The notes under the pieces were generated by a model, which saw only the letters and a list, made by a program, of their open reading frames with translations, had not been told where the DNA came from and did no database searches. This document shows positions 1-64,000 of a stretch of DNA of 64,000 bases, one piece after another; position 1 is the stretch's first letter; each line of letters opens with the position of its first letter. Both the position numbers and the translations under genes were made by a program. The stretch covers positions 1 to 64,000 of the forward strand of contig NZ_UUIS01000029.1 in NCBI RefSeq assembly GCF_900589395.1. Direction: 5' to 3'. The stretch comes from Pseudomonas viridiflava. GTDB taxonomy: Bacteria; Pseudomonadota; Gammaproteobacteria; Pseudomonadales; Pseudomonadaceae.

Positions 1-296
1 CTCTCAGCCTGGGCCTTTGCACTGATCGCCTGAGTGGCCGCTGCTTGAGCACTCACGCTTGCAGCATTAGCTTTTTGCGTGGCCGCCTGTACCTGCTCCT
101 CGCCTTTGGTTTCAGCCGCCTGAGCACTTTCGGCAGCGTCATCTGCACGCTGATCGATAAAGTCCAGCACCTGGTTCAACTGGTCAGCAAAAGGCGGCAG
201 CGCGGACATGAAGATGTCAGCTTGCGTTGCAAATGTCCCAGCCGAATTTTGCCGGCTGGGCGGTGCCGGTAATGGCGTGATAGTGGGTGTCACCAT
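1..296 (-). CDS. Phage tail fibre-like protein, N-terminal part (cut by window edge)
   Basis: Only the first 98 residues are visible; the gene continues past the left edge. Its ATG at 296-294 shares base 296 with the TAA of the upstream tail gene (TAATG), which points to translational coupling. The protein opens with a Pro/Thr-rich segment, then a helix containing FADQLNQVLDFID, then an Ala/Gln/Glu-rich stretch with recurring A-A spacing typical of the coiled-coil shaft of siphophage tail fibres. Its place at the distal end of the tail module supports a tail-tip or receptor-binding role. The C-terminal receptor-binding part is not visible. Confidence 0.7.
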   Translation of the reverse strand, partial: MVTPTITPLPAPPSRQNSAGTFATQADIFMSALPPFADQLNQVLDFIDQRADDAAESAQAAETKGEEQVQAATQKANAASVSAQAAATQAISAKAQAE

Positions 297-1267
297 TAGA
301 CAAGTCCTTCAACAGAAATTGAGCAATCCGACTTTTCAATACCGCTGATGACGATATTGAAATCTCGGTAGTACCCGTAAATGATGGTCGCCTCATGACC
401 ATGGTCCCCGATCCAAACCAGAGGCCGGGCGCGATACCGTGCGAGCTTGCGTTTGACGCTGCTCACCCGATCCGTATCAATCGCCACGTCGTACTCAGCC
501 TTGTTTGAAAAGCCACGTTCCACGATTACGAAGTTGCCGAAGTCATCGCGGTCTTTCTTGCTGAAGTCGGTGATCCCTACCGACGTGCCGTAAAGCGCTT
601 CGCCCAACTCAGCCATCTTTCCCAGGATCAGCGCGGCAGCACGGGCCGTACCGCCTGGCTTGGAAAGAACAATCTCAATCGAGCCAAAGCTGCCGGCCGG
701 CACATCCAGAACAACAAAGTCCTCGATGATTTCGACCGGGCTAAAAAAGTAGTCGAACCAGTTGTCGACGCCATCCGTTGAAACCGGCGACACCCGCGAC
801 TCGAACACCACCCCCTGGTACGGATCGGTCACCCGAACAAGTACAGAAGCGGCGTCAACACCAAAAAACGCCAAAGCATCGACAGATTTCCCAGCCACAA
901 TCCTGAGCGAAATGCTCTCAGGGTTGCTGGTGACGCTGTTCATCTTGTCGTCGAACATGGCCCAGCGGTTGCTGGCTCCCAGATCGAGCCACTTAGATGG
1001 ATCGGTAGGAGGCGCGGTCGGACTCGCGTTCGTACTGGCGACCAGCGCTTCATAGATGCGGTGCTCCAGCATCACCTTTGCGCCCACTGCGTAAGCTTGG
1101 GTAGGACTCCATACGGGCTGATCAGCCTCAGGCACGTTGGTGAGCAGGGAAGCCACCATGAATGGCTGGCCGACCTGCACAACCAACGGCTCTGAATCCG
1201 GCGCGACCTGAAACGCCTGCATGTTTGCCAAGCCCGGCGAGATCTCGACCGGTTCAATGATCCTCAC
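296..1267 (-). CDS. Phage tail-tip protein of unknown detailed function
   Basis: A 323-residue protein directly downstream of the tape measure gene. It starts with GTG (1267-1265), and the GTGA overlaps the tape-measure stop TGA by 4 nt, so it is probably translated by coupling. The N-terminal third has a WSPTQAYAVGAKVMLEHRIYEAL segment like the carbohydrate-binding/chitinase-type modules seen in tail proteins; the middle is beta-rich. No transmembrane segment is seen. By position it should be a distal tail or baseplate component. The family is not recognised with certainty; an internal Met at residue 16 is a less likely start. Confidence 0.65.
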   Translation of the reverse strand: MRIIEPVEISPGLANMQAFQVAPDSEPLVVQVGQPFMVASLLTNVPEADQPVWSPTQAYAVGAKVMLEHRIYEALVASTNASPTAPPTDPSKWLDLGASNRWAMFDDKMNSVTSNPESISLRIVAGKSVDALAFFGVDAASVLVRVTDPYQGVVFESRVSPVSTDGVDNWFDYFFSPVEIIEDFVVLDVPAGSFGSIEIVLSKPGGTARAAALILGKMAELGEALYGTSVGITDFSKKDRDDFGNFVIVERGFSNKAEYDVAIDTDRVSSVKRKLARYRARPLVWIGDHGHEATIIYGYYRDFNIVISGIEKSDCSISVEGLV

Positions 1268-4200
1268 GAAAACAACTCCTGTTCCAATTTACGTGGCAGC
1301 AAGTCAGTGTTTTTCGCTGCTTTCATTGTGTGTTTGGCAATCGCGAACAGAGCCACCTTCAACTCGGAGCGGAGCTCGTTCAGCTCAAGGACGACTGATT
1401 GCCAATCACCCCCACCCAGACCCAGCATCGCGGCGGTCTGATTTGCGTTGTAGATATAGCTCGGGCCGGTGACCTCAAGCTCAGGCCCGTTCTCACCCAC
1501 CAGCCGCAGCCCTCCACCGAACGCGCCACCAGCGGCATACCCAGGAACCTTCACAGACTCACCGTTGAGACGACCGCCGGTGGCGATGGTGTCGACCAGA
1601 TCGGCGTAGTTCACCGTGCCGTTTGCCAGGGCCGCCGTCCATGTCGCCTTACCCGAGGCATCAAGACCACGCCCCAGCACCGCTTGATACACCGATTCCA
1701 GCAACGCGACGTTGTTGTCGTAGGTGTTCTGCGCTGCCGATCCGGCCTCCTTGCCTGAAAGCGCAGCGACCACTGCAGCATTCATCGCCTGCATGGCGGC
1801 CGCGACCGACAGTACAGAGTTATCAATGCCGTTGAGCGCATCGAGCTGCGCCTGAGCGCTGGCCAGTTGGGTGTCGTACTGCGCCATTTGCAAGTCGTAG
1901 GCTTTCTTAGCCGCATCGATCTGCGCCTGCAGTGCCTCCACTGACTTTTCAGCGTTGCTGAGCTGCTTGCCGTTGAGCGCATTAAGCTCAGCGATGACAT
2001 TGGCTGTACGGCCTTGCTCGCGGTTGAAGTCTTCGAGCGACCCGTACAGGCCAGTGTCGTTGCTGCTGACGGTGTTCAGAGCATCTTCAAGCCCCTTAAA
2101 GCCCGCAAGAGAGCCGCCAGAGCGGGCTTTGCTCAAGGCGCTCTGCAGCGTTGCCTGAGCCTGGACGCGCAGCCGCTTCACCGTCTCGTCCGAAGTGCCG
2201 TTCAGCGATTTCAGCGCACTTTCAAGCGATGAGCTAATGCTCGACAGATCGCTGATGTTCGCGGTAACAGTGCTGAGCATGTCGCTGAAAGAGGCAGTCC
2301 TGGAGTTATACGCATCGGTTACCGTTTTCTGCTCTGCAGCAATAGCGCGCTGTACAGCGGAAAAGCTCGCAGTAGCCGACGACATCAGTTGTTCAGCGAG
2401 CGCTTGAGCCGCTTGGGCCGCCGCGTCAGCCGCTGCCTGAGCCGCCTGGGCCGCTGCGTCGGCCGCTGCCTGGGCGGTGGCTTCCATGGCGTCGAACACC
2501 GTGCCGGCCGCTGCTGCAACACTTAACAACGATTCCAGCATCGCCTTGCCGGCGGTCGACGTGTCCTTCTCGGCCGCTTCAACCATTGCCCGAAACGCGG
2601 CGCGGGTACCAGGCAATGTCACGCCCAACAACTTGATTTCTGCCGTAGTGTCAGCAATGGTCCGCGCCGTGTTTTCCGCTTCCGTGTGAAAGGCGCCGTA
2701 GTAATCCGCCTGCCGCTGCTGGAGAACCGCATAGACCTGCGCCGCCGATTCAGCATTCGCTGTCATCGCGGTGAATGTCGCGCGCCCTGCCTCAGTTGTC
2801 ACATCAATGGCTTTCAGCATGTCGCGGAAAGCATCTTCTGTGGCTGGCAACTGGACGCCCAAGGCGGCGAACTGCTGACGTACACCCAGGATCGAATCGT
2901 TAGCCCGCTGGGTTTCGCTCGTGAACGCCGCGTAATAGCCGGCAATGTTCGTATTGAGCGTGTCGATGTCCCCCGCTGCCGTCACCAGGCTTTCGACGAT
3001 CCGGCCACCGGCAATCGAGAACGCCGCAGCTTTCACGCCGAGCAGACCCAGGCTGGCATTCACGCTGTACAGGTTATTGACGAAGGTCTGCAGGCTATCG
3101 AAAGTAAACCCGTCGAGCCCGGCGGTCGTCGCGCTGTTGATCGCTGACACGGCCGAATCGCCGAGGCTCGTGAACCAAGCTGTGATATCCGCCTGGATCT
3201 CTTCTGTCGTGCGATCCTGCGTGCTGATGTTCAGCCGCTCGACATTCAAGCCATCGAGCACGGCCTTGTTCAACGTGACGTTCAGCGCGGCGAACAGATC
3301 CATGGCGCCGAGAACCGTGCTGTTATAAGCAGCGCCAAGCGTATCGGCCATCTCTGCATCGGCCATCTCGCCGTATACGAAGCGCTTCTTGTTCGATCCG
3401 AACAACCCGCCTTTTTTCTTTTGGTACTGAAAGTCCTCAGCATTGAACTCGCCACCACTGACCGACAACGCCATGCCGGTGTCTTTCGTGGCCCATTTTG
3501 TGCCGAACAATTTTTCCCCGATAAACGTCTCGACCGCCGTGGCCAACGTCGAGCCGGACAGGATCGCCCCCATTTTGTCACCGAAGATTGATGACATCGT
3601 GCGGTCAGCAAAACCGATGGAAGCAAATGTCAGCGCGCGGTCGAACCCGACCATGCCGGGCAATGCACGCCCAACCTGCGAAAGCTTGGACGTCTGCATG
3701 TCGCTTGTGTCGTAGCGAACACCTGCGTCGTACAGCTTGCCGCTCTGGTACATGCCCATGAGGATTGCCAGCGGCCCCATCATGGCAGAGGTACTAGCCG
3801 CAGCACTGGCCGCCGCTGCGCTCTCAGCAGCAGCGTAGGACACAGTTCCGGTGATCGCGCCGAACTGGGTTGCATAACCGGCCGCAGCGGCCTCCATACC
3901 CACGGACAGCGAAGCGGCAGTCACGCCTTCGGCCCCGACAATTGCCGCAGTTTGTGCTGCCGTGCTGCCGGTAATCGTGGCCATCAACCCGCTGAAACCA
4001 CTGCTGATCGAAGCACCGACACTGGACAACATCGATGTGTAATAGCCCACCCCGCCACTGACCGCGCCGCCGATCCCGCCCGTGGCGTAACCGCCCGCGA
4101 TGCTGGAACCGACACCAGTCAGCGAACTCCACGCCTGATACAGCGACTTGCCAATGCCTGCCAGCGAGCCGCCGCCCAGGCCGCCGATGGATACACCGCC

Positions 4201-7137
4201 AGAAGATCCGCCAACCGTGCCAAGGAGCTTGCTCCAGACCGACCCCAGACCCTGGCCATTGTCCGTGCCGGTCAGCCAATTGCTGATCGATGCGAGCAAA
4301 GGCTTGGTGGTCAGCATGTGCATGATCTCGCCCAAGGTCTGCTTGAAACCCTTCTTGAGGTCATCCCACAACGTATTGGCACCGTCGCCGATATTCGCCC
4401 ACGCATTGGCAAACGACTGGTCGATACGGTCGATGGCTCCTTCGGTCATCTGCCCCCAAAGCGTTGCCTTCGAGCGGTTTACCTCGTACTCGGTGCCCAG
4501 TTTCACCAGGGCAGCCTGGTACGCAGCGGCATTCTCAGGGTACAGCGACATCGCGGCATTCAGCGCGTGCTGCTCAGCCGTGTACTCACGCAACGCAGCG
4601 GCTTCAGGGTAAAGGCGGTCCATGATGCCGCCGACCGACTCAGCCCTTTCAGCCAGTTTGACGGCCTCCTGATGCGCCTTGTTGGCATCCAGGAGCAGCT
4701 CGTACTCCTTGCTGCCCGTCGCAATGTTTTTGCCCGCCAAGGCCACGCTCATCGACTTCTGAAGGTTGTAGGCCTCCAGCGCCTGCGCGCCGGCCAGTTG
4801 TGCCTTTGCCTGCGCGATCAGGTCAGCGGTCTCTTTCCCCAGGTCATAAGCCGCCTTGATGACGTTCAATTTGTCCTGGGCATCGGCCTGGGCATGAATG
4901 GCTTTTTCGACTGCCTTACGCGCCGACGCGCCTGTCTTGAGCAGGGCTTCTTCGACTTTCTGCTGGAGCGTTAGCTCACGAGACTTGTCGGCGCCGACAG
5001 CGTACGCAGCAGCCATGCCGTTGGCCGCTTCGATTTCACGAATCGTCTGGGCGGTGAGATCGGCCAAGGCCTTGCTCTGGGCTTCGGTTTCAGACGCTGA
5101 TTTCTTGGCAGCCGAGGCCGCAGCATTGGTCGCATCGGTAGCATCCTTATCGGCTTTCTTCTGGGCGTCGATGGCCTTGGCATGCTCCAGCACCTGCTTG
5201 CCCAGCGCGCTTTCGGCTGCAATGCGGTTCTCGGTAAGCCAGGTGCCGGCCTGCTCGACGGCGGTCTTGTCCTTGAGCTTGGTGAGCTGCTTGTCCAGCT
5301 CTTCGGTGTAGGTCTTGGCCGCGCGGGCGGCGATGGCATCAGCTTCAGCCTTGCCATCCGTTGGCTTGATGCTGGCTGCCAGCTCCTCCCGGAATGCAGC
5401 TACCTTCGCAACCGCCTGCCCGGTGGCAACATCCAGTTTGCTAACACCACCGGCGGCTTCCTTCAGCGTACGCATACCCTCTTCAGGAATGCGGAAGCGC
5501 TTCTGCAGATCCTCCAAGGTGGAGCTCAGTCCGCCGCCCGACTTGCGGGCCGCTTCAAACTCGCTGGCCACCCGCGTGCCGACACTGCTACCCAGCACCT
5601 GACGGGAAGTTTTGAGGAAGTCGGAAAACGCCACTTCCGCCTCACCGGCCACCTGTTCCTGCTGACGCAAGGCGGTGACGATGGTGGCCTCTTTCTGGTC
5701 GCGGGTCAGCGCCTGGAACTCTTTACGCAGCTCGGCAATGGGCCGCTTCAATTGCTCCAGATCGGCGCCGGCCTGCTTGGCATTGCCACCCATGGTCAAG
5801 AAGGCAATACCGACACCGACCGCCAAAGCAATAATGCCGGCCGGGCCGCCCATCAACGCCATGACGCCACCCGACGCCCTACCCAGTGTCGCCTGGGCGG
5901 CCGCAAGCTGGTTTGTGGCCACACGCTCGGCCATGCGGGCTTCGGCCAACTGGATCGACATCTGGGTCTGAATCGCGGTACCGCTCGCTACCGCACGCGC
6001 TGCAACAACTTCACGCTCAGCCCGGATAACGGCAGACTGCGCCGCGATCTGGTTAGCCAGGGCCAGCTCGACCGCGCTGGCAGCGGCCGCAATGTTGGCG
6101 GCACGGTTCTGGTAGGTCGCGGCCGTGCTGCTGGCCAACCCCGTGATGTAGCCGACGAACGCGGCCGCAAGCTTGCCGCCCATCAGAGCGACAAGCACGT
6201 TCAGGTTCTCAACAAGGAAACCGACGGTGCCGCTCAAAATCTCCATGGCACCGTTTTTCGACATCTCGGTGAGACGACCGGTGACATCTTCGATGGCCGG
6301 CAGCAAGCCGAGGACCATCTGGCGACTTGCGCCATCCAGGGAAGATTGCAGCCCCTTGATGGCCAGGTCGGCCTGCACAAGACGGCTTACCTCAAACGCG
6401 GTAAGCACCTTGCCCGCTTTCTCCGCGCTATCACCGATCTCCTTGAAAGCCTGGCCGTTATTCTTCAGCAGCGGAATGAGCGCGGTGGCCTCATCCGCCA
6501 TCGCTTCCATGTAGGTGGTCATCTGCTGCTGGTTCAGCCCGGACTTTTCCAGGCTGGTGTAGTACAGCTGCAGGGCCTCAGGACCAGACAGTGACGCAAA
6601 GTGCGCAATCGTCACACCCACCGACTTGCTCAAGGTATCGAGCTGGTCACTGGTCACGCTGACGTTGGGCGCGATCTCCTTGAAGAAATCGGACATCTCC
6701 CCGCCGCCGCGCTGCATGAACTCGCCGACACGGTCGTTGACGTCCTTGAAAATGTCAGACAGCTTGTCCTGCTCGACACCGACCGTTTTCGCACCGGCGG
6801 CCAGGCGCTGAAAGTCCGTGACCGTGGTGTTCGACAGCGCCGAAAGATTCTTGATTTCTTGCGCGTATTCGGCCGCCTGGGTCGTGATCGTCACCAGCCC
6901 AGCCACTGCCGCACCGGCCGCGATGCCCATGCCCGTGAAGGCGCCACTGATGGCACGCTGAAGGACGCCGGCATTCTCGCCGGTTTCGTCCATGGCGCGG
7001 TCGATGCGTGCCAGCTCCCGATCAATGTTGACGGCAGCCTGACCAACACTGACTTCGCCACGCGACATCTCTTGCCGCAGCTGCGCGGTGGTGGCTTCGA
7101 TACGGACCAGTAGCCCCTGAACGTCAGCGTCGGCCAT
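1264..7137 (-). CDS. Tail length tape measure protein
   Basis: At 1957 residues this is the largest gene of the prophage, and it sits just after the tail chaperone pair, as in most long-tailed phages. The N-terminus is alpha-helical with a hydrophobic segment near residues 65-85. There are long Ala/Gln/Lys-rich coiled-coil stretches and another glycine-rich hydrophobic region near 425-450. Near residues 1808-1855 is a DUF4214-like module (SVYQAVLGRGLD...), followed by a GYAAGG...VGENGPEL motif typical of tape-measure C-termini. The protein sets tail length and probably takes part in DNA passage across the membrane. ATG start at 7137. Confidence 0.93.
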   Translation of the reverse strand: MADADVQGLLVRIEATTAQLRQEMSRGEVSVGQAAVNIDRELARIDRAMDETGENAGVLQRAISGAFTGMGIAAGAAVAGLVTITTQAAEYAQEIKNLSALSNTTVTDFQRLAAGAKTVGVEQDKLSDIFKDVNDRVGEFMQRGGGEMSDFFKEIAPNVSVTSDQLDTLSKSVGVTIAHFASLSGPEALQLYYTSLEKSGLNQQQMTTYMEAMADEATALIPLLKNNGQAFKEIGDSAEKAGKVLTAFEVSRLVQADLAIKGLQSSLDGASRQMVLGLLPAIEDVTGRLTEMSKNGAMEILSGTVGFLVENLNVLVALMGGKLAAAFVGYITGLASSTAATYQNRAANIAAAASAVELALANQIAAQSAVIRAEREVVAARAVASGTAIQTQMSIQLAEARMAERVATNQLAAAQATLGRASGGVMALMGGPAGIIALAVGVGIAFLTMGGNAKQAGADLEQLKRPIAELRKEFQALTRDQKEATIVTALRQQEQVAGEAEVAFSDFLKTSRQVLGSSVGTRVASEFEAARKSGGGLSSTLEDLQKRFRIPEEGMRTLKEAAGGVSKLDVATGQAVAKVAAFREELAASIKPTDGKAEADAIAARAAKTYTEELDKQLTKLKDKTAVEQAGTWLTENRIAAESALGKQVLEHAKAIDAQKKADKDATDATNAAASAAKKSASETEAQSKALADLTAQTIREIEAANGMAAAYAVGADKSRELTLQQKVEEALLKTGASARKAVEKAIHAQADAQDKLNVIKAAYDLGKETADLIAQAKAQLAGAQALEAYNLQKSMSVALAGKNIATGSKEYELLLDANKAHQEAVKLAERAESVGGIMDRLYPEAAALREYTAEQHALNAAMSLYPENAAAYQAALVKLGTEYEVNRSKATLWGQMTEGAIDRIDQSFANAWANIGDGANTLWDDLKKGFKQTLGEIMHMLTTKPLLASISNWLTGTDNGQGLGSVWSKLLGTVGGSSGGVSIGGLGGGSLAGIGKSLYQAWSSLTGVGSSIAGGYATGGIGGAVSGGVGYYTSMLSSVGASISSGFSGLMATITGSTAAQTAAIVGAEGVTAASLSVGMEAAAAGYATQFGAITGTVSYAAAESAAAASAAASTSAMMGPLAILMGMYQSGKLYDAGVRYDTSDMQTSKLSQVGRALPGMVGFDRALTFASIGFADRTMSSIFGDKMGAILSGSTLATAVETFIGEKLFGTKWATKDTGMALSVSGGEFNAEDFQYQKKKGGLFGSNKKRFVYGEMADAEMADTLGAAYNSTVLGAMDLFAALNVTLNKAVLDGLNVERLNISTQDRTTEEIQADITAWFTSLGDSAVSAINSATTAGLDGFTFDSLQTFVNNLYSVNASLGLLGVKAAAFSIAGGRIVESLVTAAGDIDTLNTNIAGYYAAFTSETQRANDSILGVRQQFAALGVQLPATEDAFRDMLKAIDVTTEAGRATFTAMTANAESAAQVYAVLQQRQADYYGAFHTEAENTARTIADTTAEIKLLGVTLPGTRAAFRAMVEAAEKDTSTAGKAMLESLLSVAAAAGTVFDAMEATAQAAADAAAQAAQAAADAAAQAAQALAEQLMSSATASFSAVQRAIAAEQKTVTDAYNSRTASFSDMLSTVTANISDLSSISSSLESALKSLNGTSDETVKRLRVQAQATLQSALSKARSGGSLAGFKGLEDALNTVSSNDTGLYGSLEDFNREQGRTANVIAELNALNGKQLSNAEKSVEALQAQIDAAKKAYDLQMAQYDTQLASAQAQLDALNGIDNSVLSVAAAMQAMNAAVVAALSGKEAGSAAQNTYDNNVALLESVYQAVLGRGLDASGKATWTAALANGTVNYADLVDTIATGGRLNGESVKVPGYAAGGAFGGGLRLVGENGPELEVTGPSYIYNANQTAAMLGLGGGDWQSVVLELNELRSELKVALFAIAKHTMKAAKNTDLLPRKLEQELFS

Positions 7138-7154
7138 ACCCTCTCTCCCAAAAC

Positions 7155-7178
7155 GAAAAAAGCCCGCACATGGCGAGC
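7155..7178 (-). terminator. Intra-operon Rho-independent terminator before the tape measure gene
   Basis: Read on the minus strand, a short hairpin (GCTCGC/GCGGGC stem with one G-U pair and a CATGT loop, 7162-7178) is followed by a T6 run. It lies between the tail chaperone pair and the tape measure gene, inside what should be one late transcript. It may lower tape-measure expression or be read through by an antiterminated polymerase. Confidence 0.55.
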
Positions 7179-7213
7179 CTGGTAACTGCGATCAACACCA
7201 GGGCAACGCTGCC

Positions 7214-7462
7214 CTAGCCCTTGTTTCGGACACCCCGCAAGCGCTCTTTCAAGCGATCAGCCACCGACATCTTGGATTTCTCCGGGGTCTTCTTGGCGGC
7301 GAAGGGGTTGGTGTTATTGAGGAACTGACGCCTGGACTCCCATGCCATCAGGATCTCGACGACGGGAGTGTTCCAGGCCTCACTGGGCGGCCAAGCCAGC
7401 CAGCCGGTGGCAATGCCAAAGAGCTCATCCACATAGCTGCTGTTGGCCTCGCGCTTTACTCG
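7214..7462 (-). CDS. Tail assembly chaperone, T-like extension reached by -1 frameshift
   Basis: This frame is continuous from the slippery heptamer at 7468-7462 to its stop at 7214. It adds 82 residues to the upstream chaperone in the manner of lambda gpG-T. It contains WLAWPPSEAWNTPVVEIL and a basic tail (RLKERLRGVRNKG). A free-standing start would have to be the GTG at 7432-7430, and no good ribosome-binding site precedes it. The extension should bind tail tube monomers while the G part coats the tape measure. The fusion is inferred from the slippery site and frame geometry. Confidence 0.75.
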   Translation of the reverse strand, partial: RVKREANSSYVDELFGIATGWLAWPPSEAWNTPVVEILMAWESRRQFLNNTNPFAAKKTPEKSKMSVADRLKERLRGVRNKG

Positions 7463-7806
7463 TTTCCCGACTCGGCAGCCTTTTCCAGCTCTTCAGGCGT
7501 CTGGGCACCAGGGTTGAGAAGCGCGGACAGGTACGGAATGACCTGGCTACCCACGTCATTCAGACCCGCCTCGAAGACCGCCTCTTCCAGCGGCTCCAGC
7601 GCTTTTTTCTTGCTGAGATCCAGGCCGGTACCGACACCGACGACGAAGGCGGTCGCCGTCAGGTTGCCCGAGCCGAGCGCAGTCAGTGCCGGTAAGATGC
7701 CACCGAAGCGCGCCTCGATGGCCTTAACGGCCTTCAGGGTTGGTTTAAGGGTGTGGATGTCATCGCCGATGGTTACTTCGACAGTGCCGTGGTTGGTCTT
7801 GGACAT
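7456..7806 (-). CDS. Tail assembly chaperone (lambda G-like)
   Basis: A 116-residue protein between the tail tube and tape measure genes. The chosen ATG (7806) has AAGGA 9 nt upstream; an in-frame start about 50 nt earlier lacks one. The sequence (TVEVTIGDDIHTLKPTLKAVKAIEARFGG) is typical of the small tail chaperones of GTA/HK97-type phages. Just before its TAA is the in-frame heptamer G-GGA-AAC (7468-7462), a classical -1 slippage site nearly identical to that of lambda G, so a minority of ribosomes should make a longer G-T product. Both forms are expected to keep the tape measure protein soluble and recruit tube subunits. Confidence 0.85.
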   Translation of the reverse strand: MSKTNHGTVEVTIGDDIHTLKPTLKAVKAIEARFGGILPALTALGSGNLTATAFVVGVGTGLDLSKKKALEPLEEAVFEAGLNDVGSQVIPYLSALLNPGAQTPEELEKAAESGNE

Positions 7807-7872
7807 GAAGCGGTTCCTTAAGTGGATATCGAATAGAGGGGAAGACGCCGCGCGCACGCAACGTCACCCAGG

Positions 7873-8361
7873 TCAGGCCGGCAGGATTTCGAGAATTTCG
7901 GAGTTGATCGCGACGGTGACGTTACGGCGCACCACGTTGTCCGCGCCGCCCGGTGCCACCTTGTTGTTCATCACCTTGCCACGGAAGTAGAACGTGGTCG
8001 GGGCAACGGGCGGGGTGGCATCCGGGTCACCGTCATTGAGGGTGATTTTGCAGTTGTAATCGCCCTTGGTACGGTCCTTGTGAGCCGCCTTGATGGCGGT
8101 TTGACCGGCATCGCTGTTATCCAGACCCAGCGCCAGGGTGATGTCGCCAGCATCGGCGGTGCCCTTGTACTTACGCACACGGCCATCACGCAATGCGGTG
8201 AAGTTCACCGCGCTGAACGTATCGCCGAACTCGCCCAGATCCTCGATCTCGCCGATTTCAACGTAGGTGTCGGCCTTGTATTTGACTTCAGTGTCGGCAC
8301 CGCTTTTGGTGCCCAACGAAAAGATGCAGCCAGCGGCTGTGTTGAGGTTATCGTCGGCCAT
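7873..8361 (-). CDS. Major tail tube protein
   Basis: A 162-residue protein with the lambda gpV/HK97-type tail tube pattern: a short N-terminal segment, then VEIGEIEDLGEFGDTFSAVNFTALRDGRVRKYKGT..., a mixed alpha/beta barrel core, and no C-terminal Ig-like domain. GGAGG lies 7 nt before the ATG at 8361. It polymerises into the hollow non-contractile tail tube around the tape measure protein. The neighbours are tail-terminator and chaperone genes, in the usual order. Free-standing ribosome-binding strength fits a highly expressed structural protein. Confidence 0.88.
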   Translation of the reverse strand: MADDNLNTAAGCIFSLGTKSGADTEVKYKADTYVEIGEIEDLGEFGDTFSAVNFTALRDGRVRKYKGTADAGDITLALGLDNSDAGQTAIKAAHKDRTKGDYNCKITLNDGDPDATPPVAPTTFYFRGKVMNNKVAPGGADNVVRRNVTVAINSEILEILPA

Positions 8362-8416
8362 GAGGGATCCTCCAAAGGCACATTGGATGTAATGCCGCAG
8401 GGGCGGCGTTATAGAG

Positions 8417-8803
8417 CTAGTGGGTGGTAATCACCCGAACGGTGACAGCACCGGTGTACGTGACGCCATCGGCATCACGTTGGGCGTCAAGCCGCTCAAC
8501 AGTGACGGCCACGGCGCGCCCGACCGTCAGCGGCAGCCGCTTACGATCCAGCGCATCGTAGATTTCACCGTTGATTTTCTTCACCTCGGCCTGGCCGACC
8601 GTGCTCGACCAGACGCTGAGATAGATGAAGCGCAACTCGCGCGGCTTGCCGAACAACGGCCGCATGTTGGTGGCGACCTCCCTGTCGATCGACACGTACG
8701 GCATCGGCGTATCCATGGGTGCGCCGTCGTACACCGGGCAGGAAAGCTGAGCACTGAGGCGCTCGAACAGCGCCGCCTGAAGTGCAACCGAGGGATCAGC
8801 CAT
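8417..8803 (-). CDS. Tail terminator/completion protein (DUF3168-like)
   Basis: A 128-residue protein. The chosen ATG (8803) gives MADPSVALQAALFERLSAQLSCPVYDGAP..., the standard opening of DUF3168 tail-completion proteins, and overlaps the upstream gene by 8 nt. The sequence has the alternating beta pattern and the ...PYVSIDREV segment of the family. These proteins cap the tail tube and form the interface with the head connector. Upstream in-frame codons to 8869 are within the preceding gene and are not conserved in style, so they are left out. Confidence 0.82.
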   Translation of the reverse strand: MADPSVALQAALFERLSAQLSCPVYDGAPMDTPMPYVSIDREVATNMRPLFGKPRELRFIYLSVWSSTVGQAEVKKINGEIYDALDRKRLPLTVGRAVAVTVERLDAQRDADGVTYTGAVTVRVITTH

Positions 8804-9374
8804 TGCCGAGCTCCTGGGACGCACGCAGAAGTGTCTTGGAGATCGCCCGAGCCAGGTTGGCCCGGACAAACTCCTTGTTCACGTCCAGTGCTGGCCGCAG
8901 CCAGGGATGCGCGGGACGAGCCGGGATATCCGGGTATTTGCCGAAGAAGTTGGTTCCGTCCGATTTGTTCTTGGTTTCCCTGGCATTGAGCGCGTTGCGT
9001 CGCCCGCCCATCTTCGACTTGTCGCGGTTGTTGGTGTGCTGCCCCCCGACAGCATTGCTGTCGGCACGCCGGTACATGGCACCGCTGTATCCCTTGGTGC
9101 CGTACTCGATGAAGCGCATATAGAAGAAGCGCTTGTTGTCGCGCTTGCCACGTAGACCTACCTGCGCATCGAGACCGCTCTTGGAGACATACACCTTCAG
9201 CGCGGCCGCCGCTGCACCGGTATCCTGAGGCATCAGCTCGCGCATGGTCGACAGCACCTCCTCGGCCGCCGCCTGCATCTCGGGTTTGATTTCGTTGTCG
9301 AGCGTTTTGTGAATCTTGCGCAGGACACTTCGCAGCTTGAAATCACCGGACATCCGGGACCGTCGTGCGGCCAC
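8796..9374 (-). CDS. HK97 gp10-like tail completion/neck protein
   Basis: A 192-residue protein with the HK97 gp10 pattern: DTGAAAAALKVYVSK..., then FFYMRFIEYGTKGYSGAMYR, and a C-terminal ARPAHPWLRPALD motif that is strongly diagnostic of the family. It sits between the head-tail adaptor and DUF3168 genes, as expected for a neck or tail-completion subunit. GTG at 9374 is taken as the start, 3 nt after the preceding stop. The ATG at 9353 (MSGDFKLRSVLRK) is an equally reasonable start because neither has a strong ribosome-binding site. Confidence 0.82.
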   Translation of the reverse strand: MAARRSRMSGDFKLRSVLRKIHKTLDNEIKPEMQAAAEEVLSTMRELMPQDTGAAAAALKVYVSKSGLDAQVGLRGKRDNKRFFYMRFIEYGTKGYSGAMYRRADSNAVGGQHTNNRDKSKMGGRRNALNARETKNKSDGTNFFGKYPDIPARPAHPWLRPALDVNKEFVRANLARAISKTLLRASQELGNG

Positions 9375-9377
9375 GAC

Positions 9378-9566
9378 CTACGACGCCCCGTCTTCTGGAA
9401 CCTGCACCGGGACGGCCTCGGCAGCGACCTTACGCTCGCCACGAACCGCGACCGCCAGGTTACGCGCAATCAGTTGCTCCCCCAGGACAGCACTGACTTT
9501 GAACTTTTCGCCCGGCTCGCGCGTGCCCGGCGCGCCCGAGATACGCGCAATCGCTTGAACTTCCAT
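9378..9566 (-). CDS. Small conserved-context phage protein, function unknown
   Basis: A 62-residue acidic-to-neutral protein (MEVQAIARISGAPGTREPGEKF...) between two connector/neck genes, with tight spacing on both sides (13 nt upstream, 3 nt downstream). No membrane segment or catalytic motif is visible. Small proteins with a predicted beta-barrel-like opening (AIARISGAPGTREPGEKF) are common at this point in Pseudomonas siphophages, but their role is not established. The compact packing makes it a likely real gene. Confidence 0.6.
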   Translation of the reverse strand: MEVQAIARISGAPGTREPGEKFKVSAVLGEQLIARNLAVAVRGERKVAAEAVPVQVPEDGAS

Positions 9567-9579
9567 CGTGTTACCTCGC

Positions 9580-9900
9580 TCAGGGATTGACCACGGTCGA
9601 ACACAACAACCGCAGCAATGAGTTTTTGTTGTCGATCAAGGCAGCCTCAATTCGGTAGGCAACACCGGCTCGCACCAGACGGCGCCCCGCCACAGCCTCG
9701 GGCGTGGGCCGGATGAGCAGCTCAGCGGTCACCTGCGCATCCATGCGCTCAGCCACCGCCACCAGGCGCCCCGAAGGCAGCGCCACCTCGGCCCACACCT
9801 TGCGAACCTCGGTCCAGGTTTCAACGGCGCCGCCTGAACCATTCGGCGTTCGCGTGGCTGCCATCAACGCGAAACGGTGTCGTGCTGAACCTGCGCGCAT
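9580..9900 (-). CDS. Phage head-tail adaptor (head closure protein)
   Basis: A 106-residue member of the phage head-tail joining family (SPP1 gp16/HK97 gp7-like). Typical features are the basic opening followed by RFALMAATRTPNGSGGAV, ETWTEVRKVWAEV, and a beta-barrel core with RPTPEAVAGRRLVRAGVAYRI. These proteins close the connector after DNA packaging and provide the tail-docking surface. It is 1 nt from the upstream gp6-like connector gene. ATG start at 9900. Confidence 0.82.
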   Translation of the reverse strand: MRAGSARHRFALMAATRTPNGSGGAVETWTEVRKVWAEVALPSGRLVAVAERMDAQVTAELLIRPTPEAVAGRRLVRAGVAYRIEAALIDNKNSLLRLLCSTVVNP

Positions 9901-9901
9901 G

Positions 9902-10453
9902 TCAGAACCTCGGGGGAACAGTGATTTCCGACAACAGCGAGTCGATCATCGCCGCCGGAAGTTGGGCCAGACTGACACCGCTGACCAGCGTTTCCCTGAA
10001 CTCATGCGCCGTGGCAGCACTCATCAGCAGCCAGGTGCGCGCCGCTGGATAGCACTCTAGGTCTACGCCTGCCGTGTAGCGAATGAGCAATTCCCCCTCA
10101 GGTCGGCCATCAGGGAAAAACAGAAAGCTCTCTCGGGTGTCGACACGCAGCCGGTGCACCACATCCAGCAGCTCAAGTGCGCCGTCAGGGTGAACGCGGC
10201 TTATCGAAACAATGGCCTTCGCCTGACCGACATCGAGGGCGTGCCCGGAGCGATAATGCTCGGGCCAACAGTCCTCATATTCAGCTGCACGAATACCGGC
10301 GCCGGTCAGCGCCTCGGCCTGCGCCGTGACACCTGGAATGATCACGCCGCTGATCAGTTCCTCCTGAACGTCCTCAGGCTCCAGCCGGCACTGATAAGCC
10401 ACCTCGGCCACGCTCAGCACCGGATCCCCGGTGTAGGCGATACGCCGGCCCAC
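9902..10453 (-). CDS. Head-tail connector protein (gp6/phiE125 gp8-like)
   Basis: A 183-residue protein with the alpha-helical adaptor fold signature: LSVAEVAYQCRLEPEDVQEEL, GVIIPGVTAQAEALTGAGI, then LLIRYTAGVDLECYPAARTWLLMSAATAHEFRETLVSG. This matches the head-tail connector family that docks under the portal. Translation starts at GTG (10453-10451), 2 nt after the previous stop, with the order capsid, accessory, connector, adaptor conserved. Confidence 0.83.
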   Translation of the reverse strand: MGRRIAYTGDPVLSVAEVAYQCRLEPEDVQEELISGVIIPGVTAQAEALTGAGIRAAEYEDCWPEHYRSGHALDVGQAKAIVSISRVHPDGALELLDVVHRLRVDTRESFLFFPDGRPEGELLIRYTAGVDLECYPAARTWLLMSAATAHEFRETLVSGVSLAQLPAAMIDSLLSEITVPPRF

Positions 10454-10455
10454 GG

Positions 10456-10815
10456 TCAGGGCTTCTCGTCGTCGAGATCGCCAGTACCACCGGCATCACC
10501 GGTACCGGCAGGATCTAAAGTCCCGCCTCCCCCGCCCAGATCAAGGCCACCCGGAGCGATGTCGGCCGGCCCTTCCGGGGTATCCACTGCGCCCGTGCCG
10601 GCGGCCACCGGCTTCTTGGCAGCCAGGGCTTTGTCAGCAGCCTTGCCCGGCTTGGGGCCTTTTGGCAGCGCAGCCGCAGCCGCGTCCACTGCATAGCGGG
10701 TGGCAACACCACCGCCGATCAACGAAGTGGCGGCATCCTCCGCAAAGCCCGCCACTTCACCCGGCGAATAGCCGCGCCAGGGCTTGGTGAACGTCACAAT
10801 CACTTTGTCGCTCAT
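10456..10815 (-). CDS. Phage capsid-adjacent protein with low-complexity C-terminus
   Basis: A 119-residue protein. The start ATG at 10815 is chosen because GAGGTACAGGTT precedes it and MSDKVIVTFTKPWRGYSPGEVAGFAE is a common opening of the protein encoded right after the major capsid gene in Pseudomonas siphophages. The N-terminal about 55 residues are folded-looking; the remainder is Ala/Pro/Gly/Asp-rich low complexity (AKKPVAAGTGAV..., LGGGGGTLDPAG) and probably disordered. Its function is unknown; a minor head or capsid-stabilising role is possible. Confidence 0.65.
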   Translation of the reverse strand: MSDKVIVTFTKPWRGYSPGEVAGFAEDAATSLIGGGVATRYAVDAAAAALPKGPKPGKAADKALAAKKPVAAGTGAVDTPEGPADIAPGGLDLGGGGGTLDPAGTGDAGGTGDLDDEKP

Positions 10816-10874
10816 AACCTGTACCTCAACCTTCGATTGTCGTTTCAACCCCGCCAGACGGCGGGGCCGGGGCA

Positions 10875-12188
10875 TTACATGCCAGCGCCCCAGGTGATCC
10901 CGGTACCGACCGCCACGGACTCGACGTGACGCGGGCCAAAGTCGTGCTTGCTGATCACCCGGATCAGGGTCTGGTCGCGCTGGAACGCGCTGACGGTGTT
11001 GCCGTTGGCATCCTTATAGGAAGCCTCGGTACTGATCGCGACGGCCAGGTTGGTGTCTTCGCCGATGTAGCAATCGGCAAAGTTGACGAAGTAGATCTCC
11101 GACTCGTTGCCGCCCGCGCCTAGGTTGACCGGGATCTGCGTAGTGAGCGCCACCTTGTAGCCCTTGAGCATCCCGGCATCGATCTCGGGGTAGGCTTTGT
11201 TGCCATTGCCATCACGCAGCGATTGCAACCAGCGGATGGTCCGGGGCGCCATGATCCAGCCGCACGCCGACAGATCGACGTTGGCCGCCTCCAGGCGCAG
11301 CATCATGCTGCCCAGATACAGATCAACGATGGCCAGGGTCGCACCGGCCGGTGCAGGCAGGACGTTGCCAACTGGTGCCCAGTAGCGCAGACCCTTGGGC
11401 AGCACGGCGCTACCGGCACTGCGAATGAAGTGCAGGTCTTCGGACAAGCCCATGCTCGTGGCCAGGTCACTGCTGACCTGCGCATCGATACGCGGGTTGA
11501 CGCCGGCCCAGGCCAACAGATCGTTGGAGATCGGCACAATGGCCGCCGCCTTCTTGGAAGACAGCTTGAGGTCACCGAACTGCATATCGGTGACGGTGAT
11601 GTCTTCCTCGGTACCGATGTAGGCAACCTGGGTATTGCCCAGAACACGCGGCATGGTGAGGTTGCCGTTGTTCAGCGGCAGACTGACCGCGCCCATCGCA
11701 CGCACCACCGACTTCGGACGAAGGGACTCGATCACACTGGTGCTGAAGTTCTCCGGCACCAGCACGCCACCAGCGCCCGGCGATACCGTCGACAACGCCA
11801 TGTGCACGTCAGCGCCATAACCGCCTGTCTTGGCCAGTTCAGCGGCCTGATGTTGATTGCCGCTGGCCTGGACCAGCAGGCGAACCATCTGAGCCATGGC
11901 CACGCCAGGCCTGGTGACTTCGTTGAATGGCCCGGAGATCGAGCCAGGCGGAGCGGTAGCGACCGGAGCGGTTTCGGAGACTGGCACAGCGGTGGCGGCG
12001 GCCAGACGCTCAGCCGACTCGGCCCGAGCGAGCTTCTCGTTGAGCGCCTTGAACTGCACTTCAAGCTCGCTGAACTGGGTCAGCTGCTCAACCGTCAGCG
12101 TACCGCCAGCGCTTTCCAGTTTGGCCAGCGTCTGAATCTTATCGTTGAGAGCGGCGCGTTCGCTGCGCAACTGGGTTACAAGGGACAT
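10875..12188 (-). CDS. Major capsid protein, HK97 fold
   Basis: A 437-residue HK97-type capsid protein. Residues 1-65 form a charged coiled coil (LRSERAALNDKIQTLAKLE...) that corresponds to the scaffolding delta domain. A Pro/Ala/Val linker (near 70-85) is followed by the capsid fold beginning near GPFNEVTRPG. The segments GAGGVLVPENFSTSVIESLRPKSVVRAMGA and GTEEDITVTDMQFGDLKLSSKKAAAIVPISNDLL are highly typical of the family. AGGAGG lies 6 nt before the ATG, which fits very high expression. The delta domain is probably cut by the S49 protease encoded upstream. Confidence 0.95.
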   Translation of the reverse strand: MSLVTQLRSERAALNDKIQTLAKLESAGGTLTVEQLTQFSELEVQFKALNEKLARAESAERLAAATAVPVSETAPVATAPPGSISGPFNEVTRPGVAMAQMVRLLVQASGNQHQAAELAKTGGYGADVHMALSTVSPGAGGVLVPENFSTSVIESLRPKSVVRAMGAVSLPLNNGNLTMPRVLGNTQVAYIGTEEDITVTDMQFGDLKLSSKKAAAIVPISNDLLAWAGVNPRIDAQVSSDLATSMGLSEDLHFIRSAGSAVLPKGLRYWAPVGNVLPAPAGATLAIVDLYLGSMMLRLEAANVDLSACGWIMAPRTIRWLQSLRDGNGNKAYPEIDAGMLKGYKVALTTQIPVNLGAGGNESEIYFVNFADCYIGEDTNLAVAISTEASYKDANGNTVSAFQRDQTLIRVISKHDFGPRHVESVAVGTGITWGAGM

Positions 12189-12204
12189 AGTGCCTCCTGG
12201 GCAT

Positions 12205-12226
12205 AAAAAAACCCGCCGAAGCGGGT
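12205..12226 (-). terminator. Strong UUCG-loop terminator between prohead protease and capsid genes
   Basis: On the minus strand ACCCGC-TTCG-GCGGGT (12226-12211) forms a perfect 6-bp stem closed by a C(UUCG)G tetraloop and is followed by T7. This is a textbook intrinsic terminator, yet it lies inside the morphogenesis operon, upstream of the capsid gene. Confidence 0.8.
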
Positions 12227-12249
12227 GGTTTGCACTGCCGCGAACGCGG

Positions 12250-13200
12250 TCAGAGGGTTGCTTGAATGTTCATGGCCGAAGCCCGCAGGCCGACCCGGCC
12301 GGACTGACGCTGCGTACGCGCCTGAATCACGGCCCGCGCTAGATCATCAACGGCCGCTTGCGGGCTCAGCAGGCGATCAGCAAGGCCCGCCGTAATGCCG
12401 GCTTGCCCGCGATACAGGCCAGCCTCGGTAGCACGCACCGCTTCGATACTGAGCCCGCGATAATCGGATATAGCCCCAGCGAATAGCACATAACTTTCCT
12501 GCACCAGTTCGCTCAGGACCTTCATCGACTGCTCGGTCAGCGGCTCGTTGGGGGAAAGGTCGTTCTTGTGAGCCCCGGCGTAAACGGTTGTCACCTTCAC
12601 GCCCTGAGCCTCTTGCTGCTTGGAGCGATCCATGTGACTGGCGATGACACCAATCGAACCGACCCCACTGGTCATGCTCACGACCACCTCACTGCACGCC
12701 GCCGCAATCAGGTAGCCGCCGCTGTACGCCATGAAGTTGACGATTGCGGCAATCGGCTTGATCAAGGACATGGCCCGGATATCGGCAGCCAGCTCGAACG
12801 CGCCGACGGCCGAGCCGCCGGGGGTGTCGATGTCCAGCACGATGCGCTCGACCAGCGGGTCAGCGATGGCCTGCCGCAGTTGCTGCCGAAGGCCCTCATA
12901 GCTGGTCATCGTCTCGCAGGCATTGATATGGCTGCCGCGACTGACCAGGAAGCCATGCACAGCGATGACCTGCACACCGGTGGCCACCAGTTGCGCCCGG
13001 CGCCGATCTTCCTCTTGCTCGGCCAAGGCTTGGGCGTCATCGTCGTCGAAGCCCAAGTTCGCCACCGTGCCGGGCGCCAGGTTGATAATGTTGAGGTTCA
13101 TTGCCTGGTTGGCCCAACGCACGCCCAGGTCGAGCATGTCAGGGGAAACCAGCAACGGCTGATTGAACAACAGGCCTGAAGCCCGCAGGTAATGCTTCAT
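12250..13200 (-). CDS. S49-family (SppA-like) prohead protease
   Basis: A 316-residue serine protease of the S49 type used as capsid maturation protease and minor head protein (lambda C-like). The nucleophile Ser160 lies in FMAYSGGYLIAAAC and the general base Lys212 in AGAHKNDLSPNEP. The DTPGGSAVGAFELA oxyanion-region motif (near 125-138) is present. Its ATG overlaps the portal stop (ATGA). It should cleave the N-terminal delta domain of the major capsid protein encoded next. No separate scaffold gene is visible, so the capsid delta domain probably acts as the scaffold. Confidence 0.93.
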   Translation of the reverse strand: MKHYLRASGLLFNQPLLVSPDMLDLGVRWANQAMNLNIINLAPGTVANLGFDDDDAQALAEQEEDRRRAQLVATGVQVIAVHGFLVSRGSHINACETMTSYEGLRQQLRQAIADPLVERIVLDIDTPGGSAVGAFELAADIRAMSLIKPIAAIVNFMAYSGGYLIAAACSEVVVSMTSGVGSIGVIASHMDRSKQQEAQGVKVTTVYAGAHKNDLSPNEPLTEQSMKVLSELVQESYVLFAGAISDYRGLSIEAVRATEAGLYRGQAGITAGLADRLLSPQAAVDDLARAVIQARTQRQSGRVGLRASAMNIQATL

Positions 13201-14471
13201 TGGGCAAGCATCCTCTCGATCTCGCGCTGTTGCAGCTCCAGCTGCGCACGCACCATCGGGTTGTTGGGGTCAGGCGCCGTCTTGCCGGTACCGACCATGT
13301 TCAGGGGTTGCAGGTAAACATCACCGCCCTCCACCGGGGGCATGTTCTCCAGGCGGCGAATGTCGTTGACCGACAGCCAGCCCCACTGCCGGCCAATGGC
13401 GTAGGCGTCATAGCGGGACTTCTGATCGCCCCGCATCAGGCCGGCCACATTGAACTCAATGAAGTACTCGCGGCGATCCGCGCGCAGCAGGAAGTCACGC
13501 ATCATTGCCTGCTCGTGCCGCTTCACCCACGGCAGCAGGCCAAACACCACGAACTGGATCAGCAGTTGCTCGATGGTGTTGTAGTTGGCCTTGTCCAGGT
13601 CGTTGACCATCGGCAGCGGGATCTTGTAGATCCGTGCGCAGTCCACGCCGGAGAGCTTGAGCATGCTGATGATTTCGGCATCGACGTTGGTCATCGACAC
13701 CGGCCGGAAGGTCATGCCTTCCTGCAACATGGCCACTTTCTTGGCGTTGTCCATACCGCCGAACTTGTTGCCCCACTGATCAAGGATCCGGTCAATAGAC
13801 CCCTGATCCTTGATCGCCATCGACTCGCGCGGCCGCTCGATCACGCCCGATACGGCGGCACCGTTGGCAAACGACTTGCCGGAGTACTGTCGCACCGCCT
13901 GCGCCAGGCCCACGGCCTCGGCGTGCAGCATGATTGGCGACAGCCCCTCATAGCTGTTCAGCGAGTGCCAGCGCACATGGTGGATCTGGCGCATGGCCAA
14001 GCGATCCGGCAACGTGCCGACCTGGTAATACGGCATCAGGTCCGTGCCCTTGAGCACGATTACCTTGTCGTTATCCAGAGGCCAGAGCGCCGCCACGTTA
14101 CCGTCAGGCCGCCGCTCGATGAAGCTGTAGGCGTTGCCCCGCAGCCCGAGCGCCATCTGGCCACCCTCACGAAACTCGTAAGGGGTCTGACGTGCGTTCG
14201 GCTGCCAGCGCAGCACGTCATACAGCGGATGATTAATGGCGGCATCGCGCTGACCATTGCCCGACCGCCTGTACAACTCCAACGGCAGCTGGGCCACGCT
14301 CTCGGCCAGCAACGTCACACAGTTCTGAATAATCGGCACCGCCAGGGCGCTATCAGGTGTGACCTGTACGCCGGTGCTGCTCTTGCCGGACCCGATCAAC
14401 CCCCGCCAGAAAGTGCCGACCGGACTGGAGACTACGCCGCTCGACGTGCCCCGTTGTTTGCTAAGGAACAT
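13197..14471 (-). CDS. Portal protein, HK97 family
   Basis: A 424-residue portal protein. It carries the family signatures VTPDSALAVPIIQNCVTLLAESVAQLPLELYRR, HPLYDVLRWQPNARQTPYEFRE, GNAYSFIERRPDG, and HHVRWHSLNSYEGLSPI, then the clip/crown region YNTIEQLLIQFVVFGLLPWVKRHEQ. The dodecameric portal sits at one capsid vertex, docks the terminase and later the connector. It overlaps the protease gene by 4 nt. The length is normal for HK97-type portals, and ATG 14471 follows the small membrane-protein gene by 2 nt. Confidence 0.94.
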   Translation of the reverse strand: MFLSKQRGTSSGVVSSPVGTFWRGLIGSGKSSTGVQVTPDSALAVPIIQNCVTLLAESVAQLPLELYRRSGNGQRDAAINHPLYDVLRWQPNARQTPYEFREGGQMALGLRGNAYSFIERRPDGNVAALWPLDNDKVIVLKGTDLMPYYQVGTLPDRLAMRQIHHVRWHSLNSYEGLSPIMLHAEAVGLAQAVRQYSGKSFANGAAVSGVIERPRESMAIKDQGSIDRILDQWGNKFGGMDNAKKVAMLQEGMTFRPVSMTNVDAEIISMLKLSGVDCARIYKIPLPMVNDLDKANYNTIEQLLIQFVVFGLLPWVKRHEQAMMRDFLLRADRREYFIEFNVAGLMRGDQKSRYDAYAIGRQWGWLSVNDIRRLENMPPVEGGDVYLQPLNMVGTGKTAPDPNNPMVRAQLELQQREIERMLAQ

Positions 14472-14473
14472 GG

Positions 14474-14665
14474 TCAGCCTCCATCCGGGTCAGGTTTTGC
14501 CGGGACAACGCCTGCCGCTGCCTTGTCGGCCAACCAGGACCAGGCCATCAGCATCACGCCGGCCACGATGAGCGCGACCGGCACGCTGATGAGCGCCACA
14601 CCGGCGACCAGCAGGCCGAAGCCGAACAGGCCGGCGACCCAGGCCAGGACTTCAAGAATTCGCAT
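14474..14665 (-). CDS. Small phage membrane protein
   Basis: A 63-residue protein with two hydrophobic segments (LEVLAWVAGLFGFGLLVAGVA and VPVALIVAGVMLMAWSWLA) and a short charged tail ending in KPDPDGG. The start at 14665 (MRILEVLAW) is preceded by GGGTGGG and overlaps the upstream gene by 14 nt; the in-frame ATG at 14677 is an alternative. Small two-helix proteins of unknown role are frequent between terminase and portal genes. A holin-like activity is possible but nothing in the sequence proves it. Confidence 0.6.
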   Translation of the reverse strand: MRILEVLAWVAGLFGFGLLVAGVALISVPVALIVAGVMLMAWSWLADKAAAGVVPAKPDPDGG

Positions 14666-15356
14666 GTACCCACCCATTTACAATTGAAGGACGGGGCTTG
14701 GGCTCCCCAGCACCACTGAGGTGGATCGCCATCAATGTGGCAACTGCCCCACCGATGTGGCCCCTGACCTCCCCTTTCCAAAGGCTGCACGGCTTACCGT
14801 CAAGGTAAACGGGCTTGGCGTTATCGAAGCACAGGGTTAACACCGGGTTGTCTGCACAGCGCAGATCGGTCCCCACGGACAAACGACCTAGCGCTTCCAG
14901 GGCCGGCCCCATCACCTTGCTGCCCACAGAGCAGCCAGCAAACTCGGGCAAGGAAGTGCCTACCACGTCGAGATACGGCTGAAGGTCATGGATCCTCCAT
15001 CGGTCAAATGCGATGCCGCTGATGAGCGCACCTGGACACGCAGCGCAGAGTGCCGCGATTTGCTGCAACACAAATGGCCTGAAGGCCGTGCCCTCGGGGC
15101 AACTGACGACATGCTTTCCGAGAAGCGCCTCAAACCAGAATGCGTCGTTGCCCGCCAGTCGGCCGCGCAGTTCAACCTCTGGCATCCAGAAGTGTGAGAA
15201 CAACCGCCAGCACGGATCGTCAGGAATGGGCGCGAACAGCACCACGAACGACGCCAGGCCAGCAGAGTTGAGGTCGAGTGCGCCGTACCCGATGCGGGCT
15301 GCCATAGGTATCGCCGAAAAGTCCGGGCCGACAGCGGTTGAGGATGTCTGATTCAT
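14652..15356 (-). CDS. Stand-alone paralogue of the terminase nuclease domain, catalytic Asp missing
   Basis: A 234-residue protein starting at ATG 15356, which overlaps the terL stop by 4 nt (ATGA). It aligns along its length with the C-terminal nuclease domain of the neighbouring large terminase: GYGALDLNSAG vs VAGLDLASTTD, PCWRLFSHFWMPEVEL vs PHWRLLTYFWIPDNDL, IAFDRWRIHDL vs IAYDRWRIEDL, ADNPVLTLCFDNA vs DDNPVMTWCASNA, and GHIGGAVATLMA vs GRIDGIVAALMA. Asp28 and Asp118 match TerL Asp379 and Asp467, but TerL Asp581 is replaced by Gly202. No ATPase domain is present. It looks like a duplicated, probably inactive or altered RNase H-fold domain; the function is unknown. Confidence 0.8.
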   Translation of the reverse strand: MNQTSSTAVGPDFSAIPMAARIGYGALDLNSAGLASFVVLFAPIPDDPCWRLFSHFWMPEVELRGRLAGNDAFWFEALLGKHVVSCPEGTAFRPFVLQQIAALCAACPGALISGIAFDRWRIHDLQPYLDVVGTSLPEFAGCSVGSKVMGPALEALGRLSVGTDLRCADNPVLTLCFDNAKPVYLDGKPCSLWKGEVRGHIGGAVATLMAIHLSGAGEPKPRPSIVNGWVHANS

Positions 15357-17188
15357 ATGCCTACACCTTCGTCGTAAATTGATTTGCCACCGACCACACG
15401 GCCGGTACCACTGAGTCCGGTCGCCATGAGGGCCGCGACAATGCCGTCGATGCGGCCGGTGGCTTTGGCCTTGTCGGCCTTGCGATTGCCCGCCGGGTCG
15501 CTGACGATCACCGCGTTGCTTGCGCACCAGGTCATGACCGGGTTGTCGTCATGGCGAAGGGTCTCGATCTCAATAACCTCGACAACCTCGCTGATGACCT
15601 CGAAGTCTTCAGGCCCAAGATCGATCACGTCGCCCTGTTCAGCAGCAGGTTCCATCCCCAGCAAGCGGCGCTCGAATTCGTCCACAGCCGGCCCCATCTC
15701 CTTGAACCCTTGCCCAAAGGGCACCATCTCGGGCAGCGCGATGTCGTGCTCGATCATCAGTTGCAGAAGGTCTTCGATCCGCCAACGGTCGTAGGCGATT
15801 TTGATCACGTCGAAGTACGCACAGATCGTCTGCAAACGGCGCAGCACGAACAGCTTGCTGATCGCCCGACCCGGCGTGGTCTCCAGATGCTTGTCCTTGA
15901 TCCACAAGGAATACGGCACCTTGTCGCGCTTCTCGCGCTCGGCCAGGTCGTTATCTGGAATCCAGAAGTAGGTGAGTAACCGCCAGTGCGGATCCCAAGG
16001 GACCGGGTAGAACAGCAGCACCAGAGCTGTCAGGTCGGTTGTGCTGGCAAGGTCGAGGCCCGCCACGCACGGCCGGTCGCGCAGCATCCGCATCGGTACC
16101 CGCTCAGCGGCCTGGCTCCAGACTTCCCAACTGATCCACGGCGACTCTGCCTGGGTCCATTCGCAGAAGTTGAGCCGGCGCACAACAGACTCTTGAGCCG
16201 GCAGCCCCCGCGCGGCGCGCACTTGCTCGCGCAAGTAGTTGCGGCCGGGGATACCGTCGCTCAGCCCCTCGGCAATGAAGTCCAGACTGGGGTTGACCTT
16301 GGGCCAACAGCTTTCATCCTTGAACGGATCGTCGCCTTCATCCAGCGAGCAGATGAACGCGAAGAAGCTGTCGTCCTCTTCCTGGCCTTCACAGATCCGC
16401 ACGCCGAGATCGTGGTACTGACCGCAGACCGTCTTCTTGTCCGACCCGCTGTTCGTGATCATCACCACCAAGGCCTTGCGGCGGTTCTTGGTGCCGGCCC
16501 GCATCATGTTCACAACCGTGGCGGTCTTGTGCTCGTGGATCTCATCGAGCAACCCGACATGGGGACGGGGGCCGGACTGGCCTTCGTCCGCACTGATGGG
16601 ACGGAAAAAGCTGTTGGTGTTCGGGTAGAACAGGTTCCAGACCTTCTCGTCACGGCCCGACTGCACGACCCTGGCCACCAGCGCGGGCGACATGTTGACC
16701 ATGGAGACGGCATCGCGGAACAGGATCATGGCCTGGTCGCGCTTCGTTGCCGCAGCGTAGACCTCGGCCCGCTGTTCACCGTCCGACACAAGCCCGTACA
16801 GGCCAATGCCCGCCACCAGCGGCGACTTGCCCGAGCCCTTGCCTGTCTCAACATAGGCAAGACGAAAGCGCCGCCGCCCCTCATTGGTCATCCAGCCGAA
16901 CAAGCTACCGACGACAAAGGCCTGCCAGGGCGCCAACAGAAACGGCATGCCCTCATAGTCGCCGCCGTTGAGGCACAGCACGTCTTCGAAAAAACCCAGC
17001 GCCCTGTCGCATGCTTCCTGGTCCCAGACCAGCCCGCGCTCGGGGCCGTGCTCGCGGTCGCGCAGGTGTCGACGGCAGGCGTTTCGCACATCGGGGCCGA
17101 CGATGATTTCGCCCGCCAGCGCAGCATGGGCAAAGGCCGTTACACGGTCATCAACTGAAGTATCGGGTGGCGGCGTCTCGTTCGTCAT
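15353..17188 (-). CDS. terL: Terminase large subunit (packaging ATPase/nuclease)
   Basis: A 611-residue Terminase_1 (HK97-type) protein. The N-terminal ATPase has Walker A TGKGSGKS (115-122) and Walker B LLDE (213-216). The C-terminal RNase H-like nuclease has Asp379 (GLDLAS), Asp467 (YDRWRIED) and Asp581 (GRIDGIVAALMA). An acidic insert near 515-545 (DVIDLGPEDFEVISEVVEVIEIE) lies inside the nuclease domain and is absent from the neighbouring paralogue. The protein cuts concatemers and pumps DNA through the portal. With an adjacent HNH gene and P27-type small subunit, cos-type packaging is likely. It overlaps terS by 38 nt. Confidence 0.95.
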   Translation of the reverse strand: MTNETPPPDTSVDDRVTAFAHAALAGEIIVGPDVRNACRRHLRDREHGPERGLVWDQEACDRALGFFEDVLCLNGGDYEGMPFLLAPWQAFVVGSLFGWMTNEGRRRFRLAYVETGKGSGKSPLVAGIGLYGLVSDGEQRAEVYAAATKRDQAMILFRDAVSMVNMSPALVARVVQSGRDEKVWNLFYPNTNSFFRPISADEGQSGPRPHVGLLDEIHEHKTATVVNMMRAGTKNRRKALVVMITNSGSDKKTVCGQYHDLGVRICEGQEEDDSFFAFICSLDEGDDPFKDESCWPKVNPSLDFIAEGLSDGIPGRNYLREQVRAARGLPAQESVVRRLNFCEWTQAESPWISWEVWSQAAERVPMRMLRDRPCVAGLDLASTTDLTALVLLFYPVPWDPHWRLLTYFWIPDNDLAEREKRDKVPYSLWIKDKHLETTPGRAISKLFVLRRLQTICAYFDVIKIAYDRWRIEDLLQLMIEHDIALPEMVPFGQGFKEMGPAVDEFERRLLGMEPAAEQGDVIDLGPEDFEVISEVVEVIEIETLRHDDNPVMTWCASNAVIVSDPAGNRKADKAKATGRIDGIVAALMATGLSGTGRVVGGKSIYDEGVGI

Positions 17189-17684
17189 TGGTGAATAGCT
17201 CGCCTTGCGGCTGCATGGCCGTCTTCATGTTGCGACGTGCCATCGGTGAGAAACCGAAGGCAGCACCCGCTGCGTTCGCCCGCTTCTCTGCATCGTTGGC
17301 CAGTTGCCGAAGGACGTGCATTTGCTGCGCGCCGGTTTTGAATGTCTGAATGTCGCCGGCCAGCTCATCGTCCGAGGCCCGATTGCGAGCCGCGATCAAG
17401 CGCTGGTACTTGAGCCAGTCGCCGTAGGCCTGGCAGTAGGTCGCCAGCGCCAGCAGGTCAAGACGCGATACCAAACCAAGGGCCATCAGGTCCGGCATCA
17501 AGCGTTCCCACTCAGCCACGGCATCGTCACTGAGGACATCGGGCATCGGCGGAGCAGCCACCGGCACGGCCGGTTGCTTGACCTCATCGATCAGCTCGTT
17601 GAAGTTCTTTTTGCTGCGGTTCCCTTGTAGGATATGGATCGCAGCTGGCTTGGACGGACGCCCGGAATTCCCATTTCCCGCCAT
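17151..17684 (-). CDS. terS: Terminase small subunit, P27 family
   Basis: A 177-residue protein with the P27-family opening GRPSKPAAIHILQGNRSKKNFNE, followed by the helical core DAVAEWERLMPDLMALGLVSRLDLLALATYCQAYGDWLKYQRLI and a C-terminal GFSPMARRNMK segment. It recognises the packaging start on phage DNA and loads the large subunit. ATG 17684. The 138 bp between it and the HNH gene contain C-rich and A-rich runs and may hold the cos region, but no cos sequence can be assigned by eye. Confidence 0.92.
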   Translation of the reverse strand: MAGNGNSGRPSKPAAIHILQGNRSKKNFNELIDEVKQPAVPVAAPPMPDVLSDDAVAEWERLMPDLMALGLVSRLDLLALATYCQAYGDWLKYQRLIAARNRASDDELAGDIQTFKTGAQQMHVLRQLANDAEKRANAAGAAFGFSPMARRNMKTAMQPQGELFTNDERDAATRYFS

Positions 17685-17822
17685 TTTTAACCCCCATTTG
17701 CTGATACCCCCCCCTCCCCATATTTCCCGACTTTGCGAGAAGAGATCGGGAGGCGGTCTAGTACCAGACGAGTAAGAAATTTTTTGGCCCCCCTCCCCGC
17801 CCGCAAAAAAAATTGCACTTTT

Positions 17823-18194
17823 TTAGTGCGTTTTTCGGTTCCAGTGATGGCCGGGGTCAAGGGGCAGACCCGCCGACGAACAACCGACCATTCGTCCGGT
17901 TTTCTCCAGGCGTTGCTTGGTCGAGTCGTGGCACAGCTTGCAGAGCGGCTGCCAGTTGCCCTGGTCCCAGAACAATTTCCAGGCAGCCTTGATACGCAGG
18001 GGGTCATTGCTCGACTTTGCGTCGATCAAGCGCGGTGCCTTGATGTGGTCGACCACCGTGGCCGGTACAGGCCGGCGATCCGTCGAACACATGCAGCACA
18101 ACGGGTTAGCCCGCAGGAACGTGTCACGAGACTTCTGCCAGCGGTGGCCATAACCGCGCTGGGCGCTGCTCGTGCGCTGGTCACTGCCCGCCAT
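17823..18194 (-). CDS. HNH endonuclease (terminase-associated)
   Basis: A 123-residue HNH nuclease. Two zinc-binding CxxC-type sites frame the active site: Cys33-Cys36 (CCMC) and Cys85/Cys88 (CKLC). The catalytic His50 lies in VVDHIKAP, and Asn80 and His89 complete the motif (GNWQPLCKLCHD). Free-standing HNH proteins next to terS/terL are needed for cos cleavage in HK97-like phages, so a packaging role is likely. The start ATG (18194) overlaps the holin stop; AAGGA lies 9 nt upstream. A longer reading to 18326 would run deep into the holin gene. Confidence 0.9.
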   Translation of the reverse strand: MAGSDQRTSSAQRGYGHRWQKSRDTFLRANPLCCMCSTDRRPVPATVVDHIKAPRLIDAKSSNDPLRIKAAWKLFWDQGNWQPLCKLCHDSTKQRLEKTGRMVGCSSAGLPLDPGHHWNRKTH

Positions 18195-18528
18195 GGTCGG
18201 GAGTCCTTGGCACATCACACACACCCAGTCGGCGGGCGGCCCAGCGTTCGTATAACCCGATGGCAACATCAGCACCGGCCATTGCCGTAAGGCATCCGAA
18301 TCCGCCTGCTGTCCAGATCGACACACCCGCCGCGTACAACAGCATCATCGTCGACAAGCCGCAGACCACACAGGCGCCGGAGCGCAGTGCAAGCCGGCGG
18401 ACCAGCGACCACCCATGCACGCCCTCTTTGTCTGCCCGCCACATCTCGCCACTTACGCCACCGACCAGGGCCAGGACGACCACCAACCAGATCGGCGCCT
18501 CGGCGAGCGCTTGCTGCTCGTCTGTCAT
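18181..18528 (-). CDS. Phage holin
   Basis: A 115-residue protein with three hydrophobic segments: APIWLVVVLALVGGVSG, a GACVVCGLSTMMLLYAAGVSIW stretch, and TAGGFGCLTAMAGADVAIGLY. It has a short polar N-terminus and a charged C-terminal tail (RWAARRLGV...). This is the layout of the holin superfamily III/LydA-like proteins of Pseudomonas phages. It should permeabilise the inner membrane at lysis. It is the first gene behind the late terminator/repeat region, as lysis genes are in lambda. No endolysin is found next to it; it may lie left of the window. Confidence 0.75.
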   Translation of the reverse strand: MTDEQQALAEAPIWLVVVLALVGGVSGEMWRADKEGVHGWSLVRRLALRSGACVVCGLSTMMLLYAAGVSIWTAGGFGCLTAMAGADVAIGLYERWAARRLGVCDVPRTPDHGGQ

Positions 18529-18554
18529 GAGAACCTCGAAGAACTAATAGAAAT

Positions 18555-18580
18555 AAAAAACCCCGCCGATTGGCAGGGTT
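18555..18580 (-). terminator. tR'-like terminator in front of the late operon
   Basis: On the minus strand AACCCTGCC-AATC-GGCGGGGTT followed by T6 forms a strong intrinsic terminator 27 nt upstream of the holin ATG. Together with the Q-like gene just upstream this matches the lambda tR' arrangement, where late transcription needs an antiterminator. Confidence 0.75.
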
Positions 18581-18704
18581 CTGAGGTGCCGAGGTGAACA
18601 CCAGGGCGGGGCATCGCGAGCCCCTAGGGCGGAGATCGCAGATAGTGGCCACTTTGTAACCCCATTCGGAAAAACCGAAAAGAGTCATTTAACGGTTGGG
18701 TCGA

Positions 18705-18744
18705 GTTGTACCGCAGTTGTGCCGCAGTTATACCGCACTTGTAC
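18705..18744. repeat. 11-bp tandem repeats in the late control region
   Basis: GTTGTACCGCA (18705), GTTGTGCCGCA (18716) and GTTATACCGCA (18727) follow each other without a gap, and a partial fourth copy (CTTGTAC, 18738) follows. The 11-bp period puts all copies on the same face of the helix. They lie between the end of the Q-like gene and the terminator before the holin, the place where a late regulator should bind. Confidence 0.75.
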
Positions 18745-18763
18745 AACATGCCTCGACGAGTGG

Positions 18764-19222
18764 TCAGGGTTGCACGGGGCGAAGCTGGAGCTGGAGCTTA
18801 CCGGCAATTGCACGGCCAGAGCCGGCCCGCAGGATCAGCATGGTCATAACTTGCTGATGCAGAGCAGTGACCCAGTTGCGATACGTACGGTCAGCACCCT
18901 CCGCAATTCCGACCTCCCGCATTTGTTCCCGAACTGTCGCTTGGTGCAGGTACCGAAGCTTGGCAAGTTTGGCGAGCCGAGGTCCACGACCTGCCGCACC
19001 AGCCCATCGGTGCTCAAGCTCGGCCACCACCGCATCGACCTCGCTGGCAATGTGATCAAGCCCCATCCCGTCTTTAAGGATTCGCGAGCCAGGCGTACCG
19101 CTTGGCGGCAATCCCTTCCACTCCATGATGCTCCCCATCTGACTGCCAATCCCAGCACCCAGGCCGAGCCGGGCGTGCTGCTCGCCCCAATGAATCATCA
19201 GGCTCTCAATCTCAGCATTCAT
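18764..19222 (-). CDS. Putative late-gene regulator/antiterminator (Q- or RinA-like)
   Basis: A 152-residue basic protein between the primase-helicase and the lysis genes, where lambda-like phages keep Q. Residues about 85-125 (LAKLAKLRYLHQATVREQM..., ADRTYRNWVTALHQQ) look like a sigma-region-4/helix-turn-helix unit as in ArpU/RinA/Q-like late regulators. The start ATG 19222 follows a GAAGGGGGGG ribosome-binding site; upstream in-frame codons are in a repeat-rich spacer. Tandem 11-bp repeats and a terminator directly downstream support a role in turning on late transcription. The family assignment is tentative. Confidence 0.55.
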   Translation of the reverse strand: MNAEIESLMIHWGEQHARLGLGAGIGSQMGSIMEWKGLPPSGTPGSRILKDGMGLDHIASEVDAVVAELEHRWAGAAGRGPRLAKLAKLRYLHQATVREQMREVGIAEGADRTYRNWVTALHQQVMTMLILRAGSGRAIAGKLQLQLRPVQP

Positions 19223-19239
19223 GCCCACCCCCCCTTCAA

Positions 19240-19540
19240 TTGCGAACCCAACACACTTAAAGGCCAACCCAACACACACCCAACACACTTAAAACCTAAC
19301 AAAAACAATGAATTAATAATAAATGTGCAGGGTGTGTAGGGTGTGCAGGCTTTTTTAGAGTTCGCATGGAGATTTTTTTCTGTTGTTATTGCCGGATGAA
19401 ATTCGTGCGTACGCGCCCGCGCGCACGACAACCCTACACACCCAACACAGCACCCGGCAGGCCGTGAAAACAGGGCACTTTTGCTGTGCAGACGATGAAA
19501 CACCAACCCTACACAACCCTGCACACCCAACACACTTTCA
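19240..19540. repeat. Repeat-rich, AT-rich spacer, candidate replication origin
   Basis: The 325-bp gap between the primase-helicase and the late regulator holds no gene. It has CCCAACACAC cores at 19247, 19268 and 19279 (two followed by TTAAA). The inverted form TGTGCAGGGTGTGTAGGGTG starts at 19324, and further copies are ACCCTACACACCCAACACAG (19431-19450) and CCCTACACAACCCTGCACACCCAACACACTT (19508-19538, shown in parts). An AT-rich block (19285-19325) lies between the first two clusters. Iteron-like repeats beside an AT-rich segment and a primase-helicase gene suggest an origin. Confidence 0.55.
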
Positions 19541-19547
19541 TGCGAAG

Positions 19548-22241
19548 TCATGCGGCCACCGCTTTCACATGTTCCCAGTTGTCCACATTCCACCCTGCCA
19601 GCCGCGCAGCAGCTCGCCAGGCCGTAACGCACGCTCCAAGATCGGCCGATCCCCATGATGGGGGCAGGGAAGCCTGGTCATCGTCAGGGAAAAAGAAGAT
19701 GCCGAACCTTCGAGTGTTACGATCCGTATAGGGAATCCCCCTGTCAGTCTTGGGCACGTCGGCACTGAGGAACTCGGCAAACCGGGTGTGGCTGACTGAG
19801 CCCTCTTTGCCTCTGCTGCACCACTCCAGGAACAATGCGTAAAGGTCGCTGGATAAACATGCTCCCCACATGTTCTGGCCGATCTCACCAGTACGCCAAA
19901 GGTGCAGGAACGCTTGCCAACCATTGCGACTCAACGCAACCAAGCGCTGGCGAGCAGCCGTCTTTGGAGGTCGAGTGCGCTGATCGAAATCGCCCAAGTC
20001 GACCCTCAACAGCCAGCCATACAACGCTGCCACACCATCGCCATCCAGCTCACGCCCGATGGCTTTCTGCCGCTCGACTGAAAGTGTCTCAAGCGGCCAC
20101 ACCACCAACTGTCGCCGGTCACTGTCACTGATTGGCCATGGCAGGATCTCGTTCGACAAGAACACCGCGTTCATGAAGTTCGATTCCTCCCAACCGTTCA
20201 CGAACTTCGATTCCATCCGAACAGTCTTGCCGGTGACCAGGTGCTTGATCTTGCCCACCTGGTTGTAACGTTGGTCGCGGGAAACCACCTCCTCAAAAAC
20301 TGCCCACAACTTACGGCTTTGCCAGACGTTGAAGTTACCCTCCAACTGGGCCTGCCCCACCGTGGCTGCGTACTGTCCATATAGTCGGCCCATGATGTCG
20401 GCGAACATCAGGCTCTTCCCGGAGCCTTCCATGGTTGAGTGCATCAGCACTGCGGTATCCATCTTCGACCCAATGTGTTGCAGGGGGTAGGCAAGCCAAC
20501 GCAACAGCCATTGCCACGGCTCATCCTCATGGTTACAGAGAGACTTGATCAACCAGAGAATGTTTTCGCACGCCGCCGGGTTATCGATGGGTTCAAGCGG
20601 CAAGCCCTCAAACGTGTTGATGTAGACCGCCGGATCCTTTGTCAGAGTCGGGTCAAAGACGATGTGATCGACGTCGACGACTTTTCTATCCGGGCTGTTC
20701 AGCCACATCTGATAGAAGTCGCCCAAGGCCATCTTCAACGCGCCCTCAGGGATACGGCGCTTTTTCTCTCTGTCCCAGACATCCTTCGTACCGTCGATAT
20801 AGACATACCGATCAGTCGGAGACATGCCCAGCGCACCACCTTTCTTGCCAGCATTCTTGCGGGCACGCTCAATGTCTTTCACCTGGTCGTCGCCGATCAG
20901 CTTGCGATCAGGGTCATCGATCCACGTCTTGTACGCAGCCTTGCCGATCAGCGTCTCGAACGCCGTCTTCTTCATGCGCATGGCCTTGTCGACGTCCCAC
21001 ACTTGAGTGGTGCCCTCGATCAATGCGAAGCGCCGAACGACCTGCGCACTTCCAAACGCCTCCCCCTGCCCCCCGGTTGCAGGTGGCGCCGCTTCGCCGC
21101 TTTGGCCAGGCTCGCCGTTGCCACATGGGGTCGGGGGAAGATCACCAAGCGGCGGCGGGTTCGGACTCGATATTAACGAGCTGTTCGAGAGTCCCAACAT
21201 GCGTGCCGCCTCTTTCACTGCACGCGCCTGGTCGCCATCATGCTCAAGCAGACAGAACACCTCGAACGCATCGTTCTTGTGCCCGTTTGCAAGTGGATCG
21301 GCGGCGTGGTGCGAGTAAACACGGCCCTCATCCTTATCCACCGTAATACCCGGCAAGCCGGTGCTTGATCCGGGGTAAAGCCACTTGCTGCCTTTTTGGA
21401 TATAGCCATTGGCGCGCAGCAGCTCGGTGACGTCATGGCAACGATTGAACTCATCGATCACTGATGGCCGGTTGCCGGCCGGCGGCGAAATACGCTTGGG
21501 CTTGGCCGGTGCAGCTTTGGGTTTTGGCGCCCACGGGCACGCAGCACCGCCGTCTCGCTTGACGATGTCCCAGTTATTCCAGAGAGCTAATAGTGCATCT
21601 GGCACCACTGGCAGCCCATCAACTGGCGGGGTCCGCCATACATACGGCTTGCCTGTGCCTGGGTGGATCGAGGGGGGCAATACGTCTTGCGTTGCGCCGG
21701 CCCGTAGCTCGAAAACGGTCAGCCGCGGATACTGCGCCGCCTCGGCCCGATACAGTTTTTCACGGGCCTTGTCGCCCGACGTAGCAGCCTCTCGTGCCTT
21801 ACGCATCAAGTCTCTGTGCTTCGAGCCATCCGGGTCGTTTTCATTCGGCCAGGCCAGCGCATGCTGGCTTAGCTCTACACCCTCGGGCGCACGAAACATG
21901 ATGCGGAATCGTGCCGGGTTACCCACTACTGTCGGGTACACCAGAGCCAGCGCATCAAGATCGATGCCGAATTGGTCATAGAGAACCTTGTGAGTCCACT
22001 GCACGTCATCGACATCCAACGAGCAGACCCCGCTGGGCGCGTGGACGACACCCATGTTGGATGTTGGGTTTTCCTTCCAGTAAGCTTCGGCGGCAACAGG
22101 ATCGGTGAAGTACCCGCCAGGCTTGTTCCAAGCTGCGCCTTTCGGCCCCTTCTCACCAGGTGAGATAGGGACCAAGGCCATGTTGAGTTTTTCTACATAA
22201 AAACGGGCATACGCGGAGATAGGAGACGACGCATCAATCAT
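19548..22241 (-). CDS. Primase-polymerase/SF3 helicase replication protein
   Basis: An 897-residue fusion. The N-terminal region (about 1-230) is a bifunctional primase/polymerase domain: ISPGEKGPKGAAWNKPGGY, GVVHAPSGVCSLDVDD with the metal-binding Asp pair, and LPPSIHPGTGKPY. A Pro-rich linker follows. The C-terminal half has an SF3-like helicase core with Walker A EGSGKSLMF, the downstream WAVFEEVVSRD, and a sensor-like FLSNEILPWPISDSDRRQLVVWP. It should open the phage origin and prime synthesis. ATG 22241 has GGGAG 8 nt upstream and overlaps the preceding zinc-finger gene (ATGA). Confidence 0.9.
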   Translation of the reverse strand: MIDASSPISAYARFYVEKLNMALVPISPGEKGPKGAAWNKPGGYFTDPVAAEAYWKENPTSNMGVVHAPSGVCSLDVDDVQWTHKVLYDQFGIDLDALALVYPTVVGNPARFRIMFRAPEGVELSQHALAWPNENDPDGSKHRDLMRKAREAATSGDKAREKLYRAEAAQYPRLTVFELRAGATQDVLPPSIHPGTGKPYVWRTPPVDGLPVVPDALLALWNNWDIVKRDGGAACPWAPKPKAAPAKPKRISPPAGNRPSVIDEFNRCHDVTELLRANGYIQKGSKWLYPGSSTGLPGITVDKDEGRVYSHHAADPLANGHKNDAFEVFCLLEHDGDQARAVKEAARMLGLSNSSLISSPNPPPLGDLPPTPCGNGEPGQSGEAAPPATGGQGEAFGSAQVVRRFALIEGTTQVWDVDKAMRMKKTAFETLIGKAAYKTWIDDPDRKLIGDDQVKDIERARKNAGKKGGALGMSPTDRYVYIDGTKDVWDREKKRRIPEGALKMALGDFYQMWLNSPDRKVVDVDHIVFDPTLTKDPAVYINTFEGLPLEPIDNPAACENILWLIKSLCNHEDEPWQWLLRWLAYPLQHIGSKMDTAVLMHSTMEGSGKSLMFADIMGRLYGQYAATVGQAQLEGNFNVWQSRKLWAVFEEVVSRDQRYNQVGKIKHLVTGKTVRMESKFVNGWEESNFMNAVFLSNEILPWPISDSDRRQLVVWPLETLSVERQKAIGRELDGDGVAALYGWLLRVDLGDFDQRTRPPKTAARQRLVALSRNGWQAFLHLWRTGEIGQNMWGACLSSDLYALFLEWCSRGKEGSVSHTRFAEFLSADVPKTDRGIPYTDRNTRRFGIFFFPDDDQASLPPSWGSADLGACVTAWRAAARLAGWNVDNWEHVKAVAA

Positions 22242-22441
22242 GCTCGGCGCTCCCGGTCCGATTGACAGTCGACACAGGTAGAGCATCCACGAATGGCTGA
22301 GCGGCGCAGTTCAGGAATCGGCTCATCACAGTCATCGCAAAAAAGCGCGCTAGCTGCAGTTGAGGCTGACGGCAGCCGGCGAAGGGCAACCTGCAGATGG
22401 TATTCAGCCTGTTCATTAGCGACATCAACTTCATCAGCCAT
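22238..22441 (-). CDS. TraR/DksA-type C4 zinc-finger protein
   Basis: A 67-residue protein with an N-terminal helix and a four-Cys zinc finger: Cys35 and Cys38 (FCDDCDEPIPELRR), then Cys56 and Cys59 (CVDCQSDRERR), with an extra Cys53. This is the short phage/plasmid TraR form of DksA, which binds the RNA polymerase secondary channel and mimics DksA-ppGpp. It may shift host transcription during phage growth. The start ATG at 22441 overlaps the CII gene end by 8 nt, and its stop overlaps the primase start. Confidence 0.88.
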   Translation of the reverse strand: MADEVDVANEQAEYHLQVALRRLPSASTAASALFCDDCDEPIPELRRSAIRGCSTCVDCQSDRERRA

Positions 22442-22922
22442 GGTCGCGTCCCTCCACCGCCTGGGCGGCACCGGCCATGATGCCAAGCACTTCACGAATC
22501 AGGTCGTGACCAGCCTTTTCCAGCGCCGCGACTTCGTGTTCTTCCCATACGCCGTCGACAGCACCGTGGTGCATGGTCGCTACGAAATGCCCAGCCTGAG
22601 CGAGCATGGCACCGACCGCTTTCAGGGATTCCTGAGTTGCAGGCACCGGCACCGGCTTGTACCAGACGGCACCCGCAGGACGTACCAAGGCGTCGAGCAG
22701 GCGCGGATCAGCTGTCAGCCTGATGACCTCTTCAAGTTCATCAGGCCCAAGCCAACGGCGCTCTTCATCAAGATGGAGTTTCTTCTGCAACGTATCGGTT
22801 TCAATAACCATGGCAAAAGCAAGGGCAGTTACCCCGCCTTTGTAGTCGCGTCCGGCGCGGTAAAGCGCGTGACGCAATGAAAGAACAGGACCGGGATCAG
22901 GCAATAGATCTGCACGACTCAT
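22434..22922 (-). CDS. Phage regulatory CII-family protein (CP76 type)
   Basis: A 162-residue protein with the Phage_CP76/CII signature: VLSLRHALYRAGRDYKGGVTALAFAMVIETDTLQKKLH (helix-turn-helix), then WLGPDELEEVIRLTADPRLLDALVRPAGAVWY. It lies just after cro in the early operon, as cII does in lambda. Members are transcription activators favouring lysogeny. ATG 22922 (MSRADLLPDPG) is preferred over an upstream in-frame start; AAAGGAG lies about 11 nt upstream. Confidence 0.85.
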   Translation of the reverse strand: MSRADLLPDPGPVLSLRHALYRAGRDYKGGVTALAFAMVIETDTLQKKLHLDEERRWLGPDELEEVIRLTADPRLLDALVRPAGAVWYKPVPVPATQESLKAVGAMLAQAGHFVATMHHGAVDGVWEEHEVAALEKAGHDLIREVLGIMAGAAQAVEGRDHG

Positions 22923-23124
22923 AACCGTAAATGCTCCTTTTACGGTGTAGCCAAAAGACAAGGCACGCCCTATCCTTCAGCCACAACCGAAGCGCTGTAA
23001 TGTTTCGTTTGAGCCAGTCAGAAACGCTTGTGGTGAGGGGTTCTGGCCGGCGGAGTTGATGCGTTCATTCGTTATCTCTGTCTTGCCGGGTTACCTGTAG
23101 AAGGGGGATCCCGGCATGACAGCT

Positions 23125-23352
23125 TTAGGCAACCTTCGAGCCTCGCAAGTAACCCCAGTCAATGTCTGGGCGCAGGACTTCGCAGGTGACCTTCCCTTTG
23201 GATTCCCGCTCGATGTCTACAGCCAGCCCAGCAGCTGCCCTGCGGTTGCCGTAGGACACTTGACGAAGCTGACCGACAGTCGTCTTGCAGCGCAGAGCGA
23301 AGTCGTCCGCTGACGGCTTATCCAAGACTTTCAAAAACTCGTACAGGGTCAT
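23125..23352 (-). CDS. Cro-like early repressor
   Basis: A 75-residue protein transcribed divergently from cI. The sequence MTLYEFLKVLDKPSADDFALRCKTTVGQLRQVSYGNRRAAAGLAVDIERESKGKVTCEVLRPDIDW is typical of small YdaS/Cro-type helix-turn-helix proteins, with the recognition helix near VGQLRQVSYGNRRAA. AGGAGGTGCAT precedes the ATG at 23352; the GTG two codons upstream is too close to that site. It should bind the shared operators at 23378-23431 and shut down cI. Its own promoter (pR) has TTGCGA-17-TAATCT. Confidence 0.85.
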   Translation of the reverse strand: MTLYEFLKVLDKPSADDFALRCKTTVGQLRQVSYGNRRAAAGLAVDIERESKGKVTCEVLRPDIDWGYLRGSKVA

Positions 23353-23374
23353 ATGCACCTCCTATCGAGCGGCG

Positions 23375-23403
23375 AGATTAGCAAATGCTAATTGTCATCG
23401 CAA
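23375..23403 (-). promoter_or_regulatory. pR promoter of the cro operon
   Basis: On the minus strand -35 TTGCGA (23403-23398), 17 bp spacer and -10 TAATCT (23380-23375). The last bases of operator O1 overlap the -10 box and the -35 begins at the last base of operator O2, so repressor binding would block it directly. Confidence 0.7.
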
Positions 23404-23431
23404 TAGCAAACCGTAATTTACTGTTTGCTAA
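23378..23431. promoter_or_regulatory. OR-like operator cluster (three 14-bp sites)
   Basis: Three related sites: TTAGCAAATGCTAA (23378-23391, near-perfect inverted repeat), ATAGCAAACCGTAA (23403-23416), and TTACTGTTTGCTAA (23418-23431, the reverse complement of TTAGCAAACAGTAA). All share TAGCAAA. They fill the gap between cro and cI. A possible plus-strand cI promoter TTGTCA-16-TAATTT (23392-23419) overlaps them. Confidence 0.85.
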
Positions 23432-23451
23432 CAGAAAGCGATGATTGGGAG

Positions 23452-24159
23452 ATGGATATCAAAGAACTTCGAATCAGCGCGCTACGCCAAGCGATGGGCG
23501 ATCTGACTCAAAAGGATTTCGCCAACAGGCATAGCCTGGATGCGTCTTATCTTTCTCAATTGTTGAACGGCCACCGAAACCTCGGGGAAAAAGCTGCCGC
23601 CAGCCTGGAGCAAAAGATAGGATTAGCCCCAGGTAGTTTGGTGACGCCGGCTGCAACCGCACTGCCTGAGGCAAACGCACCAGTTGCCAAGCCTGTTCTC
23701 GACAAGAAGCGCCTGATGGAAACCCTCGGGTTTATCACCATTCCACACCTCAATGTGGCAGCCTCGATGGGTCCAGGGAATGATCCCGGACACCATGTGG
23801 AGGTCATCCGCGACATCACAGTGAACTTTGATTGGCTCAAAACGCAGGGTTTGGCTTTTTCCAACCTCGACAATTTGGCAATTATCACCGGAGATGGAGA
23901 CAGCATGGAGGGCACCTTTCGTGATGGTGATTCCCTCTTGGTGGATCGAGGCATTACAGAAATCAAGACAGATGCAATCTACGTCTTTACCCTTGATGGA
24001 GAGCTTTTCATTAAACGTCTCCAAAGGATGACGAAGGGCTCGTTACTGATGATCTCTGATAACAAAGCTTACGAATCCATCACGCTTGAAGGTGCCGATC
24101 TGGAGAAGGTCCATATCCAAGCACGAGTACTTTTGGTGTGGAATGCCAGAAAGCTTTAA
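23452..24159 (+). CDS. CI-like repressor, S24 peptidase family
   Basis: A 235-residue lysogeny repressor. Residues 1-60 form the helix-turn-helix domain (LTQKDFANRHSLDASYLSQLLNGHRNLGEKAA). Residues about 96-235 form the LexA/S24 domain with Ser151 (DSMEG) and Lys188 (LFIKRLQR). The cleavage loop reads NVAASMGPGN: where self-cleaving repressors usually have Ala-Gly there is Met106-Gly107. The protein should bind the TAGCAAA operators at OR and OL. ATG 23452 is chosen; a TTG at 23425 would place the N-terminus inside operator O3. GGGAG directly abuts the ATG, which gives weak initiation. Confidence 0.9.
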   Translation: MDIKELRISALRQAMGDLTQKDFANRHSLDASYLSQLLNGHRNLGEKAAASLEQKIGLAPGSLVTPAATALPEANAPVAKPVLDKKRLMETLGFITIPHLNVAASMGPGNDPGHHVEVIRDITVNFDWLKTQGLAFSNLDNLAIITGDGDSMEGTFRDGDSLLVDRGITEIKTDAIYVFTLDGELFIKRLQRMTKGSLLMISDNKAYESITLEGADLEKVHIQARVLLVWNARKL

Positions 24160-24189
24160 GCGGAACGTGAAGCTTGAGTGCCTTGAAGG

Positions 24190-24213
24190 CCCGCCAAACG
24201 TGCGGGTCTTTTT
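24190..24213 (+). terminator. cI terminator
   Basis: CCCGC-CAAACGT-GCGGG hairpin (24190-24206) followed by T5 (24209-24213), about 30 nt after the cI stop. It separates cI from the SOS-controlled gene downstream. Confidence 0.7.
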
Positions 24214-24302
24214 GTATCCGTCCCTCGCCTGCGGCATGCGAATGCCAATGTAGAGCCCGCACATCGCCCCAAAGTCCTTGCCATAGTGCCATCCTATCAA
24301 TA

Positions 24303-24318
24303 CTGTATATACGTACAG
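24303..24318. promoter_or_regulatory. LexA (SOS) box
   Basis: CTGTATATACGTACAG fits the CTGT-N8-ACAG consensus with the typical alternating AT core. It lies 19 nt before the ATG of the DUF1654 gene, so that gene should be induced by DNA damage. Confidence 0.88.
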
Positions 24319-24336
24319 CAACCAAGGACGTGTGTC

Positions 24337-24588
24337 ATGGCTAAATCCAAAACCCAACCCCCTTCTGCCCCGACCTCAATCGAACACTTGGGCATGCGAC
24401 TTCAAAAGATAATCAACTCACCTTCAGCACAGAAGAATCGAGCGGCTGTTATCTACAAAGCGCCTGACGAGCTGCAAGACGATTGGAATCAAATCATAGA
24501 GGCGATCATCGAAACAGAAGGTGTACACGTCACCTCGCTCGATGATGGAGGGGCGCGCGTACATTGGGACGTGCCGAGCACTGACTGA
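24337..24588 (+). CDS. DUF1654 protein, SOS-controlled
   Basis: An 83-residue protein recognised as DUF1654, a family known mainly from Pseudomonas: SIEHLGMRLQKIINSPSAQKNRAAVIYKAPDELQDDWNQIIEAI, ending DDGGARVHWDVPS. AAGGA lies 8 nt before ATG 24337. A consensus LexA box is immediately upstream, and the gene sits between cI and OL. The function of DUF1654 is not settled; in this place it could act in prophage induction or in a damage response. No membrane or DNA-binding motif is obvious. Confidence 0.82.
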   Translation: MAKSKTQPPSAPTSIEHLGMRLQKIINSPSAQKNRAAVIYKAPDELQDDWNQIIEAIIETEGVHVTSLDDGGARVHWDVPSTD

Positions 24589-24607
24589 AAGGCTAAAATC
24601 AATTAAT

Positions 24608-24646
24608 TTAGCAAACGCTATTGTGGATATATTTAGCTTTTGCTAA
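24608..24646. promoter_or_regulatory. OL-like operator pair
   Basis: TTAGCAAACGCTAT (24608-24621) and TTAGCTTTTGCTAA (24633-24646; reverse complement TTAGCAAAAGCTAA). The start-to-start distance of 25 bp equals that of O1 and O2 at the cro side. They control the plus-strand early operon that begins at 24680. Confidence 0.85.
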
Positions 24647-24649
24647 TTT
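24621..24649 (+). promoter_or_regulatory. pL promoter of the rightward early operon
   Basis: -35 TTGTGG (24621-24626), 17 bp spacer, -10 TAATTT (24644-24649). The relation of -35 and -10 to the two operators is the same as at pR. Confidence 0.65.
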
Positions 24650-24679
24650 TGCATTGCACCCCTCACCAAGGTACTCGCA

Positions 24680-24853
24680 ATGCAAACCACAAAACGCGCC
24701 ACACGCTGCCCGGTATATGTGCACCCGGCAGCAACCAACCCCCGCACCATCGAAGCTATCCAGCAAGCTACTGGTCTGGTCGTCATCGTATGCACCAAAC
24801 GCCACGCTGCGGTGACTGTACCCACCTCTCCATTCGGGGGTGATGCAGCATGA
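24680..24853 (+). CDS. Small phage early protein, function unknown
   Basis: A 57-residue protein (MQTTKRATRCPVYVHPAATN...) that is the first gene behind pL. AAGG lies about 9 nt upstream. Its TGA overlaps the ATG of the dNMP kinase gene (ATGA), which supports a real coupled gene. The central TIEAIQQATGLVVIVCTKRHAAV suggests a small alpha/beta fold. Similar short proteins open the early left operon in other Pseudomonas prophages; no function can be given. Confidence 0.65.
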   Translation: MQTTKRATRCPVYVHPAATNPRTIEAIQQATGLVVIVCTKRHAAVTVPTSPFGGDAA

Positions 24854-25422
24854 AACAGATCCTTATCGGCCTCACTGGCCACGCACGCACCGGAAAAACA
24901 ACCGCAGCCAACCACCTGGCCAGCGAACATGGGTTTGAAACCTATGCATTCGCCACCCCGCTCAAAGAAGGCGTGGCCGCCATTTTCGGACTGAACGTCG
25001 AGGACCTGGACGGCGATGCGAAAGAGGAGTTGATCCCTTGGCTGGGTCGCTCTCCACGCCAACTGATGCAGTTGCTGGGCACGGAGTTCGGCCGCGACAT
25101 GATCAGTGCAAACCTGTGGGTCGATCTCGCAGAACAGAATCTGGATGCGCTGGCCGAACTGGTGCCCCATGCAACCGGCTTTGTAATCAGCGACGTGCGG
25201 TTCGAGAACGAAGCGGACTACATCCGCAAGCGCGGTGGGCTGGTAGTCCACATCACGCGCAGCGACGCTCCTGACGTGAGCCCTCATCTCAGCGAGCTGG
25301 GTGTCGCCGCTCAGCCCCAGGACCTGGTGATCAATAACGACGCAGAACTAAAGGACCTATTCGGTCAGCTCGACCGAATTGTCATCGCTCAGCTCGCCGC
25401 TGCTCACCTTAAAGTCGCCTGA
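24850..25422 (+). CDS. Deoxynucleoside monophosphate kinase-like protein
   Basis: A 190-residue P-loop kinase. Walker A is GHARTGKTT (residues 10-18). Further family features are the FATPLKEGVAAIFG segment, GRSPRQLMQLLGTEFGRDMISANLWVD (lid/substrate region) and VISDVRFENEADYI. This resembles phage T4 gp1-type dNMP kinases, which phosphorylate dNMPs to raise the nucleotide supply for phage DNA synthesis. Coupled to the preceding small gene by ATGA. Confidence 0.85.
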   Translation: MKQILIGLTGHARTGKTTAANHLASEHGFETYAFATPLKEGVAAIFGLNVEDLDGDAKEELIPWLGRSPRQLMQLLGTEFGRDMISANLWVDLAEQNLDALAELVPHATGFVISDVRFENEADYIRKRGGLVVHITRSDAPDVSPHLSELGVAAQPQDLVINNDAELKDLFGQLDRIVIAQLAAAHLKVA

Positions 25423-25429
25423 GGCCCAT

Positions 25430-25810
25430 ATGAACCAGACCGCAATCACCCAGGCCGTGGGCGCCCCTAAGCTCGTCCCTATGTTCCTCAATCACCCAAC
25501 GATCATCAGCCGCGAAACGCCCATCGGCGCGAGCAGTGAAGCATTGCGCATGCTTGAGACGTTGCCGGCGGTTACCACTGAACTGGCCGAAGTATTCAGG
25601 CTGGTCGACGCAGCAGTGCAGCCGGGCCAGGTGGCCTATGTCACCCCTACCGAAAGTCCAGAAACGCCCTACGGTGCTGTCGTCGCGGATGCGAACGGCT
25701 GCTTAGTCGCTACCGCCGTGGGCAAATCGAAGCAGGACCTGGCCGAACTGATCCGCCTGCAACTCCAAGCTCTGCCCCTCCCGGTGGGGTCCGGGGAGAG
25801 CCGAGCGTGA
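25430..25810 (+). CDS. Phage early protein of unknown function
   Basis: A 126-residue protein in the pL operon, 7 nt after the kinase gene and overlapping the next gene by 4 nt. The N-terminus (QTAITQAVGAPKLVPMFLNHPTIISRETPIGASSEALRMLETLPAVTTELAEVFRL) is helical. The C-terminal half (YGAVVADANGCLVATAVGKSKQDLAELIRLQLQAL) looks like a small alpha/beta unit. No motif or family is recognised. Tight packing supports it as a real gene. Confidence 0.6.
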   Translation: MNQTAITQAVGAPKLVPMFLNHPTIISRETPIGASSEALRMLETLPAVTTELAEVFRLVDAAVQPGQVAYVTPTESPETPYGAVVADANGCLVATAVGKSKQDLAELIRLQLQALPLPVGSGESRA

Positions 25811-26046
25811 GCCAAACGCTTGACATTTTGCGTTCCGAGTTTGCCACTCCCTGCCCGCCACTGAGCGCGGTCAGGGAGCGCTATTTCTCGCACCTCGCAG
25901 ATGACCGTGCATTGCTTCGCAGGATCAATGCTGGGCGCATCAAGCTGAAAGTAAATCGCACTGGCGGAACCAGGCAGGGACACCCCTTCGTTTACCTGAA
26001 TGACCTGGCCACCTACCTCGATAGCATCGGGGCAAAAGTCGCATAG
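25807..26046 (+). CDS. PrtN-like (pyocin activator family) DNA-binding protein
   Basis: A 79-residue protein of the pyocin activator family: FATPCPPLSAVRERYFSHLADDRALLRRINAGRIKLKVNRTGGTRQGHPFVYLNDLATYLDSIGA. The helix-turn-helix and C-terminal wing fit the short phage form. GTG start at 25807 overlaps the upstream stop (GTGA). Pyocin PrtN activates bacteriocin genes; phage copies may act as early regulators or, like excisionase-type proteins, as DNA-bending factors. Which role applies here is not known. Confidence 0.8.
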   Translation: MSQTLDILRSEFATPCPPLSAVRERYFSHLADDRALLRRINAGRIKLKVNRTGGTRQGHPFVYLNDLATYLDSIGAKVA

Positions 26047-26096
26047 CTCGACCGCCACCTCTCCACCGTGGCGGTCCACTCTGAGAGACACAGCAC

Positions 26097-26657
26097 ATGA
26101 AAATTGAACACATTACGATCCTGATCGGGCTGCTCTTTGGCTTCATCTTGCTCACCCTTTTTATCCGCCGTGCACTGAACCGCGCTCTGGGCAAAGGCTT
26201 CAGCTTGGGCAAGATCGCCGGATCCGCCGAACAGGACGACCGCTACAACGCACTCAACAACACTCTGGGTAATGCCTCGCTTCAGTTTGAACGTGTGCGG
26301 ACCAGCCTGCGTTACATGATCCGCATCAAGAACGAAACCATCGTCAACCTCACCGAGCAACTGCACACGGCAGATAGCTGCACTCTTTCCAAGAGCGACT
26401 TGCAGGTACTGAATAACATTGCCAGCACCCTCGATATGGCTTGCAGGACCTGGGCACCAATCCATGGCACTGAGCCTCATCAGGCCAGAGCCAAACAGCA
26501 GCTCCAGCAGATCAATGCCATTGCAGAACGGATTCTGGCCGGCCTCGCCAGACGCCCAGCTCCAGCAGTCAAGGGCGCGATGCATAGCTCTCTGTGCAGT
26601 CGCGGCATCGTGGCCGAGGGCGACACCCAGATCGCAGCCGCAGGAGATGCGGCATGA
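26097..26657 (+). CDS. Phage membrane-anchored protein, function unknown
   Basis: A 186-residue protein with one N-terminal membrane segment (ITILIGLLFGFILLTLFI, residues about 6-23). A basic stretch (RRALNRALGKGFSLGK) and a long helical cytoplasmic part with possible coiled coil (LRYMIRIKNETIVNLTEQLHT, QARAKQQLQQINAIAERIL) follow. The C-terminus is Ala/Gly-rich. There is 50 nt between it and the preceding gene, and its stop overlaps the LytTR gene (ATGA). The layout resembles small host-takeover membrane proteins, but no family is recognised. Confidence 0.6.
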   Translation: MKIEHITILIGLLFGFILLTLFIRRALNRALGKGFSLGKIAGSAEQDDRYNALNNTLGNASLQFERVRTSLRYMIRIKNETIVNLTEQLHTADSCTLSKSDLQVLNNIASTLDMACRTWAPIHGTEPHQARAKQQLQQINAIAERILAGLARRPAPAVKGAMHSSLCSRGIVAEGDTQIAAAGDAA

Positions 26658-27052
26658 ACGCACGCGAAGAGCTTCACGCTGATTACATCCAGTCGACGTA
26701 CCGCCGCGAAGTCGTTCACGTCTTGATCGAGGACATCAGCCACTTCAAAGCCGAACAGAAGTATGTGGTCGTCTATCACGACGGCGGCGAGCTGCTGTTG
26801 AAGACCCCTCTGATCGAGGTAGAGCGGATCTATGCAGATCGCGTGATCAGGGCGCATCGCAATGCCCTTGTAATGCGTGAGCGCCTGCAAAGCTTCCGCA
26901 ATCCCAACGAACTGTGCGGCGTACTCGCAGCTGTGTACCTTTTCGGCCCGGCTCTCCCGCCGGTCGACGTTTCCCGCCGCTACACCCCCAACGTGCGCAA
27001 AGCAGTAGAGCAAGCCATCGCCAAGCGGACTCAGACCGGAGAAACAGCATGA
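26654..27052 (+). CDS. LytTR-type DNA-binding protein encoded by the prophage
   Basis: A 132-residue protein. Residues about 20-82 match a LytTR DNA-binding domain: VLIEDISHFKAEQKYVVVYHDGGELLLKTPLIEVERIYADRVIRAHRNALVM, with the typical I-x-AE-x-KYV and FIR-x-HR-like (VIRAHRN) motifs. No receiver domain is present. The C-terminal 45 residues are basic. LytTR proteins bind direct repeats as dimers and often control competence, toxins or cell-surface genes. It overlaps its neighbours by ATGA on both sides, so it is part of the pL operon. Confidence 0.8.
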   Translation: MNAREELHADYIQSTYRREVVHVLIEDISHFKAEQKYVVVYHDGGELLLKTPLIEVERIYADRVIRAHRNALVMRERLQSFRNPNELCGVLAAVYLFGPALPPVDVSRRYTPNVRKAVEQAIAKRTQTGETA

Positions 27053-27279
27053 GCAAGCCCGTCGTCCGCACAACAACCTCTGCCAAGGTCACAGTCACTC
27101 TAGAGCTGAGCAGCCTTGGAAGCTGGGGCCCCGGCTGCAAGATTGAGCAGGTCTACGAGCAGGCCCGCGAAGCTGCAATCGGAAGGCTGAACAAAGTTTT
27201 CAAGGACCACATATCTACGACCTCGATCACGCAGATCAAGGTTGAGGCGATCACCACTGACGTGGAGCAGCGTCGATGA
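27049..27279 (+). CDS. Small phage protein, function unknown
   Basis: A 76-residue protein (MSKPVVRTTTSAKVTVTLELSSLGSWGPGCKIEQVYEQAREAAIGRLNKVF...). A beta-strand opening rich in Thr/Val is followed by a helix. It overlaps the LytTR gene and the Xis-like gene by 4 nt each, so it is translated as part of a coupled chain. No family is recognised with certainty. Proteins of this style are common next to integrase modules in Pseudomonas prophages. Confidence 0.6.
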   Translation: MSKPVVRTTTSAKVTVTLELSSLGSWGPGCKIEQVYEQAREAAIGRLNKVFKDHISTTSITQIKVEAITTDVEQRR

Positions 27280-27584
27280 CCGACATTGAACAAAGCGAGG
27301 ATCTGCTGGCAACCTTGCGCGCCTTGGTAACCGAACTGCGCGCTCCCAAGGTGTCTATCGAAGACGAGCTATGGACCACCGACGACATCGCCCAATACCT
27401 GAAGCTGGCCCAGTACACGGTTGAACGGCGCGTTGTCATGCAGCCTGGCTTTCCGCCCGCGTTTCAACCATGCGCGACCGGCACCAAGGCTGTTAAGCGT
27501 TGGTTTGCCGGCGAGGTGATCAAGTGGGCTAGGCAGAACCGGGCAAAGTTGCCAAGTCCGCGAGCCCCACGCAAAGCCGCATGA
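27276..27584 (+). CDS. Excisionase-like winged-helix protein
   Basis: A 102-residue protein with a MerR/AlpA-type helix-turn-helix: LWTTDDIAQYLKLAQYTVERRVVMQPGFPPAFQPCATGTKAVKRWFAGEVIKWARQ. It is the last gene of the pL operon and converges on the integrase gene with 2 nt between the stops, the usual place of xis. It should direct excision together with integrase and may also regulate. The N-terminal 30 residues are an extra helix not common to minimal Xis proteins. Confidence 0.78.
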   Translation: MTDIEQSEDLLATLRALVTELRAPKVSIEDELWTTDDIAQYLKLAQYTVERRVVMQPGFPPAFQPCATGTKAVKRWFAGEVIKWARQNRAKLPSPRAPRKAA

Positions 27585-27586
27585 CA

Positions 27587-28585
27587 TCAATCAAGCCTTG
27601 CCGCCATCTCGGCGGCAGTGGCGTTGTAATAGACCATCAGCGAACGCGGATCCTTATGGCCAGTGATCCGGGCTAGGTCAAGCACATCCACCTTGCGCGC
27701 AAGCCGCGTAGTTGCCTCATGCCTTGTGTCATGGAAGTGCAAATCCACAATCTTCAACTCGTCCCTGACCTTCCTGAACATTGCATCCGCAGATCCAGAC
27801 TCAAGCCTGAACACAGCACCCTCCCCTGTGCGGTCACGCAACAATACTTCCAGCAGATCACCTGCCCGCTTCGTCAACGGCACGTTACGGCTGTCGCCGT
27901 TCTTTGTCTTGGCCAGGTGCACATACCGATCCTTCAGGCGAACAGACTTTAACGTCAGCCCCAAAATTTCCCCCTGACGCATGCCAGTCTCCAAAGCCAA
28001 CAAGAAGACATAAGCAAGCTCTTGCTGCAGCGTGATCGGTGCAGCGCCTTCAACGTACCCGAAGCGATCTATTAGGGCCCTCTCTTCAGCAACGGTGATT
28101 CGTCGATCACGCGGCCGGCCATTAGAAGGACGCTTCACCTCCCGTACCGGGTTAATGGTGCAACACTTCCACTCACGCCTGGCAATTTCAAACACTGAAG
28201 AAAGCAATGTCATCTCCCGCCGCACCGAGGGGCTCGCAACCTGCTTCAAGCGCAGGTCACGCCAATCAGCGATCTGGTCTGCTGATACGTCATTGATCAG
28301 CAATCCGACGAAACTTAACTCGTTGTCCATCTTGTCTAGGCGCAACTCTTCCCAGCGCTGCCCAGCTTTCGTAGGGGATACGTCTCGCTTGTAGCGCATC
28401 AAAGCATCTGATAGCGTCATTTGATTACTAACTTTCGCCTTGCCGCTACCGCCCAGGATCTCTGCTTCCCGATGCGTAGCCCAAGCAACTGCTGCAGCTT
28501 TTGTAGGAAAGGTTTGGGAATCCCTCACCCCCAGCTTAGCGACCTCAGCTCTCCAGCCACCACTCCGCTTCCTGTAAGACGCCAC
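27587..28585 (-). CDS. int: Tyrosine-family phage integrase
   Basis: A 332-residue integrase. The N-terminal arm-binding domain (YRKRSGGWRAEVAKLGVRDSQTFPTKAAAVAWA) is followed by a core-binding SAM-like domain and a catalytic domain. Catalytic residues are Arg203 (ETGMRQGEI), Lys near 228 (TKNGDSR), His285-x-x-Arg288 (HDTRHEA), His310 (GHKDP) and the nucleophile Tyr319 (VYYNA). GTG 28585 is chosen because AGGGG stands 7 nt upstream; a TTG at 28591 is too close to that site. The gene ends against xis and begins about 155 bp from the attachment core. Confidence 0.93.
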   Translation of the reverse strand: MASYRKRSGGWRAEVAKLGVRDSQTFPTKAAAVAWATHREAEILGGSGKAKVSNQMTLSDALMRYKRDVSPTKAGQRWEELRLDKMDNELSFVGLLINDVSADQIADWRDLRLKQVASPSVRREMTLLSSVFEIARREWKCCTINPVREVKRPSNGRPRDRRITVAEERALIDRFGYVEGAAPITLQQELAYVFLLALETGMRQGEILGLTLKSVRLKDRYVHLAKTKNGDSRNVPLTKRAGDLLEVLLRDRTGEGAVFRLESGSADAMFRKVRDELKIVDLHFHDTRHEATTRLARKVDVLDLARITGHKDPRSLMVYYNATAAEMAARLD

Positions 28586-28740
28586 AGCCAAACCCCTATT
28601 GGCGTAAAAATGGCGTAAAGACTATCACGCCATTGCAACCGGGCGCCTTGAACTGTCGCACTCTTTAAGTCCGAAACCCTTGCAGAACAAGACTTTGCGA
28701 CGAATAGCACCGATCTGAAACTATTAGTCAGAAGTATTAG

Positions 28741-28760
28741 GATTCCCCCTCGGGGCACCA
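28741..28760 (+). other. Right attachment core (attR), tRNA 3' end remnant
   Basis: GATTCCCCCTCGGGGCACCA is the T-arm 3' strand, acceptor strand, discriminator A and CCA of a tRNA gene read on the plus strand. The bases upstream (GTATTAG) do not continue as a tRNA. The acceptor implies a 5' end GCCCCGA, as found in some leucine tRNAs. The intact tRNA should be at the left prophage end, outside the window. Confidence 0.75.
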
Positions 28761-28772
28761 GCACAATGAAGA

Positions 28773-28800
28773 AAGGCCTTGATTATCAAGGCCTTTTTTT
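28773..28800 (+). terminator. Displaced tRNA terminator
   Basis: AAGGCCTTGAT/ATCAAGGCCTT palindromic hairpin followed by T7, 12 nt after the CCA of the tRNA remnant. It was probably the terminator of the tRNA gene before phage insertion. Confidence 0.75.
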
Positions 28801-28884
28801 CGTCTGGCGTAAAGTTTCAGTAGGGCATCGGCCTGCAACCTTGCACCTGAGACCAAGCCGTTATGCTGAGCCCTCCCCACGGCC

Positions 28885-29454
28885 TCAAGGTTTAAAAATC
28901 CCTTCTACGAATTGCAAACCGCTCACCTGATGAGCGTCACAGAGCGCCTTTATCCGGGCCACGGCCAGCATGCTTGTAAAGTCTTCCTCAGCCCTGAACA
29001 TGTCCACACGCGTATCAACGTTTTCCTTTAATACAATTTCGGTATAGCGCGCAGGCCCTTCTGGCAAATAGCTCAAAAGCGGCTCGCTCTTTGACTTGCT
29101 TTCATCGAATGCTTTTGACTTCGAGGTAAAATTCACCACCTTGTAACCATGGCATTCAGCTTCCCCCATATAGACGTCAGCGTCAAAAAACTGAAGACCC
29201 TGCACGTCATGGTCCAGTAACAGTTGATGAAACCTGGGGCTTATGAAGTTAGGCCCATCACTGAACAGAAAGTCATAGCTCAACAGGCGTCCCGCATCAG
29301 GCTTTGAGCCGACCCTGAATTCAATCGACACCTCCTCTTCCAGCGGTATGCCTTTTTTAAAAACGCCAGGATCCTGACCGCTCAACACCGTGCAGCGAAA
29401 CCAATAGCTTTCCGGATAATCATCAGAAATTTTTATTAAAAACAGTTTAGTCAC
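28885..29454 (-). CDS. Orphan immunity-like protein (Imm11/Imm43-type)
   Basis: A 189-residue protein. The segment RLLSYDFLFSDGPNFISPRFHQLLLDHDVQGLQFFDADVYMGE...GYKVVNFT resembles the core of Imm11/Imm43 (DUF1629-type) immunity proteins of polymorphic toxin systems. No signal peptide or membrane segment is seen. The local base composition is AT-richer than in neighbouring chromosomal genes, and the gene lies 85 bp from the prophage terminator, both signs of transfer. No toxin gene is next to it. The family call is moderate. Confidence 0.5.
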   Translation of the reverse strand: MTKLFLIKISDDYPESYWFRCTVLSGQDPGVFKKGIPLEEEVSIEFRVGSKPDAGRLLSYDFLFSDGPNFISPRFHQLLLDHDVQGLQFFDADVYMGEAECHGYKVVNFTSKSKAFDESKSKSEPLLSYLPEGPARYTEIVLKENVDTRVDMFRAEEDFTSMLAVARIKALCDAHQVSGLQFVEGIFKP

Positions 29455-30061
29455 CTGCCACTCCTCGTACCGATGCCGACTTCAATGCTGTGATACCCGA
29501 ACGCTGGCAGGACCTGAAAGCCCAAAATTCCTCCCCTCTCCAACCTCTCATCAAATATAAAATAACTTATTGATTTTACTGAGTTTTAAATTTTCACCCT
29601 GTGGGAGGGGGCTTTGCCCGCGATTGAGCGCAAAGCGCTCACGGAAATCGATGAAACACTGCCAATTTACGACTGCTGCGCAGTCAGTCGCGGTGGTCCG
29701 GCATTCCGGCAGAGCGCGCTCCTACACCGGGTCCATGTTTGATGCGCGACAGCGTGCCGCCTTGGCGCGGTGTCAGTGACACAGGGTTGTTGGGGTCCTA
29801 TAGAATCCAGTGTTTGCTGTGCGGCCTGCTGACGTACGCGTGCGCCATGACCACGATGCAAGGTCTGGAAGCGGCCATCGCCGACCTGGACATGTGCCAC
29901 CACTTTCCACAGCCGGCCTTCGCCTCGATGAAGGTCATGGGCCTGTGGCATTGATCCGCGCAGGACGCTGACCGCCTCACGGGTGTCGAGCATCCTGCAG
30001 ACAATCAAGCCTTAATAACCTCGTTGATTGCATTGCCTTCCAGCGATTCAAAAACCCTTTA
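29455..30061. other. 607-bp gap without a recognised gene
   Basis: The region begins AT-rich (29520-29590), then has a REP-like hairpin element (GTGGGAGGGGGC..., about 29600-29645) and an inverted pair GAGCGC/GCGCTC. The stretch 29740-30005 has short open frames on both strands, none with a ribosome-binding site or a recognisable product; it may be gene debris. Confidence 0.5.
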
Positions 30062-32104
30062 CTACAACGCCAGCGACAAACGTACGCCTTCATAAATGGC
30101 GGCATGAATGTCCCGGCTCGCCACCGCATCGCCAATCCGGAACAACGCAAACTCACCCTCGGCATTCACGACCACCGCCTGCTCGCGCACCTCGATAAAC
30201 GCCTGGTGATCCACTTCACCCCGATTCCTGGAGCGCTCTTTCAACGCAAAATACAACTCATCCAGCGGCAATGTCCCATGTTCCACCACCACATGATCAA
30301 CCCTGTGTTCAACGTGACTGCGCGTCGCCTCGCACCACAATTTCGCCACCCGTTTCACCCCTTCGGCACGCACGCCCACCAATCGCCGCGATAACGTCTG
30401 CTGCACGCCCTGTTCGATAAATACTTTCAGGTAAGCCGGCATGTTCAGCCCGCCCACATCCGGCCCGAGCATGGTTTCGCCGGTCACCAGTTGCACCTTC
30501 ACCCCCGGCACCTGCGCCAGCATTTCAGTGCAGCTCATTGCCTGGTGCCCGCCATGGCCATCGAACACCAGCACGTCACCGGTGGGTTTGAAATCGCCAC
30601 TGAGCACGTCCCAGCTACTGTGGACCAGTTCATTGCCCTCTTCCAGAAATTCACAATCGGGTATTCCGCCGGTGGCGATGATCACCGTGTCAGGCTTGAG
30701 CGCCAGCACGTCGTCGACCTCGGCGTAGCAGTTGTAGCGGATATTCACGCCCAGCCGCTCGCACTCGCTGACGCGCCAGTCGATGATGCCGATCAGTTCG
30801 CGACGCCGAAATGGCATGGCAGCCACGCGCACCTGGCCGCCGGCCTTGTCGGCGGCTTCCAGCACCGTGACACGATGGCCGCGCTCAGCGCACACACGGG
30901 CGGCTTCGAGCCCGGCAGGGCCGGCACCGACAATCACAATGTGCCTGCCCGGGGCAGGACTGGGCGGGGTGATGTGGGGGATCGTGGCTTCGCGGCCGGT
31001 GGCCGGGTTATGGATGCAGTGGGCCTCGCCCGAGATATAGATGCGATCGATGCAGTAGCTGGCACCGACACAGGGACGAATGCGGTCCTCCTGGCCGGCC
31101 GCCACCTTGGCCAGCAGGTACGGGTCGGCCATGTGTGGCCGGGTCAGGCCCACCAGATCGACCAGCCCTTCGCGCAGCGCGTGGCGAGCGGTGGCGACGT
31201 CACTGATGCGGGCGGCGTGCATGACCGGCACCGGGACTGTGCGGCGTACTGCACCGGCCAGTTCCAATTGCGGACCGGCAGGCGTACCCATGCCGGGAAT
31301 GACGCGTGACAGCCCTTCGCTGCTGTCGATCCGCCCCTTGGTGACGCTGATGAAGTCCATGCCATGGTCGGCGAGCGCGCGGGCGATGGTCAGGCCCTGG
31401 GCCTGATCGATACCGCCAGGCAAGTCTTCATCGACGGCCATGCGCACGCCGATGATGAAGTCCGGCCCGACCGCCTTGCGCATGGCGTTCAGCACTTCAA
31501 GCGGAAAGCGCAAGCGACCTTCCAGCGTCCCCCCGTAGCCGTCCTGGCGCTGGTTCGACGGACTCCAGAAAGCGTCGAACAAGTGCCCGTAGGCCTCGAT
31601 CTCGACCCCGTCCAGGCCACCGGCCTTGCAGCGCTCGGCCGCGTCGGCGTACTGGCGCACAATGCGCGTGATGTCGAAGTCCTCCATCTGCTTGGTGAAG
31701 CTACGGTGCGTGTGTTCACGGCCGCGTTGTGGCCACATCAAGGGCAGCCAGTCGTCGGTGAAGTTGCTGGCGCGCCAGCCCAGGTGCGAGAGCTGACACA
31801 TCACCGCACTGCCGTGCTGGTGCACGCCATCGGCCAAGGCGGCCAGCCATGGCACCACTTCGTCCTTGTACAGGTGCAGGTTGCCAAACGCCGGCGGGCT
31901 GTCCGCGGCGATGATCGACGAACCGCCGATCATGGTCAGCGCCACGCCGCCCCTGGCTTTTTCTTCGTGATACAGGCGGTAGCGCTCACGCGGCATGCCG
32001 CCTTCGGAGTACGCCGGTTCGTGGGAAGTGCTCACCACGCGGTTGCGCAGGTGCAAGTGTTTGAGCACAAAGGGCTGCAACAGCGGATCATTGGCGCTGG
32101 CCAT
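30062..32104 (-). CDS. DgcA-like N-methyl amine demethylase flavoprotein
   Basis: A 680-residue enzyme of the dimethylamine/trimethylamine dehydrogenase group. Residues 1-345 form an old-yellow-enzyme-type FMN barrel (DGVEIEAYGHLFDAFWSPSNQRQDGYGG). A Cys cluster follows (CVGASYC...EAHC), with fewer Cys than the classical four, then an ADP/FAD-binding half with IVIVGAGPAGLEAARVCAERG. Closest in style are dimethylglycine and betaine demethylases (DgcA, stachydrine/hydroxyproline-betaine enzymes). The adjacent OpuAC binding protein supports a betaine substrate. AGGA lies 8 nt before the ATG. Confidence 0.8.
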   Translation of the reverse strand: MASANDPLLQPFVLKHLHLRNRVVSTSHEPAYSEGGMPRERYRLYHEEKARGGVALTMIGGSSIIAADSPPAFGNLHLYKDEVVPWLAALADGVHQHGSAVMCQLSHLGWRASNFTDDWLPLMWPQRGREHTHRSFTKQMEDFDITRIVRQYADAAERCKAGGLDGVEIEAYGHLFDAFWSPSNQRQDGYGGTLEGRLRFPLEVLNAMRKAVGPDFIIGVRMAVDEDLPGGIDQAQGLTIARALADHGMDFISVTKGRIDSSEGLSRVIPGMGTPAGPQLELAGAVRRTVPVPVMHAARISDVATARHALREGLVDLVGLTRPHMADPYLLAKVAAGQEDRIRPCVGASYCIDRIYISGEAHCIHNPATGREATIPHITPPSPAPGRHIVIVGAGPAGLEAARVCAERGHRVTVLEAADKAGGQVRVAAMPFRRRELIGIIDWRVSECERLGVNIRYNCYAEVDDVLALKPDTVIIATGGIPDCEFLEEGNELVHSSWDVLSGDFKPTGDVLVFDGHGGHQAMSCTEMLAQVPGVKVQLVTGETMLGPDVGGLNMPAYLKVFIEQGVQQTLSRRLVGVRAEGVKRVAKLWCEATRSHVEHRVDHVVVEHGTLPLDELYFALKERSRNRGEVDHQAFIEVREQAVVVNAEGEFALFRIGDAVASRDIHAAIYEGVRLSLAL

Positions 32105-32146
32105 GGGTAAATCCTCATCGGCGTCAGAAATGACAACGGCGGCACA

Positions 32147-33052
32147 TCAGGGCTGGGTGGGGGTTACGGTCTTCGCCGCATCGAACATCGCCTGGAAGCG
32201 CGGTCTGTTGGCCGCGTAATAGCTGGCCACCACCGCGTCGACGCTGCTTTCCCGGGCTTTCATCATGAGGTCTTCAAGCTCGGCCAGCGGCATCGAGTAA
32301 TGGGCGAAGAAGTACGCCACTTGCGGGTGTTGTCGGCTGAAGCCCTTGCGTGCCACCGCGTGGATCTGTTCGGCGCCGCCGAACAGGCCCTTGGGGTCGT
32401 CGAGGTAGCGCAGCTTCCATTTGGAGAACATCCAGTGCGGGTTCCAGGCGTTGATGACCGACCACTGACTGCGGCGCAGACCGCGATCCATCTCAGTGAG
32501 CATGCCGGTTTCGGATGAGGCCACCAGCTTGTAGCCGGTGAGCGTGTAGTCGTCGATGGCCTTGAGCGACAACTTGTACTGACCGTTGCCGGCTTCGGAG
32601 GTCAGGATACGGCCGCCGAATTTTTCCCGCACATGGGGCTTGCCGAGATCGTCGATGCTAGACACTTCGCTGACCGGCACGCTGTCAGGCACCGCCCAGC
32701 CGATACGCCCCTCATACAGCACGCCAAGGTCTTCAAGCTGGTCCTTGTACTTGTCCCAATAGCCTTTATGGGTGTTCGGCAGCCAGACCATGGGGATCAG
32801 GTCGATGTTGCCGTTGGCCAGGGCCTGGAACTGGATACCGATATCGGCCTGGACCATTTTCACCGGTTGCTTGAGCACGTCCTGCAAGGCGGTTTGCACC
32901 AGCTTGGCGGTAATCTCGGTGTCGGACCAGTTGACCCAGCCGATGCGCACCGGCTCGGTGTCGGCCGCGTGCGCCAACAGGCCGCTGGTGGCCAGGACCA
33001 GGCCTGCGAACCAGACATAAGGTTTTGGTCTAGCGAGGGTGTAGACGCTCAT
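32147..33052 (-). CDS. Periplasmic betaine/quaternary-amine binding protein (OpuAC family)
   Basis: A 301-residue ABC transporter solute-binding protein with a signal peptide (hydrophobic about 12-27, AHA-A cleavage). The OpuAC pattern is clear: VRIGWVNWSDTEITAKLVQTAL, IDLIPMVWLPNTHKGYWDKY, and Trp-rich binding residues (SQWSVINAWNPHWMFSKWKLRYL). It should deliver a glycine-betaine-like compound to a permease encoded elsewhere. It lies 42 nt upstream of the demethylase gene in the same direction, so uptake and catabolism are probably co-transcribed. AAGGA precedes the ATG. Confidence 0.88.
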   Translation of the reverse strand: MSVYTLARPKPYVWFAGLVLATSGLLAHAADTEPVRIGWVNWSDTEITAKLVQTALQDVLKQPVKMVQADIGIQFQALANGNIDLIPMVWLPNTHKGYWDKYKDQLEDLGVLYEGRIGWAVPDSVPVSEVSSIDDLGKPHVREKFGGRILTSEAGNGQYKLSLKAIDDYTLTGYKLVASSETGMLTEMDRGLRRSQWSVINAWNPHWMFSKWKLRYLDDPKGLFGGAEQIHAVARKGFSRQHPQVAYFFAHYSMPLAELEDLMMKARESSVDAVVASYYAANRPRFQAMFDAAKTVTPTQP

Positions 33053-33180
33053 CGGCTTTTTCCTTCAACGTGGGAGGTGGTGGCAGTCGAAGTCAGCACT
33101 TGTTGCTTTTTGCAGATGACAACAAACCCAGGGCCGATGCCGCAACCGATTAAAACTGCCGGTTGAGATAAGGAAATGTT

Positions 33181-34107
33181 ATGGAAAGGCTACGTCGGCG
33201 CTTGCCGCCCCTGACCGCGCTGGTGGTATTCGAGGCCGCTGCGCGCCTGCACAGCTTTACCCTGGCCGCGCAAGAGATGTGCATCACCCAGGCAGCCGTA
33301 AGCCGGCAGATACGCCTGCTTGAAGAGCACTTGGGCAATCCGCTGTTTGTGCGTAATCACCGCAATGTCACGCTCACCAGCGCCGGGCAGCGATTGTTCG
33401 AAGCGGTGGACGAAAGCCTGGAGCGCATTGCCCAGGCCAGCACCGAAATCCGCAGCGACGCCAGCGGCGCAATCACCATCGCCGCGACGGTGTGCATGGC
33501 GACCTACTGGCTGATGCCGCGCCTGGATGCGTTCCAGCAGCAGTTTCCGGAGGTGTCCCTGCGCTTGTTCGCCCTGGATCGCGAGGTTGACCTGCGTGCC
33601 GAAAATGTCGACATCGCCATCACCTGCGGCGTTGAAGGCCAGCGCCATGGCGTACGCCTGAGTTACCTGATGGATGAAGAACTGGTGCCGTTATGCAGCC
33701 CGGCGTACCTGCAGGGCCGCACCTTTAGCGAACCGCAACAGTTACTGGATGAACGCCTGCTCAACCTGGACCGCGAACACTGGCGCGGCTTCAACTGGGC
33801 GGTCGCCGACTGGCCGGCCTGGTTCGACCAGATGAACGTGCGCGGCCCGCTGCCCCCGGCGCGCATGGCTTTCAACAACCACGCCCAGCAGATTCAGGCC
33901 ACACTCGAAGGCCGCGGCATCTCGCTGGGCAGCCCGCACATGCTGGTCGACCTGATCCGGGCCGGTCGCCTGGTCGAGGCGCTGCCCTACCGCTATGCCA
34001 CGCGGCGCGGGTATTACCTGGCGGTCAATGAGCACTCGCCGCGACCGCGGGCGGTGGCGACGCTGCAAGCGTGGCTGGAGGCGACTGACTGCGCAGCGCA
34101 AGCATGA
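33181..34107 (+). CDS. LysR-family regulator, GcvA-like
   Basis: A 308-residue LysR regulator. The helix-turn-helix is at residues about 12-60 (LTALVVFEAAARLHSFTLAAQEMCITQAAVSRQIRLLEEHLGNPLFVR), followed by the substrate-binding domain. The opening RRRLPPLTALVVFEAAARLHSF is the GcvA/choline-sulfate-regulator style. It is divergent from the OpuAC-demethylase genes with 128 bp between the starts, so it very probably controls them in response to the betaine-type substrate. AAGGA lies upstream of ATG 33181. Confidence 0.9.
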   Translation: MERLRRRLPPLTALVVFEAAARLHSFTLAAQEMCITQAAVSRQIRLLEEHLGNPLFVRNHRNVTLTSAGQRLFEAVDESLERIAQASTEIRSDASGAITIAATVCMATYWLMPRLDAFQQQFPEVSLRLFALDREVDLRAENVDIAITCGVEGQRHGVRLSYLMDEELVPLCSPAYLQGRTFSEPQQLLDERLLNLDREHWRGFNWAVADWPAWFDQMNVRGPLPPARMAFNNHAQQIQATLEGRGISLGSPHMLVDLIRAGRLVEALPYRYATRRGYYLAVNEHSPRPRAVATLQAWLEATDCAAQA

Positions 34108-34278
34108 AATAACCGCTGGATTCAATGAATGGAACGCTCGCGGCGACTGGCGATGACCCGGCCCGGGGCGCACTTGGACGACCGAATGCCAAGCGCTTGC
34201 GGAAATGGCCTGAGCCCAGCGGGTCACGCCGGCGAACGCAGCCGGTCGCCGGCACAGAGAAATGGCCGCCCCACGCCT

Positions 34279-35475
34279 CTACACCTGGGGTGTCGATGGC
34301 TCCTTGCGTAGCGCTTTCTCACTTGCAACCCTCAGGTCCACCACCCGCAACCGGTCGCGTCCTGCACGCTTCGATTCATACAACGCGGCATCGCCCTGTT
34401 CGATCAGTCCTGCCAGGGTCGCAGGCGCCTGGTCGAACAGGCCGGCTCCGATGCTCAGGGTGACAGGCTTGGGCGTGGCGAAGGTCTCAGCCGCGACCTT
34501 GTGAAACTGCTCGCGCAGCATGCTGCCCAGGGCGCCGACCTGTTCGCACGAGGCATCACTGAGCAGGATCACGAATTCGTCACCGCCCAGACGCGCGGCC
34601 AGTGAGCCGGGGGGCAGTTCGGTGCGGATCAGCTCGCTCAGGGTGATCAGCAAACGGTCGCCGGCGGTGTGGCCGTGCAGGTCGTTGACCAGTTTGAAAT
34701 TGTCGATATCAATCAGCAACAAGGCACCGGGTCGGGTATCGCAAACCTCTTCGAGCTGGCGCAGGGCACGCTCTTCGAAAGCGCGGCGGTTGTACAGCGC
34801 CGTCAACGGGTCGCGTGCGGCCAGCCGGGCGATGCGCCGTTCGCGGCGGTGGCGTTCGGTGCCGGTCATCGACAGCGCGATGAGCATTACGGCCATCACG
34901 CCCTCGACCAGGGAAATCTGGATGATCTGCCCGCGTAACGAGGCGAGGTCGATCAGGGTGCCCGGCACCACAGCCGTGGCGGCCTTGACCACATAGAACA
35001 GCCCGTGCAGCAACAGCACATAACGCAACTGCACCGCCCCGACGGTCAACGACTGGCCATGCGGGCGCAACAGGGCGCTGGCACGCAGGCTCAGCAGCGC
35101 CACCAGCAGCGAATTGACCAGCAGCATGACCTTGGACCACGACGGATCGGCGGGCAGTAACAGCAAGGCACACCAGACCACCGCAATCAGGTACCAGGCG
35201 CGCGACAGGCGCACTTCGGTAAAGCGCGCAACGCCCAGCAGAAACAGCCCGTGCGCCACCACCAACAAACCATTGGCAAACCAGATGCCGATCACCAGCA
35301 ACCCGCTGCTGCGCATCACCGCCAGGATGCAGCCCACGCTGATCGAGGCAAAGCCGGCACTCCAGAACAGCAAGGATGACTCGCGCACGCTGCGCCACTC
35401 GATGGCCAGGTACAGCGCCGCAGAAGCCGCCAGGGCAACAGTGATGACCAGCATGGTAAGGGGGTCGAGCGCCAT
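34279..35475 (-). CDS. Membrane-bound diguanylate cyclase (GGDEF)
   Basis: A 398-residue protein. The N-terminal about 210 residues hold seven or so hydrophobic helices, a membrane sensor region. The C-terminal GGDEF domain contains DPLTALYNRRAFEE, LLIDIDNFKLVNDLHGHTAGD and the active-site LGGDEF. The position of the RxxD inhibitory site is occupied by PPGS, so product inhibition through an I-site is unlikely. It makes c-di-GMP. ATG 35475 is taken as start; an upstream TTG reading adds a basic tail without a ribosome-binding site. Confidence 0.9.
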   Translation of the reverse strand: MALDPLTMLVITVALAASAALYLAIEWRSVRESSLLFWSAGFASISVGCILAVMRSSGLLVIGIWFANGLLVVAHGLFLLGVARFTEVRLSRAWYLIAVVWCALLLLPADPSWSKVMLLVNSLLVALLSLRASALLRPHGQSLTVGAVQLRYVLLLHGLFYVVKAATAVVPGTLIDLASLRGQIIQISLVEGVMAVMLIALSMTGTERHRRERRIARLAARDPLTALYNRRAFEERALRQLEEVCDTRPGALLLIDIDNFKLVNDLHGHTAGDRLLITLSELIRTELPPGSLAARLGGDEFVILLSDASCEQVGALGSMLREQFHKVAAETFATPKPVTLSIGAGLFDQAPATLAGLIEQGDAALYESKRAGRDRLRVVDLRVASEKALRKEPSTPQV

Positions 35476-35788
35476 GAACGGACCGGCCTGAATGAGTTGC
35501 CCTGAAGAGCGTGGATTGTAGGCCTTTGCAGCCTTTTTGGCAGAGCCTGCCAAGCTTTAATATCAGGCCGCAAGGATGTGCCACGGCGGGCCCTGTTGTT
35601 CAAGCCTGTCAGCCGTCAGGATGCCCCGGATGACGGGTACCCGGACAGGCGCAAGACCGTAGCGGATTTGCGAGGTGCCTCACGCAAATCACCCGCGCCC
35701 CCGAAAACCTAGCTCATTTTCTGCGGTCTATTGCTGCCATAGACCAGCGCCCTGCTGGAAACGCTTCCCTTCTAAGCGCAGGCATTCC
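35476..35788. other. 313-bp divergent intergenic region
   Basis: Between the GGDEF gene and the acidic 175-residue protein gene. It has a small GC-rich palindrome (GGCAGAGCCTGCC near 35540). No gene, repeat family or clear promoter can be assigned. Confidence 0.4.
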
Positions 35789-36316
35789 ATGAACAGCAAA
35801 CTCGACGATACCACCCGCGACGCCATCGACTTCATCAACACGCTGTGCGAAGACGGCCTGATCGACTGGCCCATCGATTTCGAGCCTGCAGCGTTCAGCG
35901 ACCAAGAGCTGGCAGAAACCTTCGGCCAATGGTTCGGCGGCCAGCGCTGGTCCGAGGCCGGCGACTCGTTTGTGCAGTTTGGCCAGGACGGCACCGGGTC
36001 GATGTTTCTGCTGTGGTATTACCCCGGCTTGAGCACACGGCCACCCGTCGTCTTTCTTGGCTCGGAAGGCGCAACCAGCCTGGTGGCCAACGATATCGAG
36101 GATTTCATTCGTCAACTGGCCAGCGGCAAGCAGTTCTTTGACGGCGACTGGTTAGAGCCCGATGAAGACGAAGACCGCGAACTGGACTGGCAGGCGCTGG
36201 CACAGGCTGTCGATGCCCGTTTCGGGTTGGGAGACGAAACGCCTGAGCAACTGACGGACAAGGCCCGGCGCGAACACCCGGACTTCGATCAGTGGGTCGC
36301 CCTGAAAGTCGAATGA
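35789..36316 (+). CDS. Acidic hypothetical protein, possibly SMI1/SUKH-like
   Basis: A 175-residue strongly acidic protein. The segment PPVVFLGSEGATSLVANDIEDFIRQLASGKQFFDGDW resembles the C-terminal part of SMI1/KNR4 (SUKH) proteins, which often act as immunity or adaptor proteins. No signal peptide is visible. An Asp/Glu-rich loop (EPDEDEDRELDW) precedes a helical tail. It stands alone between divergent and convergent neighbours. The family call is tentative. Confidence 0.5.
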   Translation: MNSKLDDTTRDAIDFINTLCEDGLIDWPIDFEPAAFSDQELAETFGQWFGGQRWSEAGDSFVQFGQDGTGSMFLLWYYPGLSTRPPVVFLGSEGATSLVANDIEDFIRQLASGKQFFDGDWLEPDEDEDRELDWQALAQAVDARFGLGDETPEQLTDKARREHPDFDQWVALKVE

Positions 36317-36332
36317 TCCGCGTGGCCCGCTA

Positions 36333-37262
36333 TCAGGCGGGCTCCACGCTGACCCAATAGCGGGTCAGGTAACGCACCCTGACCGGCAGGGTCTTGCCCA
36401 GGTTTTCCAGCACTGTGTCGATGTCATCCAGGCTGAAGGCGCCCGAAATGCGCAAGCCCCTGATTGACTCGTCACAACGCAACACGCCCGGGCGGTAGCG
36501 GCGCAATTGATCGATGAAGTCGCCCAGCGACCCGTCATTGATGCTCAGCAGCCCCTGCACCCAGGCGGTCGAGCCTTCAGGCAGGCGCTCAGGCGGGCTT
36601 ACCTGGTTGCAATCAAAGGTCACTTGCCAGCCGGCAACCAGGCGGTCGGCGTGATGAATGCTCTGCAACGGCCGCACTTGCACGGCAGCCTCCAGGACCG
36701 CGACACGGGTCTTGCCGGGCAACTGGCGAACACTGAACCGGGTGCCCAGCGCCAGCACGGTGCCCTCCTGGCTCTGCACGATAAAGGGCCGCTCGGCAGC
36801 CTCCCGGGCGGCTTGCACCAGAATCTCGCCCTGATGCAACTGCACCAACCGCTGCTGCACATCGAAACGGATGTCCACGGCGGTGTCGGCATTGAGCACC
36901 AGGCGCGAGCCGTCCTGCAGGTCCAGCGTACGGCGCTGATTGCCATGGGTGTACTGCTGGGCAAGCAGGGCGCGGTACGGGACATGTTCGACGGCCAGCA
37001 AGCCAGCACCGCCCAGGACCAACATGCATGAAAGCACCTTGAGCACGTCGCGCCGTCGAGCCTGAGCGGTGGCCTGCTGAGGCATCCCCGCCCACTGCCT
37101 GTGCAGCCTCTCGACCCGCTCCCAGGCAGCCGCATGCTGCGCCGACGCCTGCAGCCACTGCTGCCAGGCACGGATGCGCGCTTCATCGATAGCCCCGTCG
37201 TTGAGTTGCGCGTACCAGGCGGCAGCCGCTTCAAGGGCCTTGACGTCCGGGGTGTCATTCAT
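36333..37262 (-). CDS. FecR-type anti-sigma/signal transducer without adjacent sigma gene
   Basis: A 309-residue protein. The cytoplasmic N-terminus (about 1-80) has the FecR W-rich motif (LEAAAAWYAQLNDG, WQQWLQASAQHAAAWERVERLHRQW). One membrane helix follows (VLKVLSCMLVLGGAGLLAV), then the periplasmic FecR domain (RRTLDLQDGSRLVLNADTAVDIRF) and a C-terminal STN-binding part. FecR proteins carry the signal from a TonB receptor to an ECF sigma factor. Here no fecI-type gene lies upstream or downstream. A weak Fur-box-like site is at 37383-37401. Confidence 0.88.
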   Translation of the reverse strand: MNDTPDVKALEAAAAWYAQLNDGAIDEARIRAWQQWLQASAQHAAAWERVERLHRQWAGMPQQATAQARRRDVLKVLSCMLVLGGAGLLAVEHVPYRALLAQQYTHGNQRRTLDLQDGSRLVLNADTAVDIRFDVQQRLVQLHQGEILVQAAREAAERPFIVQSQEGTVLALGTRFSVRQLPGKTRVAVLEAAVQVRPLQSIHHADRLVAGWQVTFDCNQVSPPERLPEGSTAWVQGLLSINDGSLGDFIDQLRRYRPGVLRCDESIRGLRISGAFSLDDIDTVLENLGKTLPVRVRYLTRYWVSVEPA

Positions 37263-37382
37263 GGCGTATCGACCCGCCGCAGGCAACGTGCCCGCGACCA
37301 GCCTTGCGCCAGCCGTGTTGGTCGCTGTAAGACGAGGGAATGGCTGAAGTATCACGGCTCGACATGAGAAGACCTTGCAGAC

Positions 37383-37401
37383 GCTAATAATAATTGCTCG
37401 C
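37383..37401. promoter_or_regulatory. Possible Fur box upstream of the orphan fecR
   Basis: GCTAATAATAATTGCTCGC matches about 12 of 19 positions of the Fur consensus, with the TAATnATAAT half well kept. It lies about 120 bp before the fecR start. Weak by itself, but the gene type fits iron control. Confidence 0.35.
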
Positions 37402-37541
37402 ATTTTCTTCAGGCTGCCGGCTTTATGCAAGTGCCAGCCTGCTCCTCTGCCACAACCGGGCCGATTTCACGCCCTGTCCAACATTCGCGATCAAACCCGT
37501 TACCCTAGGCATTCTCCCTTCTCCAGCAGTGAGTCGTGCCC

Positions 37542-38330
37542 ATGATGAATGTTCAATCCAGCAGCCTGGCCGTTCTGGTACTTGGTTTCTGCAGTGTGGC
37601 TCACGCCCAGGAGCCGCTTTCACACCTGGATAAAGTGCAGCAAGCCGGCCAACTGACTGTGTGCACCACAGGCGATTACAAGCCCTACACGTTTCTGCGT
37701 GAAGACGGCGAGTACGAAGGCATCGACATCAGCATGGCGCGCACGCTGGCCAAGAGCCTGAACGTGTCGGTCAAATGGGTGCCTACTACCTGGAAGACCC
37801 TGATGCCGGACATGCAGGCAGGCAAGTGCGACATCGGCATGGGCGGCATTTCGGTCACGCTGGAGCGGCAGAAAAAGGCTTTTTTCAGCACGATGCTGGA
37901 CGTGGACGGCAAGATCCCGCTGGTGCGCTGCGAAGACCAGGCGCTGTACCAGAGCATCGAGCAGATCAACCAGCCTTCAGTACGCCTGATCGAACCGGCC
38001 GGAGGCACCAACGAAGCCTTCGTCCGCGCCTTTGCGCCCAAGGCGCAGTTGGGCTTTCATGACAACAACACCATCTTCCAGCAACTGCTGAACAAGCAGG
38101 CCGATGTGATGATCACCGACGCTTCCGAAGCGCTTTACCAGCAAAAACGCCTGCCAGGGCTGTGCGCGGTCAACCCGACGCGCTTCATGCAATACGGTGA
38201 AAAAGCCTACCTGTTGCCCCGTGACGACATGACCTGGAAAAGCTATGTCGACCAATGGCTGCACCTGAGCAAGGCCACGGGCGCCTATCAGGCCATTCTG
38301 GGCGAGTGGCTGGCCGTGCCGGCCCAGTAA
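37542..38330 (+). CDS. pheC: Periplasmic cyclohexadienyl (arogenate/prephenate) dehydratase
   Basis: A 262-residue protein with a signal peptide (cleavage near AHA-Q). It matches PheC along its length: LDKVQQAGQLTVCTTGDYKPYTFLREDGEYEGIDISMARTLA, GISVTLERQKKAFFS, PAGGTNEAFVRAF, DNNTIFQQLLNKQADVMITDASEA and EKAYLLPRDD. PheC has a solute-binding-protein fold and converts prephenate or arogenate to phenylpyruvate or phenylalanine in the periplasm. A simple amino-acid-binding protein is the alternative, but these motifs favour PheC. ATG 37542 is used; ATG 37545 is equally possible. Confidence 0.82.
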   Translation: MMNVQSSSLAVLVLGFCSVAHAQEPLSHLDKVQQAGQLTVCTTGDYKPYTFLREDGEYEGIDISMARTLAKSLNVSVKWVPTTWKTLMPDMQAGKCDIGMGGISVTLERQKKAFFSTMLDVDGKIPLVRCEDQALYQSIEQINQPSVRLIEPAGGTNEAFVRAFAPKAQLGFHDNNTIFQQLLNKQADVMITDASEALYQQKRLPGLCAVNPTRFMQYGEKAYLLPRDDMTWKSYVDQWLHLSKATGAYQAILGEWLAVPAQ

Positions 38331-38363
38331 AAGCCTGGATCGGACACGTCTACGGCCACAGCT

Positions 38364-38436
38364 GCAGGAGCGACCAACGGTCGCGAAAAGACCCGCCTGA
38401 TTGGCGGCGGCATTCGCGACCGTTGGTCGCTCCTGC
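38364..38436. repeat. REPIN/REP doublet hairpin, 73 bp
   Basis: Arms GCAGGAGCGACCAACGGTCG... (38364-38387) and its exact reverse complement (38413-38436) around a 25-nt centre. The same element in opposite orientation is at 42953-43025. Confidence 0.85.
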
Positions 38437-38749
38437 GGTCTATTCATGTCGGTCATGCGCAGCGTCCGATAAAAGCCCTCCGCCTTGAGGCTGGCGGTCT
38501 CCCGCTGCGACATCAGACAACCATTGAAAACCTTGAATAATTTGCGATCCAATAATTTCTCAAAGACAGCGCAATCTCGTCTATGGATGCGACGATAGAG
38601 CGCTTGACACTCATAAGGAAATCATTCGTTACATATAGAAATGAGTCTGCTAACATCGTATGACCCGTGATGAGCAAGCGATCGACACGTATCGCACCTC
38701 TGTCAATGGACCGGATCGCGACCTGAGCCGGCCACCCGATGCAAACGAA

Positions 38750-39010
38750 TCACAATGAGAGCAGCCCCCAAGGACTGCCAGCCCCTGTTGCGAAAGCCTT
38801 CGCCTGCGATAACGACCCGCCGTGCACTGGCGTGGTTCCGTCTGCCCTGAAAAAGGTGGCAGGCCAAGGCCTTTTCAACCTGACGCCGAATACGCCTGCC
38901 CACAGGCTACTGCGGCGGCCGCCAACGTTTACGCACAGGGTCAGGACCGTCGCTTGCGATGTGTAGCCATAGAGCGTTGTGCCGTCCGGGATTTTCTTGT
39001 GAGCCGTCAT
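38750..39010 (-). CDS. Possible small antisense protein in front of the dehydrogenase operon
   Basis: An 86-residue open frame starting MTAHKKIPDGTTLYGYTS, with AGGGA 7-8 nt before its ATG at 39010. It is rich in Leu, Arg, Ser and Gly with no recognised domain. A plus-strand frame over the same DNA (38739-38966) has no ribosome-binding site. The frame lies antisense to the operon leader, and its start is 13 bp from the operon's first ATG, so it could interfere with that operon if transcribed. Low confidence that it is a real gene. Confidence 0.3.
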   Translation of the reverse strand: MTAHKKIPDGTTLYGYTSQATVLTLCVNVGGRRSSLWAGVFGVRLKRPWPATFFRADGTTPVHGGSLSQAKAFATGAGSPWGLLSL

Positions 39011-39023
39011 AGGTGGTCCCTGT

Positions 39024-39743
39024 ATGTTGTTGAACAAGCCGACATCGCGAAGGAAGTTCCTGCTTTCTTCCCTGATTGCCTTGCCTGCGCTGGGCGTGAC
39101 CGTAAACGGGCTCAGCGCCGCCGTCGCCGCCGACATGGTCGCCCCCAACCTCGAGTCTTACTCGCCCACGTTTTTCAGCCCCGCCGAATGGGCGTTCATC
39201 ATGGCCGCCTGCAACCAGTTGATTCCCGCCGGTGGCCGCGGCCCTGGTGCCCTGGAAGCCAACGTGCCGGTGTTCATGGACCAGCAACTGGCCAGTGATC
39301 TGGGCAGCGAGATCTACCTCGAAGGCCCCTTCGACCTGAATGCCCCCAAGACGCTGGGCTACCAGATTCCGTACCGCCCGCAGGACATCTATCGCAAGGG
39401 CATCCAGGCGGTCGAAGCCTGGTGCAACGAGAACCACCACGGCAATTTTGCTGCGCTCAAGGCCGACACACAGGTCGAGGTGCTCAAGAAGCTGCAGGCC
39501 GGTGACCTCAAGTTCGATGCCTTTGGCGAGGGCATCCTCAAGTCGCCGATGTTCTTTTCCGAAGTGCTGACGCTGGCCCAGCAGGGCTACCTCTCCGACC
39601 CGATCTACGGCGGCAACAAGGGCATGAAGGCCTGGATTGCCATCGGCTTTCCCGGCGCCCGCGCCAGCTACCTGGAGTGGGTCAAGCAACACAACGTTGC
39701 GTACCCGCTGGGCCCTGTGAGCATCAGTGGCGACCGCGGCTGA
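39024..39743 (+). CDS. Dehydrogenase small subunit (gluconate 2-dehydrogenase subunit 3 family)
   Basis: A 239-residue protein with a twin-arginine signal (SRRKFLLSSLIALPALGV), so it is exported folded. The mature part carries the subunit-3 pattern FFSPAEWAFIMAACNQLIPAGGRGPGALEANVPVFMDQQLASD and SPMFFSEVLTLAQQGYLSDPIYGGNKGMKAW. It is the escort/small subunit that carries the FAD subunit through the Tat pathway. First gene of a three-gene operon (small subunit, FAD subunit, cytochrome c). Confidence 0.9.
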   Translation: MLLNKPTSRRKFLLSSLIALPALGVTVNGLSAAVAADMVAPNLESYSPTFFSPAEWAFIMAACNQLIPAGGRGPGALEANVPVFMDQQLASDLGSEIYLEGPFDLNAPKTLGYQIPYRPQDIYRKGIQAVEAWCNENHHGNFAALKADTQVEVLKKLQAGDLKFDAFGEGILKSPMFFSEVLTLAQQGYLSDPIYGGNKGMKAWIAIGFPGARASYLEWVKQHNVAYPLGPVSISGDRG

Positions 39744-39781
39744 CCCCTTTTTCGTCAAGCGTTAGAGCGAGCAAGATTTTT

Positions 39782-41551
39782 ATGGCAACTATTACCAATG
39801 ACGAAGTCGACGTCGTCGTCGTCGGCCTCGGCTGGGCCGGCTCCCTGATGAGCATCGAGCTGGCCCAGGCCGGTTTGAAGGTCCGCGCCCTGGAGCGTGG
39901 TGAAGACCGCAACAACGCGGACTTCATGTACCCCAAGCCGGCTGACCAGTACGCCTATGCCGTACGCAACAAGATCATGGTCACCCCCAAGGACGGCGCC
40001 CTGACCGTGCGCCACAACATGAGCAGCACGGCCCTGCCGACCCGCAAGTGGGGCGCGTTCGTGCCCGGCACCGGCGTCGGCGGCTCCGGCCTGCACTGGA
40101 CCGGCGTGCTGATCCGGCCAACGCCGACCGACATCAAGCTCAAGACCTATGCCGACCAGGCCTATGCCAAGGGCATCCTGCAGGACGACATGCGCATCGG
40201 TGACTACCCGTTCACCTGGGACGAGATCGAGCCGTACCTGGACCGCTTCGACAAGATCTGCGGCCTGTCGGGCAATACCGGCAACCTCAACGGCAAGATC
40301 ATCGAAGGTGGCGACCCGTTCGAGGGCCCGCGCTCGAGCCCCTTCCCGCTGCCGGCGCTGGAAGACACCCTGAACTGCTCGATGTTTGCCACCGCGGCGC
40401 GCAAGCTGGGCTACCACCCCTTCCCCAACCCGTCGGCCAATGTCTCGCGCGCCTGGACCAACCCTTACGGCAACCAGATCGCGCCGTGCAATTACTGCGG
40501 CTATTGCAGCAAGTACCCGTGCCTGAACTACTCCAAGGCGTCGCCGCAAACGGCGGTCATGGACGCGCTCAAGCGCATGGACAACTTCGACTACAAGGTC
40601 AACGCCAACGTCCTGAAAGTCGAACTGCACCCGGACGGTAAGACTGCCCGCGGCGTGACCTACGCCGACGGCGACGGCAACCTGGTGTTCCAGCCGGCCA
40701 AGATCGTCGTGCTGGCCGGTTTCCAGTTCGTCAACGTGCGCCTGATGCTGCTGTCCGGCATCGGCAAGCCGTATGACCCGGTGACCGAGACCGGCACCAT
40801 CGGGCGCAACTACGCCTACCTGAGCGTGGGCGCCAGCACCCTGTTCTTCAAGGACAAGACCTTCAACCCGTTCGCCACCGCCGGTGCCACCGGGCAGATG
40901 TTCAACGACATCTCGCCGGGCAACTACGACGGTGCGGCACTGGGGTTCATTGGCGGCGCCAAGATCCACAGCTCGCAGGCCACCGGCACACCGATCGGCA
41001 CGTCGCTGCCGGCCGGCACACCGGAGTGGGGCCAGGCCTGGAAAGACGGCATGGCCGACTGGTACGGCCACTCGATGAAGGTCAGCATCTCCACCGGCTG
41101 CATGTCCTATCGCGACCATTACCTGGACCTGGACCCGACCTACAAGGACCCGTGGGGCCAGCCGCTGCTGCGCATCACCTTCGACTGGAAACAGAACGAG
41201 CTGAAACTGCAGCAGCACCTGCGCGGCATCGTGCAGAACATCACCAGGGAACTGGGCCCGGACAGCGTGTCGGAAAGCTTCCTGGGGCTTGATTCGCACT
41301 GGGACATCACCAAGTACGTGTCGACCCACAACGTGGGTGGCGCGACCATGGGCGACTCACCACAGACCAGCGCGCTGAACCGCTACCTGCAGAGCTGGGA
41401 CGTGCACAACGTATTCGTGCCGGGCGGCAATGCCTTCCCGCAGAACTTCCAGGCCAACCCGACGGCCCTGATCGGCGCGCTGACGCTGTTCGCCGCCCAG
41501 GCCATCAAGGACCAGTACCTGAAAAACCCTGGCCCGCTGGTGCAGGCATGA
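39782..41551 (+). CDS. GMC-family FAD dehydrogenase large subunit
   Basis: A 589-residue flavoprotein. The N-terminal FAD-binding motif is VVVVGLGWAGSLMSIELAQAGLKVRALERG. The substrate domain includes the Cys-rich PCNYCGYCSKYPCLNYSKAS segment of gluconate/2-ketogluconate/sorbitol-type membrane dehydrogenases. The C-terminus has the GMC His-Asn region THNVGGATMGDS...FVPGGNAFPQN. It oxidises a sugar, sugar acid or alcohol in the periplasm; the exact substrate cannot be read from sequence. ATG 39782 gives MATITNDEVDV, without its own signal, consistent with Tat piggy-back on the small subunit. Confidence 0.9.
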   Translation: MATITNDEVDVVVVGLGWAGSLMSIELAQAGLKVRALERGEDRNNADFMYPKPADQYAYAVRNKIMVTPKDGALTVRHNMSSTALPTRKWGAFVPGTGVGGSGLHWTGVLIRPTPTDIKLKTYADQAYAKGILQDDMRIGDYPFTWDEIEPYLDRFDKICGLSGNTGNLNGKIIEGGDPFEGPRSSPFPLPALEDTLNCSMFATAARKLGYHPFPNPSANVSRAWTNPYGNQIAPCNYCGYCSKYPCLNYSKASPQTAVMDALKRMDNFDYKVNANVLKVELHPDGKTARGVTYADGDGNLVFQPAKIVVLAGFQFVNVRLMLLSGIGKPYDPVTETGTIGRNYAYLSVGASTLFFKDKTFNPFATAGATGQMFNDISPGNYDGAALGFIGGAKIHSSQATGTPIGTSLPAGTPEWGQAWKDGMADWYGHSMKVSISTGCMSYRDHYLDLDPTYKDPWGQPLLRITFDWKQNELKLQQHLRGIVQNITRELGPDSVSESFLGLDSHWDITKYVSTHNVGGATMGDSPQTSALNRYLQSWDVHNVFVPGGNAFPQNFQANPTALIGALTLFAAQAIKDQYLKNPGPLVQA

Positions 41552-42939
41552 GGAGCGCACACGTGAAATCCAGACCCCGTTCCCTGCTGATCGCCCTGGT
41601 GGTGATCGGCGTCGTGCTGGCGCTGCTGGGCTGGCTGCTCGCCGGCTGGCTCAACCGCGCCGGCGACACCGGTGCGCAACTGTCGCAACCGGTGACGCCG
41701 GCACTGATCGCCAAGGGTGAATACCTGGCGCGCGCCGGTGACTGCGTGGCGTGCCACACCGCCCATGGCGGTCAGCCGTTTGCCGGCGGGCGCGGCATCG
41801 AGTCGCCGATCGGCACCATCTACGCCACCAATATCAGTCCGGACAAAGAGACCGGCATCGGTGGCTGGAGCTACGGCGAGTTCGAACGCGCCGTGCGCCG
41901 CGGCATCGGCCATGACGGCAGCGCGCTGTACCCGGCGATGCCCTTCCCGTCCTATGCCCGCACCACCGACCAGGACACCGAAGCGCTGTACGCCTACTTC
42001 ATGAATGGGGTCAAACCGGTCAGCCAGGCCAACAAGGCCAATGACATTCCCTGGCCGCTGTCGATCCGCTGGCCGCTGGCCTACTGGCGCACCCTGTTCT
42101 CACCCACACCGGAGCAGGCCGCCGTGTCGCTCAAGGTGTCGACCCAGGGCAATGCCAAGGAGGTCGCGCGCGGCGCCTACCTGGTGCAGGGCCTGGGCCA
42201 CTGCGGCTCGTGTCACACACCACGGGCGCTGACCATGCAGGAGAAGGGTCTGGACGAAAAAGACCCCGACTACCTGGTCGGTGCCGAACTCAATGGCTGG
42301 GCGGTGCCACCGTTGCGCGGCATGCCGCACTGGTCGCACGAGGAAATCGTCGATTACCTGGGCACCGGCCGCAACGCCAAGGCCTCGGTCGGTGGCGAAA
42401 TGACCGACGTGGTTGCCAACAGCACCTCGCACATGAGCGATGAAGACCTGGGCGCCGTGGCGGCCTACCTGAAATCGCTCGATGGCAAGAAAGCCCCGGC
42501 AGCGGCCAAATCGTCCGCCAGCGAAGCGACTACCGCCAAGCTGACCGCCGCCAAGGACCTGACCCTGGGCGAGCGCCTGTATGTGGACAACTGCGGTGCC
42601 TGCCACTTCGTCGGCGGCAATGGTGCTTCACGCATCTTCCCGCAACTGGACGGCGCATCGATTATCAACGCCGATAACCCCAGCGCGCTGATCAGCGTGA
42701 TCCTCGCCGGCGCCCAGACGCCGTCGACGGCACGGGCTCCGTCGGTGTTGCCAATGCCGGGCTTTGCCTGGCGCCTGGACGACAGCGAGACCGCGGCCTT
42801 GGCGACCTTCCTGCGCCAGGGCTGGTCGAACAGCGCCAGCGTGGTGTCGGCCGATCAGGTCAAGGCCATCCGCAGCACGCTGGACGCCGGCCACGAAACC
42901 GCCAAGACCAGCGTCGAGCCGTCCAGCCCTCAGCATTGA
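41548..42939 (+). CDS. Three-haem cytochrome c subunit of the dehydrogenase
   Basis: A 463-residue protein with an N-terminal membrane anchor (LLIALVVIGVVLALLGWLLAGWL) and three CxxCH haem sites: CVACH, CGSCH and CGACH. This is the electron-transfer subunit of gluconate-2-dehydrogenase/alcohol-dehydrogenase-type complexes, passing electrons from FAD to ubiquinone. It overlaps the FAD-subunit gene by 4 nt (ATGA). An Ala/Lys-rich linker (KKAPAAAKSSASEATTAK) separates the second and third haem domains. Confidence 0.93.
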   Translation: MRSAHVKSRPRSLLIALVVIGVVLALLGWLLAGWLNRAGDTGAQLSQPVTPALIAKGEYLARAGDCVACHTAHGGQPFAGGRGIESPIGTIYATNISPDKETGIGGWSYGEFERAVRRGIGHDGSALYPAMPFPSYARTTDQDTEALYAYFMNGVKPVSQANKANDIPWPLSIRWPLAYWRTLFSPTPEQAAVSLKVSTQGNAKEVARGAYLVQGLGHCGSCHTPRALTMQEKGLDEKDPDYLVGAELNGWAVPPLRGMPHWSHEEIVDYLGTGRNAKASVGGEMTDVVANSTSHMSDEDLGAVAAYLKSLDGKKAPAAAKSSASEATTAKLTAAKDLTLGERLYVDNCGACHFVGGNGASRIFPQLDGASIINADNPSALISVILAGAQTPSTARAPSVLPMPGFAWRLDDSETAALATFLRQGWSNSASVVSADQVKAIRSTLDAGHETAKTSVEPSSPQH

Positions 42940-42952
42940 GGGCTGGCAGCCC

Positions 42953-43025
42953 GTAGGAGCGACTAACGGTCGCGAATGCCGCCCTGAATGATGCGGATCT
43001 TTTCGCGACCGTTGGTCGCTCCTAC
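42953..43025. repeat. REPIN/REP doublet hairpin, 73 bp, inverted copy
   Basis: Arms GTAGGAGCGACTAACGGTCG... (42953-42976) and TTCGCGACCGTTGGTCGCTC... (43002-43025) around a 25-nt centre. The centre is the reverse complement, with changes, of that in the copy at 38364. It lies 13 bp after the operon's last stop codon. Confidence 0.85.
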
Positions 43026-43048
43026 CGATCGGCAACGCCTGAGCAGAC

Positions 43049-43606
43049 TTATTGACCCTGGCCCCACCCGAAGCGTTTACGGATCGCCCGTCGATAGGGC
43101 GTGTCGATCTGCCGAGGGACGTGTTCGATGTAATGGCGGGCATGTTCAAGACGCTCGCCCGACAGTCCGTCGAGGTAGCCCAAGGCATCCTTCAGCGATG
43201 GCAAACGCCCTTCGAGGGTGTCCAGCCGGGGTGGCAATGCGGTCCAGATAATCGCATCGACCCTGCGCAGCGCCGCCCATTCGGCCAAGGGGCCAACCTC
43301 GGTGGTGCCGGGCACAAAGACACCGATGCCATCCTCGCGCTCAGCGGCGATCTGTTCACGCTCGCGCAGCCTGGCACAGGCCTGTTCAAGACTGTCTACC
43401 GCCAGCAACGCCCACAGCACCTGGCTGGGCGGTGCATTGCAGCACAACACCGTGGCCAGCTCGCCCTTATCCCCCATCCGACAGAACTCGACCGGCAGCT
43501 CAGGCCCATCCTGATACCACTCGCCCGCCAGCGGCAACGCCCCCGGCTTCCAGATCAGCGACCCCCATCCCAGGCATGCGATATTCAATGGCTGTTCCTC
43601 GATCAT
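43049..43606 (-). CDS. Gamma-glutamylcyclotransferase-like protein
   Basis: A 185-residue protein. The opening LNIACLGWGSLIWKPGALPLAGEWYQDGPELPVEFCRMG resembles the ChaC/GGCT opening (YGSLIWxPG), and the rest keeps an alpha/beta barrel pattern. The catalytic Glu of GGCT enzymes is not certain here. The function is therefore open: glutathione or gamma-glutamyl turnover is possible. ATG 43606 is used; GTG 43618 is an alternative. The gene is convergent with the dehydrogenase operon. Confidence 0.55.
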   Translation of the reverse strand: MIEEQPLNIACLGWGSLIWKPGALPLAGEWYQDGPELPVEFCRMGDKGELATVLCCNAPPSQVLWALLAVDSLEQACARLREREQIAAEREDGIGVFVPGTTEVGPLAEWAALRRVDAIIWTALPPRLDTLEGRLPSLKDALGYLDGLSGERLEHARHYIEHVPRQIDTPYRRAIRKRFGWGQGQ

Positions 43607-43692
43607 GGCTATGAGCACGTGCCCATCACTCTGATAGGAACAAGCGATAAAAGATTCAGCCGGCCTGCATCACACAGGTTGCCCGCGACCGC

Positions 43693-45450
43693 TCACCGAC
43701 TCTGCGCCCAGGCCACCAACAGGTTCGGCAGCATGGGCCGGGCCACGTAATACCCCTGAATCTGATCGCAGCCCCAGGCCTTGAGCCGCTCATACAGCTC
43801 GGCGGTTTCCACCCCTTCGGCCACCACCTGATAGCCAATGGTCTGCGCCAGCTGGATGATCGAGGTCACCACCGCCCGGTCCTTGGCGTCACTGCACACT
43901 TCACGCATGAATGACTGGTCCAGCTTGACGGTGGTGGCCGGCAGCATGCGCAAGTAGGTCCAATTGCTGTAGCCGGTGCCGAAGTCATCGATGGCCAGGC
44001 GAATGCCGCAATCGCGGATGCGTTCCAGGTTGGCCCGGGTCAGCTCGGGATTGGTGATCAGTGCGCTTTCGGTGAACTCCAGTTCCAGCAAGTGAGGCTC
44101 AATCGTTTTCTCGTGCAGCAGGCCGATCAACTGGTCGACAAAGGTCGAGTCGGCCATGTCGGCGGCGGACACATTGATCGACACCTGCCACTCGAACCCC
44201 TGGGATTTCCAGGCGGCCAGCTGCTGCAACGCATGGCGTGCCACCCAGGCACTGATCCTGCGGATCAACAGAGTCTTTTCCGCCAGCGGAATGAACTCGG
44301 CCGGACTGACCAGCCCCAGCTCCGGGTGCCGCCAGCGCAGCAAGGCCTCGACACCGCACAGTCGGCCGCTCGCTGCTTGGACCTTGGGCTGGTACTCCAG
44401 ATAGAACTGGTCATCGCACTCCACCGCCTTGGACAGCGATGTCAGCAACGTAAACGCGCGCATCTGCGCCCGATCCAGCTCCGGTTCGAAATACACCCAG
44501 CCCTTGCCGGTGTGCCGCGCATGGTCGGCCGAACTGATCAGGCATCGCAGCCAGTCCTCATGCCAGTTGTCCGCAGTGAGCCGCAACATGCCAAGCCCCG
44601 CACGCGGCTGCAGCGGAATGCCGGAGCACTCGATGGGTTGTTCGATTTCAGCGGACAGCCGGCGGATCACTTCATCGATATCGCCCGCTTGCGCAATCAT
44701 GAAGCCAAAGCGGGTCGGGCTGATCTTGTACAGGTCACGCTCGCCGATGATGCGCTTGAGCTTGTCCTTGAGCAGGACCATGACCTGCGCCGAGAAGGGA
44801 TAGCCCAGGGACTTGACGATCTCATTGAGGAACGTCGGCGAGATCATGTCCGCGGCGATGACCGTCACCGGCTCGCCGCGATGCCTATAGGCCTGGACGT
44901 CCTTTTCGAACTTGGTGCGGTTGTACAGGCCGATGCTGCCGTCGACGTAGCTGTTTTCACGCAGGTCGCGGATGCGCAGCATGACGATGCGCGCCATTTG
45001 CCTGAGGATGTCCTGTTGCTCAGCGGTCAGGCCGGGACGAGGCTTTGTGTCGATGATGCAGAACATGCCCAGCGTCAGGCCTTCGCTGGTCACCAGCGGG
45101 TAACCTGCGTAGAAGCGAATGCCCGGATTGCCCTGCACCAGCGGATTGTTGCAAAACCGCACATCGTCAGCCGCATCCGTGACCTGGAAAAAGCCATTGG
45201 CGGCGACGGCGGTGGCACAGAACGAGTCAATCAACGGTGTCTGGTTGCAATCCATTCCGGCTTGCGCCCAGAACCACTGGCGGCGGCTTTCCAGAATCGA
45301 GATCAGCGCAATCGGCACAGCAAAATGCGCCGTGGCCATTCCGATCAATTCATCGAACACCTCGTCCTTGATACCCTCGAAGCACGCTACATTTTTCAAC
45401 AGTTGTTGACGCAGCGGCGTGTCCGACAAAGGGTGTGTTTCGTACTGCAC
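43693..45450 (-). CDS. GAF-degenerate GGDEF-EAL protein (c-di-GMP phosphodiesterase)
   Basis: A 585-residue protein. The N-terminus is a GAF domain (CFEGIKDEVFDELIGMATAHFAVPIALISILESRRQWFWAQAG). A GGDEF-like domain without the GG(D/E)EF signature follows (SPTRF stands in its place), so it cannot make c-di-GMP. The C-terminal EAL domain keeps GVEALLRWRHPE, ELEFTES, DDFGTGYSN, KLDQSF and VVAEGVET, so it should hydrolyse c-di-GMP. GTG 45450 is chosen because GAGG stands 8 nt upstream; longer readings would reach into the mntP riboswitch promoter. Confidence 0.88.
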   Translation of the reverse strand: MQYETHPLSDTPLRQQLLKNVACFEGIKDEVFDELIGMATAHFAVPIALISILESRRQWFWAQAGMDCNQTPLIDSFCATAVAANGFFQVTDAADDVRFCNNPLVQGNPGIRFYAGYPLVTSEGLTLGMFCIIDTKPRPGLTAEQQDILRQMARIVMLRIRDLRENSYVDGSIGLYNRTKFEKDVQAYRHRGEPVTVIAADMISPTFLNEIVKSLGYPFSAQVMVLLKDKLKRIIGERDLYKISPTRFGFMIAQAGDIDEVIRRLSAEIEQPIECSGIPLQPRAGLGMLRLTADNWHEDWLRCLISSADHARHTGKGWVYFEPELDRAQMRAFTLLTSLSKAVECDDQFYLEYQPKVQAASGRLCGVEALLRWRHPELGLVSPAEFIPLAEKTLLIRRISAWVARHALQQLAAWKSQGFEWQVSINVSAADMADSTFVDQLIGLLHEKTIEPHLLELEFTESALITNPELTRANLERIRDCGIRLAIDDFGTGYSNWTYLRMLPATTVKLDQSFMREVCSDAKDRAVVTSIIQLAQTIGYQVVAEGVETAELYERLKAWGCDQIQGYYVARPMLPNLLVAWAQSR

Positions 45451-45609
45451 GTTCCAGACCTCATGGCTTATTGCTATCAAGCGACTACTGTAAGGGATTG
45501 CGCAAGGCTTTAGATAACGCTTCCGGACACAATGCACCTTTGTGTTGAGTGATGCCATACGCCATTTTTCCGCCAGCAAGGGCTTTCCCAAGCACAACAA
45601 ATACTTAAC

Positions 45610-45637
45610 TTCACTTTCACAAGTACGCGTATATAAT
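45610..45637 (+). promoter_or_regulatory. mntP promoter
   Basis: -35 TTCACT (45610-45615), 16 bp spacer and consensus -10 TATAAT (45632-45637). Transcription would start near 45644, just before the riboswitch. Confidence 0.7.
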
Positions 45638-45644
45638 CGCCGCT

Positions 45645-45805
45645 TCCGTTGGGGAGTAACCTGCTGGCGAGCAATCGCGAGCGTTCGTATCAACATTCTC
45701 GGCTTCAGTCAGCCGTGGTACGAACACCATTTTTGGTTGGTGAGACCAGCGACACAGCACATGCTCAAGCCGGGCGCGTGTCTTTGTCGTTGACTCATAG
45801 CCCGG
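45645..45805 (+). ncRNA. yybP-ykoY manganese riboswitch
   Basis: The leader contains the hallmark GGGGAGTAACC and the GAGCGTTCGTATCAACATTC TCGGC block of the yybP-ykoY class (given here in two parts). These are followed by a GC-rich pairing region GCCGGGC...GCCCGGC close to the mntP start. Mn2+ binding should raise expression of the efflux pump. The 3' limit is approximate. Confidence 0.82.
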
Positions 45806-45817
45806 CGGACGTACACC

Positions 45818-46381
45818 GTGAACCCGATTTCCCTCATCTTTCTCGCTCTGGCGATGTCTACCGACGCCTTCGCAGCCGCTATTGGCAAAGGCTCGGCGCT
45901 GCATAAACCGCGTCTTTCAGAAGCCCTGCGCACCGGTGTGATCTTCGGCGTGATCGAAGGCCTGACGCCGCTTGTCGGCTGGACGATCGGCCAGGCTGCC
46001 ACCGCCTGGGTCGCGGACTGGGATCACTGGATCGCCTTCACGCTGCTGATCGCCCTGGGCCTGCACATGATCTACAACGGCGTGAAAGACGAGGATGAGG
46101 AGCAGGAGAAGACCAGCCAGCATTCGTTTCTTGTACTGGCCGTCACGGCCTTTGCGACGAGCATCGATGCGCTGGCTGTCGGTGTTGGCCTGGCGTTTGT
46201 CGATGTGAATATTGTGGTAGCGGCAGCGGCTATTGGTTTGGCCACCATGATCATGGTGACGATCGGAGTGATGCTGGGTCGGGTGCTGGGGACGATGGTT
46301 GGCAAGCGGGCCGAGATTGCGGGTGGGGTGGTGTTGATGATCGTGGGGGCGACGATTCTGTTTGAGCATTTGACGGCCTGA
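45818..46381 (+). CDS. mntP: Manganese efflux pump MntP
   Basis: A 187-residue membrane protein with six predicted helices in two DUF204 repeats. The signature [22 protein letters not shown] and the second-repeat [15 protein letters not shown] carry the conserved Asp residues of the metal path. It exports Mn2+ across the inner membrane. Translation is directly behind a yybP-ykoY riboswitch. ATP hydrolysis is not involved. An alternate start is unlikely because GTG 45818 ([13 protein letters not shown]) fits the family start. Confidence 0.93.
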
Positions 46382-46424
46382 GCCAGGCAGGTCGTCATCC
46401 CAGAGGATGGCGGCCTGAAAAGCA

Positions 46425-47069
46425 CTAGCCATACCGTTCTTCAAGCACTGCAAGCTCTTGTTCTATGACCCCAAGCAGCGCTTCCCACTGCGCCTCTGTG
46501 CGCTGGCGTGACCATCCTTGCGCCGAGTAAAGAAAATCGACAACGCCCGGGCTGATCCGCCCCTTGTGAGCCACGCCGAACACTTCACTCGTCAATGCAC
46601 GGGCCAGCATGTCCAGCTCTGATGCATGGTTGATCCAGCGCCAGTCGCGCTTGAGCACAACCTTGTCGAGCAGGATGCACTGTTTCCTGAATGCCCGCAG
46701 CGCCAGCCCCAGTGGACTCGCACTGAGCTGGGCATTGAGCCGGTCACTGTCAGTACCGGCTTTGTGTTCGGCACCGGGCGCGAAAAACCACTCGCTGAAC
46801 CCGATTTCAATCTCGCGAAAAGCCACGCTTGCATCCCAGAGGATGCTCAAGGTCTTGTGCTGGCGAACGTCGTGCTTCCAGGTGCCATAGGCTGCGAAAA
46901 CCACGCCGGCAATGCCGATGGCGGCCAGCGCTTCAAGCAATGCGGATGTCGAATGAATGATTTGCCAGGCTTGTACTGCGCCGACTCTGACACTGAAAAA
47001 GGCAGCCAGTACAAACACTGCCAACGCCAGGCAAGCGCTGTAGAAACCATAGGCGTAGGGGTCTTTCAT
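46425..47069 (-). CDS. Two-helix membrane protein, function unknown
   Basis: A 214-residue protein. Two N-terminal hydrophobic helices (ACLALAVFVLAAFFSVRVG and LLEALAAIGIAGVVFAAYGTW) are followed by a helical cytoplasmic domain with several Trp residues (FREIEIGFSEWFFAPG, DWRWINHASELDMLARAL). ATG 47069 (MKDPYAYGF) is chosen; upstream in-frame codons to 47327 read into the divergent sodC leader. No family is recognised. The style is that of uncharacterised proteobacterial membrane proteins with a cytoplasmic helical bundle. Confidence 0.55.
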   Translation of the reverse strand: MKDPYAYGFYSACLALAVFVLAAFFSVRVGAVQAWQIIHSTSALLEALAAIGIAGVVFAAYGTWKHDVRQHKTLSILWDASVAFREIEIGFSEWFFAPGAEHKAGTDSDRLNAQLSASPLGLALRAFRKQCILLDKVVLKRDWRWINHASELDMLARALTSEVFGVAHKGRISPGVVDFLYSAQGWSRQRTEAQWEALLGVIEQELAVLEERYG

Positions 47070-47319
47070 GGCACGCCTGCTGTATGAGTCAAGGGACCGA
47101 TCAATCAACAGCACGGATGATTGATCTGAGCGTAGCCAAGCCTGATTGGCTTTGCCCTCCCCACGCGACAACAGGCCAGGTTGAACCAAACGCGTTGTAT
47201 AACTGCCAAATTTGTCAGCCTTGTCGCGAGACGAAGGCATAAAGACGGTAGACGACAGCACAACAGCCCCTACCTTTGACCGCTTCTCACTTCGATCAAC
47301 GAACAACAGGATGTGTCGA

Positions 47320-47850
47320 ATGACCATGAAAAAGACCCTCTGGCTCGGTCTGTTTGCAGCACTGTCTCTCAGCGCTCAAGCTGCATCGCTGGACGTGCCG
47401 GTCAATCTGGTGAGTGCCGACGGCGCGCCAAAACCGATTGGCAGCGTGCATATCGAAGAAACCGATTACGGCCTGCTTTTCACCCCGAAACTGACCGACC
47501 TGCCAGCGGGTGTGCATGGCTTTCATGTACATGAAAAAGGCAGCTGCGATGCGGGTGTGAAGGACGGCGTCAAGGTCGCCGCCCTGGCGGCAGGCGGTCA
47601 CTTCGATCCAGAGAAGACCGGAAAGCATCTGGGACCTTATGACAAGGACGGCCACTTGGGCGACTTGCCAGCAATCTACGTGAACGCAGACGGCACGGCC
47701 GATTACCCGGTGCTGGCACCCCGCATTAAAGAGCTTTCGCAAATCAAGGGACACGCACTGATGATTCATGCAGGCGGCGATAACCACTCGGACCACCCCA
47801 AACCCTTGGGCGGTGGCGGCGATCGGGCGGCATGCGGTGTGATTCAGTAA
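47320..47850 (+). CDS. sodC: Periplasmic Cu/Zn superoxide dismutase
   Basis: A 176-residue SodC with a signal peptide ([19 protein letters not shown]). Metal ligands are in [13 protein letters not shown] (copper His pair), [24 protein letters not shown] (bridging and zinc His, zinc Asp) and [26 protein letters not shown] (last copper His and the disulfide Cys and catalytic Arg region). It removes superoxide in the periplasm. ATG 47320 follows AGGA; an ATG three codons upstream is too near that site. Confidence 0.95.
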
Positions 47851-48113
47851 CGGATGGGGCGGCGTATGAGTATTGCTTCATACGCTGCCACCTTTGTCGG
47901 TCGGCCCGCCTGAGCTGCGTATACGGCAGTATTACCCGCCACAAAGGCTGCTGACCAAACCGCTTACTCCAGATGCCCAAGCCGCCTTCGTACAGGCACC
48001 GGCAATCAAACGCCTATCCTCCCCTCGCTCTCAATGCATCATCTCTTGAAATCACTTGTCCCATATCGAGAACCAGTAAGCTGTCAACGCACACGGCATC
48101 AGGGATGTATCGT

Positions 48114-49088
48114 ATGAAACCCACAAAGCCCATCACCCGCGCCTTTTGTGTCGAACTGCAGCAGGAGCTGTCGATTGTCGCTGCGCGGCGTGAATACTTT
48201 TCACAGGAACCACCCCGCACCCGCTTCGAGTTTCTGTGCTCAAGCGAGCCGTGCCGCGCACAGGGTGTAAAGGTCACCGGGGTGCGTTACGACGTCAAAC
48301 CCCAGGACAACCCGACCTTCGTGGCAGCGCACTTTCGTGCCAATCCGCACTACGATCACCACGCTGACTGCGAATGGGTCGATGACAGTGACCCTGAGAC
48401 CGAACTGACAGCATCAAGCGATCCACAGACGCGTTTGCGCCAGCTCAAGCGCAAGCTCGACGATGCCATCGATGTCTTCGATCCGAATCCGAAGGAGCCG
48501 GTCAAGGAAGCCGCAACGCGCGAGCGGGTCGGCAAACCGTCAGAAAAGCCGGCCCCCGCAGGCCTCGTGCTGCCGCCCAAGGAGCCGGCCACCCCGCGCT
48601 ACAGCGAGACCCGCACCAATAACCTGGAGCGCCTGGTGGATTTCTACCGTCAGGCCAAGGCCGAGCTGTCGCCTGAGGATTTCAAGCAACTGACGCTACG
48701 GGTCGCAGGGCAAGGCGAGGTTACGCTGCGTTCGTACTTGCGGCACATCAAGTACGCGCAGGCCGGCGACAAGGACCGGGTGATGTTCGGTGGCGGGCTG
48801 GTGGAACGTTATGGCGTCGGCTTCAAGTTCGTGTTTTTTGATCGCATCGACGGCAAGCGGGTCAGTCTGTACGTCTCGCCAGCGAGGATGCAGGCCTATC
48901 GCTCCAGCCGCTACATCAATGAACTGCTCAGCCATGCCGATGAAGTGAAATTCTTCACCTTCTTCGCCCTGGGCAATCTGGTCATGAGTCCTTCGGGCAA
49001 GAGCCTGAACCTGGAGGTCGACGACCTGCGGCATTTGGCGATTGTGCTCGGGCCGGCCAGGGAGGACGCGGCGCCTGCCGAAGAGTGA
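48114..49088 (+). CDS. Hypothetical protein, 324 residues
   Basis: No family is recognised. The N-terminal about 90 residues hold two Cys in FLCSSEPCRAQG and His/Cys in ANPHYDHHADCEW, which could bind a metal. A Lys/Pro/Glu-rich linker (FDPNPKEPVKEAATRERVGKPSEKPAPAG) follows, then a mixed domain (SETRTNNLERLVDFYRQAKAELS, GEVTLRSYLRHIKYAQAGDKDRVMFGGGLVERYGVGFKFVF). The layout suggests a recognition domain followed by a second catalytic or binding domain. No signal peptide. The gene stands alone between sodC and a REP cluster. Confidence 0.55.
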   Translation: MKPTKPITRAFCVELQQELSIVAARREYFSQEPPRTRFEFLCSSEPCRAQGVKVTGVRYDVKPQDNPTFVAAHFRANPHYDHHADCEWVDDSDPETELTASSDPQTRLRQLKRKLDDAIDVFDPNPKEPVKEAATRERVGKPSEKPAPAGLVLPPKEPATPRYSETRTNNLERLVDFYRQAKAELSPEDFKQLTLRVAGQGEVTLRSYLRHIKYAQAGDKDRVMFGGGLVERYGVGFKFVFFDRIDGKRVSLYVSPARMQAYRSSRYINELLSHADEVKFFTFFALGNLVMSPSGKSLNLEVDDLRHLAIVLGPAREDAAPAEE

Positions 49089-49109
49089 AAGAAGGACGCC
49101 ATTCTGCAT

Positions 49110-49361
49110 TGTGGGAGGGGGCTTGCTCCAAGCAGCGATACGACGATGAGGCCGGCAAGGCCAATATATCTGCTGCGTCTGCTCCATCGCCATCGCCGGC
49201 AAGCCGCCTCCCACAGTCCGGTGTCAGGCACAAGATTACGGGCGACATCAATCCTGTGGGAGGCGGCTTGCTGCGGGCGGCGATCCGGCGATGAGGCCAG
49301 CAAGGCCAACACACCTGCTGCGTCTGTCACACAGCTATCGCCAGCAGCGGCCTCCCACAGG
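49110..49361. repeat. Tandem pair of REP/BIME-type elements
   Basis: Two related copies, about 49110-49222 and 49255-49361. Each begins GTGGGAGG(G/C)GGCTTGCT, has a central GATGAGGCCxGCAAGGCC, and ends CxxCCTCCCACAG, so each can fold on itself. They occupy the 341-bp gap between two convergent genes, the usual place of such elements. Confidence 0.8.
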
Positions 49362-49429
49362 CATGCATCGAGACCTGGCTGATCGACATCAAGCCATGCC
49401 TGCCTTTTCCATGCGTCGACAGCGCAGGG

Positions 49430-50449
49430 TCAGACCTTGACGATCCAGCCTTGTGGCGCCTCGACATCGCCCTTCTGCACGCCGGTCAGTTCCTTGTACA
49501 GGCGCTGGGTCACAGGGCCGACTTCGGTCTCGCTGTAGAACACATGCAGCTTGTCCTGGTAGGAAATGCCGCCGATCGGTGTGATCACCGCAGCGGTGCC
49601 GCAGGCGCCGGCTTCCTTGAAGGTGTCGAGCTGGTCGATGAACACATCGCCCTCTTCAACCGTCAGGCCCAGGCGGCTGGCGGCCAGTTCGATCAGCGAC
49701 AGACGGGTGATGCCTGGCAGGACCGACGGCGAGCGCGGAGTCAGGAACTTGTCGTCCTGGGTGATGGCGAAGAAGTTGGCTGAACCGACTTCCTCGATCT
49801 TCGAGTGGGTCTGCGGATCGAGGTAGATGCAGTCGGCGAAGCTGTTTTTCTTGGCTTCGGAGCCCGGCAGCAGGCTGGCGGCATAGTTGCCACCAACCTT
49901 GGCGGCGCCGGTGCCGTTGGGCGCGGCGCGGTCATAGCCGGAAATCACGAAGTTGTTCGGCTTCAGGCCGCCCTTGAAATAGGCGCCGACCGGGATGCAG
50001 AAGATCGAGAAGATGAATTCCGGCGCGGTGCGCACGCCGATGTTGTCACCCACGCCGATCACGAACGGGCGCAAGTACAGCGCACCACCAGAACCGTACG
50101 GCGGGATGAAACGCTCGTTGGCCTTGACGACCTCTTTGCAGGCCTCGATGAAGGCATCGGTTGGGACTTGCGGCATCAACAGGCGCGCGCAGCTGCGTTG
50201 CATGCGCTGAGCATTCTGGTCGGGACGGAACAGGTTGATCGAACCATCCTTGCAACGATAGGCCTTGAGCCCCTCGAAGCACTGCTGGCCATAATGCAGA
50301 GCAGTGGAGCCTTCACTGATGTGCAAAACGTTGTCTTCGGTCAACGAACCCTGTTCCCAGGCGCCATTGCGCCAGTAGGACAGAAAGCGCTTGTCGGTCT
50401 TGATGTAGTCGAAACCCAGATTGTCCCAGTTGATGCTTTCTTGACTCAT
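49430..50449 (-). CDS. ilvE: Branched-chain amino acid aminotransferase (type II)
   Basis: A 339-residue PLP enzyme of fold type IV. The PLP Lys184 lies in GTGAAKVGGNYAASL. Other signatures are YGQQCFEGLKAYR, RPFVIGVGD and EVGSANFFAI, and the C-terminal GACGTAAVITPIGGI. It makes the last step of Leu, Ile and Val synthesis and the first of their breakdown. The length and motifs match the bacterial BCAT II form. ATG 50449. Confidence 0.95.
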   Translation of the reverse strand: MSQESINWDNLGFDYIKTDKRFLSYWRNGAWEQGSLTEDNVLHISEGSTALHYGQQCFEGLKAYRCKDGSINLFRPDQNAQRMQRSCARLLMPQVPTDAFIEACKEVVKANERFIPPYGSGGALYLRPFVIGVGDNIGVRTAPEFIFSIFCIPVGAYFKGGLKPNNFVISGYDRAAPNGTGAAKVGGNYAASLLPGSEAKKNSFADCIYLDPQTHSKIEEVGSANFFAITQDDKFLTPRSPSVLPGITRLSLIELAASRLGLTVEEGDVFIDQLDTFKEAGACGTAAVITPIGGISYQDKLHVFYSETEVGPVTQRLYKELTGVQKGDVEAPQGWIVKV

Positions 50450-50547
50450 AACGCCCTCTTTCCTTTTAGCAGACTGCCTGGATGAGTCAGGCCAAGGCCG
50501 TATTCTGCCAGATGATTAGCGATCTGAGTCTGAAATCACGCACTGCG

Positions 50548-51189
50548 TCAGCCCACTGGAACAGCCTGGGCAGCCTGGCGCTGGCGCACATAGTCCAGGA
50601 AGGGTTGCGGGTCCTCGGTGCAGAGGTCTCGGGCGATGGATTTGATTTCATCCATCGGCCAGTCCCACCATGCCGACTGCAATAGCAGCTCGCGCGTCGG
50701 CTGCTCGAAACGCCAGCGAATGAAACGGCACGGGTTGCCGCCGACCACTGCATAAGGTTCGACATCCCGAGTGACGACAGAGCCGGCGGCCACCACGGCC
50801 CCATGACCGACGGTCACCCCGGACAGAATCATGGCGCCAGTGCAGATCCAGCAATCGCTACCGATCACCACATCGCCCTTGCTGGGCGCATACCCCTCGA
50901 TGTCGCCGAGCTTGTCGACCATCGCCGGAAACGGGTAAGTGCTCAGCCAGTCCGTGCGATGGCCACCCCCCAGAAGAATTTTCACGCCTTCGGCCATGGA
51001 CGTGTAGGCACCCACTTGCAGGATCGCCTGCGGGTCAAACTCGAGGATTTCCGGAATGCCGTAACTGCCAACGCCGAACTGATGACGCGTGTGCCGCAAG
51101 CGGGTCCTCTCGGGCAGCCGCTCGAGCTTGTCCAGGCGCTTGAGGCGCTTGCGTTCCTGTCTTTGCGTGTACCACTCGATCAACTTCAT
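50548..51189 (-). CDS. CatB-type hexapeptide acetyltransferase
   Basis: A 213-residue left-handed beta-helix protein: [94 protein letters not shown]. The His in GGGHRTDW is the catalytic base of the xenobiotic/CatB group. In a gene pair with a glycosyltransferase it more likely O-acetylates a surface sugar than an antibiotic. The two genes are 15 nt apart and run in the same direction. Confidence 0.85.
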
Positions 51190-51204
51190 AGGCGCTCGGA
51201 AAAC

Positions 51205-52086
51205 TCAGCGGTGCAGGACCAGGCGCTTGAAGCGGCGCCAGGTGGTGGTATTCATGTATTTGAAGGGAATATCACGCAAGAGTTTCCAGGCATGAGGCTT
51301 GTCGCTTACCACCGCGTATTTGAGGGCCTTGTGCAGCGCGTGCGCCTTGGCGCTTGGATAGTCAGGATGGTCGATATAGGACGAGAGCGCCTGCAGATCG
51401 GCGTCGAGCAGCACCTTGTAGTTGCGCGACAGGTTGTTGGGGTGGCGCCGGTAACGGGTGACCTTGACCGGCAGGACATCGATCCGGTACCCCCTGGCGG
51501 CAATGCGCAGGGTGATCTGGAAGTCCTGCACCCTGATGGCCGGGTTATAGCCACCGGCATCACGCAGCGCCTGCATGCGGTACAGCGCCACCGGCGCGCC
51601 GACCACCACAGCCCCGCGTACCACCTCATCGAAATGCAGGCACTCGACTTCCTCGCGGTGCTGGCACTTGAGGTCTTTACCTTCACAGTCCATGTAGGTG
51701 ATCAATGCGCCGACAATGCCGACCTGCGGATGCAGGTTCAGGTACTCGGCGCGAATGCGCACCGAGAACGGCAGCATGATGTCGTCCAGGTCCGGCGTGG
51801 CCACGAACACCCCGCGGGCATGACGCAAGCCGTGATTGAGCGCGGCGCTCACGCCCTGGTTGGGCTGGCGGTAAAGCTGGAACGGGTAACGGGCTTGCAG
51901 GGCCTGCAGCCTGGCATAGCTGTCATCGGTAGAGCCGTCATCGACGATGATGACCTCGAAAGGCTCATAGTCCTGGGCAAAGATGCTGTCGATGGCGCAT
52001 TCGAGGTAGGTCCCGGCGTTGTAGCACGGAGCAATGATGGAGACGAGCGGCCCTTGTGTTGCGGCCTTTTGTTGAATTGACATCAT
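51205..52086 (-). CDS. Glycosyltransferase family 2
   Basis: A 293-residue GT-A enzyme: LVSIIAPCYNAGTYLECAIDSIFAQDYEPFEVIIVDDGSTDDS at the N-terminus, the metal-binding TPDLDDI motif near residue 103, and a C-terminal LHKALKYAVVSDKPHAWKLLRDIPFKYMNT region. It should transfer a sugar to a lipopolysaccharide or exopolysaccharide acceptor. No membrane helix is obvious. It precedes and is probably co-transcribed with the hexapeptide acetyltransferase. Two ATGs (52086, 52083) are possible starts. Confidence 0.88.
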   Translation of the reverse strand: MMSIQQKAATQGPLVSIIAPCYNAGTYLECAIDSIFAQDYEPFEVIIVDDGSTDDSYARLQALQARYPFQLYRQPNQGVSAALNHGLRHARGVFVATPDLDDIMLPFSVRIRAEYLNLHPQVGIVGALITYMDCEGKDLKCQHREEVECLHFDEVVRGAVVVGAPVALYRMQALRDAGGYNPAIRVQDFQITLRIAARGYRIDVLPVKVTRYRRHPNNLSRNYKVLLDADLQALSSYIDHPDYPSAKAHALHKALKYAVVSDKPHAWKLLRDIPFKYMNTTTWRRFKRLVLHR

Positions 52087-52314
52087 GGTAAGTCACACAT
52101 CATCAAGGGTTACTACAGCCCGCAACGTGAGGGCGCGACATTCAAGCATTCCCTTTGAAAAGCAACTTCCTGTCTGTTATCTGGCAGTTCAACACAACGC
52201 TCTGCGCACGTAGACGCCTTGAAGCCGAAAGGTTCGGGTCTGCGTGTCGTGGCGTGCCGCGATTATCGGGGGGTGATGCACCGCTTTGAAAGCGATCTAA
52301 CAAATCGTTACCAA

Positions 52315-52343
52315 TAAAAAAGCCCTGTTCATTGAACAGGGCT
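52315..52343 (-). terminator. cyo operon terminator
   Basis: AGCCCTGTTC-ATT-GAACAGGGCT perfect 10-bp stem (52321-52343), followed on the minus strand by T6. It lies 23 bp after the cyoE stop; the structure could also stop plus-strand transcription. Confidence 0.85.
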
Positions 52344-52366
52344 TTGGGGTACCGCTCAGGCACGCT

Positions 52367-53254
52367 TCAGAAGACGTAAGCCACCAATGATTCTTCGGCC
52401 ACCTGAAAGTCCACCGACATCATCACGCTCAGCGCGGTAATGGTGACGATGGAGAACACGAACAGCTTGCGCGCCCAGACAGTATCGTCGACGGCCTTGT
52501 AGCCTTTCCAGGCCATGTACAACCAGTACATGCCCATGCCTGCCGCCACCGCGAGGTAGTTGAGGCCCGCATAGCCGCCGAACGTCAGCATCAGGGTAGC
52601 AACCAGGAATGCCAGGATGTACAGCAGGATGTGGCGCTTGGTCACCAGAATGCCACGTTCGACCGGCAGGACCGGAATCTTCGCTGCACGGTAGTCGTTG
52701 AAGCGAAAGATCGCGATGGCATACGAGTGCGGCATTTGCCACAGGCTGAACATCACCAGCAGCGTGAGGGCCGCGAAGTCGAAGCTGTTGCTCACCGCGC
52801 AATAGCCCACCACCGGAGGCATGGCCCCCGAGAGGCTGCCGATCAGCGTGCCGTGCACCGACTTGCGCTTGAAGTACAGGCTGTAGAGACCGACGTAGAC
52901 CACAAAGCCGATCACCACCAGCAGCGCCGACAGCGGGTTGGCGTAGGTGTACAGCAACCCCACGCCTGCCACGCCGAGAATCGTTCCGTACAGCAGGGCC
53001 AGCTTCAGTGAAACCAGGCCCTGGACCAGCACACGGTTGCGCGTACGCTCCATGCGCTGATCGATGTCACGGTCGATGCAGTTGTTGAACACGCAACCGG
53101 AGGCCACGACCAGCGAGGTCCCGATGATCGCCGCCAGAAGCACGACGAAATCGATATCTCCCTTGGAAGCCAGGAAAAAGCCACCTGCCACCGAAAGCAC
53201 ATTACCGAAAATGATCCCCGGTTTGGTGATTTGGATAAAGTGCTTCAGCGACAT
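52367..53254 (-). CDS. cyoE: Protohaem IX farnesyltransferase (haem O synthase)
   Basis: A 295-residue polytopic UbiA-family prenyltransferase. The first Asp-rich motif is [21 protein letters not shown], and further signatures are [15 protein letters not shown] and the [16 protein letters not shown] segment. It adds farnesyl to haem B to give haem O for cytochrome bo3. Last gene of cyoABCDE, 10 nt after cyoD. Confidence 0.95.
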
Positions 53255-53264
53255 CAGGATTTCC

Positions 53265-53615
53265 TCACTGCGCCATCATTTCACGGTGGATGCTGAAGAT
53301 GATCCACAGCGACAGGCCGACCAGGAACACGATCACCAACGCGGTGAAGACAAACGCCGTCACGTTGTTGCGCTGCGTATTGCTGAAGTCCAGGTGCAGG
53401 AAGTAATGCAGGTGCACCAGGATCTGGATGATCGCAAAGGCCATGATGATCATGATGGTAGTGTCTTTCGGCAGAACCGGAGACATCACCAGCGCGAACG
53501 GTATGGCCGTCAGGATGATCGACAGTACGAAGCCGATCATGTACGACTTCACCGAGCCGTGGCTGTGATCGTCGGCGTGGCCGTGATCACCGGCAGAGTT
53601 GTGTGGATTAGCCAT
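53265..53615 (-). CDS. cyoD: Cytochrome bo3 ubiquinol oxidase subunit IV
   Basis: A 116-residue protein with a His/Asp-rich N-terminus ([11 protein letters not shown]) and three membrane helices ([62 protein letters not shown]). This matches subunit IV of haem-copper quinol oxidases, which helps assemble the copper centre. It is directly joined to cyoC (stop and start adjacent). Confidence 0.95.
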
Positions 53616-54245
53616 TTACAGCGCCCCCAGCAGATAAACGATGGTGAACACACCAATCCAGACCACGTCCAGGAAGTGCCAGAACAGGCTCAGGCAGCTC
53701 AGGCGGGTCTTGTTGGTGTTGGTCAGGCCCTTTTTCTGGACCTGATACATCATGATGCCCATCCAGATCAGACCACTGGTCACGTGGACGCCGTGCAGGC
53801 CGACCAGCGAGAAGAAGGCCGACAGGAAGCCGCTCTTGCTTGGACCGTAGCCTTCGTGGATCAGGTGATGGAACTCGTAGACTTCCATGGCGATGAACGC
53901 CGCACCGCACACGAACGTCAGGGCCAGCCAGGCCAGGACCTGGCTCTTGTTGCCCTTGTACAGTGCCAGCATGGCAAAGCCGTAGGTGATCGAGCTGACC
54001 AGCAGGAACGCGGTTTCCACGGCCACGAATGGCAGCAGGAAGATGTCCTGGCCCGACGGGCCACCGGCGACGCTGTTTACCATCACGGCATAGACCGCGA
54101 AGAACGAGGCAAACAGCACGCAGTCGGTCATCAGGTACAGCCAGAAGCCGTAGACCGTCATGCCACCACTGTCGTGGTGATCGTCATGCCCGTGGTCATC
54201 GTGGTCGTGACCATGGGCTCCGGAGTGAATAGCGGTATTAGACAT
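53616..54245 (-). CDS. cyoC: Cytochrome bo3 ubiquinol oxidase subunit III
   Basis: A 209-residue protein with five membrane helices in the subunit III pattern: [58 protein letters not shown]-like, [21 protein letters not shown], and [22 protein letters not shown]. The N-terminus is His/Asp-rich ([17 protein letters not shown]), which may bind metal. It is 3 nt from cyoB. Confidence 0.95.
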
Positions 54246-54248
54246 TGT

Positions 54249-56261
54249 TTAAACCTGTTCCAGCGGAGACTTGACAGGAGTGTAGGCACCGTTGGCCGCC
54301 AGGACCTTGTGATGCTCACCTTCGATACGTGCAACTTCTTCGGCCGGCACCATGTAGCCCTGGTCGTCACGCGCAGCGTGGGCAACGAAGACGGCGATGG
54401 TTGCTACCAGGCTTGCGCCCACCAGCCACCAGATGTGCCAGATGAATGCGAAACCGAAGACGGTTAGCAGCAGACCCATGTACATGCCGGTCGGCGTGTT
54501 GTTCGGCATGTGGATCGCCGAATACTTGGCCGGAACCTGGTACGCGGTACCTGCACGCTTGGCATCGGTGAAGGCATCGATGTCCTTGGCTTCAGGCAGC
54601 ACGGCGAAGTTGTAGAACGGCGGTGGCGACGAAGTGGACCACTCCAGGGTGTGGCCATTCCATGGGTCGCCGGTGACGTCCGGGTTCTTGTGGCGGTCGC
54701 GGATACTGACGAACAGCTGGATCAGTTGCGAAGCGATACCACAGGCAATCAGCACGGCACCGAACAGCGCGATGTTCAGGTAGACGTTCCACTCCGGCAT
54801 GTCGGTTGCGTTCAGACGACGGGTCATGCCCAGGAAGCCCAGCGCGTACAGCGGCATGAAGGCCACGAAGAAGCCGACGATCCAGAACCAGAATGCCGAC
54901 TTGCCCCAGCCTTCGTGCAGCTTGAAGCCGAACGCTTTCGGGAACCAGAACGCAAAGCCTGCGATGTAACCGAAGACCGCACCGCCGATGATCACGTTGT
55001 GGAAGTGAGCAATCACGAACAGGCTGTTGTGCAGAACGAAGTCAGCACCCGGAATGGCCAGCAGAACGCCGGTCATGCCGCCGATCGAGAAGGTCACCAT
55101 GAAGCCCAGGGTCCACATGACTGGCGCGGTGAAGCGCAGACGGCCCTGGTACATGGTGAACAGCCAGTTGAACAGCTTCACACCCGTCGGGATCGCGATG
55201 AGCATCGTCGCCAGGCCGAAGAAGGCGTTGACGTTGGCGCCGGCGCCCATGGTGAAGAAGTGGTGCAGCCAGACCACGAAGCCCAGTACGCAGATACCGC
55301 CAGACGCGAAGATCATCGACTTGTGGCCGAACAGGCGCTTGCCGGTGAACGTCGAGATGACCTCGGAGAACACACCGAACGCCGGCAGGACCAGGATGTA
55401 CACCTCAGGGTGACCCCATGCCCAGAACAGGTTCACGTACATCATCGGGTTACCGCCCAATTCGTTCGTGAAAATGTGGAAGTCCAGGTAACGGTCAAGG
55501 GTCAGCAGGGCCAGACACGCTGTCAGGATCGGGAACGAAGCCACGATCAGGACGTTGGCGAACGTACAGGTCCAGGTGAAGATCGGCATGTCCATCAGTT
55601 TCATGCCAGGGGTACGCATCTTCAGGACGGTAACCAGGAAGTTCACGCCCGTCAGTGTCGTACCCAGTCCGGATAGCTGTAGCGCCCAGATGTAGTAGTC
55701 GACCCCCACGCCAGGACTGTATTGCAGGCCCGACAGCGGTGGATAGGCAACCCAGCCCGTCTTGGCGAACTCACCGACACCCAGGGAGATGTTGATCAGC
55801 AGCATGCCGGCAACCAGCAGCCAGAAGCTCAGGGAGTTCAGGAACGGGAAGGCAACGTCGCGCGCACCGATCTGCAGCGGCAGGACAATGTTCATCAGGC
55901 CGGTGAAGAAAGGCATCGCCATGAAGATGATCATGATCACACCGTGGGCGGTGAAGATCTGGTCATAGTGCTCAGGCGGCAGGAAGCCTTCGGCGCCGTT
56001 CTGCGCCATCGCCAGTTGGGTACGCATCATGATGGCGTCGGCAAAGCCGCGCAGCAGCATGACCATGGCCACGATGATGTACATGACGCCGATTTTCTTG
56101 TGGTCGACCGACGTCAGCCACTCGGTCCACAGGTAGTTCCACTTCTTGAAGTAGGTGATTGCACCGACCACGGCCAGACCGCCCAGAGCGATCATGGCAA
56201 GGGTCACCATGACTATCGGCTCGTGGAACGGTACTGATTCCAGACTTAATTTGCCTAACAT
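54249..56261 (-). CDS. cyoB: Cytochrome bo3 ubiquinol oxidase subunit I
   Basis: A 670-residue haem-copper oxidase subunit with about 15 membrane helices. It has the haem/CuB ligands in FFTAHG-like [37 protein letters not shown] (His-Tyr crosslink site) and [10 protein letters not shown]. The K- and D-channel residues sit in expected places. It reduces oxygen to water while pumping protons, with ubiquinol as electron donor. Normal length for the family. Confidence 0.97.
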
Positions 56262-56264
56262 TGT

Positions 56265-57212
56265 TTACTCCTCTGCCCCGGCAGCTGAACGTTCGCTCTT
56301 GACCGCACCATCGGTACCGGTGACCTGTTTCTGGTCACGGATGCTCTGCTTGCTTGGCCCGTGGTTCATCCCCTCGTACTTGTCGATGATGATCTGGAAC
56401 AGACCAGGCGTGACAGTGGAGTAGAGTTCTACGGGGTTGCGCTCGCTAGGTTTGAGCAATGCTGCGTATTCAGCCGAGTCAAGCTGTTTAGGTGAATTCT
56501 TGACTTCTTTGATCCAGGCCTCGTAATCAGCCTGGCTGGTTGCGATAGCCTTGAACTTCATGCCGGTGAAGCCCGCGCCACTGTAGTTGGCCGAGATACC
56601 GTTGAACTCGTGGTTTTCGTTGGCGATCAGGTGCAGCTTGGTGTGCATGCCTGCCATCGCGTAGATCTGGCCGCCCAGACCCGGGATGAAGAACGAGTTC
56701 ATCACGCTGTCGGAAGTGACCTGGAAGTTGATCGGCGTGTTGGCCGGGAAAACGATCTTGTTGACCGTGGCAATGCCCAGTTCCGGGTAGACGAACAGCC
56801 ATTTCCAGTCCAGCGAGATAGCCTGGATGACCACCGGCTTGACGTCGGAATCCAGAGGACGATACGGGTCCAGCTTGTGGGTCGACACGTAGGTGAAGTA
56901 ACCCAGGAAAATCAGCAGGATGATCGGCACACCCCAGACCGCGACTTCGATCTTGGTCGAGTGCGACCAGTCAGGCGTGTACTTGGCAGCCTTGTTGGTG
57001 GCGCGATATTTCCAGGCAAAGATGAAGGTCATGAAAATGACCGGGATGACCACGATCAGCATCAGCAACGTGGCGATAACGATCAGGTTGCGTTGCTCGA
57101 TACCCACCTGCCCTTTCGGGTCGAGCAGCGGGAAGCCTTCACAACCACTGAGTAAAAGCATACTCAACAGGGCCAAGTAGCCAAAAAACCTGGGGTACCT
57201 ATTTTTACTCAT
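56265..57212 (-). CDS. cyoA: Cytochrome bo3 ubiquinol oxidase subunit II
   Basis: A 315-residue lipoprotein with a lipobox (LLLSGCEGF), two membrane helices, and a periplasmic cupredoxin domain (IQAISLDWKWLFVYPELGIATVNKIVFPANTPINFQVTSDSVMNSFFIPGLGGQIYAMAGM) without the CuA Cys ligands, as in quinol oxidases. ATG 57212 follows AGAGG at 7 nt. First gene of the operon; the long upstream region suggests complex control. Confidence 0.96.
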   Translation of the reverse strand: MSKNRYPRFFGYLALLSMLLLSGCEGFPLLDPKGQVGIEQRNLIVIATLLMLIVVIPVIFMTFIFAWKYRATNKAAKYTPDWSHSTKIEVAVWGVPIILLIFLGYFTYVSTHKLDPYRPLDSDVKPVVIQAISLDWKWLFVYPELGIATVNKIVFPANTPINFQVTSDSVMNSFFIPGLGGQIYAMAGMHTKLHLIANENHEFNGISANYSGAGFTGMKFKAIATSQADYEAWIKEVKNSPKQLDSAEYAALLKPSERNPVELYSTVTPGLFQIIIDKYEGMNHGPSKQSIRDQKQVTGTDGAVKSERSAAGAEE

Positions 57213-57657
57213 CTCACGACCTCTAAAAGCAGCTTGCGCGGTGCTGTTGGGTTTTGACCGCCAACACTTCACCCTGCCAGTGCCGGCATATTTTTTAAAA
57301 TTGAACAAGGGCCTGCCAGAACGCAGTAGCGAAACGACAAATCCGGTTTTAGCTTGGAGTCTCTTATCTTGAATGGCTGAAAGCCGCCTGTTGTGCAGGA
57401 CAGCGTTCTTCAGCGCGGCCATTCGGTGCGCTCTGAGGCAAGCGTTGCGCGGCCTGTAGGGTACACAGCGGCACTCCGGGCCTCAAAAACAGCTAATCGT
57501 CAAGCCGGGCCGGACGATAACTGCGGGCGATTGTAGATATGTAAATTTTTATTGACTATGCCTTATTTTGCAACAGTTAATCTCAAGATCGGTAACAATT
57601 GCAACATATTGTTGTCGCCGAGCCTGGTAAAACGCCCCGCAAACGAGGCGTTTCTGG
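57213..57657. other. 445-bp cyo upstream region
   Basis: Between cyoA and the dsbB terminator. The half near dsbB (57535-57620) is AT-rich, with a CAACA-TAT-TGTTG inverted repeat (57602-57614) that could bind a regulator. No gene is seen. Known cyo regulators (Anr, Fur, CyoR-like) have no consensus site here that can be assigned by eye. Confidence 0.45.
57629..57653 (-). terminator. dsbB terminator
   Basis: AAACGCC/GGCGTTT stem with a 10-nt loop (57630-57653); on the minus strand the stem is followed by TTTT. It starts 5 nt after the dsbB stop. Confidence 0.7.
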
Positions 57658-58182
57658 CTAAAGCCCTTGTAACTCATAAGGCTTACGCCGGTTGCGAATG
57701 ATCCCCAGGGGAACCAGCACAGCAGTGAGGACGAATGCTACCAGAGCCCACTGCGCCAGGGACAGTCCCAGAACAGGCGGATAGGGTGTGGAGCAGAAGC
57801 CGCTGACCTGAAAGCCCAACGGAAACATTGAGGCCAAGGGTAGACCATCCACGATCGGTTGCAGAGTGTCGATCCCGCAACTGACCGCCGGATTGGCCAG
57901 TACCCAGACGTGTCGGCCGGCCGCCGCAATACCGCCGATGGCACTGAGCACCACCAGTACCTCGAACAGCGTCAGGCTGCGCCGGCCAGGCATTGCAGCG
58001 CCGATGAAGGCGAACAGAGCAATGCCCAGCAAGGCGTAGCGCTGCAGAATGCACAGCGGGCAAGGCGCCTCGCCGAGCACCACCTGCATGTACAGGGCCC
58101 CGCCGATCAGCGACAGGCAGATGATTCCCAGCAGAACCAGAAAGCGTTTTTCGCGCCTCAGGTACAACATGTTGTCGCTCAT
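57658..58182 (-). CDS. dsbB: Disulfide bond formation protein DsbB
   Basis: A 174-residue protein with four membrane helices. The first periplasmic Cys pair is Cys41-Pro-Leu-Cys44 (APCPLCILQRYAL); the second pair is Cys102 (VSCGIDTLQP) and Cys130 (SGFCSTPYPP). It re-oxidises DsbA and passes electrons to ubiquinone. Next to the cyo operon, whose product re-oxidises ubiquinol; this is consistent with one respiratory path but may be only proximity. Confidence 0.93.
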   Translation of the reverse strand: MSDNMLYLRREKRFLVLLGIICLSLIGGALYMQVVLGEAPCPLCILQRYALLGIALFAFIGAAMPGRRSLTLFEVLVVLSAIGGIAAAGRHVWVLANPAVSCGIDTLQPIVDGLPLASMFPLGFQVSGFCSTPYPPVLGLSLAQWALVAFVLTAVLVPLGIIRNRRKPYELQGL

Positions 58183-58763
58183 TCACTTACCTTTCGAATT
58201 GGAGTGCGGTTTAACCCGCGATGATCGGTGTCATCTGCCGATAACTCAAGGGGTTGGACGCTGCGCGGGCGCATTTTCCGGTCCGGTGGCAGTGCATTTA
58301 TCCGCCACTGAAGGTGCGACCATCGGACGCAGATCGCTTCCTTATATATAGAAGGCTGCGGCCTTTTGTCGCACACCCCCTTTCAACCCCCTTCTGCGCT
58401 GATTTGTCGCACAGCCGGCACCGCGCAAGGTGCGGTGATTGGTCGCAGGTTTTTAACCCCGCACAGGGCGCGGTCATTTGTCGCAGCATTGCCTCTGCAG
58501 ACACACCTGCGGTCATTTGCCACACCGGACCTCCAACAGGGGTCCAGGATTTGACGTCAATAAAGCCAAACTGCCAGTATACTCTCTCATTTTTGTCGAC
58601 CCGTACCCTGGCCTGCATCAAAACCGTGAACCGGCTCGCGGGCCAAATCATGCCAACCCGCTATTCTCAGTCCATGGCCCACGGCCATTGCTGCGCAGAC
58701 ACGCGTTGCCTGCCGATGCCACCCATGACCTGTGGTCGACGCCACTCCACTCAGAAGGTTCTT
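58183..58763. other. 581-bp dsbB-cheV intergenic region
   Basis: Divergent spacer carrying the tandem repeat array described separately. Downstream of the array (58560-58763) the sequence is ordinary and ends in AAGG before the cheV ATG. No other gene is supported. Confidence 0.5.
58340..58526. repeat. Degenerate tandem repeats of about 38 bp
   Basis: Five units whose best-conserved part TTTGTCGCA (variants TTGGTCGCA, TTTGCCACA) starts at 58365, 58403, 58439, 58477 and 58516, spacings 38, 36, 38 and 39. Each is preceded by GCGGT(C/G)A-like bases, and several units can form a short CCGC...GCGG hairpin. A weaker sixth unit may start near 58210. Confidence 0.75.
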
Positions 58764-59660
58764 ATGTCCACCAGGAACGTGCGGGCTGACTCTCTCTCGT
58801 TGCTGCTGTTCACCTTGCGTAGCGGCAAGCTGATGGCAATCAACCTGCTCAAGGTCAGCGAGATCATTCCCTGCCCTCCCCTGACCCATTTGCCCGAGTC
58901 GCATCCACACGTCAAAGGCATCGCCATCCTGCGCGGCGCCTCGCTGTCGGTCATAGACCTGAGCCGCGCCATCGGTGGCCGCCCGCTGGCTGACCCGGAT
59001 GCCGGCTGCCTGATCGTCACCGATGTCAGCCGCAGCAAGCAGGGCCTGCATGTGCAGGCGGTCGTGCGCATTGTCCATTGCCTGAGCACCGACATACGGC
59101 CACCGCCCTTTGGTTCCAGCAGCCGTTCCTTCATCACCGGCGTGACCCAGGTCGACGGCGTGCTGGTGCAGATCCTGGACATCGAGAAAGTGATCCATGG
59201 CATTTCACCGGCGCAGATCACCGCCGAGCCGGACCAGTTGAGCAGTGAAGAAATCGAACTGCTGAGCACGGCGCGCATTCTGGTGGTCGACGACAGCCAG
59301 GTTGCCCTGCAGCAGTCGATCATCACCCTGCGCACGCTGGGCCTGGAGTGCCACACCGCCCGCAGCGCCCGGGAGGCCATGGATGTGCTGCTGGAACTGC
59401 AAGGCACGCCCGGCCAGATCAATATCCTGGTGTCGGACATCGAGATGTCGGAGATGGACGGCTACACCCTGACCCGCACCTTGCGTGAAACCCCGGATTT
59501 CCAGGACCTGTACATCCTGCTGCACACCTCGCTCAACAGCACCATGAACAGCGAGAAAGCCCGAGCGGCCGGTGCCCATGCCGTACTGACCAAGTTTTCG
59601 TCACCCGACCTGACCCGCTGCCTGGTCGAAGCCGCGCGCACGGTGCAGGCAGGCGCATAA
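58764..59660 (+). CDS. cheV: Chemotaxis coupling protein CheV
   Basis: A 298-residue protein with an N-terminal CheW-like domain (about 1-150: LLLFTLRSGKLMAINLLKVSEI, VKGIAILRGASLSVIDLSRAIGG) and a C-terminal receiver domain from residue 170 (ARILVVDDSQVALQ). The phosphoacceptor is Asp225 (ILVSDIEMSEMDGY), and the conserved Lys is in AVLTKF. It couples receptors to CheA and may act as a phosphate sink. AAGG lies before ATG 58764. The upstream open frame to 58254 is interrupted in sense by repeats and is not part of the protein. Confidence 0.93.
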   Translation: MSTRNVRADSLSLLLFTLRSGKLMAINLLKVSEIIPCPPLTHLPESHPHVKGIAILRGASLSVIDLSRAIGGRPLADPDAGCLIVTDVSRSKQGLHVQAVVRIVHCLSTDIRPPPFGSSSRSFITGVTQVDGVLVQILDIEKVIHGISPAQITAEPDQLSSEEIELLSTARILVVDDSQVALQQSIITLRTLGLECHTARSAREAMDVLLELQGTPGQINILVSDIEMSEMDGYTLTRTLRETPDFQDLYILLHTSLNSTMNSEKARAAGAHAVLTKFSSPDLTRCLVEAARTVQAGA

Positions 59661-59783
59661 GCGTCGCTGGCCGGGCGGCGATCCGTTTCAGCCGGGAACG
59701 CGGTCACCGCAGCGCCCGACATTCGCCGCACCGTCACCCAACGCAGTACCATCAGCCTTCACCCACCGCTCATGGAGACGGCG

Positions 59784-60098
59784 ATGAAAACCGCCTTTGC
59801 ACTGTTGATCACCACCGCCTGCGCCATCGGCCAGGCCCACGCGTCCAGCGGACAAGCCTGGAAAGACCTCGACAAGGCTGTCCTGGCCGGCTGCCAGAAA
59901 GCCAGCCAGCTCAAGGACCCCACGCCCGTCGGCACCCCCGCCCGCTTCGATGACCGGACCGGTTTCGATGCCGTGCTGCTGCAAGGGCGCTACCCGCAAA
60001 AACACATGAACAACCGTCAGGGCCGCGAGCTGTGCCTCTACCAGCGCAAGACCGGCAGCGCCAGCGTCACCGAATGGGACAGCATCCAGCCGCGCTGA
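59784..60098 (+). CDS. Small secreted protein, function unknown
   Basis: A 104-residue protein with a signal peptide (KTAFALLITTACAIGQAHA-S). The mature part of about 84 residues has two Cys (AGCQKASQL and ELCLYQRKTG) that could form a disulfide and no known domain. GGAGA lies upstream of ATG 59784; an ATG four codons earlier is less well placed. Adjacent genes (cheV, a YkgJ-type protein) do not point to a function. Confidence 0.6.
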   Translation: MKTAFALLITTACAIGQAHASSGQAWKDLDKAVLAGCQKASQLKDPTPVGTPARFDDRTGFDAVLLQGRYPQKHMNNRQGRELCLYQRKTGSASVTEWDSIQPR

Positions 60099-60197
60099 AC
60101 CCGCGCTGGCACATGTCTTGCGTCGCCATGGTTTGCGACCTGCAAGGTCAAGAAACAGACAACGTTCTGGCGCCGACACGGATGACCCCCAACGACC

Positions 60198-60938
60198 ATG
60201 AATACCCGGTTTAACTGCGTCGGGTGCGGCAGCTGCTGCACCGACCATCATGTGCCCCTGACCCTCGGGGAAGCGGCGCAATGGGCCGCCGATGGCGGCA
60301 GTATCATCGTGTTGACCGAAGCCTTTCTCGACAATGGCTATGGCGTGCCCCCAGAGCAGCTGCAGCACGCCACCCGCCGCTCGATCCAGGTGACCAGCGG
60401 CCAGGCACGCGCATGGGTGGCCATCACCTTCGCCGCTTATAACGTCGGTCCCTGCCGTAATCTTGACGCCGAGAAGCTGTGCCGCATCTACGAGCGCCGG
60501 CCTCTGGTCTGCCGCATCTACCCGATGGAAATCAACCCGCACATTCCGTTGCGTCCCCAGGCCAAAGATTGCCCGCCCGAATCCTGGGACCAAGGTCCGT
60601 TACTGATCGTCGGCAACGCCGTGGCGGATCCGGCGCTGCGCAACCTGATCGAGCAGTCACGCCAGGCCGACCGTGATGACATCGCAGCCAAGCAAGCCAT
60701 CTGCCAGCAATTGGGTATTCATACCACGGCGCTCAAGGGCAACGGCTTTGTCGCCTACCTGCCTGACATGCAGGCGTTCGGCGCCGCCCTGCAAACACCC
60801 CGGACACCGCCCGGTCCCGCCCAATGGACCTTTCATGTCGCCGGCGACCAGGTGATCGACACCTTGCAGCAGGCCGGCGCGCAGTTGGTCGACCACCAGG
60901 CGCCCTCTTACCTGTTCATTCCCTTGCAGTCCGCCTGA
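60198..60938 (+). CDS. YkgJ-family cysteine-cluster protein
   Basis: A 246-residue protein. The N-terminal cluster Cys7-Cys10-Cys13-Cys14 (NCVGCGSCC) and the later GPCRNLDAEKLCRIYERRPLVCRIYPM are the two halves of the YkgJ/UPF0153-type metal (zinc or Fe-S) site. The rest is helical without a recognised domain. The biochemical role of the family is not known. Convergent with the fimbrial genes, 0 nt between the stops. Confidence 0.82.
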   Translation: MNTRFNCVGCGSCCTDHHVPLTLGEAAQWAADGGSIIVLTEAFLDNGYGVPPEQLQHATRRSIQVTSGQARAWVAITFAAYNVGPCRNLDAEKLCRIYERRPLVCRIYPMEINPHIPLRPQAKDCPPESWDQGPLLIVGNAVADPALRNLIEQSRQADRDDIAAKQAICQQLGIHTTALKGNGFVAYLPDMQAFGAALQTPRTPPGPAQWTFHVAGDQVIDTLQQAGAQLVDHQAPSYLFIPLQSA

Positions 60939-61925
60939 TCACTTGTAGTAAAGGTCGACCATGACATCGGCCTCGAAGGGCCCAGGCACCGTGCGGGTGG
61001 TCTGCCACAGTAGCTCGGCGTTGAACTCGACACTGGCCGCCGACGTGTCGCCTGCCAGGTCGACCAGATGAAAGAGCCGGTTGTAGGGCACGATTTCGTT
61101 ATTGGCCGCCCGCACGATGCGAATACCCAGCGAGGCGTTGTTTGCCGGCACCAGCAGCTCACGTTCGAGGCTGCCGGTCACAGGCCGAAAACGCGCATCC
61201 AGGCTGAAGGGCGAGTTGCAGGTACGCCGGGCCGTCAGGGTGAACGGTCGGCGCTCGAACACCTTGCCGACCACCACCTGACGGATCGGGATACCGCCAA
61301 AGGCCAGGGTTTCAGGGCTGACCAGCAGTTCGGCATCGCAGGCGATGAAGCGCAAGCCGCGCAGGTTATTGATCACATAGCTCAAGCTGTGCCCTGCCAG
61401 CGGGTCGGGCACGCTGCCGCCCAGCTGGAACAGGCGGTAGTCGGGCAACTCGCCGGGCATGCCCGAAGGCGGCGTGGCCCCGAACTTCTGGATGAATACC
61501 GAAAAGCCCAGGTTGAAGCGCACCTTCGGGCAGGCCTCGATGTTGCTGTCGCTTTCATGACACACCGGCAGCACCTGCCCTGTCGGGATCCGCCCGGCAA
61601 AATGATCGACCCCCTCCAGGGTCAGCCCCGCCCGAATGCCCTGGCCGATCGACAGGTTGTCCGGGTTGAGGTGCACGAAAACTTCCTGCGCAACGGCCTG
61701 CGGTCCTTCAACTGCGCATTCGACCTGCACGATGTGACGCTCGGACCGCCACACCACCTCGCCATGGGGCAAGGACGCCGGTATTGCCACCGTGCTGCCC
61801 AGGTCACTGCGCAGCACCTGCTCTCCCGAACCCTGGACCGAGCACACCAGCGCAAAGCCGGTGGCAGGGCCGCACAACGATAAAAGCAATACGGCCAACA
61901 ACCGTTTGAGCATGAAGTCGAACAT
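60939..61925 (-). CDS. Fimbrial tip adhesin of a chaperone-usher system
   Basis: A 328-residue protein with a signal peptide (LKRLLAVLLLSLCGPATGFA). The N-terminal part (20-190) is a beta-rich receptor-binding-type domain. The C-terminal part (LLVSPETLAFGGIPIRQVVVGKVFERRPFTLTARRTCNSPFSLDARFRP ... DVMVDLYYK) is an incomplete-Ig pilin domain ending in the conserved beta-strand used for chaperone binding. This is the two-domain tip adhesin plan. Last gene of the fimbrial operon; ATG 61925 shares a base with the chaperone stop, ATG 61913 is an alternative. Confidence 0.8.
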   Translation of the reverse strand: MFDFMLKRLLAVLLLSLCGPATGFALVCSVQGSGEQVLRSDLGSTVAIPASLPHGEVVWRSERHIVQVECAVEGPQAVAQEVFVHLNPDNLSIGQGIRAGLTLEGVDHFAGRIPTGQVLPVCHESDSNIEACPKVRFNLGFSVFIQKFGATPPSGMPGELPDYRLFQLGGSVPDPLAGHSLSYVINNLRGLRFIACDAELLVSPETLAFGGIPIRQVVVGKVFERRPFTLTARRTCNSPFSLDARFRPVTGSLERELLVPANNASLGIRIVRAANNEIVPYNRLFHLVDLAGDTSAASVEFNAELLWQTTRTVPGPFEADVMVDLYYK

Positions 61926-62692
61926 CAGCAGGATTCCGCAATCGATAAAGTGTCCAGCAGGCGTGCCGAAAATGGCCCCTGCCCTGTGGTGGGCGCGCAA
62001 TAGGCCCGCTGCGCGCCGTAATCGGTCAGCGCCTTGAAGGCCAGGCGCTGCGGCCGCACGATACTGACCGGCCATTCGAAACGCGCCCCCGGCGCCAGCA
62101 ACAGGTGGTCGCTCACCCGGTGCTCGTCCAGGTACAGGGCTTGCAATGCGACATGGAACGCCGTGGGGTTGCTGACGTGCAGGTACGGCTCGCCCGCTGC
62201 GGTGCGGTTCAGCGCCCAGCGCAGTGTCGCGGCCGCTTCGGCCGGATCGCCGGGCAGGCCTGTGGGGCGGTAGAACAGATTGATACGCTGGCGCACGGCG
62301 ATATTGAGCTGTTGCCCGGCGTCACGGCGCTGCGGCACTTCGAGCACATACACGTGCAACAGCGACTCGCGCCCGGCCGGCATGCCCTCGCCGTGGTACA
62401 GCACCCGCAGCACCTGCCGTCCTTGTGCCGGCAAGCGCACCAGCGCCGGGGTGAGCACAAACGGCAGCTCGACACGGGGTTGCGCGCTGGCGGGATCGTC
62501 ATCGTCTCCCGGCACGCCCAGCCAGGCCTGAATCAGCACCTCACGTTCGGAGCGGTTGCTGACCTCGATGGCCACTTCGCTGAAGGCACCGGGGAACACC
62601 AGCCGCGTGCCCCCCAGCGACACGGCCGCCTGGGCCTGGGCCCAGACCGTCATGGCCAGCCCCCACGCGACCAGGCTATACAGGCACCTCAT
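61925..62692 (-). CDS. Periplasmic fimbrial chaperone (PapD family)
   Basis: A 255-residue PapD-type chaperone with a signal peptide (SLVAWGLAMTVWAQAQA). The first Ig domain carries VSLGGTRLVFPGAFSEVAIEVSNRSEREVLIQAWL and the FVLTPALVRLPAQGRQVLRVLYHGEGMPAGRESLLHVYVLEVP core with the G1 strand used for donor-strand complementation. The second domain contains NRTAAGEPYLHVSNPTAFHVAL. It overlaps the usher by 4 nt (ATGA). Confidence 0.93.
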   Translation of the reverse strand: MRCLYSLVAWGLAMTVWAQAQAAVSLGGTRLVFPGAFSEVAIEVSNRSEREVLIQAWLGVPGDDDDPASAQPRVELPFVLTPALVRLPAQGRQVLRVLYHGEGMPAGRESLLHVYVLEVPQRRDAGQQLNIAVRQRINLFYRPTGLPGDPAEAAATLRWALNRTAAGEPYLHVSNPTAFHVALQALYLDEHRVSDHLLLAPGARFEWPVSIVRPQRLAFKALTDYGAQRAYCAPTTGQGPFSARLLDTLSIAESC

Positions 62693-64000
62693 TGGCACAC
62701 CACCCTGAGCCGCTCATAGGCACGCGACGGATCGCGCGCAGGTAACTGAAACGGCGCAGCGCAGCGTTGATCGGCCCAGCGCACATACAACACGCCGCTG
62801 TCATGCGCACTGAGCACCAGGGCCTGGCTGGTCGGGTCGACCGTGGCCAGCACCTTGCCTTGTGCATCCTCCACTGTCGCCCCCAATGGCAGCTTGCTGG
62901 TATCAGGGCGTACCAGCGAAAACTGCACACGGCGCCCGACCGCGGCCTTGAAGCGCAGCAGCGGCATCGCCCCACGCCGCGGCACGACCTGGCCGACGGC
63001 GTTGTCCAGCTCGACATCGGCCCCCAGCCGACGGGTGTCCAGGCTGATCCAGTTGCTGCGGTAGGGCTGGGCAAATGGCAGCACGGCATAGCCGTTGTCG
63101 GCGGTCTCGACCTGGCGATACGTGGCCAGGCTCGCCCCGCGCACCTGCGGCACCTGCACCAGGGCGAAGGTTTCGCCCAGCGGCTGGGCAAAGTTGACCC
63201 CGCCAGCGTGCGCCACCACCGACCCGGTGCCGCCCAGTTGCAGGCTGCGGTAATCGCGGCCCTGGCTGTAGCCGGCCTCGAAACGCCCGTACGGCACCAG
63301 GGTGCTGAGTTTGCCGGCGCCAAAGCTGCCGGACTGGCTGTCGTGGCCGGCCTGCACCGAGTAAAAGCTGTCGCGGTTATCCAGGATCTGGCCGTTGAGT
63401 CCGCTTTGCAGGTTGTAGTCGCCCTGGCTGTCACGCACGGCATTGAAGAACAGCCGCGACGCCTTGGCTGTGTCGCCCAGCGGCACGGTCAGGCTCAGCA
63501 CCACGCGGTTGTCGACATCGCTGTTGCCGGAGCGATCGTAGTTCTGGTTGCGCTCTATCGACAGGCTGTAGGTCAGCCGGCCCCACACCGAATTCCACGA
63601 CAGGTACGCCTGACGGGTTTTGCCGGGCAGGTTCCAGTAACGCTGCTCGGAGGCGGTCAGGCTCAGCGAGGCCGCCTGATCGGCCAGGGCCTGGGTCACG
63701 TTGAGTTCGAGGCGGTCACGTGCGCGGCCGATAAGCGCCAGGCCGTCGCGCTCACCGGCCTCCTCGACATGCTGGCCCAGCGTGCGGTAATGCGCGGTGG
63801 AATAGCGATACCCCGCCACGGCCAGCGTGGTGCGGGTCAGGTCAAGCGTATTGGCATACCGCAGCCGCAGGCTTTGCCCTGCACGATCCTGGCCGCGCAG
63901 CTCACTGTTGGAGTGAGTCAGGTCGACCGACAGCGCGCCCAGGCCGGTATTGATTCCGGCGCCCAGGTTGGCAGCCTGATAATCCTCGGCCAGCTGCAAT
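62689..64000 (-). CDS. Outer-membrane fimbrial usher, C-terminal part (cut by window edge)
   Basis: The last 437 residues of a PapC/FimD-type usher; the gene continues past the right edge. Beta-barrel strands are visible throughout (LRLRYANTLDLTRTTLAVAGYRYSTAHYRTL, WNLPGKTRQAYLSWNSVWGRLTYSLSIERN). The C-terminal domains include GFALVQVPQVRGASLATYRQVETADNGYAVLP-like plug/CTD elements and VPRRGAMPLLRFKAAVGRRVQFSL. It exports and assembles pilin subunits delivered by the chaperone. The order usher, chaperone, adhesin is that of the smaller Cup-type operons. Confidence 0.92.
   Translation of the reverse strand, partial: LQLAEDYQAANLGAGINTGLGALSVDLTHSNSELRGQDRAGQSLRLRYANTLDLTRTTLAVAGYRYSTAHYRTLGQHVEEAGERDGLALIGRARDRLELNVTQALADQAASLSLTASEQRYWNLPGKTRQAYLSWNSVWGRLTYSLSIERNQNYDRSGNSDVDNRVVLSLTVPLGDTAKASRLFFNAVRDSQGDYNLQSGLNGQILDNRDSFYSVQAGHDSQSGSFGAGKLSTLVPYGRFEAGYSQGRDYRSLQLGGTGSVVAHAGGVNFAQPLGETFALVQVPQVRGASLATYRQVETADNGYAVLPFAQPYRSNWISLDTRRLGADVELDNAVGQVVPRRGAMPLLRFKAAVGRRVQFSLVRPDTSKLPLGATVEDAQGKVLATVDPTSQALVLSAHDSGVLYVRWADQRCAAPFQLPARDPSRAYERLRVVCQ

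Follow-up and report, generated by a model that had tools for sequence, protein, structure and literature searches.

Why should a prophage with an intact large terminase gene (terL) also carry, directly behind it, a separate gene resembling the nuclease half of that terminase? The question is raised by a 64,000-nucleotide stretch of Pseudomonas viridiflava contig NZ_UUIS01000029.1 (the window), in which the gene concerned, P0001, begins in the ATGA that ends terL (Table 1). The coordinates, the length of 234 residues and the ATGA coupling given in the initial annotation were all correct, gene and terL both lying on the minus strand; the plus-strand translation of the same interval contains several stops. 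Read in the direction of transcription on the minus strand, and omitting ORFs without a family, the region comprises a primase-like gene, terS, terL, P0001, a small hydrophobic gene, portal, protease and major capsid, and because the genes listed here are open, the prophage shows no obvious sign of ruin in this region. No sigma-70-like site that could give P0001 a promoter of its own was seen between 13000 and 18000. The small gene starts inside the 3' end of P0001, with an overlap of 14 nt; its product, encoded within a packaging/head operon, has no Pfam match. An Imm11-type immunity protein is encoded at 28885-29454 on the minus strand, adjoining the integrase gene. Elsewhere in the same genome (contig C54:68309-68980) there is a second, unrelated terminase (Terminase_6N, 733-codon open frame), possibly belonging to a second prophage.

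Table 1. Features of the prophage locus, in positions of the window
Feature	Position	Strand	Remarks
P0001, orphan TerL nuclease-domain paralogue	14652..15356	minus	234 aa; D28, D118, K194 kept; Gly202 at third Asp
terL (protein P0002)	15353..17188	minus	full-length HK97-type, 611 aa; TerL_ATPase and TerL_nuclease; D379, D467, D581
ATGA overlap, terL stop / P0001 start	15353..15356	minus	
Small hydrophobic gene	14474..14665	minus	63 aa; membrane-type by eye
Extra 691 bp, terL end to small-gene start	14666..15356	minus	missing in readable relatives
Portal gene	13197..14471	minus	PF04860
terS	17151..17684	minus	Terminase_4
Integrase	27587-28591		

The relationship of P0001 to the terminase is clear. 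By BLASTP, its residues 27-217 align with residues 378-596 of the prophage's own TerL at 32% identity (E 1e-28, far beyond chance), in one frame and with three gaps of 1, 3 and 30 residues. Similarity over the whole length, as originally proposed, holds for this part but not outside it; at the 3' end, the final ~9 codons and the terL tail are read in different frames. The homologous part is a single open frame in which neither a premature stop nor a frameshift, the usual marks of a pseudogene, was found. Two terminase families, PHROG 2699 and PHROG 9, match the protein (E 6.6e-13 and 4.7e-10), and HK97 TerL (6z6d) is its sole PDB sequence match at E<=1 (E 5.8e-17); no Pfam or NCBIfam family, TerL_nuclease PF20441 included, matches at E<=1. 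Only the nuclease region is present in the 234 residues, and the absence of the ATPase was rightly noted from the start. P0001 is not the nuclease part of a terL gene split by an intron or homing endonuclease, for the terL in front of it is complete and encodes both domains.

The catalytic residues reported for HK97 TerL are D302, D388 and D471, with K463 as the active-site lysine (PMC9410871). D302 corresponds to D379 in the prophage TerL and to D28 in P0001, D388 to D467 and D118, and K463 to K573 and K194, while D471 corresponds to D581 in TerL and to Gly202 in P0001. The retention of two of three Asp with Gly202 in place of TerL Asp581 is thus exact in the alignment to TerLs and HK97. The third Asp is invariant in all 66 aligned TerLs. 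Across these 66 sequences 54 columns are conserved, 53 of which are aligned in P0001; it keeps 26 and differs at 27, and the losses beyond the third Asp include D385->Gly33, Q493->Val144, R569/K570->Cys190/Ser191 and K575->Glu196 (TerL numbering first). Each of 26 TerLs outside the Pseudomonas type, a broken one (L026) among them, keeps more (32-52 of 53-54). The acidic insert, found in Pseudomonas-, Delftia- and Burkholderiaceae-type TerLs, is missing from P0001 as first described, but also from the HK97 and Halomonas TerLs; P0001 may therefore never have lost it, the state without the insert being, judged from these alignments, possibly the ancestral one.

An active nuclease with an altered site, in which a different residue stands in for the third Asp and DNA such as cos or host DNA is cut, could draw on the retained D28, D118 and K194, and on T4 gp17, whose nuclease function is reported to survive splitting at the linker (PMC3012670). 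In the G20c terminase, however, mutation of the metal-binding Asp, three residues of which D429 is the third in order, is reported to give the lowest activity; these Asp are called indispensable there, with similar observations for SPP1 (PMC5389553), and P0001 should therefore not cut. With the invariance of this Asp among TerLs and the loss of further conserved polar residues also against it, we regard an active enzyme as very improbable.

Despite these losses, the protein is likely to adopt an RNase H fold. An AlphaFold2 model built from a 45-sequence alignment, which otherwise consists of TerLs, comprises a full RNase H domain with a pLDDT of 85.4 and a pTM of 0.83. Its best Foldseek match is 6z6d (E 4.2e-14), and VIA-align superimposes it on this HK97 TerL nuclease over 194 residues (Z 24.1, rmsd 2.3), the next match being the D6E terminase (Z 14.8). 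The structural comparison with TerL that the initial annotation had called for thus comes out in favor of the RNase H fold, as a predicted and not a solved structure. An earlier model from 20 rows was poor (pLDDT 62.5), although it too matched 6z6d, and nothing else, in Foldseek at E<=0.001; the fold assignment uses the 45-sequence model only. The Avs3-terminase complex 8dgc appears among the structural matches by way of its terminase chain, which is no evidence for Avs binding. Taken together, the alignments and the model support the description of P0001 as a stand-alone TerL nuclease paralogue without an ATPase, with an incomplete catalytic site and a predicted RNase H fold.

The survey of how often the gene follows terL, originally suggested as a check, does not support a recurrent gene. 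Outside the window, 115 loci carry a terL of at least 60% identity; some of these are the same phage from two sources, and they are not independent phages. P0001 is absent from all 113 that are readable past terL, and its matches in the 115 fall only inside terL. The small gene directly follows terL in 113 of the 115 (match E<=1), the other two (L088 and L105) ending too early. In the 112 relatives that reach the portal (L095 ends before it), the small gene starts at 205-249 of the scanned stretch, versus 915 in the window. The annotation shown for nine phage loci holds no second terminase-like gene beside terL.

Wider searches gave the same picture. In phage records, tblastn matched P0001 at 171 places in 171 records (60 places listed), all below 60% identity (best 34.6%) and none with two places in one record. 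Among plasmids it matched 80 places in 79 records (40 places listed); the Piscirickettsia salmonis plasmid NZ_CP013780.1 (H125) holds two of these places. Whole genomes with a match, the own genome included, numbered 24 of 298 in the genus (32 of 398 in an overlapping sample), 10 of 390 in the order, 6 of 369 in the class and 7 of 95 among relatives. Outside the own genome, the listed matches lie in open frames of at least 507 codons, with three exceptions, each discarded as a second copy. One (L026) is a terL 3' piece with GRIDG intact in the broken prophage of a genus relative, one (L142) is a terL cut by the contig end and followed by a portal-like ORF, and one (L141) was taken as chance, since the match is weak (E 0.002) and its frame both contains a stop and runs across opposite-strand ORFs. 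The piece in L026 lies beside a truncated portal-like ORF, and the ORFs upstream of it are not terL-like.

Peptide patterns retrieved no orthologue from IMG/VR and GTDB contigs. A DNA pattern for the lost Asp (GxIGGxxAxxMA) returned 27 loci, none matching P0001 or P0002 at E<=0.1, and three motif patterns returned 43 loci; P0001 matches 12 of these, in each case within a stretch that also matches terL. On the IMG/VR contig L085 (4001-5820), the terL match falls into two segments in different frames that meet near 4165, so that either the gene is broken or the sequence contains an error. In the samples of genome, phage, plasmid, IMG/VR and GTDB sets covered, with long match lists partly listed, P0001 is thus, as far as sequence comparison goes, a single, cleanly inserted and fast-diverged copy. 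Likewise, a stand-alone TerL nuclease paralogue was not found in titles and abstract openings of the open-license PMC literature, among the matches listed.

The junctions of the insert suggest where it came from. The 3'-end DNA of P0001, from TCAATT into the small-gene start, aligns with the native terL 3' end, which points to the terL 3' end of the same phage family as the source and not to a distant import. The distance to the G of the small-gene ATG is 25 nt at P0001 versus 29 in native terL, a difference that puts the last codons of P0001 in another frame than those of terL. The small gene of the 14 relatives listed opens with an AAGG-like sequence and ATGA, which we infer to be start signals; here both precede P0001.

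A recent in-place copy of the own terL is not favored, since P0001 lacks the acidic insert and is about equidistant from P0002 and other TerLs of the clade. Its identity is 32.0% to P0002, 28.3-33.6% to Pseudomonas-type loci and 34.6% to a Halomonas phage, and in a MAFFT alignment 35% to P0002 versus 32-35% to others. Site patterns lean to the Pseudomonas type over the Halomonas type: 11 of 31 sites agree with the Pseudomonas type, 3 with the Halomonas type and 17 with neither. The preference for the Pseudomonas type is smaller over the single sequences L138 (11:6) and L131 (15:9), and there is no lean to it over the HK97 type (4:5). Sites marking P0002's own group are too few (2:0 of 4). The branch of P0001 is very long (3.9 and 6.84 versus medians of 0.22 and 0.18), and tree tests reject neither a place inside the Pseudomonas-type clade (p-AU 0.30) nor one as sister to P0002 (0.23). 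The trees cannot place this long branch, and either the prophage's own terL or that of a related phage may have been the source.

Whether the copy is decaying or doing something was addressed by simulation. Aligned TerL codons were mutated at random until the loss of conserved residues equaled that of P0001; this null is free of frameshifting indels, which favors neutrality, and the tests were devised after the data had been seen. Simulated neutral copies acquired on average 3.3-4.7 stops, and only 0.7-4.7% of runs over G+C of 0.55-0.65 (0.8-2.2% over eight starting TerLs) were free of stops, a separate neutral simulation giving 1.4-2.5%. P0001 is hydrophobic at 46 of 54 positions that are hydrophobic in 90% of TerLs, versus simulated means of 36.5-39.1; a core at least as well kept arises under neutrality with P 0.013-0.022 (P 0.004-0.034 over the eight starting TerLs). 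Both properties together occurred in at most 0.1% of neutral runs (0-0.2% from the eight starts). Conserved nonpolar residues are kept at 21 of 34 positions and polar ones at 5 of 19 (Fisher p 0.02; simulated P 0.021-0.030). The simulations support the conclusion that P0001 is not simply drifting.

These results, together with the depth of divergence, make a recent relic unlikely. A foreign terL that had lost its 5' part recently and was decaying without selection would suit the rarity of P0001 and its out-of-frame tail. With only 26 of 53 conserved columns kept, however, fewer than in any of the 26 TerLs of other types, TerL constraint on P0001 ended long ago, and yet the frame has no stop.

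Other features look neutral. In codon adaptation P0001 (0.570) ranks last among the 22 ORFs compared, three others lying at 0.578-0.589. For the aligned part it is 0.580, with GC by codon position of 0.618/0.502/0.689; a simulated neutral copy at G+C 0.60 has 0.60 and 0.614/0.50/0.71-0.73. Substitutions average -0.79 in BLOSUM62 versus -0.71 to -0.79 for neutral copies, no more conservative than random, and 2 of the 26 other TerLs are equally low (-0.77 and -0.79). Codon use and composition therefore resemble those of a neutrally drifting copy. All data fit weak or shifting selection on a still-folding protein, or selection for mere translation combined with luck in the core. The initial annotation had named a rare, single, decayed copy as the outcome that would speak against it: rare and single the gene is, but 'decayed' is half true, for the frame is open and the core kept while codon use, composition and substitution types look neutral.

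Codon use, positional GC and types of substitution that are all close to neutral are what a passenger would show, that is, a diverged terL 3' fragment without protein function whose frame is kept open by coupling within the head operon. Ribosomes would reach the small gene by way of P0001, any stop would have a polar effect, and residues and codon use would drift. This reading, which we consider possible but less probable than a functional protein, is also in keeping with a single copy in the sets searched and with an insert that takes over the next gene's start signal and overlaps that gene. In the simulation P0001 has accumulated 0.34-0.36 substitutions/site since its release, which is in rough agreement with a copy that arose once the nearest relatives sampled had already diverged, the pairwise fourfold-site distance to the 25 closest being 0.83-1.05. 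The passenger reading does not predict the kept hydrophobic core (P 0.004-0.034, as above); moreover, phage operons normally shed dead DNA, and here an exact deletion would be enough to bring back the ancestral junction.

We favor, at about an even chance, the reading of P0001 as a pseudo-nuclease that is translated but does not cut, and on which selection is weak or of the arms-race kind, over that of a passenger ORF. A terL 3'-terminal piece of the same phage family would have been placed between terL and the small gene, either as a duplicate or through recombination with a related phage, and would have taken over the small gene's start signals. Freed from TerL function, it would have lost its catalytic and polar surface while staying an open, foldable RNase H-like domain, most likely co-translated with TerL. 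Such a protein would occupy a site where the TerL nuclease domain acts or is recognized; the partner might be TerL itself, cos/packaging DNA, the portal, or a TerL-binding protein of a competitor or the host. The roles originally proposed, namely competition with TerL, control of cutting or membership of a mixed motor, are hypothetical. By analogy, a non-cutting rival for the TerL nuclease site is plausible: T4 gp17 nuclease mutants are reported still to package linear DNA, and the split gp17 domains to keep their separate activities and lose translocation (PMC3012670), which shows that a nuclease domain can stand alone, detached from the motor.

More specifically, the captured half could be a decoy, a TerL look-alike for a host sensor of the Avs kind, or a poison of a superinfecting related phage's motor. 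Avs systems are reported to recognize the large terminase (PMC12931631), and a decoy shaped by an arms race would be expected to lose its catalytic surface, keep its core, change its residues almost neutrally and occur in one lineage, as P0001 does; we nevertheless hold this version to be improbable. Two possibilities are thus left for P0001: a helper or decoy protein, captured and rare, or a remnant that is still being read.

Either answer would be informative. Terminase motors are generally taken as rings of identical TerL subunits. If co-translated and nuclease-dead, P0001 would serve as a naturally occurring decoy or dominant-negative and could help to explain how the motor holds back cutting while it packages; if a passenger, it would be a clean example of a duplicated domain surviving in a phage operon with its frame open and its residues drifting.

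Among known systems, the closest is the HK97-type TerL nuclease (HK97 gp2, 6z6d; PHROG 9 and 2699; PF20441), with which P0001 shares homology, the predicted RNase H fold with its hairpin, the equivalents of D302 and D388 and the active-site Lys. Unlike it, P0001 is a separate gene beside an intact terL, has no ATPase, carries Gly in place of the third Asp and does not match PF20441. Phage terminase entries of similar length in BFVD, a 264-aa one from Leuconostoc phage CHB and a 268-aa 'fragment' from phage GMSE-1, match the P0001 model, whereas here a full TerL is present too. The phi29-type packaging ATPase is reported to bear an inactive, vestigial TerL-type nuclease domain (PMC9410871), but that domain is fused to the motor ATPase, while P0001 is an extra, separate protein. 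In herpesviruses, the C-terminal part of the terminase is likewise found as a separate protein, UL15.5; this N-terminally truncated product in HSV-1, described as dispensable and of unknown function in the source cited (PMC3079670), comes from the same gene, whereas P0001 is a diverged second gene. Finally, the Pseudomonas aeruginosa prophage protein Tab, reported to block virion assembly of invading phages (PMC10884400), sets a precedent for prophage genes that interfere with the assembly of a different phage, although Tab acts on tails and has no terminase link.
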